Below, in pieces: positions 1 to 64,000 of a stretch of DNA of 64,000 bases. The notes beneath the pieces were generated by a model, which saw only the letters and a program-made list of their open reading frames with translations, was not told where the DNA came from and did not search any database. The stretch's first letter is position 1. Every line of letters starts with the position of its first letter. The position numbers were made by a program, and so were the translations under genes. This stretch comes from Gammaproteobacteria bacterium HGW-Gammaproteobacteria-15. GTDB lineage: Bacteria > Pseudomonadota > Gammaproteobacteria > Enterobacterales > Alteromonadaceae. The stretch spans positions 1 to 64,000 of the forward strand of contig PGZF01000005.1 of the NCBI GenBank assembly GCA_002840125.1, given 5' to 3'.

Positions 1-50
1 AATGAAATGGACTGGCTTCCTTGGCCTGAACTGTAGAGCGGAGTGGAACG

Positions 51-455
51 ATGAAGATTCTCATCGTAGAAGATGAAGTAAAAACTGGGGATTATATCCG
101 GCAGGGCTTCATGGAATCCGGCTTTGTGGTAGATCTCGCCCGGACCGGGCTCGATGGTCACCACCTGGCGATTACCGGCTCGTATAACTTGATTGTCCTT
201 GATGTAATGCTGCCTGATGTGGATGGCTGGCGAATTATGCAGTCATTGAGAGAGGCCAGATCCATCACGCCTGTGTTATTTCTCACCGCAAGGGACAGTG
301 TAGAAGACCGGGTCAAGGGTCTGGAATTGGGAGCGGACGACTATCTGGTCAAGCCTTGGCAATCTATGGGTACAAATATTTGTGCTTTGTGCCTGAGGGT
401 AGTTAACCTGCAAATTCGACTTAACTTTAAATGCTCCAAAGTTCGTCTCGCTTAA
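51..455 (+). pseudogene. Truncated OmpR-type response regulator (heavy-metal CusR/CopR-like)
   Basis: The first ~102 residues are a clear receiver domain: MKILIVEDE start, phospho-acceptor Asp in the IVLDVMLPD segment, and the conserved Lys in DDYLVKPW. Family members then have a linker and a ~100-residue winged-helix DNA-binding domain. Here homology stops at about base 355 and is replaced by ~32 unrelated residues before a stop, so the protein could be phosphorylated but could not bind DNA. The receiver resembles regulators of copper, silver or zinc resistance (inference from wording such as [10 protein letters not shown]). An SD-like GGAGTGGAACG precedes the ATG. It lies at the inner side of an integrase-bearing island end, so it is probably a breakpoint left by rearrangement. 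Confidence 0.75.
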
Positions 456-614
456 CTCGTGCCGAATGTCCGCTTTCAGTGAAAAGCTCCGATTTAATCG
501 AATCTCAGTGAATTTCTGCTATTGGCACAAAGTGACTTTATCTGCGATTTTTTATTATTTATTCAAGAAAAAGGTAAGCTTTCAGTAAAAATGATCTCTT
601 CTTGTAAAGAAGTT

Positions 615-1889
615 TTAAACGTATCCGCGAGTCTTATAATTCTGATCCAAAAGTGAGTAATTTTTTATATTTAGCTCTTTCGCTTTTAAACTAAGCTGTC
701 TCTGTTTAAGAGAATCTGGTTCTATCTGCTCATACACCACCCCACTAAATTCTTGCCTGAACATAGTCGGCAGTAAATGGCTATAAGTTCTGTCAATCAT
801 CTCAATGCTTGTACCACACTGTTTAGCCAGTGCTGCGTAATCCGCTTTGCTTTTCAGGTTCCAAGTAATATACGAGTGACGAAGTGAATACAGTGTGCGC
901 TCACCATATGGGCTTTGTCTTAGGTTCAGCTTTTCCAGCACATAGGTGAATTTCTTGCTGAGACTTTTAGTGCTTGATCCGTCTGCAAGCACGAATACCA
1001 AGTCATCTGCTTTTCTGTCTGGAAAGCGTTCTACCAACTGTTCTAGGTTAGCCACAAAGTCGCTTCGCACAACAACTTGCCGAGTGCCAGTATATAAAGT
1101 GGTTTTGCCTTTACGAACTGCTACGGTAATTTCTGGTACACCGTCTACCAATTTAAAACTGATGTCGCTCCACTTAACATTTTCAATTTCAGTACCTGGC
1201 CGCATACCCGTTGCCAGTGCGAAGTCGATGTAGTCTTCCATCAGCTCCAGCAGCATTTTACTTTTCTTGTTTTTAGTTCGCTGCATCTCTTCATTTATGA
1301 AGTCTGATATTTTGCGATACTCTTCCCAAGTAAAAGCGGCACGACGTTCTTGCCGTTTGCCGTCAGTCTCAAAAGTTGGGATATGGTATTTAGTGATTTG
1401 GCCTTTTCTTAACGCCTTTTCATAAACTTTAGTTAGAACGGCATTATGGCTTTGCAATGTTGATTTTGAGGGTTGTCCACCAAACTTTGTCTCGCGCCAG
1501 CGATGAAAACTGTCCATATCAGATTGTGTGATCTGATCAATCCGCTGGTCTTTAAAAAATGGGATATGGTAGTTAAGTAGAATGCCTTTATAAATGGAGT
1601 TGTTCTTCTTGGAAACGCCTTTGTTTATTAAAGCTTCTAATTCTGAGATGACTTCAGCAGCAAGCTTATCAAAAGGCTGCGCACCAGCAGCAATACCAAG
1701 TTTCACTTCAGCTCGACGCTTATACATTGCGTCAATGGCTACCACTTTTGCTTTTTCTAGTTCAGTCTCACCAGTTGAGAAGGTGATATGCTTTTTATCG
1801 ACTTTAAAGCGGGCGTACCAGCGCTTTGAATTGGACTGAGTATAAAGGTATAAACCCTCCATAACTGCAACTCGTTCCTGATACGCCAA
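615..1889 (-). CDS. Tyrosine recombinase/integrase, downstream copy of a tandem pair
   Basis: A phage-type integrase of 424 residues that would catalyse site-specific strand exchange. The N-terminal ~65 residues look like an arm-type DNA-binding domain, residues ~75-165 are the core-binding SAM-like domain, and the catalytic domain follows with Arg230 (ATGMRPG), Arg337 in LYSLRHSY and the nucleophile Tyr369 in TYSHLLP. The first box-II His is Tyr, which is common in this group. The start is TTG at 1889, chosen because AGGAGG lies 5 nt upstream and overlaps the stop region of the preceding integrase, which suggests translational coupling. It shares the ending NYKxRGY and many internal blocks with its neighbour, so the two are tandem paralogs. 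Confidence 0.9.
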   Translation of the reverse strand: MAYQERVAVMEGLYLYTQSNSKRWYARFKVDKKHITFSTGETELEKAKVVAIDAMYKRRAEVKLGIAAGAQPFDKLAAEVISELEALINKGVSKKNNSIYKGILLNYHIPFFKDQRIDQITQSDMDSFHRWRETKFGGQPSKSTLQSHNAVLTKVYEKALRKGQITKYHIPTFETDGKRQERRAAFTWEEYRKISDFINEEMQRTKNKKSKMLLELMEDYIDFALATGMRPGTEIENVKWSDISFKLVDGVPEITVAVRKGKTTLYTGTRQVVVRSDFVANLEQLVERFPDRKADDLVFVLADGSSTKSLSKKFTYVLEKLNLRQSPYGERTLYSLRHSYITWNLKSKADYAALAKQCGTSIEMIDRTYSHLLPTMFRQEFSGVVYEQIEPDSLKQRQLSLKAKELNIKNYSLLDQNYKTRGYV

Positions 1890-1901
1890 CGCTGCCTCCT
1901 G

Positions 1902-3179
1902 CTAGATGTAGCCTCTATGCTTGTAGTTATAAGCCCATTCATTTATTCGTTGTTGTAACTGCTCGTCATAAGTTACATCTTCAAATTGTCGAACGACTCT
2001 TTCTTTTGTTTCCAGCTCGATCCCTGACAACTGTCGACCGAACATTCTTGGGATGACATGGCTATAGTGTTGCTCAATCATTTGAATGCCAGTGCCACAC
2101 TGCCGCGCTAACACATCAATACTGACGTTTTGTGCTGCCAATTCCCATGTAATGTAACTATGTCTAAGAGAATATAAACTTCTTTCACCATATTGTGAAT
2201 TCTTAAGTTCAATCATTTCTAATGCCGCATCAAAGTGTCTGTTCATCTCCCTTGAGGTTGTTCCATCTGAAAGCCGAAAAAGTCTGTCGTTACCTGTTCG
2301 GTTTTGGAAACGTTCCGACAAACGATTAAGCACTTTGACTATTGCTGCCTTACAAACGATCTCACGTGTGCCAGTGTACTTAGTGGTTTTGCCTTTTCTT
2401 ACTGTGACATAAAAGCGCATTTGTGTTTCATCCCGTTCAGGGTGAAGGTCTGCCCATGTTAGGTTATCCATCTCTGATCCAGGGCGCATACCGGTTAGGA
2501 TCGCGAAATCCATATAATCAACAAGTAGCTCTCGTAGCTGGCGCGTTTTTTCCTTGCGACTTTCTTTCCCCATTTGAATAACTTGTTCTCTAACTCGCGC
2601 ATATTCATCAATGGAAAATGCAGCGCGTCTTGAGCCACTAGCACCTTTGTTTTCTAATGTTGGCACTTGGGAAACCAACATGTATTTTCGTCTAACTGCA
2701 AAATCAAACACCATTTGTAGTGCTGAGTTATGATTTTGCACAGTGGATTTAGCGGGTATTCTGCCAAGCTGTTTCACTCGCCATACGTCAAAATCATCAA
2801 GTTGATCGGCATTGATACGAGTTATATGAGTATCGCCAAAGAAGGGGATGTGATACTTGTTCAGCGCACCAATGTAGTCATCGTAAATGACTTTACCTGT
2901 GCCTGTTGCCTTTGCGACTTTCATTTGCTCAATAACTTTCTCGGCAATAAATGCAAAACGCTTTGATTCAACAACAAAGTTATTTGTTTCAAAACGAATT
3001 TCAAATTCAATCAAGAGACGATGTGCTTTAGCTATTGCCTGCGGTAAATCAGGAGTTTGAGTGGATCGAATGATATAGGTTTTGTCCACTTTTAAGCGTA
3101 CAATCCAGTTATAACAGTTCGATTGTTTGTAAATTTTTAGGTTAGGTGCAAGTGTGTGTTTCTCAAGGATTTTTGCCAT
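1902..3179 (-). CDS. Tyrosine recombinase/integrase, att-proximal copy of a tandem pair
   Basis: Integrase of 425 residues paralogous to the downstream gene. The catalytic residues visible are Arg232 (LTGMRPGSE), Arg339 in LYSLRHSY and nucleophile Tyr372 in HYSHVIP; an arm-binding N-terminus and a core-binding domain precede them. The reading frame extends to a TTG at 3224, but I place the start at ATG 3179 because AGGAG lies 7 nt before it and homology with the paralog begins there. The gene starts ~110 bp from the tRNA-Leu fragment, the usual position of an integrase beside its own attachment site. Base composition is more AT-rich than the core genes further right. Confidence 0.9.
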   Translation of the reverse strand: MAKILEKHTLAPNLKIYKQSNCYNWIVRLKVDKTYIIRSTQTPDLPQAIAKAHRLLIEFEIRFETNNFVVESKRFAFIAEKVIEQMKVAKATGTGKVIYDDYIGALNKYHIPFFGDTHITRINADQLDDFDVWRVKQLGRIPAKSTVQNHNSALQMVFDFAVRRKYMLVSQVPTLENKGASGSRRAAFSIDEYARVREQVIQMGKESRKEKTRQLRELLVDYMDFAILTGMRPGSEMDNLTWADLHPERDETQMRFYVTVRKGKTTKYTGTREIVCKAAIVKVLNRLSERFQNRTGNDRLFRLSDGTTSREMNRHFDAALEMIELKNSQYGERSLYSLRHSYITWELAAQNVSIDVLARQCGTGIQMIEQHYSHVIPRMFGRQLSGIELETKERVVRQFEDVTYDEQLQQRINEWAYNYKHRGYI

Positions 3180-3286
3180 GATATGACTCCTAAATCCGGA
3201 ACACCTTTTGTGAAGTTTTTTCAAAGGTGGAGGATTTATATTGTTAAGCTACTGAATTTATAGCAACAATATCTTATAGTCATTTC

Positions 3287-3342
3287 ATTCAAAATCCGCC
3301 GGGGGAAACTCCGTGTCGGTTCGAGTCCGACCCTAGGCACCA
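3287..3342 (+). other. 3' fragment of tRNA-Leu(CAA): integration attachment site (attR-like)
   Basis: These 56 bases read as the 3' part of a tRNA-Leu: anticodon loop TTCAAAA (anticodon CAA at 3290-3292), 3' strand of the anticodon stem TCCGC, a long class-II variable arm, a perfect T arm (GTCGG/CCGAC around TTCGAGT), acceptor strand CCTAGGC, and ACCA at 3339-3342. The 5' strand of the anticodon stem and everything before it is missing: bases 3283-3287 do not pair with TCCGC. This is the footprint left when an element integrates into the anticodon loop and rebuilds the full tRNA at its far end. The intact gene should therefore lie to the left of the window, beyond the island. Confidence 0.85.
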
Positions 3343-3475
3343 AATAAATCAATAGCTTATTTTACCCTGTACCCTTCTTAGTTCTGTTTTCACCGCAGGT
3401 ACTGCATAACTTCTGTTAGCATTTTTATTACGCTGTGCCACACTTATTTACTAAAATGCGTACCGCAGGTGCCCG

Positions 3476-4237
3476 ATGAACCGGTTTTACATTACGTTAT
3501 TGCTGTTAGTTGCAGTATTTTGTCACCCCCTGCCTGCCCAGACTGACACTGTGCTGTTATCGAGCAGTAATTATTACCCGCATTATGCAGAAGATCTGCC
3601 GCAGCAGGGCGCAGTAACTGAAATAATCCGTCAGGCCTTTTTACTGCAAGGCATCAGTATTGAAATTGATTTTATGCCCTTTGCCAGGGCTTATCGCGAA
3701 AGCCAGCAGGCAAATTATATTGGCCTGGTAGCAGCCTGGTATGACGATAAACGCGCCGAGCATTTTTATTACTCCCAGCCTTTATATGCAAACCAGATAG
3801 TATTTTTTAAACGCAAGGATATGGCAGTAAATTACCGCGATTATACCGACTTAGTGCAGCAAAAATTACGTATGGCGGTGGTACAGGGCTACCTGCATTT
3901 GCCTGGTTTACTGGAAAGTGGCATTACCACAGTGCAGGTAGCAACCGACGAGCAGGCATTTCAAATGCTGGCGCGGGGCCGGGTTGATTTAGTGCCGGCA
4001 GACAAACTTAATGGCCTGTATTTAGTTGACGAAAAATTGCCACAATACGCCGGACAATTAGACTGGATGACACCAGCGCTGGAACAGCGGCCAATGTACC
4101 TGTTGTTATCGAAAAAAGACCCGCGCTCAGAAGCTCTGATACAGCGTTTTAATACCGGCCTGCAGCAGTTACGCCAATCGGGCCAGTATCAGCAAGTTAT
4201 TGACAACCTGCTCCCCCGCCCCGACAGCAAAAAATAA
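3476..4237 (+). CDS. Periplasmic solute-binding-like protein (SBP_bac_3 type)
   Basis: A 253-residue protein with a signal peptide (cleavage likely after PLPAQ, ~residue 22) and the two-lobe pattern of extracellular solute-binding family 3: TEIIRQAF near the start, GLVAAWYDDKRAEHFYYSQPL in the first lobe, and a MAVVQGYLH hinge followed by a VDLVPADK segment. Such proteins bind amino acids or similar small ligands in the periplasm. No permease or ATPase is adjacent, so this is a stand-alone member of the kind common in Alteromonadales, where a sensing rather than a transport role is possible. It is the first chromosomal gene right of the island boundary. The substrate cannot be told from sequence. 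Confidence 0.8.
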   Translation: MNRFYITLLLLVAVFCHPLPAQTDTVLLSSSNYYPHYAEDLPQQGAVTEIIRQAFLLQGISIEIDFMPFARAYRESQQANYIGLVAAWYDDKRAEHFYYSQPLYANQIVFFKRKDMAVNYRDYTDLVQQKLRMAVVQGYLHLPGLLESGITTVQVATDEQAFQMLARGRVDLVPADKLNGLYLVDEKLPQYAGQLDWMTPALEQRPMYLLLSKKDPRSEALIQRFNTGLQQLRQSGQYQQVIDNLLPRPDSKK

Positions 4238-4337
4238 ACTTTGATTGACATTTTTGCATCAATTTGGAACAATTTGCCACTTGTAAATTTATTGTTTACG
4301 CAAATCCGCTCTTTTAGCAGCGAATTAAGGTGGCAGG

Positions 4338-5735
4338 ATGCTGGAAAAACAATACAGTGGCGTAGTACTGGAAGATAAATGGGGTAACACCTATTTATGC
4401 AGCAACAGCTTGTTGGCCTACTCAGATTTAGGGCAGGATTATCTGTGGCGGGTACAGGACAGTATATACGGCAGCTACTTTTTACATGACTTAGAACCCC
4501 ACTGGGACTTGCGCCGGATATGGGGTGAGATGTACCAGCACGCCAAACCATGGGAACATAACTTAACCAAATATACCGACTTTCAGCTGCGAGACAGCCT
4601 GTTGAGTATGTTTGCTGAACACAAAATGTGGGTATGGCAACTAACCGAAGGCTGGAGTAAACCACCTACAGACAACGGTATAGGTGACGGCGGCCTAGCC
4701 CCAGCAGCTAGCAGCAATAGCAGCGCAGCACAGACCGGCAAAGCCAATAATCCGGGCGGAGGTGTTGCAGCGGAGGAATCAACTGCAGCAAAAATTGCCA
4801 GCCATAGCCCCGCCGCCTTAGCGCTGTCTGAGCTAAATGACGTTCAGGCCCGCCAGTTACGCTATCAACAACGGCAATTATTATTGAGCAACACTGCAGG
4901 CATTCCATCGCTACAGCAGGCTCACGACAGGCTCAGCCTTAATAACGACAATATTTTGCGCGCAGAAGCTGCACAGTACGTTTATAAAGTGGATGAGTTT
5001 AATCGAGGTGCTTTGGATGTATTACCAAAACCACCGGTTGGTCTAACAATTGTCAGCCCGGAAGAGATAGGTCTGACTCAAGCCGATTTTACCAATACAC
5101 AAACCGGCTTCGGGGCAGCCTTGTTTAAGTCGGAGATCAATGGCGAAACCATGCTGACTTACCGCGGTACAAACAACGCTGTCACCGGTAAAGAAGACTG
5201 GTTAACTAACCTTAAGCAAGGCAGTGGGCTGGAAACCGAACAATATAATCAGGCGATGGATTTAGCCCGTGGAATACGACAAACTATTGGGAATGACTTC
5301 TCAATCGTCGGCCACTCTTTGGGTGGAGGCCTGGCTTCTTCAGGAGTGGCTGTAACCGGGCAACCGGGATATACCTTTAATTCTGCAGGGTTACACCCTA
5401 AAACTGCCGGTCGGCAAAATGGTCTTTCCTTAGCCGAGGTGTCCAAGCTTATTACTACGCAAGCGGTAAAAGGCGAGGTATTAACTATGGCACAAAGCCT
5501 GGGTACAAAAGCCGTATTGGCAGGGGCTGCAACAGCTATGGGTGGCCCGGTAGCCGGTATGCTTACAGCCATTGGATTAGCCGCTTTTAGTGCTCTGCCT
5601 AAAGCGAGCGGTACTATGTTAGATTTACCCAGCGTAGAAGGCGGCAACCCTATCACACGCCATGGCATGGAGCAGGTGGTTCAAGGTATTGAAGCGCAAA
5701 AAGCTGAAGATATTCAAATGCTCGGCGGTATTTAA
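4338..5735 (+). CDS. Lipase-fold (class 3-like) protein, candidate antibacterial effector
   Basis: 465 residues without a signal peptide. Residues 1-105 form a Trp/Tyr-rich N-terminal domain I do not recognise; 110-155 is a Ser/Ala/Gly linker; ~205-350 is an alpha/beta-hydrolase of lipase-3 type with TYRGTNN (oxyanion region) and the nucleophile elbow GHSLGG with Ser327; ~375-425 is a Gly/Ala-rich hydrophobic stretch. An SD (AAGG) precedes the ATG. It ends 11 nt before an ankyrin lipoprotein gene. The combination of a leaderless lipase, a hydrophobic tail and a periplasm-anchored ankyrin partner matches the layout of type VI lipase effectors (Tle) with lipoprotein immunity. No T6SS structural gene is in the window, so the role is inferred; a self-acting phospholipase is the alternative. 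Confidence 0.75.
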   Translation: MLEKQYSGVVLEDKWGNTYLCSNSLLAYSDLGQDYLWRVQDSIYGSYFLHDLEPHWDLRRIWGEMYQHAKPWEHNLTKYTDFQLRDSLLSMFAEHKMWVWQLTEGWSKPPTDNGIGDGGLAPAASSNSSAAQTGKANNPGGGVAAEESTAAKIASHSPAALALSELNDVQARQLRYQQRQLLLSNTAGIPSLQQAHDRLSLNNDNILRAEAAQYVYKVDEFNRGALDVLPKPPVGLTIVSPEEIGLTQADFTNTQTGFGAALFKSEINGETMLTYRGTNNAVTGKEDWLTNLKQGSGLETEQYNQAMDLARGIRQTIGNDFSIVGHSLGGGLASSGVAVTGQPGYTFNSAGLHPKTAGRQNGLSLAEVSKLITTQAVKGEVLTMAQSLGTKAVLAGAATAMGGPVAGMLTAIGLAAFSALPKASGTMLDLPSVEGGNPITRHGMEQVVQGIEAQKAEDIQMLGGI

Positions 5736-5746
5736 AAAGGCTTATT

Positions 5747-6571
5747 ATGGCTAGTTTGAAAATATTATTGTCAGCCGGACGCAAGCTGCTCCCCGTTTTA
5801 ATGATTATGCTTGTTGGTCTGCTTAGCAGCTGCAAGTCAGAAGGAAAGGATATGAAAGCCGAACTATTTTTCTCTGCTGAGATGGTTAATTTACTGCACG
5901 CAATTCAACGCAAAGATGAAAAAACAGCGAAGTCACTTATAGAACAAGGTGTTAACCTAAATGTGCATGGTGATGAAGGTATTACCCCCTTGCTATGGCT
6001 GATTATGCAAAAAGACCCTGCAGCTGTTGAGTTAGCACTGCAATTGGGCGCCGATGCCAACTTTCCCGCTATGGTAAAAATTAACCGTGAAGGCCCAAAA
6101 CCTGCCCAGCCGCTGGCCATTTTAGCCGGTGACGGTGACAATAAGTTATTTAGCATGTTGTTAAAATACGGCGCTGATCCTGACTCAAGAGATGAATCAA
6201 CCGGTCGCCCGGCAATATTTAACATTGTAGGGCACGACAACTGGGAGCAGTTTCAGCTTTTGCTAAAAGCCGGCGCAGACATCAATGCACGGGACAACAC
6301 CAACCGTAATGCTGCGCTATATGCGGCAACTTTATTGAAATATGATTTCGTCGTTAAACTGCTTGAACTTGGCATCGACTTTAATGAGCCCAACAAAGGC
6401 GGTGTTACTCTCGCTCACGCTATAGAAACCGTATTTGAAGATAACCGCAGAAATTCAAATTTTAAGATAAGCGAAAACGTGTATACAGCTAAAAGAATGC
6501 TTGAGACAAAAGGCGTTACCTTTCCACCACCGTCTCCCAAAGAAGTGAAAGCGCAGCAGGGCATAAAGTGA
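5747..6571 (+). CDS. Ankyrin-repeat lipoprotein, candidate immunity protein
   Basis: 274 residues with a lipoprotein signal (positively charged start, hydrophobic core, lipobox LLSSC with Cys29). Ankyrin repeats run from ~residue 50 to 225, recognisable by segments such as GDEGITPLLWLIMQ, LKYGADPDSRDE and LKAGADINARDN. Ankyrin arrays bind proteins; anchored in the envelope, this one could capture an incoming or misdirected lipase. It is very probably co-transcribed with the lipase gene 11 nt upstream. Ankyrin lipoproteins serve as immunity partners in several effector systems (known in general), but binding to this lipase is inference. Confidence 0.8.
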   Translation: MASLKILLSAGRKLLPVLMIMLVGLLSSCKSEGKDMKAELFFSAEMVNLLHAIQRKDEKTAKSLIEQGVNLNVHGDEGITPLLWLIMQKDPAAVELALQLGADANFPAMVKINREGPKPAQPLAILAGDGDNKLFSMLLKYGADPDSRDESTGRPAIFNIVGHDNWEQFQLLLKAGADINARDNTNRNAALYAATLLKYDFVVKLLELGIDFNEPNKGGVTLAHAIETVFEDNRRNSNFKISENVYTAKRMLETKGVTFPPPSPKEVKAQQGIK

Positions 6572-6594
6572 CCGCGGCTAAGTTTGAGGTCACC

Positions 6595-7632
6595 TTAACT
6601 GCGCGGAAATAACACCAGGTGATCTAAATCAAGCCGGATGCCAATTTGCTCGCCGATAGCGTGGTTATGGTGGCTTAGCGCTAAGCATTGCACCTGTTCT
6701 CCACTTTGCAGTTTTAGCTGATACATAATGTGCGAGCCGCGAAAGGCTTTATCTGTTACCTGGGCGGTAATGCCGCTGCTGTCGTCATGCACTATGTCAT
6801 CCGGCCGGATCAGCACATCTACTTTGTCTCCCGGCAGTGCTGTACTGGCATAACGCTGACGAAACAGCCCCAGGCTGGTTTGCACCTGTTGCGAATCCAG
6901 CATGGTGCCGGGCAACAGCACGCCACGGCCGATAAAGTCTGCAACAAAGCGGTTGTGTGGTTTGTGATATAGCTCATACGGCGTGGCCCACTGCTGCAGG
7001 CGGCCATGCTCCATTACACCTATCATATCTGCCATGGCAAAAGCTTCGTTCTGATCGTGCGTTACCATTACTGCAGTAATATGCAGCTGTTGCAGAATTT
7101 GCCGTATTTCACGTGCCAGCCCTTCGCGCAGCTCGGTATCCAGGCTGGAGAACGGCTCGTCGAGCAGTAACACTTTGGGTTCTGGTGCTAATGCCCTTGC
7201 CAGTGCCACGCGCTGTTGCTGGCCGCCGGATAACTGATGAATATAACGCTGGCCCAGATCAGGCAAGCCTACCAGTTGCAACAGCTGTTTCACCTTAGCC
7301 GCTTTGGTTGCCTTTGATGTTTTAAGTAAACCAAAGCTGATATTATCGGCCACGCTAAGATGGGGAAATAACGCAAAATCCTGAAATACCATACCAACAT
7401 GGCGCTGCTCAGGTGCCAGTTGCACTGTTGCACTGCTAACCGCTTGTTGCTGCAGGTTGATACAGCCTTCGGCTACCGGCTCAAAACCGGCAATGGCACG
7501 TAACAATGTGGTTTTACCACACCCGGAAGGACCAACTAAACAGCCTATCTGGCCTTGTGCCAATGACAGGCTGATATCTTTCACTACAGTATGGCCAGCG
7601 TAAGCTACCGCAACCTGTTGTAAATCCAGCAT
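6595..7632 (-). CDS. fbpC: Ferric iron ABC transporter ATP-binding subunit
   Basis: 345 residues, the usual length for FbpC/PotA-type ATPases. Walker A GPSGCGKTT lies at residues 34-42, the signature is LSGGQQQRVALARAL, and Walker B (VLLLDEPFSSLD) and the H-loop (VMVTHDQNEA) follow. The C-terminal ~110 residues form the TOBE regulatory domain. It powers uptake of Fe3+ through the adjacent permease. Its ATG overlaps the stop of the permease gene by one base (TAATG), indicating coupled translation. The iron assignment rests on the neighbouring binding protein. Confidence 0.93.
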   Translation of the reverse strand: MLDLQQVAVAYAGHTVVKDISLSLAQGQIGCLVGPSGCGKTTLLRAIAGFEPVAEGCINLQQQAVSSATVQLAPEQRHVGMVFQDFALFPHLSVADNISFGLLKTSKATKAAKVKQLLQLVGLPDLGQRYIHQLSGGQQQRVALARALAPEPKVLLLDEPFSSLDTELREGLAREIRQILQQLHITAVMVTHDQNEAFAMADMIGVMEHGRLQQWATPYELYHKPHNRFVADFIGRGVLLPGTMLDSQQVQTSLGLFRQRYASTALPGDKVDVLIRPDDIVHDDSSGITAQVTDKAFRGSHIMYQLKLQSGEQVQCLALSHHNHAIGEQIGIRLDLDHLVLFPRS

Positions 7633-9272
7633 TAAAGCTTTCCTTTTAAACTTGAATCTACTGAGCGCGCCAGCAGGATCACCGGTAATAAACTTACCAG
7701 CACAATGGCCAGTGCCGGTAGCGCCGCATCCGCTAAACGCTCGTCTGATGCCAGTTCATAAGTGCGTACCGCCAGCGTATTAAAGTTAAATGGCCGTAAA
7801 ATAAGGGTGGCGGGCAGCTCTTTTAATACATCAACAAACACCAGTAATAATGCCGCCAGCACACTGGAGCGCAGCAGCGGTACATGCACCTTTTGCAACA
7901 CTTGCAGCGGTGAGTAGCCTAACGAACGCGCAGCATTATCCATACTGGGTTTAATCCGCTCCAGCCCGGCTTCAACACTGTGCAGTGACACTGCTAAAAA
8001 GCGCACACTGTAGGCCAGCAGCAACGCAAATAAGGTACCGGAAAAAATAAGCCCGGTGCGGATGCCAAACCACTGTTCAGCCAGTAAATCGATGCGGCCA
8101 TCCAGATACGCCAGCGGTAACATTACGCCAATGGCAATAACGGTACCGGGTACTGCATAACCCAACGCCGCGACGCGCACCGGTGCCTGCACCAGTACAT
8201 CGGGCCGCAGCCGCTTGCCATAGGCAAACAATAAAGCCAGCAGTACCGAAATAACCGCAGCCATCGCAGCCAGTGAAAAGCTATTCCATACCAGTTGACC
8301 AAACTGCGGCGTGAGGGTTTGCTGATAATTGCTAAGTGCCCAGCTCACCAGTTGCACAGCTGGAATAACAAAACCAAATAGTACCGGCAGCAGACATAAC
8401 AGCAGCAGTAACATCTGGCGCCCAACACCTATGTTATGCCTTGGCGCAGCATTGCTGCGCTGGCCCTGATGATAATAACGGATTTTACGCCGCGACCAAC
8501 GTTCCAGCACCAGCAGTAACAAGACAAACCCCGTTAACATGGCGGCCAGTTGGGCAGCTGCGACCTGATTACCCATACCAAACCAGGTACGGAAAATGCC
8601 GGTGGTAAAGGTGGTAACACCAAAATACTGCACGGTGCCGTAGTCAGCAAAGGCTTCCATCATCGCCAGCGCGGTACCGGTTAAAATAGCCGGGCGTGCC
8701 AGCGGTAAGGCAACTTTCCAGAAATGCTGCCTCGGTGTTAACCCCAGAGTACGGCTGGCTTCAAACAAGGAGGCGGATTGCTCACGAAAGGCGCTGCGCG
8801 CCAGCATATACACATAAGGATACAGCACCAGCGACAGCATAATAATGGCACCACTGAGCGAGCGTATTTGCGGAAACCAGTAGTCACCATAGCGCCAGTC
8901 GAACTGAGCCCGGAGCGCAGTTTGTACCGGGCCGGCAAAATCCAGCATGCCGGTGTAGGTGTAAGCAATAATATAGGCAGGCATGGCCAGCGGCAGCAAT
9001 AATAACCATTCCAGCACACGCCGGCCGGCAAATTGATATTGGCTGATAATCCAGGCAGATGCGGTGCCCAGCAGCAAGGCACCCAGGCCAGTGCCACCGG
9101 CCAGCAACAAAGAATTTATGACATAGTCGGCCAGCACGGTCTGGCGTAAATGCTGCCAGACCTGGGGTTGCGGGTTAAAAACACTGGCAAAAATCACCAG
9201 TACCGGCAGTGCCAGCACTAAGGCTGGCAGCAATACCGACCAACGCCAGATATCACGCCAACCGCGCTTCAT
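7632..9272 (-). CDS. fbpB: Ferric iron ABC transporter permease, fused two-module type
   Basis: 546 residues with about twelve hydrophobic segments, arranged as two internally homologous permease modules (roughly 1-270 and 285-546). Each has an EAA-type loop: ASRTLGLTPRQHFWKVALP in the first and AARSLGYSPLQVLQKVHVP in the second. These loops contact the ATPase. This double-length form is characteristic of FbpB/SfuB transporters. It forms the inner-membrane channel of the iron transporter, between fbpA (38 nt upstream) and fbpC (1-nt overlap). Confidence 0.93.
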   Translation of the reverse strand: MKRGWRDIWRWSVLLPALVLALPVLVIFASVFNPQPQVWQHLRQTVLADYVINSLLLAGGTGLGALLLGTASAWIISQYQFAGRRVLEWLLLLPLAMPAYIIAYTYTGMLDFAGPVQTALRAQFDWRYGDYWFPQIRSLSGAIIMLSLVLYPYVYMLARSAFREQSASLFEASRTLGLTPRQHFWKVALPLARPAILTGTALAMMEAFADYGTVQYFGVTTFTTGIFRTWFGMGNQVAAAQLAAMLTGFVLLLLVLERWSRRKIRYYHQGQRSNAAPRHNIGVGRQMLLLLLCLLPVLFGFVIPAVQLVSWALSNYQQTLTPQFGQLVWNSFSLAAMAAVISVLLALLFAYGKRLRPDVLVQAPVRVAALGYAVPGTVIAIGVMLPLAYLDGRIDLLAEQWFGIRTGLIFSGTLFALLLAYSVRFLAVSLHSVEAGLERIKPSMDNAARSLGYSPLQVLQKVHVPLLRSSVLAALLLVFVDVLKELPATLILRPFNFNTLAVRTYELASDERLADAALPALAIVLVSLLPVILLARSVDSSLKGKL

Positions 9273-9310
9273 CCGGCGCTTACCACATTACAACAAATTG
9301 AATTCAAAGA

Positions 9311-10333
9311 TTATTTCCAGCCAGCGCGATCCATTACACGAATGGCTTCAGCGTTTAATTGCCCTAATTTGTCCAATTGTAACTGGTCTGCTTTAAATTC
9401 ACCAAAGCCTTGTAAAATAGCACTGGCTTTAACACCTTCGCGTACTGGGTATTCATGATCCGCTTCGGCGTACCATTGTTGTGACTCTGGCGTAAGCATA
9501 TATTCAAGCAGTTTAATTGCCTCGGCTTTGTTCGGTGCGTATTTCGCCACACCGGCGCCGGAGATATTAATATGAGCACCACGGCCATCCTGATTTGGCC
9601 AGAACACTTTTACTTTCTCTGCTGCAGCTTTATCACGCGGATCGGCCAGCATACCGCCTAAGTAATAAGTGTTGGCAATGGCAATATCGCATACACCTGC
9701 CGCCGCAGCTTTAATTTGATCACGATCGCCGCCTTTTGGTGGCATAGCAAAGTTGGCAACCAGGCCTTTGGCCCATCGCTCTGTCGTTGCCTCGCCATCA
9801 TGGGCAATTAAACTGGCAGTCATCGACTGGTTATAAATATTGTCAGACGAGCGCACACAAATACGGCCTTTCCACTTCGGATCAGCTAAATCTTCGTAGG
9901 TTGACAGCTGTTCTGGTTTTACTTTACCGGGCACATACATAATGGGCCGGGCACGCATGGTAAGGCCAAACCATAAACCGGCAGGGTCACGCAGCGCCGC
10001 TGGAATATTTTGCGTTAATACATCCGATTCAATACTTTGCAACACGCCCTGTTGCTTGGCGCGGTACAAACGGCCAACATCGGTGCTAATCAGTACATCT
10101 GCCGGGCTGTTACGGCCTTCGCTGACCATACGGCTAATCAGCTCATCTGGCTTACCGGTGATCAGGTTTACTTTAATGCCGGTATCCGCAGCAAATTTAT
10201 CCAGCAGCGGCTTAATCAGTTCTTCCTGCCGGGCTGAATAGATATTGACTTCAGCAGCCTGCGCCGCTGCCATATTCATTAATGCGCTGGCAATACCTGC
10301 GCCAAGTAAAGTTAATGCATAAGCTGATTTCAT
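9311..10333 (-). CDS. fbpA: Periplasmic Fe3+-binding protein
   Basis: 340 residues from ATG 10333. This start is chosen because GGGAG lies 7 nt upstream and it yields a clean signal peptide ending AAAQAAE; the frame extends further upstream without a good start. VNIYSARQEELIKPLLDKF is typical of the family N-terminus, and the ANTYYLGG segment carries the adjacent Tyr pair that binds ferric iron in bacterial transferrins. It delivers Fe3+ to the FbpBC complex. A Fur-like site lies ~55-70 nt upstream of the ATG, and a terminator separates the operon from the zinc locus. Confidence 0.93.
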   Translation of the reverse strand: MKSAYALTLLGAGIASALMNMAAAQAAEVNIYSARQEELIKPLLDKFAADTGIKVNLITGKPDELISRMVSEGRNSPADVLISTDVGRLYRAKQQGVLQSIESDVLTQNIPAALRDPAGLWFGLTMRARPIMYVPGKVKPEQLSTYEDLADPKWKGRICVRSSDNIYNQSMTASLIAHDGEATTERWAKGLVANFAMPPKGGDRDQIKAAAAGVCDIAIANTYYLGGMLADPRDKAAAEKVKVFWPNQDGRGAHINISGAGVAKYAPNKAEAIKLLEYMLTPESQQWYAEADHEYPVREGVKASAILQGFGEFKADQLQLDKLGQLNAEAIRVMDRAGWK

Positions 10334-10386
10334 ACTGCCACTCCCAAAAGTGTTGAGGTAGAAAAGACAGGCTATATAAGCATAAA

Positions 10387-10401
10387 TACGAATTATTCTC
10401 A
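10387..10401 (-). promoter_or_regulatory. Fur-box-like site upstream of fbpA
   Basis: On the minus strand the bases read TGAGAATAATTCGTA. This matches 10 of 14 positions of the 7-1-7 Fur consensus TGATAAT-n-ATTATCA, with the left half nearly perfect. It sits 54-68 nt before the fbpA ATG, where a repressor would cover the promoter, and the downstream genes encode iron uptake. The right half is degenerate, so this is a prediction. Confidence 0.55.
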
Positions 10402-10427
10402 ATGAGATAAGGAGCACACAGACAAAA

Positions 10428-10458
10428 AAAGGCCGTTAAATTTGCTTTAACGGCCTTT
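10428..10458 (-). terminator. Rho-independent terminator after the AztD-like gene
   Basis: A 13-bp perfect stem (AAAGGCCGTTAAA / TTTAACGGCCTTT) with a 5-base loop. On the minus strand it is followed by a run of T, so it would stop transcripts from the zinc lipoprotein gene before they enter fbpA. Confidence 0.85.
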
Positions 10459-10493
10459 GATATAACGCTAAGACTAACTAATGCCTGGCGGTA

Positions 10494-11840
10494 TTAGTGA
10501 TCATGTGCTTCGGCAGGCTCAGCAATACCCAGCCATACCAGCTTATGCGGCATAAAATTAAGTTGCTTGGTTGCCACAACCTCGGCATCAGCCGTGTCTA
10601 CTGTCAGCAGTGTCCGGTTGATGGGGTTAATAACATAGACTTTGTCATCACTGGCAGAAATAGCCAGTTCAAACCGGCTGCCTTGTGGCATAGTGCTAAC
10701 ATCTGCAGTGGTTAGCTGAACTTTGGCCGCAAACTCAAACGCAGCTTCGTCTGTGCCTTCGTGCTCATGGCCGTGATAGTTCAAAATGGTTAAATAACCC
10801 AAACTGTCCAGCAGCACAAACTTGCTGCCTTTGTCAGCAAAACCATAACCGGTTAGTGTTGCACCAGCAGTTGCTTGCCAGTCTATTAGTTGCATTTCGC
10901 CGTCGTGGGCGTGAATAGCAAAAACACTGGTTCCGGCAAAACCAACAAAGTGCTCGGCCTGCATAGCGCCCACTAAGGTGCCTATGCGCATGGTACCGGT
11001 AATATCAGCGGTATTGGCCAGTTTGCTGGCGGTAAAGGTTGTGCCTTCCTGCTCTATCAGCAGGACGCCGTCGGTACAGCCAAAGCTGATAAAGTGTTCG
11101 TTTTGCGCGCTGCCATGCAAGCCAGGGCATAATTCGTCAAACACCAGCTCCTGGTGATAGTGGTCGCCATGTTGCTCATATACCGCTACTTTGTCTGGCA
11201 AGGTGGTTGCGCTATTGGCATCACGCACAGTTGAAATTAAATACTCTCCGCGCGCCTGAGCAGCGCCATGCATATGCACGCTGTAATTTAGTACCGGATA
11301 GCCATTGCTGTCGGTAGTAATATCGGCATCGGTAATTACTGCTACAGCAGCTGAAGCACCGCTGGCGGCATCACCATCAAAAAACACCGCTAACTGGCTG
11401 TCACTGGCGGTGATATGCGTTGGCCGGCTGTTACTTAATACAAAGCTGACTAACTCAGGGTCTTGCTGGTAATCGTGCAGGTGATCAACATGATCTTCCT
11501 GATACAGACCACCGTCAATAAACTCGACCCGGTCTGTAGTACGTTGTATCGCCAGCGCATAGCGATGTGCTGGCGATGCCGCCAGTGCCGATGGAATATC
11601 TGCCACAGCAAAAGTATCCAGCAGGCTGGTGTCACTTAATTCATATACCGACAGCAGATTGGAGTCTTTGGCGGAAATAACCAACCGGCCTGCGGCACTG
11701 ACATCATCATGATCATGGTCGTGATCGTCTTCAATTGGGATCGGATCTTTTTCCACGATATTAGTTGTGCTGTCACCACAGGCACTGAGTAAAGATGCAC
11801 CGATCAGCAAGGCTGCCAGGCTTAATTTTGTTTGTAACAT
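10494..11840 (-). CDS. His-rich beta-propeller-like lipoprotein, AztD-like zinc chaperone
   Basis: 448 residues from ATG 11840 (AGGAG 5 nt upstream). The lipobox LLSAC puts the lipidated Cys at 21. Directly after it is an acidic His cluster (HDHDH, 40-44). The rest is a repetitive beta-strand pattern with further His-containing loops (DHVDHLHD, HGDHYH, HAHDGE, HGHEHEG) and a C-terminal HDH. This resembles AztD, a periplasmic beta-propeller zinc metallochaperone known from the Azt ABC system. Here no ABC genes are adjacent; instead it sits 68 bp downstream of a His-rich TonB receptor, suggesting it accepts zinc passing through that receptor. The family call is by pattern and context only. Confidence 0.65.
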   Translation of the reverse strand: MLQTKLSLAALLIGASLLSACGDSTTNIVEKDPIPIEDDHDHDHDDVSAAGRLVISAKDSNLLSVYELSDTSLLDTFAVADIPSALAASPAHRYALAIQRTTDRVEFIDGGLYQEDHVDHLHDYQQDPELVSFVLSNSRPTHITASDSQLAVFFDGDAASGASAAVAVITDADITTDSNGYPVLNYSVHMHGAAQARGEYLISTVRDANSATTLPDKVAVYEQHGDHYHQELVFDELCPGLHGSAQNEHFISFGCTDGVLLIEQEGTTFTASKLANTADITGTMRIGTLVGAMQAEHFVGFAGTSVFAIHAHDGEMQLIDWQATAGATLTGYGFADKGSKFVLLDSLGYLTILNYHGHEHEGTDEAAFEFAAKVQLTTADVSTMPQGSRFELAISASDDKVYVINPINRTLLTVDTADAEVVATKQLNFMPHKLVWLGIAEPAEAHDH

Positions 11841-11908
11841 TACCACTCCTTGTTATAAGTAAAAGGTGCAACAGGCCAGGAACCAGAGTTAACCTGCTGC
11901 ACAAAAAG

Positions 11909-14302
11909 TCAAAAACTACCGCGTATGCCCACTGCTACAGAGCGGCCGGGTAAAGGGGTTAAATCTTTTAAAAATGAGGTGTGCACCCGCGCGTCTTCGT
12001 CAGTCAGGTTCTGGCCTTTGATATAGGCAGTTAACTGCTGAGGCCCGAGGTTGAAGCGGTAACTGACGCTGGCATCGAGCAGGGTATAACCTGCTGTGGC
12101 TTGCTCCAGCTCGGACACTTTGTCTTGTTTAAAATAACGGGTAGCGCGCACATCGGCGCTCAGTGCATCGAGCTCGTAAGCCAGTTCTGCTGCCAGCCGC
12201 AGTGGTGGTGTGCGGGGTAAATCGCCACCGCCCTGAATACGGGCGCGGATATAATCACCCTGCAGGGTTAGCTTAAATGGATCATTAATCTGCCAGCTGA
12301 ACTGCGCTTCCAGACCATGTAAGGTGACATCTGCAGTGGTAAACAGATACACCGGCAGCTCGGCGTCGTGGCTGTGCTCATCGTCACCGTGGTCATGCCC
12401 GCCGTGATTATGACCAGATTCAGCAAACAAGCCGGTATTCTGCTGGTAATAGTAGTTGTCTATGCGGTTGTAAAAGGCATTAAGCACAAAACCGGTATTA
12501 CCGCTGAATTTACGTAGCGTAATATCCAGGTTGTTGGCCACTTCCATTTCGATTGGCTGAGTGTTCAGCACAAAGTCGTCGTCATCCAGCACAAACAATG
12601 CCCCTACTTCATAAGAAGCAGTGCCAATATGCGCACCAAACGACAATAATTCTGACGCAGCAGGCGCACGCTGTGAGCGTGATACCGACAAACCAAGGTT
12701 ATAGCCTTCAGTAAAATCCCACACTGTGCCGGCCGACACACTGTAAGGCGTAAAACGCTGGCTGACATCAAACACCCGGATAAACTCAGCGCCATGGTCA
12801 TGATCATGGCCGTGGTCATCGCCATCATGGCTATGGGCGCCAATATCCGGCAGCAACACATCGGTAGCGTCAATAGTTACCCGCTCTACCCGCGCACCCA
12901 ATTGTAATAACCAGGGGCCAAAATGCCGCTCTTCCATCCAGCCCAGCGCCAGCATTTGCGTTTCTGATGGCGGGGTAAACGCCTCTTCGCCTACAGCTTC
13001 AAAATCACTGAACTTATAATGCAGGCTTAAGCCACCGCGCCAGTCCTGATAAGGCCGGTGTAACAGTTCCAACCGTGCTTCCTGGCTGCGGTTTTTAAAC
13101 GTAGTACCTACTGCTCCCCCTTCAATTTCACTGTGCTCGTAATCAGTAAACGCCAACCGGGTATTTACTGTACGAATAAGGCCGGAGGAAAAATTCAGTT
13201 CGCTTAGCAACTGATAACGGTTTTGCGCTAAATCGGCATAAACCTGCTCTTCGCCGGCGTGCTCATCGCCTTCTTCATGGCCGCCATGCGAGTGGCCGGG
13301 AATACCGTATTCACGCTCTAAACGGCCGTAAGAAACTCCTACATAGCCATTGTCCAGCAAATAACTGCCACCGAGCGTAAAACCTTTAGCGGTAGCAGCA
13401 CTGCTGGCAACGCGGCCTTTTACTGCGTCGTCATCCGGTTGAGCTTCTGCAAAGCCCGGAATACGGTAATCGTCGCTGTCGCGCCAGAAACCGTCAACGT
13501 AGAGGCCAATGTTATCTACACCGGTAACCAATGAGCCTGCAGCCAGCTTTTCATTATTTACTGACTCACGCTGCAGCATCCACTCGGCGCGGGTGCTGTT
13601 GTCGGTAGGAATACGCTCATCTACCACGTTAACTACCCCACCAATGGCGCCGCTGCCGTAAAACAACGTAGCCGGGCCACGCAGTACTTCAATCTGGGTG
13701 GCAGTACTGGCTTCGGCCGCTACGCTGTGATCAGGGCCAACACGTGAAGCGTCACCGGCGTCTAAACCATTTTGGGTAATTAATACCCGCGGGCCGTCCA
13801 GACCACGGATAATCGGGCTGCTGGCAACACCACCGTAGAAATTAGAATGCACGCCCACTTCGTTTTTCAGCGTATCGCCAAGCGTAGAAGCCTGGCGCAT
13901 TTTCAGTGCATCACCGGCCAGTACACTCACTGGTATAGCCGACTCGGTGGCAGAGGCATGAAACGGGCTGGCTTTTACATCTATTACTTCTATTGTGCTG
14001 CTAAGCAATGTCAGGCTGACATCATTGAGCCCTTGTTGCGGAACGCTAAGATGAAAATTACGATGGCCAAAACGACGGGCCTCAATATGCAGCTCAGCTT
14101 CGCTGGCCAGCAAGTTGCTCACCACAAAGCGGCCATTGGCATCAGTAAGTACTGACTGGCTCTCGCCGACAACACTGATTTTGGCACCGGCAATTGGCTG
14201 ATCATTTTCATCTTTCACCACGCCGGAAATAGACTCAGCACTGATCTGGCCGGATAACAGGCTGCTACCCACCAGACATGCCAATATGGTTTTCTTAAAC
14301 AT
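11909..14302 (-). CDS. His-rich TonB-dependent receptor, probable zinc receptor (ZnuD-like)
   Basis: 797 residues from ATG 14302 (GGGGAA upstream). Order: signal peptide (~1-22), a carboxypeptidase-regulatory-like beta domain (SGVVKDENDQPIAGAKISV, 26-100), plug (~115-230 with LRGPATLFYGSGAIGGVVNV), and a 22-strand-type barrel ending in Phe. Three predicted external loops are packed with His and acidic residues (about 337-348, 490-503 and 631-646), the hallmark of ZnuD-type zinc receptors. It would take Zn2+ or zinc complexes across the outer membrane using TonB energy. Two Zur-like palindromes in its promoter support this substrate. Confidence 0.85.
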   Translation of the reverse strand: MFKKTILACLVGSSLLSGQISAESISGVVKDENDQPIAGAKISVVGESQSVLTDANGRFVVSNLLASEAELHIEARRFGHRNFHLSVPQQGLNDVSLTLLSSTIEVIDVKASPFHASATESAIPVSVLAGDALKMRQASTLGDTLKNEVGVHSNFYGGVASSPIIRGLDGPRVLITQNGLDAGDASRVGPDHSVAAEASTATQIEVLRGPATLFYGSGAIGGVVNVVDERIPTDNSTRAEWMLQRESVNNEKLAAGSLVTGVDNIGLYVDGFWRDSDDYRIPGFAEAQPDDDAVKGRVASSAATAKGFTLGGSYLLDNGYVGVSYGRLEREYGIPGHSHGGHEEGDEHAGEEQVYADLAQNRYQLLSELNFSSGLIRTVNTRLAFTDYEHSEIEGGAVGTTFKNRSQEARLELLHRPYQDWRGGLSLHYKFSDFEAVGEEAFTPPSETQMLALGWMEERHFGPWLLQLGARVERVTIDATDVLLPDIGAHSHDGDDHGHDHDHGAEFIRVFDVSQRFTPYSVSAGTVWDFTEGYNLGLSVSRSQRAPAASELLSFGAHIGTASYEVGALFVLDDDDFVLNTQPIEMEVANNLDITLRKFSGNTGFVLNAFYNRIDNYYYQQNTGLFAESGHNHGGHDHGDDEHSHDAELPVYLFTTADVTLHGLEAQFSWQINDPFKLTLQGDYIRARIQGGGDLPRTPPLRLAAELAYELDALSADVRATRYFKQDKVSELEQATAGYTLLDASVSYRFNLGPQQLTAYIKGQNLTDEDARVHTSFLKDLTPLPGRSVAVGIRGSF

Positions 14303-14372
14303 CTTATTCCCCATAAATACACTCGTCCCACTGCAGCAACAGCTAGCCACAGCATTTGACGGCTCAATTGTT

Positions 14373-14411
14373 ATGTTATAACATCTTTCAACTTTTGTGA
14401 TGTTATAACAT
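14373..14411. promoter_or_regulatory. Twin Zur-like operators in a divergent promoter
   Basis: Two identical perfect 12-bp palindromes, ATGTTATAACAT, lie at 14373-14384 and 14400-14411, with centres 27 bp apart. They match the core of the gammaproteobacterial Zur consensus (ATGTTATA-n-TATAACAT type, with a one-base-shorter centre). They sit between the zinc receptor (minus) and the MerC/COG0523 operon (plus), which itself encodes a Zur-family protein, so one site pair can repress both directions when zinc is plentiful. The binding call is prediction. Confidence 0.75.
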
Positions 14412-14482
14412 TATTTAGTGCCAATGCAACGCTCGCGGGCAAATAACATCGCTTCGCCACAACGACTTACCAGAGGAAGCTT

Positions 14483-14857
14483 ATGAAAGATCTTATTGCC
14501 GCCGCCTTATCGGGCTTGTGCGTGGTGCACTGTATCGCCACGCCGTTATTGCTGGCACTGGGCAGTTCAGGCTTACTGCTGGGTGTATTTAGTTCAGAAT
14601 GGTTTCATTACCTGATGTTACTACCCATCAGCGCCATGCTGGCCTGGAGCCTGCCCGGTGGCTGGTGCATCCACCGTAGTAAAACCCCTTTTGTACTCGG
14701 GCTTAGTGGCTTTTTATTATTAATTGCCTCGCTGTTTGCCGGCTACGATGCCGAAGCTGCATTGGCGGTTATTGGCGGCTTACTGTTAATTGGCGCCCAT
14801 TTGTATAACCGTAAACTGCTGCACAATCTGCAAGGAGCTCAACATGCCACACACTAA
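14483..14857 (+). CDS. MerC-domain small membrane protein
   Basis: 124 residues with four hydrophobic segments, matching the MerC family of inner-membrane metal-handling proteins. The first helix carries a Cys/His set ([11 protein letters not shown]), the usual MerC metal-binding position. MerC was named for mercury uptake, but homologs are widespread in zinc-regulated clusters with COG0523 genes. Here it is the first gene of an operon behind Zur-like sites, with AGAGGAAG before its ATG, and its end overlaps the COG0523 gene by 14 nt. A role in moving or sensing zinc at the membrane is inference. Confidence 0.75.
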
Positions 14858-16064
14858 CCCGGTTGTAGATAAACGCTTGCCGGTTACCGTGTTATCCGGC
14901 TTTCTTGGTGCCGGCAAAACCACTTTGCTCAACCATATACTGCACAACCGTGACGGCTTGCGCGTAGCCGTTATTGTTAACGATATGAGCGATGTGAATA
15001 TCGACGCCAGAGAGCTAAACACTGATGTCAGCTTAAATCGTGCTGAAGAAAAACTGGTAGAAATGAGCAATGGCTGCATTTGCTGTACGTTGCGCGAAGA
15101 TTTGCTCTTAGAAGTGGGTAAACTGGCCAAAGCCGGCCGCTTTGACTATTTGCTGATTGAATCTACCGGTATTTCCGAACCGTTGCCCATTGCCGAAACC
15201 TTCACCTTTGAGCACGAAGACGGCCAGAGCCTGGCCGATATTGCCCGGTTGGATACGCTGGTAACAGTGGTAGATGCAGTGAACTTTATGGCCGATTTTG
15301 AAGCCGCACAAGACTTAGCCGAGCGTGGCGAAAGCCTGGGCGAAGACGACGAGCGCAGCGTAGCAGACTTACTGATTGAGCAGGTCGAGTTTTGTGATGT
15401 GTTAGTTATAAGCAAAGCCGATCTGGTAACAGCATTACAGTTGCAGCGTCTTAGCGCGGTGTTACGCAGCTTAAACAGTCGTGCCCGCATTATTCAGGCG
15501 CAGCACGGCAAGGTCAGTCCGGCGCAAATCCTTAATACCGGGCTGTTTAATTTTGAGCAGGCACAACAAGCCCCCGGCTGGCTGCAGGAGTTACGCGGCG
15601 AGCATAAACCCGAAACTGAAGAATACGGTATCAGCAGCTTCGCCTTTACCGCCCGCGCTCCGTTTCACCCACAGCGCTTTCATGCCTTTTTACACCAGAA
15701 CTGGCCCAGCGGCCGCCTGCTGCGCTCTAAAGGTTACTTTTGGCTGGCCAGCAACCCAGATTACGCCTGGCTGTGGCATCAGGCTGGCGGCATTGCCCGT
15801 TATAATATGGCGGGCTTATTCTGGCAGGCCGTCCCGGCAGAGCAGTGGCCACAGGAGCCAGAGCTACAGGAAGCTATTATGCAAAGCTGGACAGAGCCCT
15901 ACGGCGACAGACGCCAGGAACTGGTGTTTATCGGCCAGCAGCTGGATAAAACCGCCATGTTGGCCCAGTTAGAAGCCTGTCTGCTCACCGCTGACGAACT
16001 GGCGCAGGGCGAGCAGCAATGGCAGCAGCTACCCAGCCCGTTTATACAGGAACAAGCGGCATGA
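14844..16064 (+). CDS. COG0523 (CobW/Zng-like) GTPase, zinc metallochaperone
   Basis: 406 residues from ATG 14844, with AAGGAG 7 nt before. The G3E GTPase domain has Walker [10 protein letters not shown] (19-27), the zinc-binding motif CICC (78-81) and ESTGISEP switch region; the ~100-residue C-terminal CobW_C domain starts near 280. COG0523 proteins use GTP hydrolysis to hand zinc to client enzymes during starvation (ZigA, ZagA, ZNG1). The clients here may include proteins encoded nearby. The gene starts inside the MerC gene and its stop overlaps the next start (ATGA). Confidence 0.9.
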
Positions 16065-16642
16065 GTGCGCTGGCATTTACAGAATTCAGCCCGCTAAGTC
16101 ATACAACAACGCGTCAGCTTAGTGATACCAGCAGCGATATATTGCCGCAAATCTTTGCCCCCGATATCAATCTGGTTAGCTGGCAACGTGCGGCAGATCC
16201 GCTGATTAGAGCCTACTGTGCCGGGCTTACGCTGGCAATGCCGTTAAAACGTATTGTCGGTGCAGATACCGTACCAGCCGATATTGCCGCCGCATTGCCG
16301 GACGCACCAGGCAAAGCGGCGCTACTGGCAGATATCGCCCTGCAGTGTCAGATGTTTAGCTGCCTGATGGACTGCCAGCAGCTTGGCCTGCGTCTGGAAA
16401 CATTGCAGCGCCCGATGTGCCCGAAATTTCATACTGATCATCTGGTATGCCGCCTGGTATGCACTTATCTGGGCCCTGGCACGGAATGGCTGGATACTGC
16501 CGGTAACAAGGCTCACGCCTCATCTTTTGCCGTTACCTTACTCAAAGGCTCCGGCTGGGAAGGCAATGAGCAGCAAGCTATAGTGCACCGTTCTCCGGCA
16601 TCTGGCTTGCCCCGGGTATTGCTGAGCCTGGATCCGATGTAA
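16061..16642 (+). CDS. DUF1826 family protein of the zinc-starvation operon
   Basis: 193 residues from ATG 16061, which overlaps the COG0523 stop. It matches the DUF1826 family in length and in the conserved tail ([25 protein letters not shown], then a segment with KGSGWEGNE and VHRSPA). The Cys and His residues in MCPKFHTDH are candidates for metal binding. The family has no established reaction; members recur beside COG0523 genes in Zur-controlled clusters, so a part in zinc allocation is likely. The fold suggests a dioxygenase-like cupin (weak). Confidence 0.75.
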
Positions 16643-16649
16643 ACAGCCG

Positions 16650-17087
16650 ATGAAAACAAATTACTGTGTAGCCCAGTCTGCTTTGCAACGGCGGCCATCA
16701 ATGACGAAAAACCGTAAACAGGTAATGGCGCTGCTGCAGACAAAAAACACCGCCATGTCTGCTTATGAGGTCATTGCTGCTATGCAGCAGGAATACGATG
16801 TTAACCTGCACCCGATGGCCGCCTACCGCGCTCTGGATTTTTTACTGCAGATGCACTGCGTGCTGCATCTGCGCACGATAAATAAGTTTCTGTATATCGA
16901 TGGCCAGCAGCACTGTTTCTGGCAGGTTTTTATCTGTGAGAACTGCCGCCAGATAGAAAAATATCCATTACCGGCCACCATCGCACGGCCAATGCTGCAA
17001 CACACCGGTTCGGCTTTTCAAACCAAAGATCTGCATATTGAACTGCATGGACTGTGCAAAAACTGCTGTGATGTGCCCCACACCTGA
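16650..17087 (+). CDS. zur: Fur-family repressor, zinc-sensing Zur
   Basis: 145 residues. The winged-helix half contains MSAYEVIAAM and HPMAAYRALDFLLQ, which aligns with the Zur segment PPTVYRALDFLL of E. coli. The sensor half has the two structural-zinc Cys pairs (Cys96/Cys99 in CENC and Cys136/Cys139 in CKNC) and HGLC typical of Zur rather than Fur. It would bind the ATGTTATAACAT sites when zinc is bound, repressing its own operon and the divergent receptor. No strong SD is visible; the ATG at 16650 is preferred to 16701 because Zur proteins carry ~20 residues before the first aligned helix. Confidence 0.85.
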   Translation: MKTNYCVAQSALQRRPSMTKNRKQVMALLQTKNTAMSAYEVIAAMQQEYDVNLHPMAAYRALDFLLQMHCVLHLRTINKFLYIDGQQHCFWQVFICENCRQIEKYPLPATIARPMLQHTGSAFQTKDLHIELHGLCKNCCDVPHT

Positions 17088-17103
17088 ATTAAGGACCCCT
17101 CCA

Positions 17104-18018
17104 ATGCATTTCTCTGCTCTTGCAGATACTGCCCACGCTGCCAGCCCGGCTTTCGCCGTTGCGCTGGATAATGTCGGTATGCAACATATTGATTTAATCC
17201 TGACACTGTCTGACTTACCACAGCAACCCCTTGCTGTAAAAGCAGATGTTAGCGTGAACCTGCCCCAACCGGATAAAAAAGGTATTCATATGTCCCGGCT
17301 GTACCAGCATTTGTATCAGTGGGTACAAGTGCAGTCTGTCAGCCCGGCAACGCTGCACGATTTGTTGACGATACTGCTGCAAAGCCAGCAAGAGTGTGCC
17401 AGCACCAGTGCCAGCTTGCACCTTAGCGCTCAGCTCTTATTGCGCCGGCCGGCATTAAAAACCCCGGCACTGGCCGGCTTTAAAGCCTATCCGCTAACCA
17501 TTAGTGCAACCTTGATAAACAACGAACTGAACATTGAGCTCAGTGTGGCTATTGGTTATTCCTCTACCTGCCCCTGCTCGGCGTCGCTAAGCCGCCAGTT
17601 GCTCAGCGAGCAGTTTCAGCAGCAGTTTGCTGGCCAGCCTGTCGTTGAGACTGCCCTGGCCAGCCAGTGGCTGTTGCAGCATGCCAGCCTGGCCACACCG
17701 CATAGCCAGCGCAGCATCGCGCAGCTTCGCATTAAACTTAACCCGGCCCAACCTGATTTTGGCATCCTCCCCCTGATTGACCGCGCCGAGCAGGCATTGG
17801 CCACGCCGCTGCAAACCGCGGTAAAACGCGCCGACGAACAGGAATTTGCCCGCCTTAACGGCACCAACCTGATGTTTGTCGAAGATGCGGCCAGGCGTTT
17901 ACATGCGGCCCTGAGCCAGCATTATGACGCTTTTAGCATTGCTGTTGCCCACCATGAAAGCCTGCATCCGCATGATGCGGTTGCTAACGTCACCTTTGCG
18001 GCTAACTCCAATGGATAA
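17104..18018 (+). CDS. folE2: GTP cyclohydrolase FolE2 (type IB)
   Basis: 304 residues from ATG 17104 (AAGGA 8 nt upstream). It makes 7,8-dihydroneopterin triphosphate from GTP, the first step of folate synthesis. FolE2 works with metals other than zinc and replaces the zinc enzyme FolE during zinc starvation (established for the family). The conserved tunnelling-fold features include the STCPCS motif and the late NGTNLMFVEDAARR and AVAHHESLHPHDA segments. Its position in a Zur-type operon matches that substitute role. The end overlaps the next gene by 8 nt. Confidence 0.93.
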   Translation: MHFSALADTAHAASPAFAVALDNVGMQHIDLILTLSDLPQQPLAVKADVSVNLPQPDKKGIHMSRLYQHLYQWVQVQSVSPATLHDLLTILLQSQQECASTSASLHLSAQLLLRRPALKTPALAGFKAYPLTISATLINNELNIELSVAIGYSSTCPCSASLSRQLLSEQFQQQFAGQPVVETALASQWLLQHASLATPHSQRSIAQLRIKLNPAQPDFGILPLIDRAEQALATPLQTAVKRADEQEFARLNGTNLMFVEDAARRLHAALSQHYDAFSIAVAHHESLHPHDAVANVTFAANSNG

Positions 18019-19360
18019 CAATGAATTTTTGCAGCAGATCCAGCGCAAACACGCATGTAAGCTGATCCGCAACGGCGGCCTGGTCACCCCGGCAGGTATT
18101 GTTCAGGCCGATATCGCTCTGCTATACGGTAAAATTGCTGCCATTGGTTGCAGCGGCTGGCACGCTGATGAAACACTGGACGCTACCGGTTTGCATGTTC
18201 TGCCCGGCGTAATTGATACGCAGGTGCACTTTCGTGAACCCGGCCTGACACACAAAGAAGATATTAGCCACGGCAGCAAGGGCGCAGTACTGGGCGGTGT
18301 AACCGGCTTTTTTGAAATGCCCAATACTAACCCGCTAACGTTAACCCATGCTGATCTGCAAGCGAAGCTGAATATTGCCGCCACCAGCAGTTATTGCAAC
18401 TATGCGTTTTATATCGGTGGCAGCGCGGCAAACCTGCAGCAACTGCCGCAGTTGGAAACCCTGCCAGGTTGTGCTGGTATCAAGGTGTTTATGGGCAGCT
18501 CTTTTGGCGATTTGCTGGCCGAACAGGACGATTTACTGCGGCAAATTCTGCAAAACGGTAAACGGCGGGTGGCTATTCATGCCGAAGATGAAGCGCGTTT
18601 GCGCCAGCGCCAGCCGCTAACTACCAATGATGTGCTAAACCACCCTGTTTGGCGCGATGCGCAAAGCGCGCTGCTGGCAACCCAACGTATTATCGCGTTA
18701 GCGGAACAAACCAGCCGGCCGCTGCATTTACTGCATATTTCTACCGCTGATGAAATGGCCTATCTGGCGGCGTTTAAACACCGCGTGACTGTCGAAGTGA
18801 CACCACACCATTTAACATTGCACTCACCCGACTGCTACGAGCGGTTGGGCACGCTGGCGCAAATGAACCCGCCGGTGCGCGATGCCAGCCACCAACAGGC
18901 GTTATGGCAGGGTATTAATGATGGTACTGTTGATGTGATTGGCAGCGATCATGCACCGCACACTCTGAAGGAAAAAGCCCGGCCTTATCCGGAATCGCCC
19001 AGCGGCATGACAGGTGTACAAACCTTGCTGCCGGTAATGCTCGATCATGTTGCCGCCGGCCGGCTCAGCCTCCAGCGGCTGGTTGATTTAACCAGCAGCA
19101 ACCCGGCGCGTATTTTTGGCCTGAACGGTAAAGGCCGGCTGGCAGTGGGTTACGACGCGGATTTAACGCTGGTAGATACCAAAGCAAGCCGCACTATAGA
19201 TAACAGCTGGGTCGCCAGCAAAGCGCTCTGGAGCCCCTACCACGGCAAAACCGTTACCGGCTGGCCCATTGCCACCATTATCGGCGGCCAGCTGGTAATG
19301 CACAGCGATCAGATATTGGGCAAACCAGCCGGTAAAGCTTTTTGCTTTAACAGCGCTTGA
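18011..19360 (+). CDS. Dihydroorotase-like amidohydrolase, zinc-starvation paralog
   Basis: 449 residues from ATG 18011, overlapping folE2. A class I dihydroorotase of the amidohydrolase superfamily: VLPGVID then QVHFREPG, the carbamylated-Lys segment AGIKVFMGSS, HAEDE, LLHIST and GSDHAPHT. Dihydroorotase closes carbamoyl aspartate to dihydroorotate in pyrimidine synthesis. The usual first metal ligand pair HxH reads Gln71-Val-His73, so one ligand is missing, while the other ligands are present. PyrC paralogs in COG0523/Zur clusters are thought to replace the zinc enzyme under starvation; the Gln may reflect lower zinc need (inference). Allantoinase or hydantoinase activity cannot be excluded. 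Confidence 0.85.
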   Translation: MDNNEFLQQIQRKHACKLIRNGGLVTPAGIVQADIALLYGKIAAIGCSGWHADETLDATGLHVLPGVIDTQVHFREPGLTHKEDISHGSKGAVLGGVTGFFEMPNTNPLTLTHADLQAKLNIAATSSYCNYAFYIGGSAANLQQLPQLETLPGCAGIKVFMGSSFGDLLAEQDDLLRQILQNGKRRVAIHAEDEARLRQRQPLTTNDVLNHPVWRDAQSALLATQRIIALAEQTSRPLHLLHISTADEMAYLAAFKHRVTVEVTPHHLTLHSPDCYERLGTLAQMNPPVRDASHQQALWQGINDGTVDVIGSDHAPHTLKEKARPYPESPSGMTGVQTLLPVMLDHVAAGRLSLQRLVDLTSSNPARIFGLNGKGRLAVGYDADLTLVDTKASRTIDNSWVASKALWSPYHGKTVTGWPIATIIGGQLVMHSDQILGKPAGKAFCFNSA

Positions 19361-19395
19361 TTAGCAGAAACCCTCAACGCTAACTAGCCTAAATG

Positions 19396-19421
19396 CAAAA
19401 AGCCGCTTTGCAGCGGCTTTT
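19396..19421. terminator. Bidirectional terminator between the zinc operon and rraB
   Basis: The stem AGCCGCT/AGCGGCT is flanked by A-runs on one side and T-runs on the other (AAAAAGCC...GGCTTTT), so it can end transcripts from both convergent units. Confidence 0.8.
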
Positions 19422-19438
19422 ATGGCAGAACACGACGC

Positions 19439-19810
19439 TTATTCTTCGTCGTCGTCCAAATCCATTTCATCTTCGTCACCTTCAAAGTAGGTGCCCCAGC
19501 CGTCGTACTCTACTTTATGTTTGTGCGCCAGCTCTTCTAATTTAATAGCATCAACAACAATGCTATCAGCATCCAGTGACTGCTCGCGAATGGCGTCAAA
19601 TACCCAGGCGCTGCCGCCCTCTTCAAATTCGACTTCCTCGGCGTCAGTGACTTCATAGCCCAGTTTAAACAGTTCTACCGCCAGCTTTTCCAGCTTGGCG
19701 AAGTCTTTGTCGTAAAAGTGGTGTTCAATGGTGTAAAGCGCATCCGGATCGCTGCCGTCTTCTAACAAAGCGGCGATGGTGTCTTCGGTAAATTCCTGCC
19801 AGTTTTCCAT
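19439..19810 (-). CDS. rraB: Ribonuclease E inhibitor RraB
   Basis: 123 residues from ATG 19810. It shows the RraB pattern: a short helical start ([22 protein letters not shown]), [12 protein letters not shown], a GWGTYFEG segment and a strongly acidic tail ([12 protein letters not shown]). RraB binds the C-terminal region of RNase E and changes degradosome composition and mRNA turnover. The gene starts 4 nt after the plsC-family stop, so the two are probably co-transcribed. The longer frame upstream lies inside the neighbour and is rejected. Confidence 0.9.
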
Positions 19811-19814
19811 AAAA

Positions 19815-20561
19815 TTACTCTTTAGCTGCAATATTTCTGGCAGTGTAGTCGTTGCCCAGTTCGCTATCAAGTAAAGCGATTTTCAGTAGCATCTGTTGAT
19901 GGGTATTTTCAGCAAACTGGCGGATATTCAGTTGCTCTGTTGGCAGCTCCAGCGGTGCCATCAGTTCAATAATAACTTTGCCGTTGTTCCAGCGGTTTAG
20001 CTTAAACTGGCCGTGGGTGCTGCTCATACATACCGGTACCAAAGGCACTTTGGCCTCCAGCGCGATATGAAAAGCGCCGGCTTTAAACGGCAGTAAGCCA
20101 CGGCCGTAGCTACGTGTGCCTTCCGGGAACATCCATACCGAGATATTATCGCGGCTGATACGTTCGGCAGCGCCGAGCATTGCCCCTAAAGCACGGCTTT
20201 TATTTTGCCGGTCAATCAGAATATTGCCGCTAAGCCAGTACAACTGGCCAAAAAACGGGATGTACTTCAGGCTTTTCTTACCAATGGTTACGGTACGCGG
20301 CTGCACACCATTACTTATGGTAAATAAATCCAGGTTATTCTGGTGGTTAGCAATGTAAACATAGGGCTTGCTGGGGTCGATAGTGCTATGGCGGCGAACT
20401 TCAACGCTAATACCGAAAATACGCGACATCCAGCCGTACCAATGCGAAAAAATATAAACATTATTCGGATGAAATGGCCGTACCAGACAAATTAGTAACC
20501 CCGCCAGCGTACTGATAATAAAAAACAGCACCAATAAAATTAACCTTACTACCGCTATCAC
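19815..20561 (-). CDS. plsC: 1-acyl-sn-glycerol-3-phosphate acyltransferase
   Basis: 248 residues from GTG 20561, preferred because GGAG lies 6 nt upstream and it gives the usual PlsC length. The open frame runs back through the parC terminator, so earlier starts are unlikely. An N-terminal membrane helix is followed by the acyltransferase motifs NHQNNLD (HX4D) and FPEGTRS. It adds the second acyl chain to lysophosphatidic acid at the inner membrane. It follows parC, as in E. coli, but after a strong terminator. Confidence 0.9.
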
Positions 20562-20606
20562 TGCTATCTCCGCTTCACCGCCACAGGCGGCTGTTGTCGC
20601 CGGCAC

Positions 20607-20634
20607 AAAAAAAGGCGCCGTAAAAAAGGCGCCC
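20607..20634 (-). terminator. Terminator after parC
   Basis: Two GGCGCC halves (20614-20619 and 20628-20633) form a GC stem with an 8-base spacer. On the minus strand it is followed by seven T, ending the topoisomerase IV operon before plsC. Confidence 0.8.
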
Positions 20635-20646
20635 AGTATAGCGGCT

Positions 20647-22935
20647 TTATTCGGTACTGCTGGTTTGATCACTGCTGATATCAGCACCGTGGTTAACCAG
20701 TATTTCATCAATACGCTGCAAGCCACGCGGTAATTTATTGCCACGCCGGCCACGTTCGCCATGGTAATGCGCGAAATCGTCCGCTTTTAAGCCTAACTTA
20801 CGTTTACCGGCCACTAAGGTAACGCTGCCATCTGCCGGCACTATCGCCAGCTGGCAAACATACTCTTCACGGCTGGCTGCGCGGGCAGAGGGTATAGACA
20901 TCAGCTTATTGCCTTTACCTTTACTTAATTTAGGTAAGTCGGCTACCGGGAACACCAGCATGCGGCCCTCATTGGAGATACACAGCACCAGATCAGTTTC
21001 AGGCTGTTTTACCACTAACGGCGGCAGTACTTTGGCGCCCACCGGTAAACTTAATACCGCTTTACCGGCTTTATTACGGCTGAGTAAATCACTGTATTCG
21101 GCAACAAAGCCATAACCGGCATCAGAGGCCAGCAGGAGCGCCTGTTTTTCATCGCCCAGCAGCACATGGTCAAAACTCTCACCTGCCACCACAGCAAAGC
21201 GGCCACTTAATGGCTCACCCTGGCCGCGGGCAGAGGGCAGTTCGTGCGCTTCGGTAGCAAAACTGCGGCCGGATGAATCAATAAATACCGCAAGCTGATT
21301 TGACCGCCCACTGGCCAGCGCTTTGAAGGCATCACCGGCTTTGTAACTTAATGCATTGCCATCGACATCATGGCCTTTGGCACAGCGTACCCAACCTTTT
21401 TCCGACAACACCACGGTAACCGGCTCACTGGGTAACAGCTCTTTTTCGCTTAACGCTTTGGCTTCACCGCGCATAACGATAGGGCTGCGCCGCTCATCAC
21501 CGTATTTTTCTGCATCGGCTAACAGCTCATCACGGATAAGCTTGGTCAGTTTTTTCTCTGAGCCTAAAATGCCCTGCAATTTGTCACGCTCTTTGGCCAG
21601 CTCATCCTGCTCGCCACGGATCTTCATCTCTTCCAGCTTGGCTAAATGGCGTAACTTCAGCTCTAAAATCGCTTCGGCCTGGCGCTCAGTTACACCAAAA
21701 AAGGCGATTAGCTCGGCTTTAGGATCATCAAAGGTACGGATAATGCGGATCACATCATCAATATTTAAGAAGGCAATTAATAAACCTTCCAATACGTGCA
21801 TGCGATCCAGCACTTTATCCAGCCGGTACTGCAAACGCCGGCGCACGGTGTCACGGCGGAACGTTAACCATTCAGTCAGAATTTCCAGCAGATTTTTTAC
21901 CCGTGGCCGCTGATCCAGGCCAAGAATATTGATATTAACCCGGTAGCTTTTCTCTAAGTCGGTGGTAGCAAACAGATGCTGCATTAACTGCTCAACATCA
22001 ATGCGGTTAGAGCGCGGCACTATTACAATGCGGGTCGGGTTTTCATGATCCGACTCATCACGTAAGTCGCTGACCATTGGCAGTTTTTTCGCCTGCATCT
22101 GCGCCGCTATCTGTTCCAGCACTTTAGAGCCGGACGTTTGATGCGGCAGTGCGGTAATCACAATATCGCCATCTTCCTGGCTGTACACCGCACGCATTTT
22201 TACGCTACCACGGCCGGTTTCATAAATGGCTGCCAGCTCATGCGCCGGGCTGATAATCTCAGCATCGGTCGGGTAGTCCGGGCCTTTTACGTACTGCATT
22301 AAGTCCGTTACGCTGCTGTGCGGGTTGTCCAGTAAGGCGGCACAAGCATGCGCCACTTCACGCGCATTATGTGGCGGAATATCGGTAGCCATACCCACGG
22401 CAATACCGGTAATGCCGTTAAGCAATATGTGCGGCAAGCGCGCCGGTAATACTTTTGGCTCTTCCAGCGTGCCGTCAAAGTTGGGCAGCCAGTCGGTGGT
22501 GCCGGCGCCCAGCTCAGACAACAACACTTCCGAGAAGCGCGATAATTTGGCTTCAGTGTAACGCATAGCCGCGAAAGATTTCGGATCGTCCGGTGCACCC
22601 CAGTTACCCTGGCCGTCTACCAGCGGATAACGGTAAGAGAATGGCTGCGCCATTAATACCATGGCTTCGTAACAGGCGCTGTCGCCGTGCGGGTGAAATT
22701 TACCCAGCACGTCACCGACAGTACGGGCTGATTTTTTGTATTTAGCCAGATGCGACAAACCCAGCTCAGACATAGCATAAATAATACGCCGCTGTACCGG
22801 TTTAAGCCCATCGCCGATATGCGGCAAAGCGCGGTCCATAATGACGTACATGGAGTAATTTAAATAGGCTTCTTCGGTAAAACGACGCAGTGGTAACTGC
22901 TCAATACCATCTTGTGAAATTACGGTTTCTGTCAT
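20647..22935 (-). CDS. parC: DNA topoisomerase IV subunit A
   Basis: 762 residues (E. coli ParC is 752). The N-terminal breakage-reunion domain contains [21 protein letters not shown], the quinolone-determining region around [12 protein letters not shown] and the catalytic Tyr in [11 protein letters not shown]. The C-terminal ~260 residues form a degenerate beta-pinwheel. With ParE it unlinks daughter chromosomes. Its ATG lies 3 nt after the stop of the TPR gene, so translation is probably coupled. The QRDR Ser and Glu positions are the ordinary ones (GDSACYE), with no resistance change visible. Confidence 0.97.
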
Positions 22936-22938
22936 AGC

Positions 22939-24345
22939 TTATCCTGTCTGCTCTGAGGCATTGCTGGCTGCAGAGCGGTTTTTCGCTTTATGCCGGTTTA
23001 GTTGCCACAGCAATAAAATCAGTAATATTACGGTTGAACAGCCCAAAATACTGAGCCACAGCAATTGTACCTGGCGCTCGCGCTCAGCCTGGCTTAGCCG
23101 TAGCGCTTTTAGTTCATTGTCCTGCACCAGTAAGCGGTTGCGTTGCTGTTGTTGTTCGTGATCAAAGCTAAGCCGCATTTGCTCTATTGCCAGCTCGTTT
23201 TCTTTGTTGCGCACGTCCTGAAACAGTAAAACAAACTCATGCAGTTGCCGGTAAGCCCGGTCAAACTGGCCCTGCTCGGCCTGCAGCTCGGCTTTTAGGT
23301 ACATAATACTAAGCCGGATAGGGCTGTCATCTTCAACCCCTTCGCTGTTAAGGCTTTGCTCAGATAACATTAACTGCTGCATAGCCAGCGAGCTTTGTTT
23401 TAGCTTCTGATAAATAAGCGCTTTTTCATAGTAGTGTGTAGAAATATGTGCGGTGGCCTGCAACTGCGGCAGATACTCCTCTGCTTTGGCAATATAACTG
23501 AGTGCTGCATCAGCGCTGTTATTCTGGCTACTGGTGATCGCCAGGCCAAGATAAGCATGATACAAATTCACCTTGTCTTGCGACTGCTGACTTTTTTGCA
23601 GCATTTTATTGTAGTGTTGCAGTGATAATTCGTATTGCTCCAAAAAGCCGTAGGTACGGGCCAGATTAAACAATACGGTGATTTGATTTTTCTGCCAGCC
23701 CAGCTGTTCATATAATGTCAGCGCGGTTTGCAGTAAAGTAATGCCGTCTTTTTCGTAAGCCAGCGAAGCATAAAGTAAACCCAGTTCAGCATTAACCTCT
23801 GCCAGCACCTCGGTATCGTTTAACCGCTGCGCGCGCTGATAGGTGTCTTTTAATAATGCCAGTGCCTGCTGATTCTGGTTACGGTTGCTAAACACTGCAG
23901 CCTGGTTAATCTGGCCGAGTAAAATAAGCCTTTCGTCATCCAGCAAGGTAGCCAGCGCTATACCCTGCTCATAATGCTGCAAAGCGCTAATGTCGTCGGC
24001 CTGCATCTCTCTGGCAAAGCCCAGCGTATATAGCAGCTCTACTTTTGACAAGGATTGCATCTCACCCAACAAGGCCAGCCCCTGCTCTGCTGCTTGCTGT
24101 TGTTCCTGATGCCGCCCCAGTGTGGCAAGCACTGCAGCCTGTTCGGCGTACCACTGCGCCTGTACCGGCTCTGGTAAGCCAGGCAAAGCCGCCTGATGCA
24201 GTTGCAGCACAGCCAGCATTTCCTCTGGCTGTTGCCGCTTTTGCTCAGCCACTTGCTGCAGCCAGGCTGGGAGTTGTGCACTATACAAGCCCTGACTAAA
24301 CAACAGAGCACTGCCCAGAAGTATTACTGTAATGTGTTTTGTCAC
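22939..24345 (-). CDS. TPR-repeat membrane protein of unknown function in the topoisomerase IV operon
   Basis: 468 residues, GTG start. A signal-like N-terminus (~1-23) leads to about eight TPR-like helix pairs (~60-360), a coiled coil rich in Glu/Gln (~375-420), and one transmembrane helix (LLWLSILGCSTVILLILLLW, ~423-444), ending with a short basic tail. This is the sensor half of TPR-coiled-coil-TM proteins that in Alteromonadales usually continue into a GGDEF or kinase domain, but here nothing follows. It is between parE (31 nt) and parC (3 nt), an unusual insertion. A periplasmic scaffolding or signalling role is possible; I cannot assign a function. Confidence 0.8.
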   Translation of the reverse strand: MTKHITVILLGSALLFSQGLYSAQLPAWLQQVAEQKRQQPEEMLAVLQLHQAALPGLPEPVQAQWYAEQAAVLATLGRHQEQQQAAEQGLALLGEMQSLSKVELLYTLGFAREMQADDISALQHYEQGIALATLLDDERLILLGQINQAAVFSNRNQNQQALALLKDTYQRAQRLNDTEVLAEVNAELGLLYASLAYEKDGITLLQTALTLYEQLGWQKNQITVLFNLARTYGFLEQYELSLQHYNKMLQKSQQSQDKVNLYHAYLGLAITSSQNNSADAALSYIAKAEEYLPQLQATAHISTHYYEKALIYQKLKQSSLAMQQLMLSEQSLNSEGVEDDSPIRLSIMYLKAELQAEQGQFDRAYRQLHEFVLLFQDVRNKENELAIEQMRLSFDHEQQQQRNRLLVQDNELKALRLSQAERERQVQLLWLSILGCSTVILLILLLWQLNRHKAKNRSAASNASEQTG

Positions 24346-24376
24346 CGTTATAGCGCCTTATTATTGTTACAGCAGC

Positions 24377-26272
24377 CTACACAGTAATGGCGGCTTTATC
24401 GCCTTTTAATTCCAGCCAGTCGCGCCGATCTGTAGCGCGTTTTTTTGCCAGCAACATATCCATCAGTTCCATCGTTTGTGCCACATCATCTATAGTAAGC
24501 TGCACTAAACGCCGGGTATTCGGGTCCATGGTGGTTTCACGTAACTGCAACGGGTTCATCTCACCCAGACCTTTAAAACGTTGCACATTAACCTTGCCGC
24601 GCTTTTTCTCAGCTTCTATCCGGTCCAGCACGCCATTTTTTTCATCTTCGTCCAGCGCGTAATACACATCTTTACCAATATCAATGCGATACAGCGGCGG
24701 CATGGCTACATACACGTGGCCAGCTGCTACCAGGCTGCTGAAATGGCGCATAAACAAGGCGCATAATAAGGTGGCAATATGTAAACCATCAGAGTCGGCG
24801 TCGGCTAAAATACAAATTTTGCCATACCGCAAGGCGGTTAAATCGGCACTGTCCGGGTCCATGCCTATAGCAACAGAAATATCATGCACTTCCTGCGATG
24901 CCAGGATCTGGCCCGATTCGACTTCCCAAGTATTAAGAATTTTACCGCGTAGCGGCATTACTGCCTGAAACTGGCGATCGCGCGCCTGCTTGGCACTACC
25001 ACCGGCCGAATCCCCTTCAACCAGAAACAGCTCGGTGCGGTTAAGATCCTGTGCTGAGCAATCTGCCAGCTTGCCGGGTAAAGCCGGGCCGGAGGTAATT
25101 TTTTTGCGCACCACTTTTTTTGCCGCTTTCAGCCGCTTTTGTGCATTGTTAATACAAAAATCGGCCAGGCTTTCGGCAATGTCGGTGTGCTCGTTCAACC
25201 ATAAGCTAAAGGCATCTTTAACAATACCCGATACAAAAGCCACCGACTGGCGCGACGACAAACGCTCTTTGGTCTGGCCGGCAAATTGTGGATCCTGCAT
25301 CTTCAGCGACAGTATGTAAGCACAGCGGTCCCAGATATCTTCCGGCGACAGCTTAATACCGCGCGGCAACAGGTTACGAAACTCGCAAAACTCGCGCAGC
25401 GCCTCAAGCAAGCCCTGGCGTAAACCGTTAACATGGGTGCCGCCCTGGGCAGTAGGAATAAGGTTTACATAGCTTTCAGTTACCAGCTCGCCGCCTTCAG
25501 GCAACCACAACAGTGCCCACTCCACCGCTTCGGTGCTGGCACTAAAACTGCCGGTAAACGGCTGCTCTGGCAGGCAGATATAGTCTTTTACCGATTCGGC
25601 CAGATAATCTTTAATACCGTTCTGATAACACCACTGATATTGCTGCTGGTTTACTTTGTCATCAAAGCTCACCGTTAAACCAGGGCATAATACCGCCTTG
25701 GCTTTTAATACATGCAGCATGCGGCTGACAGAAAATTTTGGCGAGTCAAAGTAAGAAGGTGTGGGCCAAAACCGCACGCGGCTGCCGGTGTTACGCTTAC
25801 CTACAGTTCCGGTAATACTGAGCTCGGATACTTTATTACCGTGCTCAAACGCCATTTCATATATATTGCCGTCACGGCGCACCGTAACGTCTACCCGGCT
25901 GGACAATGCATTAACTACCGAAATACCTACCCCGTGTAAACCACCGGAGAATTGATAGTTCTTATTGGAGAATTTACCCCCGGCATGCAGGCGGCAGAAA
26001 ATCAGCTCTACGCCGGTAACGCCCTCTTCAGGGTGAATATCCACCGGCATACCACGGCCGTTATCTATTACTTCCAGCGACTGATCGTCATGCAGTATCA
26101 CCTGCACGGTATCGGCATGGCCTGCCAATGCTTCATCGACACTGTTATCAATAACTTCCTGGCCAAGGTGATTAGGCCGGGTGGTGTCGGTATACATTCC
26201 GGGGCGACGCTGCACGGGCTCAAGCCCGGTCAGCACTTCAATCGAATCGGCGTTGTACTGTTGTGATGTCAT
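24377..26272 (-). CDS. parE: DNA topoisomerase IV subunit B
   Basis: 631 residues from ATG 26272 (E. coli 630); a GTG 12 nt earlier is also possible and neither has a strong SD. The GHKL ATPase domain shows QRRPGMYTDTTRP, the Asn of EVIDNSVDEALAG and DNGRGMPVDIH. The TOPRIM domain shows LFLVEGDSAGGSAKQARDR and the metal-binding LADADSDGLHIATLL. ATP binding drives strand passage in chromosome decatenation. It follows yqiA as in E. coli. Confidence 0.97.
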   Translation of the reverse strand: MTSQQYNADSIEVLTGLEPVQRRPGMYTDTTRPNHLGQEVIDNSVDEALAGHADTVQVILHDDQSLEVIDNGRGMPVDIHPEEGVTGVELIFCRLHAGGKFSNKNYQFSGGLHGVGISVVNALSSRVDVTVRRDGNIYEMAFEHGNKVSELSITGTVGKRNTGSRVRFWPTPSYFDSPKFSVSRMLHVLKAKAVLCPGLTVSFDDKVNQQQYQWCYQNGIKDYLAESVKDYICLPEQPFTGSFSASTEAVEWALLWLPEGGELVTESYVNLIPTAQGGTHVNGLRQGLLEALREFCEFRNLLPRGIKLSPEDIWDRCAYILSLKMQDPQFAGQTKERLSSRQSVAFVSGIVKDAFSLWLNEHTDIAESLADFCINNAQKRLKAAKKVVRKKITSGPALPGKLADCSAQDLNRTELFLVEGDSAGGSAKQARDRQFQAVMPLRGKILNTWEVESGQILASQEVHDISVAIGMDPDSADLTALRYGKICILADADSDGLHIATLLCALFMRHFSSLVAAGHVYVAMPPLYRIDIGKDVYYALDEDEKNGVLDRIEAEKKRGKVNVQRFKGLGEMNPLQLRETTMDPNTRRLVQLTIDDVAQTMELMDMLLAKKRATDRRDWLELKGDKAAITV

Positions 26273-26307
26273 AGTCTCGGTCACTGGCTGATAGGATTAA
26301 GCGCGTT

Positions 26308-26880
26308 TTACGCGAGTTGGCAAAAATTGGCAATAGTTGCAAGCTGTGTGGCATAGCCGACATAACTGTGATCGCCACCTTCGCTCAGTTTTATTTCCGC
26401 GCCCTGATAGTAATCAAGCGCTAAGCGGTAATCTAACACTTCATCACCGCTTTGCAACAGCACCAGGTAATTCTGCGGTTGCTGTAACGTCACCGGCATT
26501 AACTGCTCCAGTGCAACCATATGTGCTGTTGTTACATCATAATGCTGTTGCAGTACCGGATGATAATAGCGACCCAAATGCTGATTTAATACAGTGTGCG
26601 GTGCCACCGCCGGGTTAATCAGGCAAGCGCGGCAATGAATTTGTTCGGCAATGCAGGTAGCCAGAAAGCCCCCCAGCGAACTGCCAATTAACGCCACATC
26701 ACGCTGCTGACCAATATGTTGCTGAATAAGCGCCAGCGCAGCTGCCGGCTCATAGGGCAAATCCAGCGCGCTAAAATCGGTGTTAGGGTAATGCTGCTGA
26801 AAAAATGCTTTAGTCTGTACGGCTTTGTCTGACAAAGAAGAGCTGGCAAAACCATGTAAATACACTACTTTTTTATTCAT
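26308..26880 (-). CDS. yqiA: YqiA-family esterase
   Basis: 190 residues, the family's usual size. A small alpha/beta hydrolase: VVYLHGFASSS near the start, nucleophile elbow GSSLGG, and late acidic and His residues (LQSGDEVLDYRLA, GGDHSY). E. coli YqiA hydrolyses short acyl esters and acyl-CoA in vitro; its natural substrate is unknown. The gene lies between cpdA (2-nt gap) and parE in the conserved order, so it belongs to the nudF-parC transcription unit. Confidence 0.9.
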   Translation of the reverse strand: MNKKVVYLHGFASSSLSDKAVQTKAFFQQHYPNTDFSALDLPYEPAAALALIQQHIGQQRDVALIGSSLGGFLATCIAEQIHCRACLINPAVAPHTVLNQHLGRYYHPVLQQHYDVTTAHMVALEQLMPVTLQQPQNYLVLLQSGDEVLDYRLALDYYQGAEIKLSEGGDHSYVGYATQLATIANFCQLA

Positions 26881-26882
26881 TT

Positions 26883-27656
26883 TTACGTCTTCGCGGTTAA
26901 ATCCAGTTGGCGGAACTGCCAGCGTACATCGCCCGTGGCAGAAAAAAACCAGTCACACCACTGCGGCCCGCCGTTGACGGTTTGCCAATCGGGCGTTGGC
27001 AAAAACTGCACTGAGCTGGCCGGGCAGCCAACAATATCAATATCATGTTCACGGCGCTGATAAGCATAGTGCGCATGGCCATGGGCAATACCTCTAATAC
27101 GTGGCTGTGCCGCTATGGCCTGCCACAGCCCGGTTTGATCTAACTGGCCGTGTTTATCAATAAAACAGTTAAGCGGCCGCGGGTGATGATGACAAAACAG
27201 CCACAGTGCCTGCGCAGTACTTTGCCGGCATTGCTCTGCCAGCCATTGTTGCTGCGCTGGCGGGAAAACACCGGCAGGCGTCGGCCCCTTGGTATCAAGC
27301 AGCAGCAACTGCCAGCGCGCCAGTTGAAGGCTGCGTTCAGGCCGAAACGGCGCTTGCTGGCATAATACCTCAAGCTGGGCAATATCATCATGATTACCGG
27401 GCAAACAAAATACCGGGCAACTTAGTGGCGCCAGCAATTGAGCCAGCAACTGATAAGATGCGGTACTGTGATCTTGAGTAACATCGCCGGTTAGCAATAC
27501 TGCATCGGGTTGTTCTGCTATTAGCGTATCGACAATAGCCGCCAGATGGGCAGCAGGTTGTATCTGTTGGTAGCGATCATCAAATGCTGCCAGCAAATGG
27601 CAGTCGCTAAGCTGGGCAATGTGGTATGCAGATTTCGGGCTAAAGTGGTACTGCAT
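26883..27656 (-). CDS. cpdA: 3',5'-cyclic AMP phosphodiesterase
   Basis: 257 residues from ATG 27656, which overlaps the yqiB stop as TGATG. It is a calcineurin-type phosphoesterase with the metal-ligand motifs in order: QLSDCHL (D-x-H), LLTGDVTQD, CLPGNHDD, and HGHAHY. CpdA hydrolyses cAMP and so tunes CRP-dependent expression. The first motif reads DCH, as in other CpdA proteins (SDTHLFA type). Its operon position between yqiB and yqiA is conserved. Confidence 0.92.
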   Translation of the reverse strand: MQYHFSPKSAYHIAQLSDCHLLAAFDDRYQQIQPAAHLAAIVDTLIAEQPDAVLLTGDVTQDHSTASYQLLAQLLAPLSCPVFCLPGNHDDIAQLEVLCQQAPFRPERSLQLARWQLLLLDTKGPTPAGVFPPAQQQWLAEQCRQSTAQALWLFCHHHPRPLNCFIDKHGQLDQTGLWQAIAAQPRIRGIAHGHAHYAYQRREHDIDIVGCPASSVQFLPTPDWQTVNGGPQWCDWFFSATGDVRWQFRQLDLTAKT

Positions 27657-28096
27657 CAGGCGAACGCTAACTCGCGGTTTATATAACCCTGGCCGGCACA
27701 TAACTTTAACCAGTCGCGCAGCAGCAGGTTAATCTGGCGTTTTTCGTCCGGCAGCAGCATATCAAGATTAGGGTAGTCATAACGGGCTTTAAAACCACTG
27801 ATCTGCTGACAGGCCAGCACTTCAGCTACCCGCGCATCATGGTACAGCCGCACCACAAAGCTGGGGCGGAAATAAACGTCACGCTCGTCGGTGAGCTCAA
27901 TTTGTAATGTGGTAGTAAAGCGCGCCACATCAGTAACACTAATGCGATAGCAATGCAGATCCGACACCTGAATTACCGTAGCCTGGCCTGGTGTTGCATC
28001 CTCAGCCAGATAGCGGTTTAACTGAGCATAGTTACGTTCGCACAGCGCCAGAAAATCCGGTAATTTTGGTACATATTTCTGGCGTTTAAACCACAC
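27656..28096 (-). CDS. yqiB: DUF1249 protein YqiB
   Basis: 146 residues with GTG start, supported by GGGGAGG 5 nt upstream. It matches DUF1249: PDFLALCERNYAQLNRYL at the N-terminus, DLHCYRISV and the late RYDYPNLDMLLPDEKRQINLLLRDWL block. The function is unknown; the gene is consistently placed between nudF and cpdA in gammaproteobacteria. Its start lies 1 nt after the nudF stop, so expression is coupled. Confidence 0.9.
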   Translation of the reverse strand: MWFKRQKYVPKLPDFLALCERNYAQLNRYLAEDATPGQATVIQVSDLHCYRISVTDVARFTTTLQIELTDERDVYFRPSFVVRLYHDARVAEVLACQQISGFKARYDYPNLDMLLPDEKRQINLLLRDWLKLCAGQGYINRELAFA

Positions 28097-28097
28097 C

Positions 28098-28733
28098 CTA
28101 GCCTCCCCAGGCTTGTTTTACTTTGTCCAGATTAAGTGCCAGCCATTGCAGCGCAATGACACTGGCAGCGTTATCAATTTTTTGCTCAACCAATAGCTGC
28201 ATAGCAGCCGGGCGCGGTACCAGATGCACTTTAATATCTTCATGCTCTTCTGCCAGGCCAAATATACCGGTGTGCACCGGTTGCGTTATCCGGCCTAAAA
28301 ACAGCTGAATACGCTCGGTGGTGCCACCCGGGCTGGATAAGTAGCTAAGCATAGGCCAAAGTTCATCAATTGTTAACCCTGCTTCTTCCTGGGCTTCACG
28401 CTTTGCCACCTGCTCCGCACTCTCGCCGGGCTCAATCATACCGGCAACCGCCTCCAGCAGCCAGGGGCTGTGGCTGGTAGCGGCAGCACCGGCACGAATT
28501 TGCTCAATCAATACCAGCTCGTCTGTTTGGGCATTGTAAGGCAACACCACTACCGCATGGCCACGTTCAAAAATTTCACGCTGAATCGGCCCACTCCAAC
28601 TACCGTTAAACAACCTGTGGCGTAAGGTATAACGCTCTAAGCGGAAGAAACCCTGAAAAACCGTGGTTTTGTCGAGAATTTCCAGATCCTGATGGCCAAA
28701 TGATGGATACTGGCCAAAGTTGAATTTAGACAT
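28098..28733 (-). CDS. nudF: ADP-ribose pyrophosphatase (Nudix)
   Basis: 211 residues from ATG 28733 (a GTG 12 nt upstream is also open). The full Nudix box is present (GMIEPGESAEQVAKREAQEEAGL pattern GX5EX7REXXEEXG). Upstream is the NudF-typical RHRLFNGSWSGPIQREIFERGHAVVVLPY. It cleaves ADP-ribose to AMP and ribose-5-phosphate, limiting ADP-ribose build-up. It is the first gene of the run yqiB-cpdA-yqiA-parE-TPR-parC and is divergent from tolC, as in E. coli. Confidence 0.93.
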   Translation of the reverse strand: MSKFNFGQYPSFGHQDLEILDKTTVFQGFFRLERYTLRHRLFNGSWSGPIQREIFERGHAVVVLPYNAQTDELVLIEQIRAGAAATSHSPWLLEAVAGMIEPGESAEQVAKREAQEEAGLTIDELWPMLSYLSSPGGTTERIQLFLGRITQPVHTGIFGLAEEHEDIKVHLVPRPAAMQLLVEQKIDNAASVIALQWLALNLDKVKQAWGG

Positions 28734-28852
28734 AACGGCACTCACATTCTGTTACACTCTTGCGTGTAACTTTACGGTTTAATGATTACTTAGTTTACAG
28801 TAACAGAGTATTATTCGTGCAGTTTCCTTTTAGTTGGCCAGGATTGGTAAAA

Positions 28853-30148
28853 ATGAAAAAAACCTTAATAAGCACCTTGTTAGCCTCCACTTTCGGTTTG
28901 CTAAGCCTGCAAGCCACTGCAGCAGATCTGCAGGAAATTTATCAGCTGGCTGTACAAAAAGATCCAACAGTATTACGCGCTGCAGCTACCCGTGATGCAG
29001 CAGCATTAAGCATTGATGTCTCGCGGGCCGCTTTATTGCCAAGCGTTACAGCCACAGCCGGTTTTGGCCGTCGCGATCAGGCAAGTCGCAGTTTTGATGG
29101 CCCGAACACTACCTCTGCCAGCATTAGTTTAAACCAGACACTTTTTAATTGGGGTGACTGGAAGCGTTTATCCCGTGCCGAGCAGGTTGCATTACAAGTA
29201 CAGACAGTTTACGACAGCGAAATGCAAAACCTGATTGTGCGGGTAACAGATGCCTATTTCAATGTGTTGGGAGCTTCTGATGATCTGGGCTTTGCTCAGG
29301 CAGAAAAGCGCGCAATTGAGCGCCAGTTAGAACAAACTAAACAACGTTTTGCTGTTGGCTTAACAGCCATTACCGACGTACATGAAGCACAGGCGCAGTA
29401 TGACAGTGCAGTAGCCCGCGAAATAGCAGCAGAAAACGAGCTGGAAAATGCCCGTGAGTTTTTACGTGAAATTACCGGTCAGTACCATGACGATTTATCC
29501 CAGCTAAATACCGATAAATTTGCTCCAGGTGCACCGTCTCCTGCATCAGTGCAGGATTGGGTTACACAAGCGCAGGATTATAACCTGGTATTAAAAAGCC
29601 AGCGTGTGCTACTGGATATTGCTGATAAAGATATTGACCTGGCCCGTGCCGGCCACTACCCAACGTTGGGCCTAACTGCGACTTTAGGCACTGAAAAAGC
29701 CTCAGGCTTTGATCGTGGTGATAGCAGCTCTGTTGGAGTTAATCTGAACGTCCCTATTTATAGTGGCGGCGGCGTATCAGCCGGGGTAGAAGTCGCTAAA
29801 GCTAACTATGTTGAAGTAGGCCAGACACTGGAACTAAACCACCGCGCCGTTATTCGTCAGGTTCGCGTGTCGTTTAATGGTGTAAATGCGCAGATTTCTT
29901 CTATCCGCGCGTTAGAGCAAGCGGTGGTATCTGCTGAGAGTGCATTAAATGCTACAGAAGCGGGTTTTGAAGTAGGTACACGCACTATTGTTGACGTACT
30001 ACAAAGCACCCGTAACCTGTTTGAAGCGCGCCGTAACTTATCCAGCGCCCGTTATGCTTATATCGTTACTATGCTGCAATTAAAACAAGCGGCAGGTAGC
30101 TTGTCTGAGCAAGATTTAGCAGCAGTTAATCAGGCTCTGACTAACTGA
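28853..30148 (+). CDS. tolC: Outer-membrane efflux channel TolC
   Basis: 431 residues from ATG 28853 (AGGA 9 nt upstream); the frame extends upstream without a better start. A signal peptide ends at QATAA. Two repeated halves follow, each with the TolC helical pattern: ADLQEIYQLAVQKDPTVLRA, TDAYFNVLGASDDLGFAQAEK, LTAITDVHEAQAQYDSA in the first and VGTRTIVDVLQSTRNLFEARRNLS in the second. The trimer forms the exit duct for AcrAB-type pumps and type I secretion. It is shorter than E. coli TolC (493) mainly because the C-terminal tail is missing. Confidence 0.93.
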   Translation: MKKTLISTLLASTFGLLSLQATAADLQEIYQLAVQKDPTVLRAAATRDAAALSIDVSRAALLPSVTATAGFGRRDQASRSFDGPNTTSASISLNQTLFNWGDWKRLSRAEQVALQVQTVYDSEMQNLIVRVTDAYFNVLGASDDLGFAQAEKRAIERQLEQTKQRFAVGLTAITDVHEAQAQYDSAVAREIAAENELENAREFLREITGQYHDDLSQLNTDKFAPGAPSPASVQDWVTQAQDYNLVLKSQRVLLDIADKDIDLARAGHYPTLGLTATLGTEKASGFDRGDSSSVGVNLNVPIYSGGGVSAGVEVAKANYVEVGQTLELNHRAVIRQVRVSFNGVNAQISSIRALEQAVVSAESALNATEAGFEVGTRTIVDVLQSTRNLFEARRNLSSARYAYIVTMLQLKQAAGSLSEQDLAAVNQALTN

Positions 30149-30156
30149 TCTTATTC

Positions 30157-30182
30157 AGGTTCACCGCGCCCGCGGTGAACCT
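30157..30182 (+). terminator. Strong hairpin after tolC
   Basis: AGGTTCACCGCG pairs perfectly with CGCGGTGAACCT over 12 bp with almost no loop. No T-run follows, so it may protect the 3' end of tolC mRNA or act as a weak terminator. Confidence 0.55.
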
Positions 30183-30255
30183 CTTACCAGTTTTCACTAT
30201 TCCCGCCGTCAATTTTCGTTACAATAGCGCATTATTTTTTTGTTGAGGATATGGC

Positions 30256-31188
30256 GTGGTTCAGGCTCCGCGATTCAACTGGCGTTTTTTATTACCGCAA
30301 TACTGGCTAATTTGGTTCGGTGCTGCTTTGTTATGGCTGCTTAGCTGGTTGCCTTACCGGGTGTTAATGATATTAGGCTCAGGCCTTGGCAGCTTGTTGT
30401 ATAAAGTACTGAAATCGCGCCGTAAGGTGGCGTTACGTAATATCGAATTGTGCTTTCCTCAGATGCCGGCAGATGAGCAAGTGGCGCTGGTAAAACGAAA
30501 TTTTGCTGAAACCGGCAGAGCACTGTTTGATACCGTGATTGGCTGGTGGTGGCCGCAATGGCGGATACGCCGCATTGCCCTGTTTAAAGGCTACGAACAT
30601 ATAGCCGCCGCCAGGGCTGAGGGTAAAGGTGTGCTATTGCTTGCCCCCCATGTACTGCATCTGGAAGGCGTGTGCCGGGCTTTTGGCCTGACGCATCCCA
30701 GTATTGGTTTTTACCGGCCTCATAATAACCCGTTACTGGATTACCTGACTTACCATGGCCGCAGCAAAAGCAATAAATACATGATAGGCAAGCGCGATGT
30801 AAAAGGCCTGATCCGGGCGCTGAATCAGGGCGAAGTGTGTTTTTATCTGCCAGATCAGGATTATGGCCGCACCAAGGCTGAATTTGTGCCGTTTTTTGCG
30901 GTTAAGGATACCGCGTCAACCACCGGCACTTTGCTATTTGCCAATGTTGCCAATTGTGCTGTAATACCGGTTATTACCCGCCGCCTGCCAGGCAGCCAGG
31001 GCTATGAAATAGAAGTACAACCTGCGCTGGAACCTTTTCCCACCGGCGACGATAAAGCTGATGTTACCCGGGTAAACCAATGGGTAGAGCAGGTGGTACT
31101 GCGCGCGCCTGAGCAGTATATGTGGTTACACCGGCGCTTTAAAACCCGGCCGGATCCTGATGCACCGTCATTGTATAAAGGAAGCTGA
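30256..31188 (+). CDS. Lipid A biosynthesis lauroyl/palmitoleoyl acyltransferase (LpxL/LpxP family)
   Basis: 310 residues, GTG start with GAGG upstream. An N-terminal membrane helix is followed by RRKVALRNIELCFP, the HX4E catalytic motif in PHVLHLEG, the FYRPHNNPLLD segment and YLPDQDYG, all typical of the LpxL/LpxM/LpxP group. It adds a secondary acyl chain to Kdo2-lipid IVA at the inner membrane. Which acyl chain is used cannot be read from sequence. The next gene starts 4 nt later. Confidence 0.9.
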   Translation: MVQAPRFNWRFLLPQYWLIWFGAALLWLLSWLPYRVLMILGSGLGSLLYKVLKSRRKVALRNIELCFPQMPADEQVALVKRNFAETGRALFDTVIGWWWPQWRIRRIALFKGYEHIAAARAEGKGVLLLAPHVLHLEGVCRAFGLTHPSIGFYRPHNNPLLDYLTYHGRSKSNKYMIGKRDVKGLIRALNQGEVCFYLPDQDYGRTKAEFVPFFAVKDTASTTGTLLFANVANCAVIPVITRRLPGSQGYEIEVQPALEPFPTGDDKADVTRVNQWVEQVVLRAPEQYMWLHRRFKTRPDPDAPSLYKGS

Positions 31189-31191
31189 ATT

Positions 31192-31779
31192 ATGTGGTTT
31201 TGGTTTCGTAGCATAGTGTTGCTGCTGGTGTTGGGTGGTTTAGGCTATCTGTTAATGACCAAGCCAGATTTTTTGATCCGTAAAGACTCTGTCAATCAGG
31301 CCGCTGACGGTTTCAGCCAGTTTTACAGTAAAATCCGTGGCTCTATTGCTGATGGCGCCAGAGAATTATCTAAATTCAAGCTAGACCTGCCCGACACCAG
31401 CGATAAGCTGACGCTGCAGTTACAACAACGGGCTAAAGTTGTGGTACCGGGTGCCCCGAACTGGCGCGGCCAGGTAATTGACCGCCGGTTTCGTGAAGGT
31501 GACACCGTTAAAACCAAGCTAAGCGAGTATGCCCGAGCTGAAAACATAGAGCTATTCTGGACCTTGCCACGCGACTATGTGGTAAAGCAGTATTTTCAGG
31601 TCGATAGCAGCCTTATTGACACCGTGTATCAGGTAGCGCAGGCAATAGCACCGGATTTTCACTCACCGGTAATCAGCTTTTACTGCCCGCGTGAACGGGC
31701 CGCTGTTATCACAGACAAAGCCAATGAGCACCTGAGCGAACATTGCATCCCGGCCAATACCAAACCTAAAGCGGATTAA
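31192..31779 (+). CDS. Membrane-anchored protein with TcpQ-like C-terminal domain
   Basis: 195 residues, AAAGGA before the ATG. One N-terminal transmembrane helix (~4-22) is followed by a periplasmic region. The end (~95-185) resembles the TcpQ/PilL-type domain: REGDTVKTKLSEYARAENIELFW, then DYVVKQYFQVDSSLIDTVYQVAQ and a Cys pair (FYCPRERA, SEHCIP) able to form a disulfide. TcpQ-type domains help localise secretins. No pilus genes are nearby; the gene is co-transcribed with the lipid A acyltransferase, so an envelope role is all that can be inferred. Its last 14 nt overlap glnE tail to tail. Confidence 0.65.
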   Translation: MWFWFRSIVLLLVLGGLGYLLMTKPDFLIRKDSVNQAADGFSQFYSKIRGSIADGARELSKFKLDLPDTSDKLTLQLQQRAKVVVPGAPNWRGQVIDRRFREGDTVKTKLSEYARAENIELFWTLPRDYVVKQYFQVDSSLIDTVYQVAQAIAPDFHSPVISFYCPRERAAVITDKANEHLSEHCIPANTKPKAD

Positions 31780-34573
31780 ACAGCTTGCGCCAGCATTGCT
31801 CTACCGTCTGCTTTGCCTGCGCCAGGCTATCTTGTTCAGGCAACGTTGCCGGGGCCAGCGTCTGGCGATGGCCCGCGCCACGTAATAACTGATAAGCCTG
31901 TTGCAATTCCTGCACTTGTTGTGGTGCTAATAAACCACATTCTGCTGCGGCATCCAGAATACGGATATTGTCGCTGTAACGATATAATTGCGCGTGCTCA
32001 GCGGCATAACCCAGCACCAGATACTGGCTGATAAACTCCAGATCAACTATCCCCCCCATACTGTGTTTAGGATCTGCCGATGCTACGCCATGATGCTGGC
32101 GCAACTTTTCACGCATTTGCAGTACTTCTTCGCGCAATTTAGCCAGATCACGTGGTTGGCTTACTATCTGCTGACGGATATGTTCAAACTTCTGCCGTAT
32201 TGCGCTGCTGCCATAAATAGCCCGCGCCCGCACCAGCGCCTGATGCTCCCAGGTCCAGGCTTCCTCGCGCATATACTCGGCATAGGTTTGAATATGGATC
32301 GCCAGTAACCCCGAGTTACCGGATGGCCGCAACCGGGTATCTATGTCATACAATACACCGCTGTTGGTGCGGGTGGTGCACAGGTGCAGTACCCTTTGCA
32401 CCAGCTTTAAATAAAACTGGCGCGAGTCAATGGCCCGCTCGCCCGACGTGGCTTGCTGCGTATCGCACTGATGCACAAAAACTAAATCCAGATCCGAGCC
32501 ATAACCCAGCTCCAGCCCGCCCAGTTTGCCGTAGGCAATGACGGCAAAGCCTTTGTCGCCGTCGGTCAGGCCGGCTGGCATACCATAGCGTTCGGTCATC
32601 TGCTGCCAGGCTAATTCTACCACCTGCGCCAGCAATACTTCTGCCAGCCAGGTCAAATGATCGCTGACTTTCATCAGCGGCAACACACCACTGATATCAG
32701 CAGCGGCAATGCGTAATTGCTGTGCTTGTTTATATTGACGCAAGGTTTCCATTAACAATTCCAGATCATCAGACGGCACCCGCAGCATGTGCTGGCGCAG
32801 CCGATCCTGATAATCGGCCTGAGTGGCAACCTGATACAACTGTGCCGGGTCGATCAGTTCGTCCAGCAGCATAGGGTAACGTGACAATTGCTCTGCCAGC
32901 CAACCGCTTTGGGTACATAACAGCACCAATTGCTGTAAAGCAGCCGGGTTTTCAAACAGGAGTTCGAGGTAAGCGGTGCGGGTAACAATCTGACGAAATA
33001 CACTTAATACCCGGCTTAGCACCGTTGGCGACGATCGCTGTTGCTGCAGCATATGCAGCAGCAGCGGAACAAGCTTGGCCAGAAAATCGCGGCCACGCGG
33101 GCCGACGCTACGTTTCTGGCAATCCAGCTTAAATTGCTGCAACAGATTAATCAGTTCAGTAGCGTCCGGTGCAGTTAGCCATTCCAGTTGAGTTGCCAGT
33201 TCTTCTGCCGGTTGTTCGCTATCCCAAATCAACCGGCCCAGGGTAATTTCCTGTTGCTCCAGTTCTTCGCCGTTATCAATAACCAGTTTAAATTGCTGAT
33301 GTACTCTGGCCATAGCACTGTCGATTTGTTGTTGTAACTGCTCCCAGTTATCCAGCCCTAAAGACACCAGCAACTGGGCCTGTGTCAGCCCGTCTTGCGG
33401 TAAAGTTTGGGTTTGCTGATCATCAATACCCTGCAAAGCCTGCTCTACAGTACGCAGCAGCAAATAATCGTCCTGCAGCTCGGTGACCTGTTGCCAGGTT
33501 AATACTTCTTCATCTGCCAGCACCGGCAGCGCCTTTAATAAAGCCGGCTGTTGCATTGCCGGTATCCGGCCACCGCGGATTAATTGCAGGGTTTGTACGA
33601 TAAACTCAACTTCGCGAATGCCACCCACGCCCAATTTAATATTGTTGCGCCGGTTCAGGCGGCGGTTTTCCTGCTCAATTTGCTGTTTCATCCGCCGCAG
33701 CGATTCAATGGCAGAAAAATCAATATAACGCCGGTAAATAAAGGGCTTAAGCAACTGCTGCAACTCGGTGCTGTGATAACCGTCGGGGTTAAGAATACGG
33801 GCTTTTAACATGGCGTAGCGTTCCCACTCGCGCCCTTGCTCCTGATAATAATCTTCCATGGCGGCAAAGCTCAGCACCAGCGGGCCGCTGTCGCCAAAAG
33901 GCCGTAGCCGCATATCAACCCGGTAAACAAAGCCATCGGCCGTAACCTGATGCAAAGCGGCGATCAATTTTTGCCCCAGCCGGGTAAAAAATTGCTGGTT
34001 TTCACAACTGCGTCGTCCACCCGACGTTTCACCATTGGCCGGATAAGTAAAAATAAGATCAATATCAGACGAAAAATTCAGCTCAGCGCCGCCCAGCTTA
34101 CCCATACCCAACACCAGTAAAGGCATAGCATTGCCGCGCTCGTCCAGTGGCTTGCCCCACTGTTCGCTCAGTTGCTGATACGCCCAGTGATAAGCGGCAT
34201 TAATTAAGCTATCTGCCAGTTGTGATACCAACTGTAAACTGCGGCTAACGGTTTGCAATTTAAGCATGTCAGCGGCAAGAATGCGGCATAACTGCGCATT
34301 ACGGCAACGGCGCAGCGCAGCAAAAGCGGCGCTATCATCCAATACCTGCTCTTGTGGCAGTGCCACAACCGGCTGCTGTAATTGTTGCAACAGTACAGTG
34401 CTGTCGGTCAGCTCGGCCAGTAATGCAGGTTGTTGTTGCAAGGTTCGGCCAATAAAACTGCTGCCACTTAACAACCGGCGCAGCACGGCCTGTGCATCTG
34501 CATTAAGGCCGTCCAGCTCAAACCGGCTTAACATCTGCTTTAGATAACTTTGCAACACCGTTTCAGCCGCCAT
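31766..34573 (-). CDS. glnE: Glutamine synthetase adenylyltransferase/adenylyl-removing enzyme
   Basis: 935 residues (E. coli 946). Two nucleotidyltransferase domains are visible. The N-terminal adenylyl-removing domain has GMGKLGGAELNFSSDIDLIF, and the C-terminal adenylylating domain has AYGKLGGLELGYGSDLDLVF. Both keep the D-x-D metal motif. The helical linker between them senses PII. The enzyme adds AMP to, or removes it from, glutamine synthetase according to nitrogen status. ygiF lies 12 nt upstream on the same strand, as in E. coli. Confidence 0.96.
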   Translation of the reverse strand: MAAETVLQSYLKQMLSRFELDGLNADAQAVLRRLLSGSSFIGRTLQQQPALLAELTDSTVLLQQLQQPVVALPQEQVLDDSAAFAALRRCRNAQLCRILAADMLKLQTVSRSLQLVSQLADSLINAAYHWAYQQLSEQWGKPLDERGNAMPLLVLGMGKLGGAELNFSSDIDLIFTYPANGETSGGRRSCENQQFFTRLGQKLIAALHQVTADGFVYRVDMRLRPFGDSGPLVLSFAAMEDYYQEQGREWERYAMLKARILNPDGYHSTELQQLLKPFIYRRYIDFSAIESLRRMKQQIEQENRRLNRRNNIKLGVGGIREVEFIVQTLQLIRGGRIPAMQQPALLKALPVLADEEVLTWQQVTELQDDYLLLRTVEQALQGIDDQQTQTLPQDGLTQAQLLVSLGLDNWEQLQQQIDSAMARVHQQFKLVIDNGEELEQQEITLGRLIWDSEQPAEELATQLEWLTAPDATELINLLQQFKLDCQKRSVGPRGRDFLAKLVPLLLHMLQQQRSSPTVLSRVLSVFRQIVTRTAYLELLFENPAALQQLVLLCTQSGWLAEQLSRYPMLLDELIDPAQLYQVATQADYQDRLRQHMLRVPSDDLELLMETLRQYKQAQQLRIAAADISGVLPLMKVSDHLTWLAEVLLAQVVELAWQQMTERYGMPAGLTDGDKGFAVIAYGKLGGLELGYGSDLDLVFVHQCDTQQATSGERAIDSRQFYLKLVQRVLHLCTTRTNSGVLYDIDTRLRPSGNSGLLAIHIQTYAEYMREEAWTWEHQALVRARAIYGSSAIRQKFEHIRQQIVSQPRDLAKLREEVLQMREKLRQHHGVASADPKHSMGGIVDLEFISQYLVLGYAAEHAQLYRYSDNIRILDAAAECGLLAPQQVQELQQAYQLLRGAGHRQTLAPATLPEQDSLAQAKQTVEQCWRKLFNPL

Positions 34574-34585
34574 ATGCTCCCCGAT

Positions 34586-35488
34586 TTACACGCTTTGATA
34601 CAGATATTCAGACACAGCCAGCAGTAACTCATTGTAACGGCGCCAGCCAAACACCTTGTCGTCCTGCAATACGGCGTTGGCCAGAGCCGCAGCTTCTGTG
34701 GAGAAGTGCTGCAGTTGTGTCTGCTCAGATAACGACAACGCCAAAGCTGCTAAAGCCTTGCTAGCCATATTAAGTGCTGCCGCCTGCTGTGTTTGCCCAT
34801 AGCATGCCTCAGCTTGCTGCAACGCACGGATTTGCGCCAGTAAAGTAGTACCCGCATGCTGTGGTAATGCCAGCGGCTGCTGCGTACGCAGACTATATCC
34901 CCGCGCAGCTTTGCTCTGCCAGCCGGTGCGCAGTGGCAACTGTTGTAATAAGGTTTTGGCCAGTGCGAATAACTGCAGGGCGTTACCGCTAATCAGCTCC
35001 AGTTCCAGTTCGGCAATAGGCTGGCTGCGGTTGCCGGCGCGAATTTCGCCCTGATCATACGCCAGTTCAACGTCGCTGCCATCGGCACAGCGCAGCAACC
35101 AGATCTGGCGGCTAAAATCAGTACGGAACAGTTCGATCAGTTGCTGTTGTAACTGTGGGACACCGGTCTGCTCTGGCCAGATTTCTGCCGGAAAAGCATC
35201 CAGCTTTGGCACAACGCCGTCGCAGGGAACATTATATTCCGGCCGCATTTGCATAGCACCGTGCTGGCTACCGGCTAACTTAATAGTTTGCTCATAACGC
35301 CCCAGCTTTAACCGGCTACGCAGCCCCATATCATGGCGGCGGAACCAATTGTCGGCAGTATCAAAATAGGCATTTAATAAGGTGTTTTGCCCGGTATGCC
35401 GCAGCTCTCCCAGTTGCGGAATTAACTGCACTAAACTGCCCAGCCCGGTGGGCGGCAGCAGATACTTCAGTTCAAGTTCAGTACTCAT
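34586..35488 (-). CDS. ygiF: CYTH-domain inorganic triphosphatase, YgiF-like, short form
   Basis: 300 residues. The CYTH tunnel domain covers ~1-200: start MSTELELKYLL with the ExExK motif, then NAYFDTAD, MGLRSRLKLGRYEQTIK, and IAELELELISG. These proteins hydrolyse tripolyphosphate. E. coli YgiF is 433 residues with a C-terminal CHAD domain; here only ~100 helical residues remain after the CYTH domain, so CHAD is absent or badly shortened. It lies directly before glnE and its start codon is adjacent to the divergent ygiM unit. Confidence 0.87.
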   Translation of the reverse strand: MSTELELKYLLPPTGLGSLVQLIPQLGELRHTGQNTLLNAYFDTADNWFRRHDMGLRSRLKLGRYEQTIKLAGSQHGAMQMRPEYNVPCDGVVPKLDAFPAEIWPEQTGVPQLQQQLIELFRTDFSRQIWLLRCADGSDVELAYDQGEIRAGNRSQPIAELELELISGNALQLFALAKTLLQQLPLRTGWQSKAARGYSLRTQQPLALPQHAGTTLLAQIRALQQAEACYGQTQQAAALNMASKALAALALSLSEQTQLQHFSTEAAALANAVLQDDKVFGWRRYNELLLAVSEYLYQSV

Positions 35489-35622
35489 TGGTTACTCTGT
35501 GCGTCGCACTGACGGCCAAAGGCCGCGCAGCTGCTTTTAACCCTTGTCAATTGCAGTACAACTCCCTATCATCCAAGATATTGGCTGCAAAGCGGTTTCA
35601 TTTAAATAAGCTCAGGATACCT

Positions 35623-36222
35623 ATGTTCAGATTAATTAAAAGCACCCTGCTGGTATTATTTTCAGCCTGGTTGTTGGCGCTTTCCGCTCAGGCCAGTGCG
35701 CAAGACGGCTCTAAGCCCGCATTTATCAGTGATGCCCTATTTGTATTTCTGCATTCCGGCCCTAACAACCAGTACCGTATCATAGGCACCGTTAACGCTG
35801 GCCAGAGTGTTACTTTTCTGCGCGAAGACAGCGCCACCGGCTATGCCGAAATTCAGGTTGATGGTAAAACCGGCTGGTTACCGAAAGAACATGTTACTTA
35901 TACGCCAGGATTGGTTACCCAGCTAGAAAAGCTTAAAGCTGAATATGCCCAATACAACGAAACGGTGAATGCACTGGAGCAACAACGGGATCAGTTAAAC
36001 AGCCAGCTTAATGAAGCCGTATCCGAGCGGCAAAAAGCCGTAGAGCAACTGGAACAGGCCAACCGCGCCTACGAGCAACTCAAAGTGCAACTGGAAAATA
36101 CCCAAAGCTCTATCTGGGAAAAACCGATGGTGCTGGGTTCATTGATCCTGCTGGCAGGGTTAATTTTTGGCTTGCTGTTACCCCTGTTAATGCCCAAGCG
36201 CCGCAACAGCGAGCGCTGGTAA
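35623..36222 (+). CDS. ygiM: SH3-domain membrane protein YgiM-like
   Basis: 199 residues from ATG 35623 (AGGA upstream); an earlier frame overlaps the ygiF start and is rejected. Signal peptide (~1-26), bacterial SH3 domain (ISDALFVFLHSGPNNQYRIIGTVNAGQ to GKTGWLPKEHV, ~30-90), coiled coil rich in Gln/Glu (~100-165), one transmembrane helix (~172-192) and a basic tail. This is the TIGR04211 YgiM layout. Its function is unknown; SH3b domains usually bind peptidoglycan. It is divergent from ygiF and close to cca in related genomes. Confidence 0.87.
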   Translation: MFRLIKSTLLVLFSAWLLALSAQASAQDGSKPAFISDALFVFLHSGPNNQYRIIGTVNAGQSVTFLREDSATGYAEIQVDGKTGWLPKEHVTYTPGLVTQLEKLKAEYAQYNETVNALEQQRDQLNSQLNEAVSERQKAVEQLEQANRAYEQLKVQLENTQSSIWEKPMVLGSLILLAGLIFGLLLPLLMPKRRNSERW

Positions 36223-36247
36223 CTATTATTGTTTTAGTACCTGTTGC

Positions 36248-36754
36248 TTAGCCCGCCTGCGGCGGGCTATCTGTTGCTTTAAGCGGTAAACCACTGTCGC
36301 TCTTAACCTGCTCTATCACCACATAGGTATGCGTTTGCGCCACACCGGGTAAATCAACAATTAATGATAGTATGCTGCGATAGGCATCCATATTAGGCAG
36401 CCGCAGTTTCAGCAGATAGTCAAACCCACCCGCCACCATATGGCACTCGGCCACCTGCGGAATTTGAACTACCGCATCACGGAATTTATCAAACACCTCA
36501 CTGGTGGTCCTGTCCAGCGTGACCTGAATAAAAGCCGCAGTACCAAAACCCAGCTTGGCAGCATTTAACCGCGCGCCAAAGCCGTCGATATAGCCTTCTT
36601 TTTCCAGCCGTTTTACCCGATCAATGCAAGGGCTGGCACTTAAATTCACTTTTTTTGCCAAATCAACATTGGCTATACGGCCGTCGCGCTGCAGAGTGTC
36701 CAGAATACTGATATCAATCCGGTCCAGCCCTTTTGTCTTTACAGGTGTATTCAT
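36248..36754 (-). CDS. Lrp/AsnC-family regulator, probably of putA
   Basis: 168 residues from ATG 36754; the frame upstream starts with TTG and lacks support. The N-terminal HTH reads LDRIDISILDTLQRDGRIANVDLAKKVNLSASPCIDRVKRLEKEGYI, followed by a RAM ligand domain (AECHMVAGGFDYLLKLRLPN). It is transcribed divergently from putA 132 bp away. PutA here lacks its own DNA-binding domain, so this protein is the likely proline-responsive activator, as PutR/BkdR-type Lrp proteins are in Vibrio and Agrobacterium. The gene's 3' end lies in a GC hairpin (36250-36268). Confidence 0.87.
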   Translation of the reverse strand: MNTPVKTKGLDRIDISILDTLQRDGRIANVDLAKKVNLSASPCIDRVKRLEKEGYIDGFGARLNAAKLGFGTAAFIQVTLDRTTSEVFDKFRDAVVQIPQVAECHMVAGGFDYLLKLRLPNMDAYRSILSLIVDLPGVAQTHTYVVIEQVKSDSGLPLKATDSPPQAG

Positions 36755-36886
36755 AGCAGTAAGTTTTCTGGTTTTAGTCAAAGTTCACAGAATTATATAG
36801 GGTTAAACCGCAAAAATAACCACCCTATGCGGCAGACTTTTCACTAAAATGCCGCATTCTCTGTTCTTGTCAGGAAGCTAACTGCC

Positions 36887-39800
36887 ATGTTGTATAACGG
36901 TTCCCTGGTTGCCAACCAACCGCTGCGTCAAACTATTCGTGACTTCTATCGTGCTGATGAAGATAAGGTACTCGATTACCTGCTACCACTGGCCGACATT
37001 GGTGTTAATGCCCGCAGCCGGGCTTGGGAACGGGCACGCCAGTTAGTGCTGACTATCCGCCAGGCTCAGGTAGGTAAAGGTGGCGTGGATGCGCTGCTAA
37101 ACGAATTTTCATTGTCGACCGAAGAAGGCCTGGTGCTGATGTGTCTGGCCGAAGCGCTGCTGCGTGTACCGGATAAAACCACCGCCGACCGCCTTATACG
37201 CGACAAATTGTCACAAGGTGACTGGAGCTCACATCTGGGTAACAGCAGCTCATTGTTTGTTAACGCCTCGGCCTGGGGCTTGCTGTTAACCGGCAAGCTG
37301 GTGAACTACTCTGACGAGCAGAAAAAACAACAATTTGGCTTATTAAAGCGCACCTGTGGCCGCCTGGGCGAGCCGGTGATCCGCCAGGCAGTGCGTTATG
37401 CCATGCAGATAATGGGCGCGCAGTTTGTTATGGGCACCACTATAGGCGCCGCGCTGGAACGCGCATCTGAGATGGAAGCAAAAGGCTTTCGTTATTCTTA
37501 CGATATGCTGGGCGAAGGCGCCCGCACTATGGACGATGCCAACCGCTATTTTGACAGTTATATGCGAGCTATTGATACCATCGGCAAAGCAGCAAAAGGC
37601 CGCGGCCCGTTTAACAGCCCCGGTATTTCGGTAAAGCTGTCCGCAATTCATCCGCGTTATGAATTCAGCCACCGTGACCGGGTTATCGAAGAGTTAGTGC
37701 CACGGGTAAAACAGCTGGCACTGGCGGCCAAAGCCTATGATATTGGCTTTACCATTGATGCCGAAGAAGCTGACAGGCTGGATATTTCACTGGATATTAT
37801 TGCAGCAGTATTCAGCGATCCGGCGTTAGGCAACTGGGAAGGTTTCGGCCTGGCAGTTCAGGCTTACCAGAAACGCGGTATTCATGTTATTGAATGGCTG
37901 CGCGATTTAACGGTAAAAGTTGGCCGTAAAATGATGGTGCGGCTGGTTAAAGGTGCCTACTGGGATACCGAAATCAAGCTCAGCCAGCTTGAAGGTTTTA
38001 GTGACTTCCCGGTATTTAGCCGCAAACCCTCTACTGATGTGTCTTATCAGGCTTGTGCGAGAAAAATGCTTAGCTACCGCGACAGTATTTACCCGCAATT
38101 TGCCACCCATAATGCCTACACTGTGGCCACCATTATGGAGATGACCAAAGATTACAGCGGTTTTGAATTCCAGCGCCTGCACGGTATGGGCGATGCACTG
38201 TACGACGAAATAGTGATCAAAGATAAGATCCCGTGCCGTATTTATGCCCCGGTGGGCGAGCACTCCGACTTGCTGGCTTACTTGGTACGCCGTTTGCTGG
38301 AAAATGGCGCCAACAGCTCCTTTGTTAACAACATTATCGATGAAACTATTCCGGTAGAATCGCTGCTAAGTGACGCGGTAGAAACCGTGCGCGGCTGGAA
38401 GCAAAAACGTAACCAGCAAATTCCGCTGCCTGCAAATTTATATGGCACAGAGCGCAAAAACTCCAACGGTTTGGATCTCACCGACATTGATCAATTGGAA
38501 GCGGTAAAAGCGGCCATGACACAATGGTTTGAAACGGTGAAGCAGATCCCGGTACAGCCTGACGCCGTACCGGTAACTAACCCGGCCCAGCTTGATGAAA
38601 CTATCGGCTACCTGCAATATGCCGATAAAAACAAGATGCAGCAAATTCTGGCCAACGCCGAAACTGCGTTTCATAGCTGGTCAACAACCGATATTACTGA
38701 ACGCGCTGCGCTGTTGCGCCGCATTGCTGACGCATTGGAAACACACCGCAACGAACTACTGGCGCTTTGTGTAAAAGAAGCCGGTAAAACCCTGGGCGAC
38801 AGTGTGGCTGAAGTGCGCGAAGCTATCGACTTCTGCCGTTATTACGCCGCCCGTGCTGAAGAGCTGTTTGCCCAGCCCGAGCAAGCCCGTGGCGTATTTC
38901 TGTGTATCAGCCCGTGGAACTTCCCGTTGGCGATTTTCTTAGGTCAGGTTGCTGCCGCTATAGTGGTAGGAAATACCGTAGTAGCTAAACCGGCCGAACA
39001 AACCAGTTTAATTGCAGTACGTACTGTAGACATTATGCGCCAGTGCGGCATGCCAGAGCATGTGGTGCAACTGGTCATCGCACCGGGTAGCCAGGTTGGC
39101 CAGCACATAGTGCCAGACAGCCGCATTCAGGGCGTGATGTTTACCGGTTCTACCGAAACCGGTTGCTGGATAGCACGTAAACTGGCTGAGCGTGGTGGTG
39201 AACCTGTGCCGCTGATTGCCGAAACCGGCGGCCAGAACTGTATGATAGTCGACTCAACTGCCCTGCCAGAGCAGGTCGTAGACGATGTAATTTCTTCCGG
39301 CTTCCAAAGTGCCGGCCAGCGCTGTTCGGCGCTGCGGGTGCTGTTTTTACAGGAAGATGTCGCCGATAAAATTATCACCATGCTAAAAGGAGCTATGGCA
39401 GAGCTGCATGTGGGCGACCCACAATGGCTTAGTACCGATCTGGGCCCGGTAATTGATGCCAAAGCGCATGAACGGTTAAACAGCCATGTACAATATTTGG
39501 CTGACAAAGCCACATTACATTATGAGTGCGCTATTCCCTCTGGTGATCGTCATTACTTCTTTGCACCGCGTTTATATGAAATCAGTGATCTGACCGTGTT
39601 AGAGCGTGAAGTGTTCGGCCCGGTAGTGCACATTATCCGCTTTAAAGCCGACGAGGTTGATAATATTATTAACCAGATCAATGCTACCGGCTATGGCCTG
39701 ACAATGGGCGTACACAGCCGTATTGAGCAATTTACCAACCGGGTAGCCCGCGATATTAAAGCCGGCAATATTTATGTAAACCGCAATATGATCGGTGCTG

Positions 39801-40663
39801 TCGTTGGCGTGCAACCTTTTGGCGGCCGTGGCTTATCCGGTACCGGCCCGAAAGCGGGTGGCCCCCTGTATTTAACCCGACTGGTAAAAGACAACACTGA
39901 TGTCAGCTGTGCTGAGCTAAGCGAGCAAAAACAACACCGCCTGCTAAGTGAAACCACCAGCAGTGCTGTAGCTTACGCTATGCCATCAGCAGCAGCGGCT
40001 CAACAGCAATGGGCATTGCTGAACATAAACCAGCGCACCTCGGTACTACGCCAGTTTTTAGCATCACTGGCATCTAATGCCGTGGTAAACAAGCTGGAAC
40101 CGGATTTAGAGCAAGTACTGACACTGGCCCAGCAAAAACTAAAACGGGTTGAGCGTGATCTGCAAAAGCCTATTGCTCTGCCTGGCCCAACCGGCGAAAG
40201 CAACACCCTGGTACTGGACCCGCGTGGCATTCTGGCACTGGTGCGTGATGAAACCAGCTCGTTCAGCCACTGGCTACTGGCTATTATTACTGCACTGGCA
40301 TCAGGTAATGCCGTGGTTACCGCAGTGGAAGAAGCCGACCTGGCCGAAGCAGAAGCCTGCATTAAAGCCCTGCTGCAAGCCGGTTTACCACAGCATCTGC
40401 TGGCAGTAGTGCGGTTAGATTGCCTGACTACGTTACTGGCACATCCGGAGCTGGCGGGTGCTATGGTAGAAGTCAGCAGTGCAGTAAAACCTTTATGTGC
40501 AGCGCTGCTGGCCAGCCGCGCCGGCGCTATACTGCCGCTGATCACAGCCCCTGCCGGGCCACGTTTATTGCAGCGGCTGATTACGGAAAAAACCATTACC
40601 ATTAATACCACAGCTGCGGGTGGTAATGCGTCTCTGATGACAATGGCAGACAACATCGGCTAA
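36887..40663 (+). CDS. putA: Bifunctional proline dehydrogenase/P5C dehydrogenase
   Basis: 1,258 residues. It oxidises proline to glutamate in two steps. The FAD-dependent proline dehydrogenase barrel (~130-470) includes RLVKGAYWDTEIK and RRLLENGANSSFVN. The aldehyde dehydrogenase domain (~540-1,010) has FLCISPWNFPL, catalytic Glu779 (IAETGGQN) and Cys813 (SAGQRCSALR), and PFGGRGLSGTGPKAGG. A C-terminal ~200-residue ALDH-like domain helps seal the substrate channel. The ribbon-helix-helix repressor domain of E. coli PutA (1,320 residues) is missing, so regulation is delegated, presumably to the divergent Lrp protein. AGGA precedes the ATG; a terminator follows. Confidence 0.96.
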   Translation: MLYNGSLVANQPLRQTIRDFYRADEDKVLDYLLPLADIGVNARSRAWERARQLVLTIRQAQVGKGGVDALLNEFSLSTEEGLVLMCLAEALLRVPDKTTADRLIRDKLSQGDWSSHLGNSSSLFVNASAWGLLLTGKLVNYSDEQKKQQFGLLKRTCGRLGEPVIRQAVRYAMQIMGAQFVMGTTIGAALERASEMEAKGFRYSYDMLGEGARTMDDANRYFDSYMRAIDTIGKAAKGRGPFNSPGISVKLSAIHPRYEFSHRDRVIEELVPRVKQLALAAKAYDIGFTIDAEEADRLDISLDIIAAVFSDPALGNWEGFGLAVQAYQKRGIHVIEWLRDLTVKVGRKMMVRLVKGAYWDTEIKLSQLEGFSDFPVFSRKPSTDVSYQACARKMLSYRDSIYPQFATHNAYTVATIMEMTKDYSGFEFQRLHGMGDALYDEIVIKDKIPCRIYAPVGEHSDLLAYLVRRLLENGANSSFVNNIIDETIPVESLLSDAVETVRGWKQKRNQQIPLPANLYGTERKNSNGLDLTDIDQLEAVKAAMTQWFETVKQIPVQPDAVPVTNPAQLDETIGYLQYADKNKMQQILANAETAFHSWSTTDITERAALLRRIADALETHRNELLALCVKEAGKTLGDSVAEVREAIDFCRYYAARAEELFAQPEQARGVFLCISPWNFPLAIFLGQVAAAIVVGNTVVAKPAEQTSLIAVRTVDIMRQCGMPEHVVQLVIAPGSQVGQHIVPDSRIQGVMFTGSTETGCWIARKLAERGGEPVPLIAETGGQNCMIVDSTALPEQVVDDVISSGFQSAGQRCSALRVLFLQEDVADKIITMLKGAMAELHVGDPQWLSTDLGPVIDAKAHERLNSHVQYLADKATLHYECAIPSGDRHYFFAPRLYEISDLTVLEREVFGPVVHIIRFKADEVDNIINQINATGYGLTMGVHSRIEQFTNRVARDIKAGNIYVNRNMIGAVVGVQPFGGRGLSGTGPKAGGPLYLTRLVKDNTDVSCAELSEQKQHRLLSETTSSAVAYAMPSAAAAQQQWALLNINQRTSVLRQFLASLASNAVVNKLEPDLEQVLTLAQQKLKRVERDLQKPIALPGPTGESNTLVLDPRGILALVRDETSSFSHWLLAIITALASGNAVVTAVEEADLAEAEACIKALLQAGLPQHLLAVVRLDCLTTLLAHPELAGAMVEVSSAVKPLCAALLASRAGAILPLITAPAGPRLLQRLITEKTITINTTAAGGNASLMTMADNIG

Positions 40664-40686
40664 CTGTTACAGTTTGTCACAACGAT

Positions 40687-40710
40687 AAAGCCCGCATCTG
40701 CGGGCTTTAT
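40687..40710 (+). terminator. Terminator after putA
   Basis: AAAGCCCGC pairs with GCGGGCTTT across a 4-base loop (ATCT), 24 nt after the putA stop, ending in TTTAT. Confidence 0.75.
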
Positions 40711-40833
40711 GCTATGTTATACCTTATGCTATCGCGATATTATGACAAATCATCTCGTTGTTAATTTATAGTTAAGGTTACTTAAGGTAAAATGGCGGGC
40801 TGGGCTCAAGGGCGGTTTTGGACTACAAAATAG

Positions 40834-41961
40834 ATGGCGTATCAGGAAGTTAATATATCTGATTTACAACCGGGCAGTTATGTTGTGCAGGTATTGCAAC
40901 AGTCAGGTGATATTGTCGTCAAACATGCAGGTTGGGTTCGCACCAGGCAAGCGATAGAAATACTGCGGAAAAAAGGCGTTAAAGTAGTACTGATCGACCC
41001 GGATAAAGCTATAACCACTGCCCCCGCTGTAATACCTGCTGAGCCAACTACCCCGCCAGAAGAATTACCCCCCCGGGTACTATTTGCCGATGAATGGCCC
41101 AGGGCAGAAAAAACCCTGCTGCAAACCCAGCGCGTACAACGCCAAATGCTGGACGCTGTGCGTAGCGACAACAATATTGATCTGACACTGGTACATGAAG
41201 TCAGTGCCGGGCTGGCAGAATCTATCAGCCGTAATCAGGATGTATTGCTGTGCCTTAACCGCATAGCAGAGCAAAGCGACAGCTTACTGCAACACAGTAT
41301 CAGTTGTGCTGTTTACATGGCGGCTTTTGCCCGCTACCTGAATTTACCGTCACATAAAGTGCAGTCACTGATCACAGCGGCCTTATTACATGATATAGGT
41401 AAAGCCATCGGCCCGGATTATCTGCACATGGCAGATCATCTGGCAATTCCGGCAAGTTTAAATGCACTGCAAAAAACGGCCAAACTGGCCGGCGAAGTGT
41501 CGTTATGGATCAGCCAGCATTGTGCCCATCTGGATGGCAGCGGCGTGCCAAAAATTGCCGCACGGCAAATAGAAAAAGGCAGCCGGATGCTGGCAATAGT
41601 GAACGCTTACGAGAAACTGACCGCATCAGTGGCACCTAAACTTGGCCCTCTGGCAGCATCCCGTCAGTTACTGGAGCGCACACCCCATCAGCTGGATGCC
41701 GAACTGCTGCAACTGTTTATTAAATGTATTGGTATTTATCCACCGGGATCGGTAGTAAAGCTTAGTAGCGGTAAGCTGGCGCTGGTGCTGGAAAATAACG
41801 CCAAAAAACCGTTGTTACCCAAGGTGAAAGTGTTTTATCACAGTGTGCATCAACACCACATTCCGCCTAAAATCCTCGACTTGTCACGCCAGCAGGAAGA
41901 GCAGATAGACAGCTGTGTTGATCTGAAGAAATTCGGCCTGGATGTAAAAAATTATATCTGA
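40834..41961 (+). CDS. DUF3391/HD-GYP-like protein with degenerate GYP motif
   Basis: 375 residues. Residues 1-130 match DUF3391, the usual N-terminal partner of HD-GYP c-di-GMP phosphodiesterases (start VNISDLQPGSYVVQV). The HD domain keeps HDIGK (His186-Asp187). The second signature, normally HHExxDGxGYP, reads HCAHLDGSGVP at 229-239, so the second His, the Glu and the Tyr are changed. The protein may bind rather than cleave c-di-GMP, or have altered activity. No clear SD precedes the ATG. It is followed tail to tail by gspB-like genes. Confidence 0.83.
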   Translation: MAYQEVNISDLQPGSYVVQVLQQSGDIVVKHAGWVRTRQAIEILRKKGVKVVLIDPDKAITTAPAVIPAEPTTPPEELPPRVLFADEWPRAEKTLLQTQRVQRQMLDAVRSDNNIDLTLVHEVSAGLAESISRNQDVLLCLNRIAEQSDSLLQHSISCAVYMAAFARYLNLPSHKVQSLITAALLHDIGKAIGPDYLHMADHLAIPASLNALQKTAKLAGEVSLWISQHCAHLDGSGVPKIAARQIEKGSRMLAIVNAYEKLTASVAPKLGPLAASRQLLERTPHQLDAELLQLFIKCIGIYPPGSVVKLSSGKLALVLENNAKKPLLPKVKVFYHSVHQHHIPPKILDLSRQQEEQIDSCVDLKKFGLDVKNYI

Positions 41962-41962
41962 A

Positions 41963-42715
41963 TCAGCCTGCAGGCCATTCAGTTAACGCTGCCATACTAA
42001 ATAACTGCGTCCCCAGCTCTAACAGTACATACTGCGGGGTAATTTCTTTAATCCGGATATCTGCGGTAACCCACTGCCCTTCCTGCAAAGTTTTACCATT
42101 TACCTTAACCCAGCGCTGGCTGACGCTGGTGGCATATACATGAGCATCAAAGCGCAGTGGTGGAATTTGTTGCAGTAACTGTGCATCCAGGCTGTGGATA
42201 TCGGTAGCCGGGGCATTGTGGCTGCGCAGTGTAGCTTTGTTTGCGCCAGTGTTTTCAGTTGCTTTTAATGCAGAAGCAAACTTGTCACGCAGTTCGCCGG
42301 ATATTTCCGGCTCAGGCAAAGCTAAGGGCTGTGGCTCTGCTGCTGCAGTACCTGCAGTTACGGTTGTCACTGGCGGCAATGAGGTAAATTCTTCCTTTAC
42401 CGGCTCAGGCAGCGGTTTTATCGCCAGGGCAATTTTGCTGTCAATAGCCGTTGCAGTTGCGCTGGCAGCGGCTTTATTGTCTGCCTCGCTCAGTGCCGCA
42501 AAAATATTCACTGGCGGTGCCGGGCTAACAGCTTCTGCCGCCAGGGCAGGTTCAGGCCGGGCCGGTGACATAAGCCAATAAGCGGCGGCAGCGCCGACAC
42601 AACCAGCTAGCAGCAACGCCAATATTAGCGCCAGCTTACGCCAAAAAGCACCGCCATCAACAGCAACGGGCGAGTGCTGATTCTGCTGTTTCAGTGCTTC
42701 CATTAAAATCGACAT
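41963..42715 (-). CDS. gspB: GspB-like type II secretion assembly protein
   Basis: 250 residues. The start MSILMEALKQQNQ and one transmembrane helix (~27-48) match GspB/ExeB. A Pro/Ala-rich linker follows, and the C-terminal periplasmic domain (~180-245) contains LRFDAHVYATSVSQRWVKVNGKTLQEGQ and the ADIRIKEITPQYVLLEL core of the family. GspB with GspA helps the secretin pass the peptidoglycan layer. It lies 18 nt downstream of the gspA-like gene. The rest of the T2SS is not in the window. Confidence 0.85.
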   Translation of the reverse strand: MSILMEALKQQNQHSPVAVDGGAFWRKLALILALLLAGCVGAAAAYWLMSPARPEPALAAEAVSPAPPVNIFAALSEADNKAAASATATAIDSKIALAIKPLPEPVKEEFTSLPPVTTVTAGTAAAEPQPLALPEPEISGELRDKFASALKATENTGANKATLRSHNAPATDIHSLDAQLLQQIPPLRFDAHVYATSVSQRWVKVNGKTLQEGQWVTADIRIKEITPQYVLLELGTQLFSMAALTEWPAG

Positions 42716-42733
42716 ACGCTTCTCTACTTCACT

Positions 42734-43660
42734 TTATTGGCTTTGCAGCAACGGCATAATAATCAGTGCCAGGCTAAAGCCCAGCACTATAGCGCAAACG
42801 CCCAATACAGGCCAGAACCAGCGCGGTAAAGCCGCTTTGGCTACCTGATCTGACAGCGGCAAAATTTCACCGGCCGCACGGCTTACCAGCTTGTCACTAA
42901 CAATAGCTTGTTGCTGGCTGTAGGCACCAAGCAGTGCCCGGTCTGCCATCAGGTTAACTAACCGCGGTATACCGCCGCTTAGCTGATACAAGCGCTTTAC
43001 TGCACCATCGCTAAATACCGGCCTGCTGCAACCGGCAACCTGCAGGCGGAATTTCAGATAATGCCTTACTTCATCCAGGTTCAACGGTAACAAGTGATAG
43101 CGCGCGGTGATGCGCTGTGCTAACTGACGCAAATCGTTACGTTTCAACAACAGCTGCAACTCTGGCTGGCCAATTAAAATCACCTGCAACAACTTGCGGG
43201 TATTGGTTTCCAGGTTGGTGAGCAAACGTAATTGCTCCAACACCGCAGGTTGCAGATGCTGGGCTTCGTCGATAATCAGCAGCGTATGTTTGCCGGCTTC
43301 ATGGTTCTTCAGTAAACGGGTTTTTATTTTATCACCCAACAGTTTTAAGCTGGCATCGGTTTTTTTGTGACGGATCTTCAACTCATCACAAATAGCAGCT
43401 AACAGTTCCAGCTCAGATAATGTTGGGTTTAAGATAAAGGCCACTTCGGCACGCTCGTCCAGTTCCTGTAATAAGCAGCGCGATACCGTGGTTTTGCCGG
43501 TACCCACTTCACCGGTAAGCAGCACAAACCCCCCGGCCTCGCCCAAACCAAAACGTAAATGCGCCAGCGCTTCGGCATGGCGGGGGCTTAAATACATAAA
43601 CTCCGGGTTGGGCGCGATGGAAAACGGGGCACTGGTTAAGCCGAAAAATCCGGTATACAT
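42734..43660 (-). CDS. gspA: ExeA/GspA-like AAA ATPase, short form
   Basis: 308 residues with AGGAAG before the ATG. The start YTGFFGLTSAPFSIAPNPEFMYLS is diagnostic; Walker A is GEVGTGKTT (50-58), Walker B LLIIDEAQHL (127-136), then sensor GQPEL and a late helix (~282-306) spanning the membrane. Aeromonas ExeA (547 residues) carries a periplasmic peptidoglycan-binding domain after that helix. Here the protein stops right after it, so only the ATPase and anchor remain. With the adjacent GspB-like protein it probably still forms an inner-membrane complex. Confidence 0.87.
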   Translation of the reverse strand: MYTGFFGLTSAPFSIAPNPEFMYLSPRHAEALAHLRFGLGEAGGFVLLTGEVGTGKTTVSRCLLQELDERAEVAFILNPTLSELELLAAICDELKIRHKKTDASLKLLGDKIKTRLLKNHEAGKHTLLIIDEAQHLQPAVLEQLRLLTNLETNTRKLLQVILIGQPELQLLLKRNDLRQLAQRITARYHLLPLNLDEVRHYLKFRLQVAGCSRPVFSDGAVKRLYQLSGGIPRLVNLMADRALLGAYSQQQAIVSDKLVSRAAGEILPLSDQVAKAALPRWFWPVLGVCAIVLGFSLALIIMPLLQSQ

Positions 43661-43727
43661 ACTGCTTCCTGCTGGTTAGGGCGCCGCCATGTGTTGCGAC
43701 CGTGCATTTTGAAAGACGACAGGTATA

Positions 43728-44990
43728 ATGGCAAAAAATCAGCCAACAGGAAAGCCGGTGCAACGATATCTGGTCGGTGGTGCAGTACGTGACAGTCTTT
43801 TAGGTTACCCGTTTCACGAGCGGGACTGGGTAATAGTGGGCGCTACGCCGCAACAAATGCTTGAGCTGGGCTACCAGCAGGTGGGCAAAGACTTCCCGGT
43901 TTTTTTGCACCCGCAAACTAAAGAAGAACATGCACTGGCCCGCACTGAACGTAAAAGCGGTAAAGGCTATACCGGCTTTACCGTATATGCCGCGCCGGAT
44001 GTCACGCTGGAGCAGGACCTACTGCGCCGCGATCTCACTATCAATGCCATTGCGCAGGCTGATGACGGCAGCCTGGTTGACCCTTTTGGCGGTGCCGACG
44101 ACATTAAACATAAAGTATTACGCCATGTATCAGACGCTTTTGCTGAAGACCCACTGCGCGTGCTGCGGGTAGCGCGCTTTTATGCCCGCTATGCCCACCT
44201 GGGTTTTAGCGTTGCAACCGAAACACAGGCTTTAATGCAGCAGTTAAGCAGCGAGCTTACTACGCTGACACCCGAGCGGGTATGGCAGGAAACCGCCAAA
44301 GCGCTTAGCGAGCAAACAGCCCAGGCCTATTTTCAGCTGTTATACGACACCGGCGCACTGCAAGCACTGATGCCTGAACTGGCTGCTTTATGGGGCGTAC
44401 CGCAACCGCCTCAGTGGCACCCGGAAATTGATACCGGCGTGCATACCTTAATGGTGTTACAACAAGCCGCTGTGTTATCGCCGCGGCTGGATATCCGCTT
44501 TGCTGCACTGGTGCATGATTTGGGCAAAGGCGTAACCAAACCTGAACTCTGGCCAGCGCATCATGGCCATGAACATACCGGTTTACCACTAATCAAGCAA
44601 TTGTGCGAACGTTTACGGGTACCCAATGACTGCCGCGATCTGGCACTGCTGGTGTGTGAATATCATCAACTGGTGCACCGCGCCCGCGAACTTAAAAGCA
44701 GCACGGTATTAAAACTGTTTGATGCAATAGATTTATGGCGCAAGCCAGAACGGCTGGAAGCGATACTGCTGTGCTGCACCGCAGACTTACGCGGCCGTAC
44801 CGGTTTTGAGCAGGCTGAATATCCGCAAGCGGCTTACTTAACCCTGTTAGCGGATGCTGCCCGCAGCGTCAATGCCAAACAACTGATAGCACAGGGCTTA
44901 ACGGGTGAAGCCATTAAACAAGGCTTACAGCGGGCGCGTTTAAATGCCATTAAAACAGCCAAAGCGCAGCTTAAAACCGCTGCGCCATAG
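43728..44990 (+). CDS. cca: Multifunctional CCA tRNA nucleotidyltransferase
   Basis: 420 residues. The class II nucleotidyltransferase head has [12 protein letters not shown] and [11 protein letters not shown], then [10 protein letters not shown] and [21 protein letters not shown]. The C-terminal half carries the HD phosphohydrolase domain ([13 protein letters not shown]) that gives the gammaproteobacterial enzyme phosphatase and phosphodiesterase activity. It adds or repairs the CCA end of tRNAs. It is divergent from gspA and convergent with uppP. Confidence 0.95.
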
Positions 44991-45018
44991 ATGCTATGTG
45001 CAAACCAGCAGTATCCGG

Positions 45019-45822
45019 CTACGCTACGCTGCTAAGTACTGCCAGTAACACCACACCCAGGGTCAGCCGGTAGATCACAAACGGCAGCATGCCCATGCGC
45101 TCTATCACTTTTAAAAACAGGTGAATACAGATAAAAGCACTGGCAAAAGACAAGCCTGTACCCAGTAAAATAGCAGTAATATCGTAATGGGTTGGTTCAG
45201 CCAGCAGCTTAGTACCCTGATAAGCGCCACTTAATACAATAATGGGAATTGACAGTAAAAAAGAAAAACGTGCAGCACTGACTCTGTCCAGCCCCAGCAT
45301 TAACGCCGCTGTCATGGTAACGCCTGAACGGGATGTTCCCGGGATCAATGCCAATGCCTGAGCAATACCAATCAGCAATGCCTGCTTCCAGGTTAACTGC
45401 TCCATAGTTTGCATTTGCTTTGCAGTCGCGTCTGCCAGCCAAAGCGCCAGGCCAAACATTATAGTGGTAATAGCAATAACATAAGGCGAACGCAGGAACG
45501 TTTCTATTAAATCTGCTGCCAGCAAACCGGCTAAACCAGCCGGAATAGTTGCCAGAATAACCCACCAGGCAAGTTTGCTGTCAGTACTGTGTTTACCACC
45601 CAGTGACTGCACCCAGCCCACGGTTAAATTGGCGATATCACGGCGAAAATACAACATTACCGCCAGTAAAGTGCCGACATGTACTGCGACATCAAATACC
45701 AGGCCCTGATCTTCCCAGCCAAACATCGCTGATGGCAGGATAAGATGGGCAGAAGAGGAAATAGGTAAAAACTCGGTCAGGCCCTGAATAATGGCCAGAA
45801 TAATAACTTCCACTGTACTCAC
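45019..45822 (-). CDS. uppP: Undecaprenyl-diphosphatase
   Basis: 267 residues, GTG start with GGAG 9 nt upstream. It has about eight hydrophobic helices and both signature motifs: [14 protein letters not shown] with the catalytic Glu, and [14 protein letters not shown] with the catalytic Arg. It recycles undecaprenyl pyrophosphate to the carrier lipid used for peptidoglycan and LPS, and confers bacitracin tolerance. It starts 2 nt after folK and is co-transcribed with folB-folK. Confidence 0.95.
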
Positions 45823-45824
45823 AG

Positions 45825-46313
45825 TTACTTGCTCCAGTTAAATGGCACCGGCCATAATTTTTGTTGTTTCGAATACTGTTGCCACAATGCACTGTAACTG
45901 AGCCCGGTAAGCGGGTGTATTACATCAGGTGCAATTTCAGCCAGTGGCCACAATACAAAGGCATTTTCTGTAATTTCTGCCCGAGGCAGCTGTACCGGTT
46001 GCTGACACACCACATCATCGTAAGTCAGTAAATCCAGATCCAGCGAGCGGCCGCTGAACTTTGCCGCCGTTCTGTCACGGCCATAGCTGTCTTCAATTTG
46101 CTTAAATAAGCCAACGCAATCGGCTATCGATAAGGTGGTGTTAACCGCAACAACCATATTGTAAAAAGCACTGCCGGTAAAACCAACGGCCTCACTTTCA
46201 TACACTGATGACAGCGTAAGCGGGCCAAAGTGTTGCGTAAGTGTGCTGACTGCTGCCTGAATATGATAACTACGCTTGATATTGCTGCCGATACTGATAT
46301 AGATCTGCGCCAT
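45825..46313 (-). CDS. folK: 2-amino-4-hydroxy-6-hydroxymethyldihydropteridine pyrophosphokinase
   Basis: 162 residues. HPPK motifs are intact: YISIGSNI at the start, VYESEAVGF, and the diagnostic [14 protein letters not shown] with the metal-binding Asp pair, then [21 protein letters not shown]. It pyrophosphorylates the pterin before coupling with pABA in folate synthesis. Its ATG overlaps the folB stop (TGATG). folE2 elsewhere in the window feeds the same pathway. Confidence 0.94.
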
Positions 46314-46666
46314 CAGCTGCGGCTCCGCACTATAGTGACACCGACTGTTTCTGCCTGCTCTAATGCGCCTGGTTTTTGCACTGACACTTTAACCTGGGTG
46401 GTAGCAAATTCGTTTAGCAGCAACTGCGCCACACGCTCGGCTACTGTTTCAATCAGCTCCAGTGGCTGGGCAGTAATTAAACCGATAACGCGCTGGGCAA
46501 TAACGGCGTAATCCAGTGTCTGGCGAATATCATCCTGCTTTGCTGCATTGCTGATATCAGTCATCAGCTCCAAATCTAACAACAAACGTTGCTGAATGGT
46601 TTTTTCCCAGTCGTAAACGCCTATCACGGTATCTACTTGTAGCTGTTTTATAAAAACTATGTCCAT
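46313..46666 (-). CDS. folB: Dihydroneopterin aldolase
   Basis: 117 residues, the usual length. The start MDIVFIKQLQVDTVIGVYDWEK carries the active-site region with Tyr and Glu, and TLDYAVIAQRVIGLI and LIETVAERVAQLLL complete the tunnelling fold. It splits dihydroneopterin into hydroxymethyldihydropterin and glycolaldehyde. First gene of the folB-folK-uppP unit, divergent from plsY. Confidence 0.94.
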   Translation of the reverse strand: MDIVFIKQLQVDTVIGVYDWEKTIQQRLLLDLELMTDISNAAKQDDIRQTLDYAVIAQRVIGLITAQPLELIETVAERVAQLLLNEFATTQVKVSVQKPGALEQAETVGVTIVRSRS

Positions 46667-46804
46667 TCAGTTACATCCGCATTGCGTTATTTCTCGTTTC
46701 AGGTAGGCTGGTCGGATAGGTAAAACCGCGAAAACCCTATAATCTGCTGGCCTTAAATCAGGCTGCAATCTTAACGTAAAAACTGGTGCTGAGGAACCGC
46801 CTTA

Positions 46805-47410
46805 ATGACCCCGCTGATTGGAATTATGATGCTGGCAGCCTATCTTTGTGGCTCCGTTTCGTCGGCAGTGCTGGTCAGCAAGCTGTTTCGCTTACCTGAT
46901 CCCCGCTTACATGGTTCCGGCAACCCCGGCGCAACCAACGTACTACGCTTAGGCGGCAAGCTGCCAGCGGTGCTGGTGCTGCTGTTTGATATTTTAAAAG
47001 GCACTATTCCGGTGTGGGGTTCGTACTTTCTGCAAATAGAACCGCTATATCTGGGGCTGATAGCTATCTGTGCCTGCCTGGGCCATATTTTTCCGCTGTT
47101 TTTTGGTTTTCAGGGTGGTAAAGCTGTGGCTACAGCCTTTGGTGCCATGATGCCAATCGGGCTGGATTTAGCCGGTTTACTGATCGCCAGCTGGTTAATT
47201 ATTGTTGCACTAAGTGGCTATTCATCGCTGGCGGCTATTTTAACCGTTACCTTAGCACCAATTTTTACCTGGTTTATTAAACCGCTGTATACCGTGCCGG
47301 TGTTAATGCTGAGTATTCTGATTATTGTGCGCCACCGCGAGAATATTGTCCGGCTGTACCGTGGCAAAGAAAGTAAGGTGTGGGATAAGTCCAAGCGGAT
47401 CCAGGAGTGA
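46805..47410 (+). CDS. plsY: Acyl-phosphate glycerol-3-phosphate acyltransferase
   Basis: 201 residues with GAGGA upstream. Five hydrophobic segments and the three PlsY motifs: [19 protein letters not shown] with following [12 protein letters not shown], the loop [21 protein letters not shown], and late [14 protein letters not shown]. It makes lysophosphatidic acid from acyl phosphate, the step before PlsC. It lies in the conserved folB/plsY/tsaD neighbourhood. Confidence 0.95.
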
Positions 47411-47558
47411 GTTAACGACAACTCAGTGTTCGCTTTCGGTTGCAACTCCCGCCTTGGCTCGCCACAGCAACTCGCTACCGCTTGCGCGTTCGCTCAGACA
47501 CTCTGTGTCGCCCAAATCGGGATTCCAACCTTCAGCCAAACAGGCTTAACACCATCGT
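47411..47558. repeat. Intergenic segment, candidate dispersed repeat
   Basis: The 148 bp between the tails of plsY and tsaD are GC-rich and word-like, unlike the AT-rich spacers elsewhere. Read on the minus strand, a continuous frame enters from the left edge region (WNPDLGDTECLSERASG and onward) with no start. It contains related words GTTGCAACTC and CAGCAACTC. Such segments are often copies of small dispersed elements. I see no second copy in this window, so the call is tentative. Confidence 0.25.
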
Positions 47559-48572
47559 TTAAACCGCCGGCAACTCCTGCATTGGCCAGCGTGGGGTTAC
47601 CCCAATCGTTAAATCCTGCTGCTGCCCGGCCGCTAAACGGTAATAACCGGCCAGCGCTATCATGGCACCATTGTCGGTGCAAAATTCTTTACGCGGATAA
47701 AACACTTCGCCACCATGGCGTTTCAGTAACTGCGCTAATTGCTCACGTAGCGACGTATTGGCACTCACGCCACCGGCAATAACCAGGCGTTTATAACCAG
47801 TTTGCAGCAGCGCCCGCTCACATTTAATTACCAGGGTATCTACCACAGCCTGCTGAAACGACGCAGCAATATCGGCTTGCACCTGTGCACTGCTGCCCTC
47901 TTTGGCTATTACATTCGCTGCTGAGGTTTTTAAGCCGCTAAAGCTAAAATCCAGCCCGGGCCGGTCGGTCATCGGCCGCGGAAACTTATATTTTTTACTG
48001 TCACCCTGCACGGCCAGCTTAGCTAACAAAGGGCCGCCAGGGTAATCCAGCCCCATCAGTTTGGCGGTTTTATCAAAGGCCTCACCGGCTGCATCATCGA
48101 TAGACTCACCCAGCAGCTCATAACGGCCGATACCTTCTACCGCCACTAACTGCGTATGGCCACCGGATACCAACAGCGCCAGAAACGGAAACTGCGGCGG
48201 GTTTGCCTCCAGCATCGGCGCCAGTAAATGGCCTTCCATATGGTGCACTGCAAGCGCCGGCTTACCCCAGGCCATAGCCAGCGAACGGCCAATAGCCGCA
48301 CCTACCAGCAAAGCACCGGCTAAGCCCGGGCCTGCGGTATAGGCTACGCCGTCAATATCGGCGGCAGCGCAATTGGCTTCGCGCAGCGCTTGTTGTATCA
48401 GCGGTATGGTTTTACGGATATGATCGCGCGAGGCCAGCTCCGGCACTACACCGCCGTAATCGGCATGCAGTGGGATCTGGCTGTACAGTACATGGCTTAA
48501 TAACCCCAGCTTGTCGTCATAAACGGCAATACCGGTTTCATCGCAGGATGTTTCTATACCTAAAACTCGCAT
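47559..48572 (-). CDS. tsaD: tRNA N6-threonylcarbamoyladenosine transferase
   Basis: 337 residues (E. coli 337). It opens [18 protein letters not shown]; the metal-binding HMEGH motif and [10 protein letters not shown] follow, with the nucleotide-binding [12 protein letters not shown] and [16 protein letters not shown] later. With TsaB and TsaE it transfers the threonylcarbamoyl group to A37 of ANN-decoding tRNAs. It is divergent from rpsU, the typical arrangement. Confidence 0.96.
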
Positions 48573-48659
48573 CTGTGTCTCAAATCCGCTAAAATGGCGG
48601 CCATTGTACCGGCTCAGTTCACTCAGAGCCAGAGGATCGGATTTAGATCGCAGAACTGC

Positions 48660-48689
48660 TTTACATCGCCCTGTCTTTTTGCGTAAAAT
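48660..48689 (+). promoter_or_regulatory. Sigma-70 promoter of rpsU-dnaG-rpoD
   Basis: A -35 TTTACA (48660-48665) and a -10 TAAAAT (48684-48689) are separated by 18 bp, ~60 bp before the rpsU ATG in the divergent tsaD/rpsU spacer. Spacing and boxes are good; start site not proven. Confidence 0.5.
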
Positions 48690-48752
48690 GCCGCACCATT
48701 TTTAATCGTATTGGTTCACAGATAACCAATTTGGCCCTGAGGTGAGAATTTA

Positions 48753-48968
48753 ATGCCTGTTGTTAAAGTAAAAGAAAACGAACCGTTTGACGTAGCATTA
48801 CGTCGTTTCAAGCGCTCATGCGAAAAAGCTGGTGTATTAGCTGACGTACGCGCTAAAGAATTCTACGAGAAGCCAACCTGGATCCGTAAGCGTAAAAAAG
48901 CAGCAGCTGTTAAGCGCCATGCTAAGAAGCTGTCTCGCGAAAACGCACGTCGCATCAAGCTGTACTAA
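48753..48968 (+). CDS. rpsU: 30S ribosomal protein S21
   Basis: 71 residues, nearly identical in pattern to E. coli S21: [26 protein letters not shown], then [29 protein letters not shown]. It binds the 30S platform and helps initiation. GAGGTGAG precedes the ATG. First gene of the macromolecular synthesis operon with dnaG and rpoD. Confidence 0.97.
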
Positions 48969-49108
48969 GCGTTAACCGCTTATAGTACCTGCTTAGCGAC
49001 ACCGGTGCTTTGGCTGTGCCTTATGTTTGCCAGCCCCGCTGTAATAACAGCATGCTTTATAAGCATAAATAAAGCCCGACGTAACAGCGCAAAGTTGACA
49101 TCTGCATA

Positions 49109-49139
49109 CCGTGCCCGCAAGGCACGGTTTGTCTTTTTC
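49109..49139 (+). terminator. Internal attenuator between rpsU and dnaG
   Basis: CCGTGCC pairs with GGCACGG over a 5-base loop and is followed by TTTGTCTTTTT. In E. coli an equivalent terminator after rpsU keeps dnaG expression far below rpsU; the position here is the same, 22 nt before the dnaG start. Confidence 0.8.
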
Positions 49140-49161
49140 TGAATAACGCCGAAGGAAAAAG

Positions 49162-50916
49162 GTGGCAGGACAAATCCCAAGACAGTTTATCGACGAGTTG
49201 TTGGCCCGCACCGACATCGTTGAACTGATTGACCAGCGCGTACCGCTGAAAAAAGCCGGTAGAAACTACGCCGCCTGTTGCCCGTTCCATAGCGAAAAGT
49301 CGCCCTCTTTTACCGTTAGCCCGGATAAACAGTTTTATCATTGTTTCGGTTGCGGCGCACATGGTAATGCCATCAGCTTTATGATGGAATTTGAACAACT
49401 TGAATTTGTTGAAGCCATTGAAGAGTTAGCGCAGCAGCACCATCTTGAAGTGCCGCGCGAGCAAGGTGCCGTTAAAAACCGCCCGGCTGCCCAGGCTGAT
49501 GATTATCATTTAATGCAGCAGGCTGCCGAGTTTTACCAGCAACAGCTGCAAAGCCACCCTAATGCCGGTATGGTGCAGCAATATGTGGCAAAGCGCGGCT
49601 TAAGCGCCAAGACCCTGGCCGATTTTGCCATTGGTTACGCGCCGGATGGCTGGGATAACCTGCTAAAACGCCTAAGCCCGAGCAACCATAAAGCGCTGCG
49701 CGATCAGCTGTTTGAACTGCGGTTGATAAACCGCAACGATAATGGCCGCGAGTATGATTTCTTTCGCGAACGCTTAATGTTTCCTATCCGCGACAAACGC
49801 GGCCGGGTTATTGCCTTTGGTGGCCGCGTATTAGGTGAAGGCACACCGAAATATTTAAATTCACCGGAAAGCCGCCTGTTTCACAAAGGCCGCGAGCTAT
49901 ATGGCTTGTATGAAGTACGCCAGCAACCAGGCCATGTGGAACAAATACTGGTGGTTGAAGGCTATATGGATGTAGTAGCCCTGGCCGAGCACGATATCCG
50001 CTTTGCCGTCGCCTGTTTGGGCACAGCTACTACATCGGATCATATGCATACGCTGTTTCGCTACACGCCCAAAGTAGTGTGCTGCTATGACGGTGACCGT
50101 GCCGGGCGCGATGCCGCATGGCGTGCGTTACAAAGTGCACTGCCACAACTAAAAGACGGTGTAGAGTTAAATTTCGTGTTTTTGCCAGACGGCGAAGACC
50201 CGGATTCGCTGGTACAAAAAGAAGGTAAAGACGCTTTTTTGCAGCGTATTGCCGTTGCGATGCCGCTAAACCAGTACTTTTTTGAGCATCTGGTGCAGGA
50301 GTTTGATCCCGCCACTGATGCCGGTAAATCAGCGTTATCGGTAAAAGCGGCAGAATTAATTAAACAAATACCGAGCGAATTTTACCGCGACAGCTTAAGC
50401 GATAAACTGGCTAACCTGCTGGGTAAGCCGCGTGAGCGCACAAAAGCGGCAGTAAACCGGGCATCAAACCGGGTAAAACCAGCAGCGATGAAAATAACAC
50501 CGATGCGCCGTGCTATTGGTTTATTGCTGCAGTACCCCAATTTAGCCAATGTAATGCCGGATGCGCCAGAGCTTGGCGAAGCGAATATTCCGGGTATAGG
50601 GCTGCTACTGGCACTGCAACAACGGCTGCAACAGCAACCGGGCTTAACCACGGCGCAACTGATCGAGCAATGGCGCGATTTGCCCGAGCACAGCATTTTA
50701 ATGACACTGGCCGCCTGGGATCACCAGATCGAGCAGGAACAATTGTCACAGGAGTTTGTCGATACTTTTCACTCAATTGAGGATCAGTATTTGCAACAAC
50801 GGCTGGAAGCCCTGGAACGAAAAGATAAACTGCAGCAACTGAGTAAAGCCGAATGGCACGAATACAAACTGCTGCTGCAAGCGCTGAAAAGCAAAAAACC
50901 AAAGCTTGCGAACTAA
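49162..50916 (+). CDS. dnaG: DNA primase
   Basis: 584 residues with GTG start and GAAGGA upstream. The N-terminal zinc-binding domain has CPFHSEKSPSF and HCFGCGAHGN; the RNA polymerase domain has YGLYEVR, the TOPRIM motif VVEGYMDVVAL and YDGDRAGRDAAWRAL; the C-terminal ~150 residues bind DnaB. It makes Okazaki primers. The weak GTG start and upstream attenuator fit low expression within this operon. A hairpin after the gene (50919-50939) precedes the rpoD promoter. Confidence 0.97.
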   Translation: MAGQIPRQFIDELLARTDIVELIDQRVPLKKAGRNYAACCPFHSEKSPSFTVSPDKQFYHCFGCGAHGNAISFMMEFEQLEFVEAIEELAQQHHLEVPREQGAVKNRPAAQADDYHLMQQAAEFYQQQLQSHPNAGMVQQYVAKRGLSAKTLADFAIGYAPDGWDNLLKRLSPSNHKALRDQLFELRLINRNDNGREYDFFRERLMFPIRDKRGRVIAFGGRVLGEGTPKYLNSPESRLFHKGRELYGLYEVRQQPGHVEQILVVEGYMDVVALAEHDIRFAVACLGTATTSDHMHTLFRYTPKVVCCYDGDRAGRDAAWRALQSALPQLKDGVELNFVFLPDGEDPDSLVQKEGKDAFLQRIAVAMPLNQYFFEHLVQEFDPATDAGKSALSVKAAELIKQIPSEFYRDSLSDKLANLLGKPRERTKAAVNRASNRVKPAAMKITPMRRAIGLLLQYPNLANVMPDAPELGEANIPGIGLLLALQQRLQQQPGLTTAQLIEQWRDLPEHSILMTLAAWDHQIEQEQLSQEFVDTFHSIEDQYLQQRLEALERKDKLQQLSKAEWHEYKLLLQALKSKKPKLAN

Positions 50917-50942
50917 TGCGGCTGGCTAGAAAAGCCGCGCTT

Positions 50943-50951
50943 TGTTATAAT
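50943..50951 (+). promoter_or_regulatory. Extended -10 promoter of rpoD
   Basis: TGTTATAAT is a perfect extended -10 (TGnTATAAT) 49 bp before the rpoD ATG; the -35 region is poor, as expected for this promoter class. It would allow rpoD to be made independently of rpsU-dnaG. Confidence 0.6.
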
Positions 50952-51000
50952 CGCTAGTTCGCAATTTTACATTAATCAAATTGGTGGAAGATAAGTCTCT

Positions 51001-52845
51001 ATGGAGCAAAATCCTCAGTCGCAGCTAAAACTCCTGATCATTAAAGGTAAAGAGCAAGGTTATCTTACCTTTGCTGAGGTGAATGATCACCTGCCGCAAG
51101 ACATTATCGATTCAGATCAGATAGAAGACATTATCCGCATGATCAATGACATGGGGATCCAGGTGTTTGAAACAGCACCGGATGCCGACGATCTGATCAT
51201 GACCGATGCCACCACAGATGAAGACGCCGTAGAAGAAGCGGCACAAGCTTTAGTCAGCGTGGACAAAGAACTGGGCCGCACTACCGACCCGGTACGGATG
51301 TACATGCGTGAAATGGGCACCGTTGAGCTTCTGACCCGTGAAGGCGAAATTGACATTGCCAAGCGGATTGAAGACGGCATCAACACAGTTCAAAGCTCTG
51401 TTGCCGAATACCCTGAAGCTATTACCTACCTGCTGGAGCAGTGGGATAAGTACGAAGCTGAAGAAATTCGCTTAAGCGACATTGTTACTGCCTTTATTGA
51501 CCCGAACGATATCGACGAAGCGCCAATCGTTGGCAGCCACATTGGTTCAGACGTACCAGAAGATAAGCTGGATGACGACGACAGCGACGATGACGATGAA
51601 GACGGCGACGCTGATGCCGACGACGGCGACACCGGCCCGGATCCGGAAATGGCGCGGCTGAAGTTTGGTGAACTGCGTACCCAGTACGACGTTACCCGTA
51701 ACTCTATCGTGAAAAACGGCCGTGAACACGCCACTACTAAAGTTGAAATTGAAAAACTAAGCGAAGTATTCCGCTGCTTCCGTCTGGTACCAAAACAGTT
51801 CGATCGCCTGGTTAAAAACATGCGCGAAATGATGGACCGTGTACGGGTGCAAGAACGCATTGTGATGAAGCACTGCGTTGAATACGCCAAAATGCCGAAG
51901 AAAAACTTCGTTAAAGCCTTTACCGGCTTTGAAACTTCTACTGCCTGGTTATCTGCAGAAATTGCGGCTAACAAACCTTATTCTGCCAAACTGCAGGAAA
52001 TGCAGGAAGAACTGGTTCGCAGCATTGAAAAGCTGAAAAAGGTAGAAGAAGAAACCGGCTTAAGTATCTTTAAAATTAAAGATATTAACCGTCGTATGTC
52101 GATTGGCGAAGCCAAAGCCCGCCGCGCGAAAAAAGAAATGGTAGAAGCTAACTTACGTCTGGTTATCTCTATCGCGAAAAAATACACCAACCGTGGTTTG
52201 CAGTTCCTTGATTTAATTCAGGAAGGCAACATCGGCTTGATGAAAGCAGTAGACAAGTTTGAATACCGTCGTGGTTATAAGTTTTCAACTTACGCCACCT
52301 GGTGGATCCGTCAGGCCATTACCCGCTCTATCGCGGACCAGGCCCGCACCATCCGTATTCCGGTGCATATGATTGAAACCATCAACAAGCTAAACCGTAT
52401 TTCCCGGCAGATGCTGCAGGAAATGGGCCGCGAGCCATCACCGGAAGAATTATCCGAGCGCATGCAAATGCCGGAAGATAAAATCCGTAAGGTGCTGAAA
52501 ATCGCCAAAGAGCCGATTTCAATGGAAACGCCGATTGGTGATGATGAAGATTCGCATCTGGGTGACTTTATCGAAGACAGCACCGGTGAATCACCGCTGG
52601 ATTCGGCCACCATGGAAAGCCTGAAAAATGCTACCAACGAAGTGCTGGCCGGTTTAACGGCGCGTGAAGCCAAGGTACTGCGGATGCGCTTCGGTATTGA
52701 TATGAATACCGACCACACGCTGGAAGAAGTAGGCAAACAGTTTGACGTAACCCGCGAGCGGATCCGTCAGATTGAAGCCAAAGCGCTGCGTAAACTGCGC
52801 CACCCATCACGTTCAGAAGTATTAAAAAGCTTCCTTGACGAGTAA
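51001..52845 (+). CDS. rpoD: RNA polymerase primary sigma factor (sigma-70)
   Basis: 614 residues (E. coli 613). Region 1.1 at the start, region 1.2 ([22 protein letters not shown]), an acidic non-conserved insert with a run of Asp/Glu (~188-210), region 2 ([61 protein letters not shown] in pieces), region 3 and region 4 ([30 protein letters not shown]). It directs transcription of housekeeping genes. Confidence 0.98.
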
Positions 52846-52852
52846 GCTAAGT

Positions 52853-52880
52853 AAAAAAAGGCGCCGTAAGGCGCCTTTTT
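52853..52880 (+). terminator. Terminator after rpoD
   Basis: A GGCGCC/GGCGCC stem extended by A/T pairs, loop GTAA, ending in TTTTT, begins 8 nt after the rpoD stop. Confidence 0.9.
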
Positions 52881-53004
52881 ACTTTACACCGTACAAAAAT
52901 TAGGCAGTTAAACCCGCACTGGCAGATAAGCCAGATGACAAAGCCGGCAAAACTTCTTATACTGCACGCCGCTGCTTATACCGTCTGGTATTCGACGCGG
53001 AAAT

Positions 53005-53081
53005 GGCCCCATAGCTCAGTTGGTTAGAGCGCTCGACTCATAATCGATCGGTCGCTGGTTCGAGTCCAGCTGGGGCCACCA
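53005..53081 (+). tRNA. ileX: tRNA-Ile2 (anticodon CAU, lysidine-modified type)
   Basis: A full cloverleaf with encoded CCA: acceptor GGCCCCA/TGGGGCC, D arm GCTC/GAGC, anticodon loop CTCATAA, T arm GCTGG/CCAGC around TTCGAGT. The CAT anticodon could be Met, but the acceptor stem and T arm match E. coli tRNA-Ile2 (CAU), and in E. coli ileX also lies just after rpoD. TilS would convert the wobble C to lysidine so that it reads AUA. The first anticodon-stem pair is a C/T mismatch. Confidence 0.88.
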
Positions 53082-53385
53082 TTTCGAATTTTGCTTTCAT
53101 ATAGTCTTAAACTAACTACTTCTGCTTGCAACTAAAGCTGCTCCCATAAAGCAATGTGTTGTGATTGCATGCGCTCCATGCAACTAAGCCTCATTTCTAT
53201 CAGATACTATTTTTTAGCTTTATGATGCTTCAATTACACTATGATTCAGCCGTTACTGCTCTTCAACACCCATAAATATCAATTAAATATCATATTTTAG
53301 TTAATTTAACGTATTATTTTTAATATGTATTCTGCGCTAGAGTATACAGGCCCTATGGGGGGCAAAATACTAATAAGGAAAAAAT
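53082..53385. other. AT-rich spacer after tRNA-Ile2
   Basis: About 300 bp with falling GC content and no open frame with coding character. AT-rich words (TTAAATATCATATTTTAGTT) just before 53330 could supply the promoter of the small secreted protein that follows. Nothing else is visible. The composition change right after a tRNA suggests foreign DNA begins here, but no integrase or repeated tRNA end is seen. Confidence 0.4.
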
Positions 53386-53790
53386 ATGAACATAATCAGA
53401 TCACTACTTGTTCTTAGCGCGCTATATTTCTCAGCTAATGCTGTTGCAGCTCATGTTGAATGTGTTATCAGCGGCACACCAACACAGCAGCAATATACTG
53501 CTGACTATTGTTCAAGCATAGTTAATGCACAACCATCCATCTGGTATAGGTTAGTTACTTCGAAACCAGTGCTGGAAGTTACCTGGAGCCATGACAGTGG
53601 ACACGGCCAAAGCTGGAGCTGCGGTAATAGTACAACATGCATAGTAAACCTGATAAATTACTCTAATAATAGCAGTTTTACAGAGTTGTCAGCCTGTGCT
53701 AACCGTGTAATTTACACTGATAATACTTGGGAAGATTTAAATGTTTGTGCTTCAGGGATAATATGGGGCGGCAGTATAAATCCGTTCTAG
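53386..53790 (+). CDS. Small secreted Cys-rich protein of unknown function
   Basis: 134 residues with AAGGA 8 nt before the ATG. A clear signal peptide (NIIRSLLVLSALYFSANAVAA) leaves a ~112-residue domain with six Cys, enough for three disulfides, and many Ser/Asn/Trp (SIWYRL, VTWSHDSGHGQSWSCG). I do not recognise a family. It is AT-rich compared with neighbours, has no operon partner and is followed by a perfect hairpin, so it is an independent unit, probably acquired. A small adhesin, inhibitor or toxin would fit the size and disulfide pattern, but there is no evidence for any of these. Confidence 0.7.
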   Translation: MNIIRSLLVLSALYFSANAVAAHVECVISGTPTQQQYTADYCSSIVNAQPSIWYRLVTSKPVLEVTWSHDSGHGQSWSCGNSTTCIVNLINYSNNSSFTELSACANRVIYTDNTWEDLNVCASGIIWGGSINPF

Positions 53791-53801
53791 AGATCACAGC
53801 A

Positions 53802-53830
53802 TCTGATAGCCGCAACTTTCGGCTATCAGA
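53802..53830 (+). terminator. Hairpin after the Cys-rich secreted protein
   Basis: TCTGATAGCCG pairs perfectly with CGGCTATCAGA over a 7-base loop, 12 nt after the stop. The T-run is poor (CATTAAGTTT). Confidence 0.6.
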
Positions 53831-54177
53831 CATTAAGTTTAAAAAACAGTGCATCGTGCAATAACTATCGGTGTTTGAACAGAAGAAAACCCCGCAGACC
53901 TGCCTGATAAAATTATCCAACGATAATCATGCTGAAAATAACCAAATTTCTTAAAAATAAGATGATATTGTAACTGCGCCAATGCACAGCTTTATTTTAT
54001 ATCTGTCGTTTTATATATTCAGACTTACCATTAATAATCACCATAAATTTAACATATTAAAAACACAGTTAAAGCATCAAGCGACAATTGTGTGTACGAT
54101 AATGAACCAAAGTCAGGTTTATATTTTGTGCAAGAATGTATCGTTAAGAACAATAACGCTGCAAACCAAGCAGTTTT
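53831..54177. other. AT-rich intergenic region without recognisable genes
   Basis: About 350 bp, strongly AT-rich. A 71-codon open frame (53982-54197, plus) has a composition typical of chance frames in AT-rich DNA, no SD, and runs into the tail of the next gene, so I do not call it. No tRNA, repeat or strong hairpin is visible. Confidence 0.4.
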
Positions 54178-55341
54178 TTATGGTATTACTGAGGTAATAG
54201 TACCGTTAGTTGCTGTTGCTTGGCGCATCAACGCCTGCCACCAGTAGCTGTTTTGTGCCACACTGCTATGCAATTGTGACATAGACACCACCCGGCCAAA
54301 CTCTGGTGTTAACAGTGCAGTATCCGCTTGTGCTGCGGCGGCACTTACCCGCTCCAGTGGCTCATACCAGGCATGAAACGCCAGGTCAAAAGTACCGTTA
54401 TGCACCGGCACCATTACCCGGCTTTTTACATCCAGATGCGCCTGCACGCTTTGCTCGGGTGTCATATGAATATGCGCCCAGTCGTCATCGTAGGCACCGG
54501 TTTCAATAAAGCTGATATCGAACGGGCCATATTTATTGCCTATCTGCTTAAAGCCATCAAAGTAGCCGGAGTCACCACTGAAATACACCGCACCGGCCAG
54601 GGTTTTAATGACCCAGGAACCCCACAACGTAGTATTGCCATCACCAATACCGCGGCCGGAGAAATGTTGCGTTGGCGTAAAGGCAATCAGCGCATTGTCA
54701 CTGGTCTGCTCCTGCCACCAGTCAAAACGCTGAATTTTCTCTGCTGCTACCCCCCATTGCTGTAAGTCGGTTTCTACCCCCAGCGGCACCAGAAACTGCG
54801 TGGTTTTCGCCGCCAGTTGTTTAATGCTGGTTTTGTCTAAATGATCATAGTGGTTATGTGAGATCAGCACTTTAGCAATGGCTGGCAGCTCAGCAATACT
54901 GATTGGCGTTTGGTGAAAGCGTTTCGGGCCTAAAAAAGAAAACGGCGACGCGCGCTGCGAGAATACCGGGTCTAACAGCCAGTATTCGCCATATACTTTG
55001 AGCAGCACCGATGAATGCCCCAGCTTAACAAAGTGCAGGTCATTGTCCGGCAAAGCATCAAGCTGCTGCCGGCTCACCGGCTGCAGCGGTATGGTTTTCG
55101 CCGGCACCTTGTCTACTGCCGGCTCCGTGAAATAACGTTTGGCAATCTGCAGGGTTTTCAGCAAGCCCGGTTGCTCAAAGGCCTGCACATTATGAAACTT
55201 ACCATGCTGATACCGGCTGGCATCGGTTAAAGTTGTTGCATCAACACTCGCTACTATCTTGCTATTTAGCATCACTATTCCTGCCCCTGTCAGCGCCAGA
55301 CTGCCCAGCAGCCAGCTTAGTGGTTTAATTAATCTGCGCAT
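54178..55341 (-). CDS. Membrane-anchored metallo-beta-lactamase-fold hydrolase (NAPE-PLD/UlaG-like)
   Basis: 387 residues with an N-terminal hydrophobic anchor (~8-26). The metal motif is ISHNHYDHLD, preceded by the VKLGHSSVLLKVYGEYWLLDPVFSQRASP segment typical of the NAPE-PLD-like group, with TPTQHFSGRGI, YFSGDSGY and VPVHNGTF supplying later ligands. Members hydrolyse phosphodiester or lactone bonds; E. coli UlaG and mammalian NAPE-PLD are relatives. It is divergent from a TetR repressor 120 bp away, which probably controls it in response to a small hydrophobic ligand. The substrate is unknown. Confidence 0.85.
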   Translation of the reverse strand: MRRLIKPLSWLLGSLALTGAGIVMLNSKIVASVDATTLTDASRYQHGKFHNVQAFEQPGLLKTLQIAKRYFTEPAVDKVPAKTIPLQPVSRQQLDALPDNDLHFVKLGHSSVLLKVYGEYWLLDPVFSQRASPFSFLGPKRFHQTPISIAELPAIAKVLISHNHYDHLDKTSIKQLAAKTTQFLVPLGVETDLQQWGVAAEKIQRFDWWQEQTSDNALIAFTPTQHFSGRGIGDGNTTLWGSWVIKTLAGAVYFSGDSGYFDGFKQIGNKYGPFDISFIETGAYDDDWAHIHMTPEQSVQAHLDVKSRVMVPVHNGTFDLAFHAWYEPLERVSAAAAQADTALLTPEFGRVVSMSQLHSSVAQNSYWWQALMRQATATNGTITSVIP

Positions 55342-55461
55342 AAGCTCACCCGATATAAACTACACCGTGCAGTTTACATGTAAAAATACATAAGTAAACT
55401 GGTTAGTGCAGTTTTTTCTGTACTACGCTACAATAGTTGCACTAATGCAAGGCTGAAAACG
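55342..55461. promoter_or_regulatory. Divergent MBL-hydrolase/tetR control region with inverted repeats
   Basis: Contains a perfect 12-bp palindrome TTTACATGTAAA (55373-55384), an AGTTTAC/GTAAACT inverted pair (55371-55377 and 55394-55400), and a TTAGTGCA/TGCACTAA pair (55403-55410 and 55438-55445). One or more are likely operators for the adjacent TetR protein; which one is not determined. Confidence 0.5.
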
Positions 55462-56058
55462 ATGAAACTAACAGAACAAAAACGCATGCAAATACTTGAT
55501 GCGGCAGAAGAACTGTTCCACAGCAACGGTGTGGAGCATACCAGCATGGACCAATTGGCCCTGCAGGCCAAAGTCTCAAAACGTACGGTGTATAACCATT
55601 TCGCCACTAAAGATGCGCTGTTTCAGGCGATACTGCAGCGTATGTTCGACAAACTGGCGCAGGGCAGTGAAGTGCGTTTTAACGCAGCAGAACCTATTGA
55701 TCAGCAACTGCGCCGCATAGCCACAGATGAAGTTGCGCTGCTTAGCTCTGCCGCTTTTTTACGGGTAGCCAAAATTGCCATTATGCAGGTTATGCAGCGC
55801 CCGGAGCTGGCACAGCTGATGAGCGAAAGCAGCCTGGGCTGCAAGCGCTATATAGACAGCTTTTTAACCGACGCCTGCAAAGCCGGTGTGCTGCAGATTG
55901 CCGATATCCCCTTTGCCGGCAAGCAGTTTATTTATCAGTTAAAGTCTTTTGTGTTTTACCCCAGCCTGTTTGGTCTGGAACAACAAACCCCGGCGCAACA
56001 GGCGCATATTATCGATGAAGCCATAGCCCTGTTTCTGGCGCGCTACCAGGTGAAATAA
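55462..56058 (+). CDS. TetR/AcrR-family repressor
   Basis: 198 residues. The HTH is typical: RMQILDAAEELFHSNGVEHTSMDQLALQAKVSKRTVYNHFATKDALFQAIL. The ligand-binding half contains conserved LRVAKIAIMQVMQRPELAQLM, as in the AefR-like C-terminal group. It probably represses its own gene and the divergent hydrolase through the inverted repeats between them. The ligand is unknown. It is convergent with the iron-associated membrane operon. Confidence 0.88.
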   Translation: MKLTEQKRMQILDAAEELFHSNGVEHTSMDQLALQAKVSKRTVYNHFATKDALFQAILQRMFDKLAQGSEVRFNAAEPIDQQLRRIATDEVALLSSAAFLRVAKIAIMQVMQRPELAQLMSESSLGCKRYIDSFLTDACKAGVLQIADIPFAGKQFIYQLKSFVFYPSLFGLEQQTPAQQAHIIDEAIALFLARYQVK

Positions 56059-56064
56059 CGCCGG

Positions 56065-56331
56065 TTAACGCCGCTGCCGGTATGCCAGCACCGATGCTAC
56101 CAGCAGCGCTGTTATGGTCAGTATGCCAAACCAGGTGATGGCATCTTCAGCTGGCTGCGGGCGCTGCAATACCAGCAGTAAAGACAGCAGTAGTAAGGCA
56201 AAACCGCTTAGCCGCCAGCCGCGCTCTGCCCGGGCGCTTAAATGGCGCAGCCCAAACAACCGGCGATAGCGCGGCATGGCCAGGCTCAGCAGGCTAAAAC
56301 CGGCTAAACACAATAACCACAGTACAATCAT
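56065..56331 (-). CDS. DUF3325-like small membrane protein
   Basis: 88 residues with three hydrophobic segments and the motif MPRYRRLFG with RAERGWRLSGF between them, matching DUF3325. The start overlaps the previous gene (ATGA). It is last in the PepSY-DUF3649-DUF3325 operon, a set found with siderophore receptors and Fur sites. Probable accessory subunit of a ferric-siderophore reductase; not shown experimentally as far as I know. Confidence 0.75.
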   Translation of the reverse strand: MIVLWLLCLAGFSLLSLAMPRYRRLFGLRHLSARAERGWRLSGFALLLLSLLLVLQRPQPAEDAITWFGILTITALLVASVLAYRQRR

Positions 56332-56651
56332 CCAGCTTGCTCCGCTTTGTTGCTGACATCTGCCGGTGGCGCGGTGTAAACCAGGCTTAAAGATAAACCG
56401 GCCGCTAACAGCAGCAAGATCAGGCTGGTTCTGGCTAAGCGCTTAGTGCTTATTACCCACAGAATAATCAGGCTGTACCAGAGAAAACTCAGCAGCATAA
56501 ACCAGACAAAAGCGCCGGCTTTATCTACCCCCAACAGCGTTAAAACAGCCGGCAAGGCTGCCGTTGCCAGTATACTCAGGCAAAAGCCGCCGCCAACCGC
56601 CAGCAGCAAACGGTAGCTTAGTTGCACTTTGGGGTGTGATATTAACGACAT
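56328..56651 (-). CDS. DUF3649-like small membrane protein
   Basis: 107 residues with three hydrophobic segments. The first (YRLLLAVGGGFCLSILATAALP) and FVWFMLLSFLWYSLIILWVIS match the DUF3649 pattern. It overlaps the PepSY gene by 10 nt and the DUF3325 gene by 4 nt, so all three are translated together. It is thought to assist iron-uptake reductases; the role is inferred from association only. Confidence 0.75.
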   Translation of the reverse strand: MSLISHPKVQLSYRLLLAVGGGFCLSILATAALPAVLTLLGVDKAGAFVWFMLLSFLWYSLIILWVISTKRLARTSLILLLLAAGLSLSLVYTAPPADVSNKAEQAG

Positions 56652-58192
56652 GCCAGCTCCTGCGCAGTTTTGCTGCGCTGCTCTGCAGCAGCTTTACGAC
56701 GCGCCGTAAAACGCCAGAGCAGAAAAAAGCCACCGGCGCTTAGTAGCAGCATTACATCAACCGCCAGCAAGGTGGTATCGGCAGGAAAACGATAGCTGAG
56801 TATATTGCGCTGTACAGTTAGTACACTCAGCAGCGGCAACCCTAAATACGCCAGCGCTGTTAGCAGGGCGCCCTCGCGCCAGCTGTTGCTGATACCGCGT
56901 AGCAACGGATACAACAGCATTAGCGCCCAGCCGGCAAAAAAGCAGTGAATTTCTATCTGTGCGCGGTTTTCCAGCGTCAGTGGCAATAAGCGGTTGGCGT
57001 AAAAGTAGGCTGCAACGGCCAATGGCAAACCCAGAATAACACCGACATTTAACCAGCGCACCAGTTGCTGCCCCGGCGCTATCTTATTGTTAGCGCCGGG
57101 CTTTTGTAGCCGTTTTTCTGACCACAGCACCAGCCCGGTGGCAATCATCAGCGTACCCATTAGGCCACTGATAAAATACAGCCAGCGCAGCTGCAAACCG
57201 GCAAAGCGGCCGGCGTGTAAATTCACCATAGTACGCCGGGTATGCTCAGCTGCCAGTTGTGGTTGCAGCTGGTGCAGCAATTCGCCATTTACTGCGGAGT
57301 AAATTAAAGTACGGCCAGGCACAATAAGCGACTGCGTGCTGCCCTCGGTAAACTGTACAGTGGCGGCAGCATCGCCCGGATGCTCCACAGCGACAAAAGC
57401 AACAGGCGCTCCGCTTAACTGTAACTTTGCCTGTTGATACAACTGCTGCAGTGGCAGCATAGCCGCGCTTTCTCCGCTGGCAACCTGCGCCGGCGGTTGC
57501 CGGGTTAAGTTTTCAAACAGCGCATTGCGATCACCAAAGCCGAGCGAAATGGCCCAGGACAAATACATAAACATCAGCGTAACCAGGCCGGTGTAGGTGA
57601 TCATTAAATGAAACGGCAACGCCAGCACCGCCGTAATAGTATGCGCGTCCAGCCAGCTGCGCGGCCCTTTACCCGGCTGAAAGCTGAAGAAATCTTTAAA
57701 AATCTTTTTATGAATAATTACGCCGCTGATAATGGCCACCAGCATAAACATAGTACAAATGCCCACCAGCCAACGGGCCCACAGCACCGGCATATAGTGT
57801 AAATCAAAGTGAAAACGGTACAGGAAGCTGCCACCACGGCTGTCTCTTAATGCGACTTCTTCACCATTGCCGTCCAGCGTAGCGCGCCGGAAACCGCGCC
57901 CGCCGGCGCTGGTATCACGCCAAAATACATTGGTGGTAGCTGAACGCTCATCCGGCAACGACACAGACCAGCTGGCAGAGCCCGGCGCTTTTTGCTGCAA
58001 AAATGCCTGCGCCTGTGTCAGGCTGTGCTCAGGATTGGCTTTATGTTGCAGTTCGGGCTGCATCCAGTCGGTAATTTCGTGCTGGAAAAATGCCAGAGTG
58101 CCGGTTAAAAATACCGCAAACAACACCCAGCCAACGACCAGCCCGGACCAGGTGTGTAGCCAGGTCATACTGTCGCGGAATCTTGCTTTCAT
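56642..58192 (-). CDS. PepSY-associated transmembrane protein, siderophore-reductase-like (PiuB family)
   Basis: 516 residues with AAGGCGA before the ATG. Four to five membrane helices (first WLHTWSGLVVGWVLFAVFLTGTLAFF), a periplasmic PepSY-like region, the MVNLHAGRF helix start and a C-terminal set of three helices. His residues in the helices (H13, the HFDLHYMP region, H in VNLHAGR) suggest heme or quinone-linked electron transfer. Members (PiuB, FsrB-like) are thought to reduce ferric siderophores. First gene of the operon; a Fur-like site lies ~120 nt upstream. Confidence 0.85.
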   Translation of the reverse strand: MKARFRDSMTWLHTWSGLVVGWVLFAVFLTGTLAFFQHEITDWMQPELQHKANPEHSLTQAQAFLQQKAPGSASWSVSLPDERSATTNVFWRDTSAGGRGFRRATLDGNGEEVALRDSRGGSFLYRFHFDLHYMPVLWARWLVGICTMFMLVAIISGVIIHKKIFKDFFSFQPGKGPRSWLDAHTITAVLALPFHLMITYTGLVTLMFMYLSWAISLGFGDRNALFENLTRQPPAQVASGESAAMLPLQQLYQQAKLQLSGAPVAFVAVEHPGDAAATVQFTEGSTQSLIVPGRTLIYSAVNGELLHQLQPQLAAEHTRRTMVNLHAGRFAGLQLRWLYFISGLMGTLMIATGLVLWSEKRLQKPGANNKIAPGQQLVRWLNVGVILGLPLAVAAYFYANRLLPLTLENRAQIEIHCFFAGWALMLLYPLLRGISNSWREGALLTALAYLGLPLLSVLTVQRNILSYRFPADTTLLAVDVMLLLSAGGFFLLWRFTARRKAAAEQRSKTAQELACR

Positions 58193-58308
58193 TCGCCTTA
58201 CCTTTAATACACGGCCATATTATGTAACGACAGAGGCAACTACTGTGGTAGCTACTGTGCGTTTTTGTACCTGTAAAGAAGGCTGGCATTATTAGCACAA
58301 AGTACAAA

Positions 58309-58323
58309 CAATAACAATTATCA
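58309..58323 (-). promoter_or_regulatory. Fur-box-like site upstream of the PepSY operon
   Basis: On the minus strand: TGATAATTGTTATTG, matching 11 of 14 positions of TGATAAT-n-ATTATCA with a perfect left half. It lies ~117 nt before the PepSY gene start and fits iron regulation of this operon. Confidence 0.6.
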
Positions 58324-58340
58324 TTTGCATGCATAAACAA

Positions 58341-58366
58341 AAACGGCACTACTACTGAGTGCCGTT
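58341..58366 (-). terminator. Hairpin with T-run between the GH16/di-heme gene and the PepSY operon
   Basis: AACGGCACT pairs with AGTGCCGTT over a 7-base loop; on the minus strand TTTTTGTTT follows. It ends the long upstream gene before the Fur-controlled promoter. Confidence 0.8.
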
Positions 58367-58388
58367 CAGGTAAGCGGGTTGTTACTGG

Positions 58389-61300
58389 CTACAAGCTGTT
58401 TAAAAACGCCAGCAAGGCCTCTCTGTCTGCGCCAGACAGGTTCTGGTAATTTACTCTGCTGATCTCTGCCTCACCGCCGTGCCAGCGGATCGCTTCGTCA
58501 ATAGTACGGGCGCGGCCATCGTGCAAATAGTTGCCGTCCGGCGTGCAGTATTCATGGCCATCCAGGCCAAAGGCGTCCCAGCCGGGGCTACCAGCTACAC
58601 CACCGGTAACACAGGCCGATAAGCCTAAGCCCCACAGCGGTGCAGTGCGCCACTCTGAGCCGCCGGCCTCACCTTCGGCTAAGTTGTCGGCCAGGCCGGG
58701 TCCCATATCATGCAGCAATAAATCGGTGTAGGGGTGTATCGTTTGATTACGCAGCTCTGCCAGCGGGTGATATTCGCTGGTTTGAAAACTCTCAATATGG
58801 CAGCCGTTACAACCGGTAGCATTAAAAACGGCTTTACCCTGCAGCACCTGCGGGTTGTTGTAATCACGCTGTGGCCGCACACCCAGTAATGAGATGTACT
58901 TTATCAGGTTATCCAGATGCTGATCCGCCAGCGGTGCACCACCGCCGCAATTACTCTGGCTGGCGCCGCAATCCGGTGTGGGTAATAGCGTAGTCATTAC
59001 GCCCATATCGTTATTGAGTGCCGCCGCTACCTGATGCCTTACGCTGACATTTGCCGCTTTATAACCAAAACGGCCTAAACGCGCTTCACCGGTAACAGGG
59101 TCAATCACGCGATGGGCGCGGCCGGAAATGCCATCGCCGTTGGCATCATCAATATCTTCCAGCGCTAATATGGCTGCTTCAGGTATCGCCTCCAGCAAGC
59201 CGATACCGTTTAACTGTGGCGCAATACGGGCCGAGAACGTATCAGGCACGGTGCCGCTGAATTGATAGTTGGCCGTGCGCAGGCCGTTACTTTCAGTAAA
59301 CGAAGCAATAGAGGGCATGCTTTCATTGCTGCTGGTGCCATTGCGCCGCGGCTGCAGTACCCTGCCTAATTCGGCGTGTGATAAACCCTCAGCATTACCC
59401 ACCCGAAATACCCATTTGTCCAGCGGCGTGCCAACAGCACCAACCGGTGCCCGGCCATTACGCACATGGCAGCCGGAGCAGCGCTGGTTAATATAGTTCG
59501 AACCGGCTAAACCTGTCATGCCGGCAAAAATACCGTTTTCGGCGTTTTCGTCATGGCTGCCATCAACAAAAGAGGTATGGTGCAAACGCCGCCCCAGTAC
59601 AAAAGGCTGACCATTGTCATAACCTAAATTGGTGGCCATTTGCTGAAAATGGCCGTCTGGCTCGGCGGTCATTTGTACATGCAAGGTGGTGTCGCCGCCT
59701 AAACGGGCACTGGCAGGCAGCGGCACAGAGTCACGCTGTAAATAGCGGCCGCTCTGGAAAATTTCTTTGTCGGTAACATCCCACGGCACTATGCCCTGGC
59801 CGACAATATATAAAAAGGTGGTGCCGTAATAGTTAGCCCGGCCACGCGGCAACGTGGACCCATCTAAAAACTGGCTGACTTCAAATTCCAGCTTATCACC
59901 TACCTGAATTGGCCGGCCTTCGCGGCAGTTATAGCTTTCTTCTTTCCAGTAATGGGTATTATCTACCATGTTCATTACACCATTACCGCAAAACTCGGCC
60001 AGCGTATTCATACCGATATACCACCAGCGGTTTTCTGCTTCGGTATCATGCAGTTTGTTTTGCGTCACCACATTCATACGAATACTGTTACCGCCTTTGG
60101 CGACGTAATCGACTATTTCAATGGCGGCAGTTCTGTCTTCCCAGTAAAACGTCAGGTAATGATCATAGGCCTGAAAATGGTTTTCTTTGGCATGTCTGTC
60201 ACGGGCGCGGTCAGAAAAACGGGTAACCAAGGCGTCACCGCGATCATACTGGATGGCGCTCTCCAGCGCGGTAGCGGCATTATACAGCGGCACGACATTA
60301 AGTGCTGCTAGCGGGCAGCCATTAGCATTGACCGGCGTACCGGCCGGTGTGCCGGGGCAATTATCCAGCGCATCAGGCACTCCGTCGCTGTCCTGGTCGG
60401 GATCAGGGTTTGGCCCGCCCGGGTCCGGGTTAGTACCACCGCCATTACCACTTAGGGTAAAGCTTTGCTGTGCCGTATCAATGGCATAGCCGTTTGCAGT
60501 ATCCCAGTAGGTAAAAAAGTAGGTCAGCACAGTGCCGGCTGCTAAACCCGATACCTGGTAGCTGTTTACCCCACTTGCCTGCTGCATGGCGACATTAATC
60601 TGGCCGCCGTTATTCACGCGGTAATGCACATCAGCCCAACTACTGCTGTTAACAAAAAACCGCACACTGTCAGCACCGGTTTGCGCCACACCAAAAGCGC
60701 CGCCGGCGGTTGGACAACCATTGCTGTCCACAGCGCTACCGGGCGCGGTATTGGCACATTGATCGAGGTTGTCAGGTACACCATCGCCATCGCTGTCGGC
60801 CAATGCTGTGCCACCGCCGCCGTGCCAGACAATATCATCAATCGCAAATTCAAAGCTGTTGGTGGGCAGTTGGCCATCGATACTGGCAATATAAAACATG
60901 CCGGTTAACGCCTGCAGTGCAATGAGCTCGCCACGCAAATCGGCTACCGGAATGCTGACTTCGCTCCAGTCTCCGTTACGCACCAAACCATAGCGGCTTT
61001 CATTGGCCGGGAAATTCAGCCAGTTCTCATTAGTGTAGGAGTCGGCAATGCCAATTTTAAAGCCGACATTAGCCGGAATTTTGATACTGAACGTCATAAT
61101 GCCGCTGGCAAAGTTGCTCATATCGCGTACCTGGCGGGTTTGAATGCCGCCACCAAACCATTGCCCCGGGCTGATATAGTTCCAGGCAATAACATTGCTG
61201 CCTTCCAGTGGTGCGGTGTTGCCCGCCACTACTGATGCCTGATTCCAGATATAAATATCTGAACTTACGCCGGCCTGCAGCTGGTTGGTTGTCGGCGTGG

Positions 61301-62318
61301 TATCGGTAAAAACGCCAAAGCTGCCACTTTCCGGCGGGTTAACATTACCGCTAAATACCTGCCCCATACCGTTTAACTGGTACACCCGCACATAATCGAT
61401 ATACATTTTTGCCGGCAAGGGTGCGGTTACCTGGGCATTGGTGGCAGCGTCAGTAAAGTTGCCGCCTACCGCCATATTAAACAGCAGGTAGAAAGGTTGT
61501 TGTAGTTCGCTGGATTCTTCAGTAATGCTGATCGGCGCATCGTACATATCGTACTCCACGCCGTTATCTATGACAGTAAAACGCAGCTGGCTGTCTGTCC
61601 AGTAAGTGCGGTAGATTACAAAGCGGTTGCTCAGTGGCTGGGCCGCGACATAAGCGTTGTCGGTTTGCCAGGCTGTCATGGCGGCACAGGTTGGGTTTTC
61701 CGGTACGCAGGCCGCATCAGCATAAAAAATCGCATTAGCACCGACATAGCTGTTGATATCCGCGCCGGGGTGGCCGGCCTCGCTCCGGCCCTGAGCACTG
61801 TGGCCCATTTCCATCATGTCAATTTCGCCCTTAGCCGGCCAGCTGGCGGTACTGGTGCCCAGCATCCAGGCAGCAGGCCATAAGCCGGTGGCCAAATCCG
61901 GCACCCGCACACGCACCTCAATCATGCCGTACTGCACTGCCAGTTTCTGCTCACTGTCAATTTTGCCCGAGCTAAAAGCACGCCCGCCAATGGCGTCATT
62001 TCTGGCTTGCAATACCAGCGCTTTATTACCCGGCTCGCCCGGCACATCTTCAATGCTCAGGTTGTCGGCGCTATACCATTGCAACTCCTGATTGCCCCAG
62101 CCACATAAACCTACCTGGCAACCATCGCCTTCTATTTCATTCCATGTGGCCGTATTAAAGGTGTTGAAGTTGTCCTCAAACAACAGGTTACCAATAACAG
62201 GGTTAGTAACATCTGCCAGTGCTGTGTGCGGCGCACCAAGGCAGCAAAGTGCCAGCAAAGTGGAAAAAGACGGCCATAGCGTGGAACGCTGTGCCGCAGT
62301 GTTTTTACTATTTTTCAT
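58389..62318 (-). CDS. Secreted multidomain GH16 beta-1,3-glucanase fused to a di-heme oxidoreductase
   Basis: 1,309 residues from ATG 62318. Order: signal peptide (~1-36); GH16 laminarinase (~39-314) with catalytic Glu165, Asp167, Glu170 (GEIDMMEMG); a CBM-like beta domain (~333-498); a Ca-binding thrombospondin-3-type repeat (SDGDGVPDNLDQC); a CBM56-like glucan-binding module (~539-623); a Pro/Asp linker with a second such repeat (DSDGVPDALDNC, ~643-670); ~230 unrecognised beta-rich residues; and a DHOR (DUF1111) domain with heme motifs CSGCH (947-951) and CNGCH (1170-1174). It should bind and cut laminarin while carrying two c-type hemes. The frame is unbroken. Di-heme function here is inference. 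Confidence 0.9.
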   Translation of the reverse strand: MKNSKNTAAQRSTLWPSFSTLLALCCLGAPHTALADVTNPVIGNLLFEDNFNTFNTATWNEIEGDGCQVGLCGWGNQELQWYSADNLSIEDVPGEPGNKALVLQARNDAIGGRAFSSGKIDSEQKLAVQYGMIEVRVRVPDLATGLWPAAWMLGTSTASWPAKGEIDMMEMGHSAQGRSEAGHPGADINSYVGANAIFYADAACVPENPTCAAMTAWQTDNAYVAAQPLSNRFVIYRTYWTDSQLRFTVIDNGVEYDMYDAPISITEESSELQQPFYLLFNMAVGGNFTDAATNAQVTAPLPAKMYIDYVRVYQLNGMGQVFSGNVNPPESGSFGVFTDTTPTTNQLQAGVSSDIYIWNQASVVAGNTAPLEGSNVIAWNYISPGQWFGGGIQTRQVRDMSNFASGIMTFSIKIPANVGFKIGIADSYTNENWLNFPANESRYGLVRNGDWSEVSIPVADLRGELIALQALTGMFYIASIDGQLPTNSFEFAIDDIVWHGGGGTALADSDGDGVPDNLDQCANTAPGSAVDSNGCPTAGGAFGVAQTGADSVRFFVNSSSWADVHYRVNNGGQINVAMQQASGVNSYQVSGLAAGTVLTYFFTYWDTANGYAIDTAQQSFTLSGNGGGTNPDPGGPNPDPDQDSDGVPDALDNCPGTPAGTPVNANGCPLAALNVVPLYNAATALESAIQYDRGDALVTRFSDRARDRHAKENHFQAYDHYLTFYWEDRTAAIEIVDYVAKGGNSIRMNVVTQNKLHDTEAENRWWYIGMNTLAEFCGNGVMNMVDNTHYWKEESYNCREGRPIQVGDKLEFEVSQFLDGSTLPRGRANYYGTTFLYIVGQGIVPWDVTDKEIFQSGRYLQRDSVPLPASARLGGDTTLHVQMTAEPDGHFQQMATNLGYDNGQPFVLGRRLHHTSFVDGSHDENAENGIFAGMTGLAGSNYINQRCSGCHVRNGRAPVGAVGTPLDKWVFRVGNAEGLSHAELGRVLQPRRNGTSSNESMPSIASFTESNGLRTANYQFSGTVPDTFSARIAPQLNGIGLLEAIPEAAILALEDIDDANGDGISGRAHRVIDPVTGEARLGRFGYKAANVSVRHQVAAALNNDMGVMTTLLPTPDCGASQSNCGGGAPLADQHLDNLIKYISLLGVRPQRDYNNPQVLQGKAVFNATGCNGCHIESFQTSEYHPLAELRNQTIHPYTDLLLHDMGPGLADNLAEGEAGGSEWRTAPLWGLGLSACVTGGVAGSPGWDAFGLDGHEYCTPDGNYLHDGRARTIDEAIRWHGGEAEISRVNYQNLSGADREALLAFLNSL

Positions 62319-62324
62319 GTGCAA

Positions 62325-62709
62325 TAACCCACAGTTTGTATGCTATTTAACGGGTCACGCCGGTAGCTTTAATGCATGCTTTAGCGCGCCAGACAAGGCA
62401 TGCTGAGTGTGAAAACGGTTTTTACGGCCATAACAACAGCGGCAAAACACATTTTGCTTGTGGGGGCTAATAACATAGTGTGGCAGCCCTTATTTTAGCG
62501 GGCCGCGTTTTAACAACAGGTATTGCCACCTGTTGCTGCACATTACTTTTATCCTGTCCTGCTGCGCTTAGCGGTTCTGCCTTGTTACCAGTGGCACAGG
62601 CAGTATTATTATCTCTACAGCAAAATGTAAGCGCTTACTTAAGCTAGATGAGATCGCTTAGCAGGTCAAGTTATTGCGGTAAATAAGGCGTGCCTTAGTT
62701 GCAGCTGAG
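62325..62709 (-). promoter_or_regulatory. Upstream region of the GH16/di-heme gene with LacI-type operators
   Basis: The 385-bp spacer contains GTAAGCGCTTAC (62627-62638), a perfect palindrome with the central CG of LacI/GalR-family operators, and TGAAAACGGTTTTTA (62410-62424), a looser match to the same pattern ~95 bp before the start. Sugar-responsive LacI-type control of a laminarinase gene would fit. No LacI-family gene is in the window. No coding frame is seen here. Confidence 0.5.
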
Positions 62710-63348
62710 TTACTTTTGCCTGGCCAGCTGATTGGCAAAATCATGGTTGACATCACGGTGCCCGGCTTCATCTGCCCGCACGGCAATAACCACATCACGC
62801 AGCCGGGCATCAGCCGGTAATTGCCAGTACTCTATGGCCACTTGCGGCGCAGCAATATTTCCTATGGCACCGCTTTCTATCTCGGCCAGATAACAGCTGT
62901 AACTGTATACTGCCTCTTCTTCAAAATAGCCCACCAGGCGATGTGCGGTTTTTGCCGACAGTAAATACAGCAGCAAAAAGCCGGTAAAAAACACGCCCTG
63001 TGCTAACAGGATCAGCATGCGCTCAAACCAGTTCGGTTTGGCAATTTCAATAAAGGTCATCAGATGCATGCGTTCGTTCTCTGCTTCGTCCAGCAACACC
63101 CGGATCCAGCCATGATCATCTTCCATCCGGCGCAAACTGCGCATATGCCGTAACATCCCTGCCACCATGCCCGGCACGCCGGCTACGGTTTCCAGAATAA
63201 CAGCGCGATGGCCATAACGCTTGGCAAAGAAGGTGTCGGCACAGAAGCGCAGCATTTTGGTTAAACGAAAAGCGATACGATCAGATACATTTTGCGGTTT
63301 ATGGTGTGCAGCTAAAGGATCAGACGGGTTAAGCTGGTCTTCAGACAT
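62710..63348 (-). CDS. aox: Alternative (cyanide-insensitive) ubiquinol oxidase
   Basis: 212 residues from ATG 63348, preferred because AGGAGG lies 5 nt upstream. All six di-iron ligands of AOX are present: Glu53 (LETVAGVPG), Glu92 and His95 (NERMH), Glu in the FEEEA motif (~143-145), Glu194 and His197 (ADEAGH). The last motif is usually ADEAHH; only the non-ligand His is Gly. Two amphipathic hydrophobic stretches anchor it at the inner membrane. AOX passes electrons from ubiquinol to oxygen without proton pumping and resists cyanide and nitric oxide. Bacterial copies are uncommon; in Vibrio fischeri AOX is induced by NO. It stands alone here. Confidence 0.92.
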
Positions 63349-63692
63349 CAGTACCTCCTGTTGCGATATGGCCAGGAAGTATAGCAGCGGCAACTGAACC
63401 TTTACTGAGCGCTAAACCACTGCCAAACACACCAAAGTCTGTTGTTTATTTTCATTAACATTTAAGCACTGTCACAGCTTATGGCCTGCTGTCTCACGTT
63501 CATTCATCACTGCTGCTTCGTCAGGCTTCTTTACATCCGGTTTGCCAAACACATGCACTTTCTGCCAGGCGAATTTTAGTAATGAACAGCCATACAGGTC
63601 GCCGCATTTTTTATAATAATGGCTCTCTTCTTGCTTATATAAAGGTTGTGCGGATAAACAATATTTTGTATTTAAATAAATAGGGATTATTT
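63349..63692. other. Intergenic region between aox and the last gene
   Basis: About 344 bp holding both divergent promoters. On the minus strand a frame ends at 63472 and stays open to 63690 with fairly coding-like content (KKCGDLYGCSLLKFAWQ), but it has no ATG, GTG or TTG in its first two-thirds and crosses the AT-rich promoter. It may be a decayed gene remnant. No NO-responsive (NsrR) site is convincing by eye. Confidence 0.4.
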
Positions 63693-64000
63693 ATGAAAAA
63701 ACTGTTTCTGTTAGTAGTTTTGTTGTTCAGTAACGGTGCCTTTGCTGGCCTTATCGGTAGCATTGAACATACGTATGGCAGCAGTGCTTTTACCCCGGGC
63801 TTTTTGGCCAACCAGGGTTGCGATACGAAAAATGCCAATAGCCTGACAGTAAAAGACAACTCCGGCTGCCAGCGCTTTGTAGACCTGTTTGATTTTTCAG
63901 CCTTTAATTTTGATACTATCGAATATTTTCAGTTAGATCTGACATTTTCGTCGACCAAAAATGATACCTGTTTCTTTTTTATATGTGATTATGAAAGCTG
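63693..64000 (+). CDS. Secreted protein, partial at the window end
   Basis: 102 complete codons, open to the window edge. AGGGA lies 8 nt before the ATG. A signal peptide (KKLFLLVVLLFSNGAFA) precedes a beta-rich region with Cys residues (NQGCDTK, SGCQRF, CFFFICDY) and the phrase FVDLFDFSAFNFDTIEYFQLDLTFS, which resembles the jelly-roll-like ectodomains of PEP-CTERM-sorted proteins. The sorting tail, if any, lies outside the window, so the class is a guess. Confidence 0.65.
   Translation, partial: MKKLFLLVVLLFSNGAFAGLIGSIEHTYGSSAFTPGFLANQGCDTKNANSLTVKDNSGCQRFVDLFDFSAFNFDTIEYFQLDLTFSSTKNDTCFFFICDYES

What the first reader, a model, noticed from the sequence alone, without database searches (positions are those of the whole stretch)
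58389..62318. Single polypeptide joining a laminarinase, glucan-binding modules and a di-heme oxidoreductase
GH16 with intact ExDxxE, two carbohydrate-binding-like regions, two calcium-type repeats and a C-terminal DHOR (DUF1111) domain with two CxxCH motifs lie in one unbroken frame. Glycoside hydrolases act by simple hydrolysis and need no redox partner, so tethering one to a c-type cytochrome suggests either oxidative processing of beta-1,3-glucan products, electron transfer to an extracellular partner, or protection from peroxide at the polysaccharide surface. About 230 residues before the DHOR domain match nothing I recognise. DHOR proteins have poorly known roles.
Basis: partly seen in the sequence, partly recalled or inferred. 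Interest (0 to 1): 0.78.

Follow-up and report, generated by a model that had tools for sequence, protein, structure and literature searches.

The report
Laminarinase fused to di-heme oxidoreductase
A bacterial enzyme that looks made to cut the algal sugar polymer laminarin is built in one piece with a heme-based redox unit, and relatives of that redox unit are repeatedly attached to, or encoded beside, glucan-cutting and glucan-binding parts, which hints at an unexplored oxidative way of attacking polysaccharides.

Summary
One 1311-codon frame (58389-62324, minus; ATG at 62318) encodes a signal peptide, a GH16 laminarinase with intact ExDxxE, an unassigned region, a TSP3 repeat, CBM56, a second TSP3 repeat and a di-heme DHOR module with two CxxCH motifs. 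It is no assembly joint: 9 of 31 genomes of the genus (own included) hold the same open fusion. The "unknown 230 residues" are a conserved ~187-residue N-terminal domain plus the diverged first part of DHOR. Together they form a ~636-residue "long-form DHOR" (AlphaFold2 pLDDT 91, pTM 0.93) that elsewhere stands alone as a probable lipoprotein. Recognised carbohydrate modules (GH16, GH81, CBM56, CBM6/35, CBM32, ricin-type) sit on 70 of 90 long-form rows and 0 of 23 short DHOR rows. Of 44 main-clade relatives without a fused hydrolase, 16 have a GH16 gene nearby, against 0 of 23 short forms. The kind was printed twice with its redox role untested: Saccharophagus Lam16A (2008) and 1,3-xylanase Xyn65 (2022). 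Best reading: a CBM-targeted di-heme enzyme of the CCP/MauG superfamily doing oxidative chemistry at beta-1,3-linked polysaccharide, working like rubber oxygenase RoxA. The association is well supported; the chemistry is inferred.

The parts
58389..62324 (-). whole gene, 1311 aa (TTG at 62324; likely ATG start at 62318)
   Evidence: same frame in 9 of 31 genomes of the genus, own included
62214..62324 (-). signal peptide region (residues 1-37, read by eye: hydrophobic stretch then ALA|D; no lipobox seen)
   Evidence: sequence; no signal-peptide program was run
61377..62189 (-). GH16 laminarinase domain (residues 46-316); catalytic EIDMME at residues 167-172 (61809-61826)
   Evidence: no Pfam hit at E<=5; best PDB sequence hit 0.97; residues 319-509 are 75-95% identical in 8 congeners
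60705..60797 (-). TSP3-type calcium repeat 1 (about residues 510-540)
   Evidence: two TSP_3 stretches; borders by eye
60474..60692 (-). CBM56 (residues 545-617)
   Evidence: E 6e-23; also matches chains of solved beta-1,3-glucanases
60300..60404 (-). TSP3-type calcium repeat 2 (about residues 641-675)
   Evidence: best stretch 641-660; end by eye
59739..60299 (-). N-terminal domain of the long-form DHOR module (residues 676-862), largely beta; invariant R710, H711, Y727, R731, D739, E813
   Evidence: no Pfam hit for residues 676-875
58392..59738 (-). DHOR domain (residues 863-1311); Pfam stretch 1031-1311, the rest by profile-profile alignment with short DHOR
59553..59579 (-). long-form-specific invariant His916 and His924 just before heme 1
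   Evidence: 69 of 69 long-form rows; other residues or a gap at these places in the short-DHOR profile
59466..59480 (-). heme c site 1, CSGCH (residues 949-953)
   Evidence: Cys949 and His953 in 69 of 69 rows
58797..58811 (-). heme c site 2, CNGCH (residues 1172-1176)
   Evidence: His1176 in 69 of 69 rows
58479..58481 (-). His1282 of HDGRARTIDEAIRWH, predicted sixth ligand of heme 2 (place of Tyr294 in MauG, Met or His in CCPs)
   Evidence: the WH of this motif in 113 of 113 DHOR rows; ligand rule from PMC7567364 passages

Best explanation
The protein is probably a secreted bifunctional enzyme. The CBM56 (and perhaps region 325-500) holds it on beta-1,3-glucan, the GH16 domain hydrolyses the chain, and the C-terminal long-form DHOR, a di-heme c enzyme of the CCP/MauG superfamily, performs oxidative chemistry on the same polysaccharide or its immediate coat, using O2 or H2O2 at the N-terminal heme (His953 proximal). 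The C-terminal heme (His1176, predicted bis-His with His1282) acts as electron store or relay. It would work like the rubber oxygenase RoxA: extracellular, about 70 kDa, di-heme, bis-His C-terminal heme, acting on a polymer. Shown: fusion, domain content, conservation, recurrent association with beta-1,3-glucanases and CBMs, superfamily membership of the C-terminal heme domain. Inferred: secretion, heme loading, ligand of heme 2, substrate, oxidant and product.
For: Recurrent coupling. The DHORs nearest to the window's outside the genus (72-73% identical) carry GH81 instead of GH16. L077 and L103 carry a GH16 only 26-27% identical to the window's on DHOR cores 62% identical to it. CBM-only DHORs exist, e.g. 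CBM56-DHOR in Archangium and Corallococcus. Recognised GH/CBM/lectin modules: 70 of 90 long-form rows against 0 of 23 short DHOR rows; fewest changes on the quick tree (gain and loss not told apart): GH16 4, GH81 1, CBM56 5, CBM6/35 9, CBM32 4. GH16/GH81 matches in the flanks of 16 of 44 main-clade rows without a fused GH, 0 of 23 short and 0 of 26 CBM32-clade rows (Fisher 5e-4 and 2e-4). In L083 and L086 a GH16 gene stands about 220 and 200 bp before a CBM6-CBM6-DHOR gene. Evenly drawn class sample: 4 of 4 long-form matches among 369 genomes carry such modules. Both hemes and many other charged and aromatic residues are invariant in 69 rows, which argues for catalysis rather than a mere scaffold. 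CCP/MauG kinship: hhalign 97.3%, E 2.4e-11; hydrazine synthase (5c2v_C) is the only Foldseek hit under 0.001 with either model. RoxA precedent: PMC6797691 passages.
Against: No activity was measured here or found in print. RoxA was not among the 50 Foldseek rows shown for either model, nor among sequence hits, so RoxA is an analogy, not kin. The MauG and CcP rows seen with the weaker model (8.5e-3 and 0.17) are not among the 50 rows for the better model. RoxA lacks acid-base residues near its active heme (PMC6797691), whereas this family has invariant His, Arg and Glu shortly before heme 1, which could fit a peroxidase better. Xyn65 purified from E. coli worked as a plain 1,3-xylanase (PMC9638140); the section read (22) does not say whether heme was loaded. 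The genome has an unlinked AA10 LPMO, so an oxidative route may exist elsewhere. 20 of 90 long-form rows have no recognised carbohydrate module, and in the CBM32 clade no GH16 was found in the flanks (0 of 26), so beta-1,3-glucan need not be the target of all.
Confidence: 0.4

Rival explanations
1. Local peroxidase shield: the DHOR module removes H2O2 at the algal or fungal surface and so protects the glucanase and the cell.
For: CCP/MauG kinship; DHOR is described as putative peroxidase (Pfam) and DUF1111 as di-heme peroxidases in PMC3143127 (passages); invariant His, Arg and Glu shortly before heme 1.
Against: An outer, CBM-tethered peroxidase has no obvious electron donor (inference); short DHOR rows, the better candidates for such a role, carry no recognised CBM (0 of 23); tethering to glucan is not needed for scavenging.
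Confidence: 0.2
2. Sugar-end oxidation: the DHOR module oxidises reducing ends or hydroxyls of released laminari-oligosaccharides to aldonic or keto products.
For: The glucanase makes reducing ends next to the redox module; GH16 and GH81 and in print GH26 fusions would all make short beta-1,3 oligosaccharides.
Against: CBM-only and stand-alone forms exist; I recall no sugar-oxidising enzyme of this superfamily.
Confidence: 0.15
3. Electron relay: the di-heme module passes electrons between a surface partner (LPMO, outer-membrane cytochrome, phenolics) and the polysaccharide without own catalysis.
For: Di-heme c content; predicted bis-His heme 2; an AA10 LPMO exists in the genome.
Against: The LPMO lies about 400 kb away on the same contig (C9:459824); invariant residues are spread over the N-terminal domain and both heme parts, more than a relay seems to need.
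Confidence: 0.15
4. Non-redox use: the DHOR fold serves as a binding or stabilising module.
For: Raised as one option by the Xyn65 authors (PMC9638140, passages).
Against: Both heme sites, His1282 and many polar residues are strictly kept.
Confidence: 0.1

Closest known systems
Saccharophagus degradans Lam16A (Sde_1393)
   Same: GH16 laminarinase with CBMs, TSP3 repeats and a C-terminal COG3488 (thiol-oxidoreductase like) domain (PMC2386152 Table 3; PMC3124978 Table 6 lists CBM6 x2 and CBM56). That COG3488 corresponds to DHOR is recalled, not tested
   Different: Lam16A has two CBM6 and four TSP3; the window protein has one CBM56, two TSP3 and the unassigned 325-500 region. No function is given for COG3488 in the passages seen
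Xyn65 of Gilvimarinus xylanilyticus
   Same: Secreted endo-hydrolase of a beta-1,3-linked polysaccharide with CBMs and DHOR (GH26-CBM31-CBM6-Big-DHOR), PMC9638140
   Different: GH26 1,3-xylanase; only hydrolysis is reported in the sections seen; its authors write that DHOR had not been found in GHs
Short DHOR / DUF1111 proteins (imelysin-associated, PMC3143127 passages)
   Same: Same C-terminal ~450 residues, both CxxCH, EAILWHGGEA tail
   Different: 462-532 aa in the frames read, lack the 187-residue N-terminal domain, His916 and His924, and carry no recognised carbohydrate module
RoxA rubber oxygenase
   Same: Secreted ~70 kDa di-heme protein related to CCPs, bis-His C-terminal heme, attacks a polymer (PMC6797691 passages)
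   Different: No sequence hit or listed structural hit here; hydrophobic distal pocket without acid-base residues; CBM or hydrolase domains not mentioned in the passages seen
CCP/MauG and hydrazine synthase gamma
   Same: C-terminal heme domain aligns (97.3%, E 2.4e-11; Foldseek E 1.1e-4 to 5c2v_C), HDG motif followed by the ligand position
   Different: His where MauG has Tyr; extra N-terminal domain; fusion to carbohydrate modules

Membership tests
GH16 endo-beta-1,3-glucanase (laminarinase) | GH16 domain with ExDxxE | tested here: met
   Pfam 7.9e-6, PDB laminarinases 2.4e-29, EIDMME 167-172
GH16 endo-beta-1,3-glucanase (laminarinase) | hydrolysis of laminarin | not testable with these tools
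   needs assay
CBM56 | profile match | tested here: met
   81.3 bits against a cut-off of 27
DHOR (PF06537) | profile match above cut-off and two CxxCH | tested here: met
   210.5 bits against 22; CxxCH 949, 1172
DHOR (PF06537) | covalent heme and redox activity | not testable with these tools
   no experiment
short DHOR / DUF1111 | single ~460-530 aa domain without N-terminal domain or CBM | tested here: not met
   extra domain 676-862 and modules
CCP/MauG superfamily | homologous C-terminal heme domain | tested here: met
   hhalign 97.3%, 2.4e-11; Foldseek 5c2v_C 1.1e-4; MauG 8.5e-3 with the weaker model only, not among the 50 rows
CCP/MauG superfamily | homologous N-terminal heme domain | tested here: inconclusive
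   hhalign aligned only the C-terminal heme domain
MauG | axial Tyr of heme 2 | tested here: not met
   His at that place in 113 of 113 rows, by sequence alignment only
RoxA/RoxB rubber oxygenases | sequence or fold match | tested here: not met
   no hit (E<=10) and not in the 50 rows shown
Lam16A-type GH-CBM-COG3488 fusions | GH, CBM, TSP3 and DHOR in one chain | tested here: met
   against PMC2386152 Table 3; Lam16A itself was not aligned here
LPMO (works-like only) | LPMO domain | tested here: not met
   no LPMO domain in the Pfam scan; heme-c motifs instead

The most novel reading that the evidence does not exclude
Long-form DHOR is a new class of polysaccharide-active redox enzyme: a CBM-targeted, heme-c based analogue of LPMOs that oxidatively attacks beta-1,3-linked glucans and xylans. 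It has its own N-terminal domain and residues (Arg710-His711, His916, His924, Glu926) that the short DHORs lack, and has been joined on several lines to GH16 and GH81 (and, in print, GH26) enzymes.
Probability: 0.3. Interest if true: 0.92.

Novelty: new variant of a known kind. Interest (0 to 1): 0.7.

Why it matters
Oxidative polysaccharide cleavage is known to me mainly from copper LPMOs, and I recall no bacterial oxidative enzyme for beta-1,3-glucan, a major storage glucan of marine algae (both recalled, not searched). A CBM-borne di-heme family found in marine Gammaproteobacteria, Planctomycetes, Verrucomicrobia and myxobacteria would be a direct candidate, and the fusion names the substrate to test. 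It would also give the poorly understood DHOR/DUF1111 family a concrete substrate lead.

Tried and rejected
Assembly or frameshift joint: rejected, same open frame in 9 of 31 genomes of the genus, own included. Operon partners as explanation: an alternative-oxidase-like gene stands upstream in 6 of 9 loci of the genus (one a shortened frame) and the PepSY gene downstream in 4 of 9, by reading (only the window's copies were scanned by Pfam), so neither looks obligatory. Region 325-500: no Pfam hit at E<=5, best PDB hit 0.97; left unassigned. N-terminal domain 676-862: no Pfam hit, no Foldseek hit that I trust. VIA-align library not on the machine. Literature: laminarinase + di-heme + GH16 gave 0 papers; COG3488 gave 3; six DHOR terms gave 2.

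Weak points of the counts: rows are not independent; 19 of the 90 long-form rows are from the window's genus (9 GH16 type, window included, and 10 CBM32 type). Before the tree I dropped 7 fragments or odd rows (L121, L124, L130, L135, L145, L152, L156) and 5 duplicates (L102, L107, L133, L143, L147); L129, L132 and L150 gave no usable frame. Modules were labelled by BLAST against modules cut from Pfam-scanned members; 47 DHOR proteins were scanned by Pfam itself. In the flank test the query set included GH16 genes of L072 and L076, themselves two of the 16 positives, and a GH3 of L076; flank lengths differ with the contigs. The tree is a quick one, and two joins of long branches were flagged (L141, L151). 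In the class sample I fetched 5 short-DHOR loci; one of them (L203) was not caught by my frame filter and was not read.
Full report
What is there. Pfam finds GH16, CBM56, TSP_3 and DHOR; solved laminarinases match the GH16 part down to 2.4e-29. The catalytic EIDMME lies at residues 167-172 and the two CxxCH at 949 and 1172. The signal peptide was read by eye only.

Not an artefact. The genome is held as 10 contigs, listed as 100% complete and 0% contaminated. Nine of 31 genomes of the genus, the window's included, hold the same fusion as an unbroken frame of 1302-1320 aa. In the eight others the GH16 part is 87-99% and the DHOR parts 78-99% identical to the window's. The genus is Rheinheimera by inference: contigs of two unnamed congeners have the lengths of named records L143 (R. 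aquimaris, 707885) and L147 (R. oceanensis, 754444).

What the unknown 230 residues are. Profile-profile alignment of the last 636 residues with short DHORs starts at residue 863 (E 5e-118). So 863-1030 is diverged DHOR, and only 676-862 is extra. In the 69 long-form rows aligned this extra part has invariant residues, and it folds together with DHOR at high confidence (pLDDT 91.3, pTM 0.93). In L082, L084, L085 and L088 the module is nearly the whole protein (716-753 aa, with an LSAC or LSSC lipobox read by eye). No Pfam or NCBIfam model named the extra domain in the proteins scanned. No chain of the Protein Data Bank covers the module by sequence: at E<=10 there were 9 hits, all to short stretches, mostly cytochrome c types.

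Where the module occurs. In the family sample 60 of 196 genomes had some match, short DHORs included. In an evenly drawn class sample 38 of 369 genomes had a match at 1e-30; four matches start before position 190 of the model, that is, are long form: the window's two, L201 and L202. All four carry carbohydrate modules; L201 is GH16-CBM6-CBM56-F5/8C-DHOR with TSP3 repeats. Of five short-DHOR loci fetched from that sample, four were read by eye: L198, L200 and L204 have extensions that look like spurious upstream translation, and L199 is a divergent form; L203 was not read. The collection of named genomes adds, by record title, Pseudoalteromonas, Paraglaciecola, Colwellia, Microbulbifer, Gilvimarinus, Teredinibacter, Catenovulum, Planctomycetes, Verrucomicrobia, Fibrobacteres, Archangium, Corallococcus and Massilia-like bacteria.

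What it is joined to. Forty-seven DHOR proteins were scanned by Pfam. N-side partners are GH16, GH81 with CBM56, CBM6/35, CBM32 (F5/8C), CBM56, ricin-type lectin, Lipoprotein_15, Ig-like and fn3 domains; a few (L082, L085, L098, L108, L116, L117) show none. With modules transferred by BLAST, 70 of 90 long-form rows carry a GH, CBM or lectin, against 0 of 23 short rows; the quick tree needs at least 4 changes for GH16, 1 for GH81, 5 for CBM56, 9 for CBM6/35 and 4 for CBM32, gain and loss not told apart. The DHORs closest to the window's outside the genus (72-73% identical) carry GH81, an unrelated family, while L077 and L103 carry a GH16 26-27% identical to the window's; that of L103 is nearest to other laminarinases than the window's. 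So the hydrolase changes while the redox module stays.

Neighbour genes. Among 44 main-clade rows without a fused GH, 16 have a GH16 or GH81 match in the flanks; among 18 GH-fused rows 0, CBM32-clade rows 0 of 26, short rows 0 of 23 (Fisher 5e-4 against short, 2e-4 against the CBM32 clade; rows are related, and two of the positives were also queries). In L083 a GH16-CBM6-CBM56 gene lies about 220 bp before a CBM6-CBM6-DHOR gene on the same strand, and L086 has the like at 200 bp (GH16 by BLAST); L076 has GH16 genes and a GH3 gene around. Fused and split states of the same pair are good evidence for a common function.

How the heme unit is built. The tail HDGRARTIDEAIRWH aligns with the HDG motif of CcPs and hydrazine synthase gamma. 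Its last His falls, by eye, where CCP_MauG proteins of related genomes mostly have Tyr, once Met (L178), twice His (L189, L192) and once neither (L181), and the profile alignment puts WH opposite the FY of that family. PMC7567364 (passages) states that this ligand is Tyr294 in MauG and Met or His in CCPs. The WH is kept in 113 of 113 rows. I therefore predict a bis-His heme 2, as reported for the C-terminal heme of RoxA (PMC6797691, passages). Before heme 1 the long form has invariant His916 and His924 (core 241 and 249; 69 of 69), in places where the short-DHOR profile has other residues or a gap, plus Arg710-His711 in the extra domain. Distances could not be measured.

What it most likely does. 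A hydrolase gains nothing obvious from a heme; a heme enzyme that must meet insoluble beta-1,3-glucan gains from a CBM or from a glucanase that already sits there. The strict conservation of the heme sites and the CBM-only versions argue that the redox unit acts at the polysaccharide. A secreted di-heme enzyme of this superfamily that attacks a polymer exists (RoxA). Against this, RoxA is no detectable kin, its pocket is hydrophobic, and nothing has been measured. I put oxidative attack on glucan or its coat at 0.4, peroxide shield 0.2, sugar-end oxidation 0.15, relay 0.15, scaffold 0.1.

What is already in print. PMC2386152 (passages) lists Lam16A of S. degradans as GH16/CBM6/CBM6/TSP3 x4/COG3488 in 2008; PMC3124978 (passages) adds CBM56 and does not contain the word COG3488. 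PMC9638140 (abstract, outline, section 22 and passages) describes Xyn65, GH26-CBM31-CBM6-Big-DHOR, reports its hydrolysis, and guesses either an oxidoreductase activity or a binding or stabilising role. PMC7567364, PMC3143127, PMC6797691 and PMC4496055 were seen as passages; other papers only as listings. The searches showed me no study of the redox activity and no description of the long-form family in the held library, which lacks most subscription journals.

Verdict. Observation confirmed. The architecture is a further case of a rarely noticed kind; the long-form DHOR behind it is an uncharacterised variant of the DHOR/CCP superfamily with a clear substrate lead. Interest 0.7.

Noticed in passing
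window 62710-63393 (-): Alternative oxidase (PF01786, 4.5e-87) directly upstream of the fusion, same strand; a like gene stands next to it in 6 of 9 loci of the genus (one a shortened frame, by eye).
   Followed up: partly
G000:C5:282927-284501 (L034 5925-8921, -): Second long-form DHOR of the same genome, an apparent lipoprotein with one F5/8C (CBM32) domain; its clade (26 rows) has no GH16 match in the flanks, so its substrate may differ.
   Followed up: partly
L068-L072, L074-L078, L100, L103, L109-L112, L114 and others, N-side of DHOR: Lipoprotein_15 (PF03640, secreted repeat of unknown function) is joined to 26 of 90 long-form DHORs; a possible functional partner of the heme module.
   Followed up: no
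L117, L118, L120, L123, L125, L127, N-side of DHOR: Stretches before the core with no recognised module or only fn3 (L117, L118, L125, L127 scanned by Pfam, L125 with a CBM_4_9 match below cut-off; L120 and L123 by BLAST only); they may hold undescribed carbohydrate-binding modules.
   Followed up: no
L119, L131: CBM56-DHOR without a hydrolase in the myxobacteria Archangium and Corallococcus, perhaps aimed at fungal cell-wall glucan.
   Followed up: no
L199 1466-3919 (+): Divergent DHOR-like protein with a long N-terminal half of unknown kind and heme sites at 514 and 712; not matched to any class here.
   Followed up: no
window 60825-61352 (-): Conserved region after GH16, by eye also in L201, that no Pfam model recognises.
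   Followed up: partly
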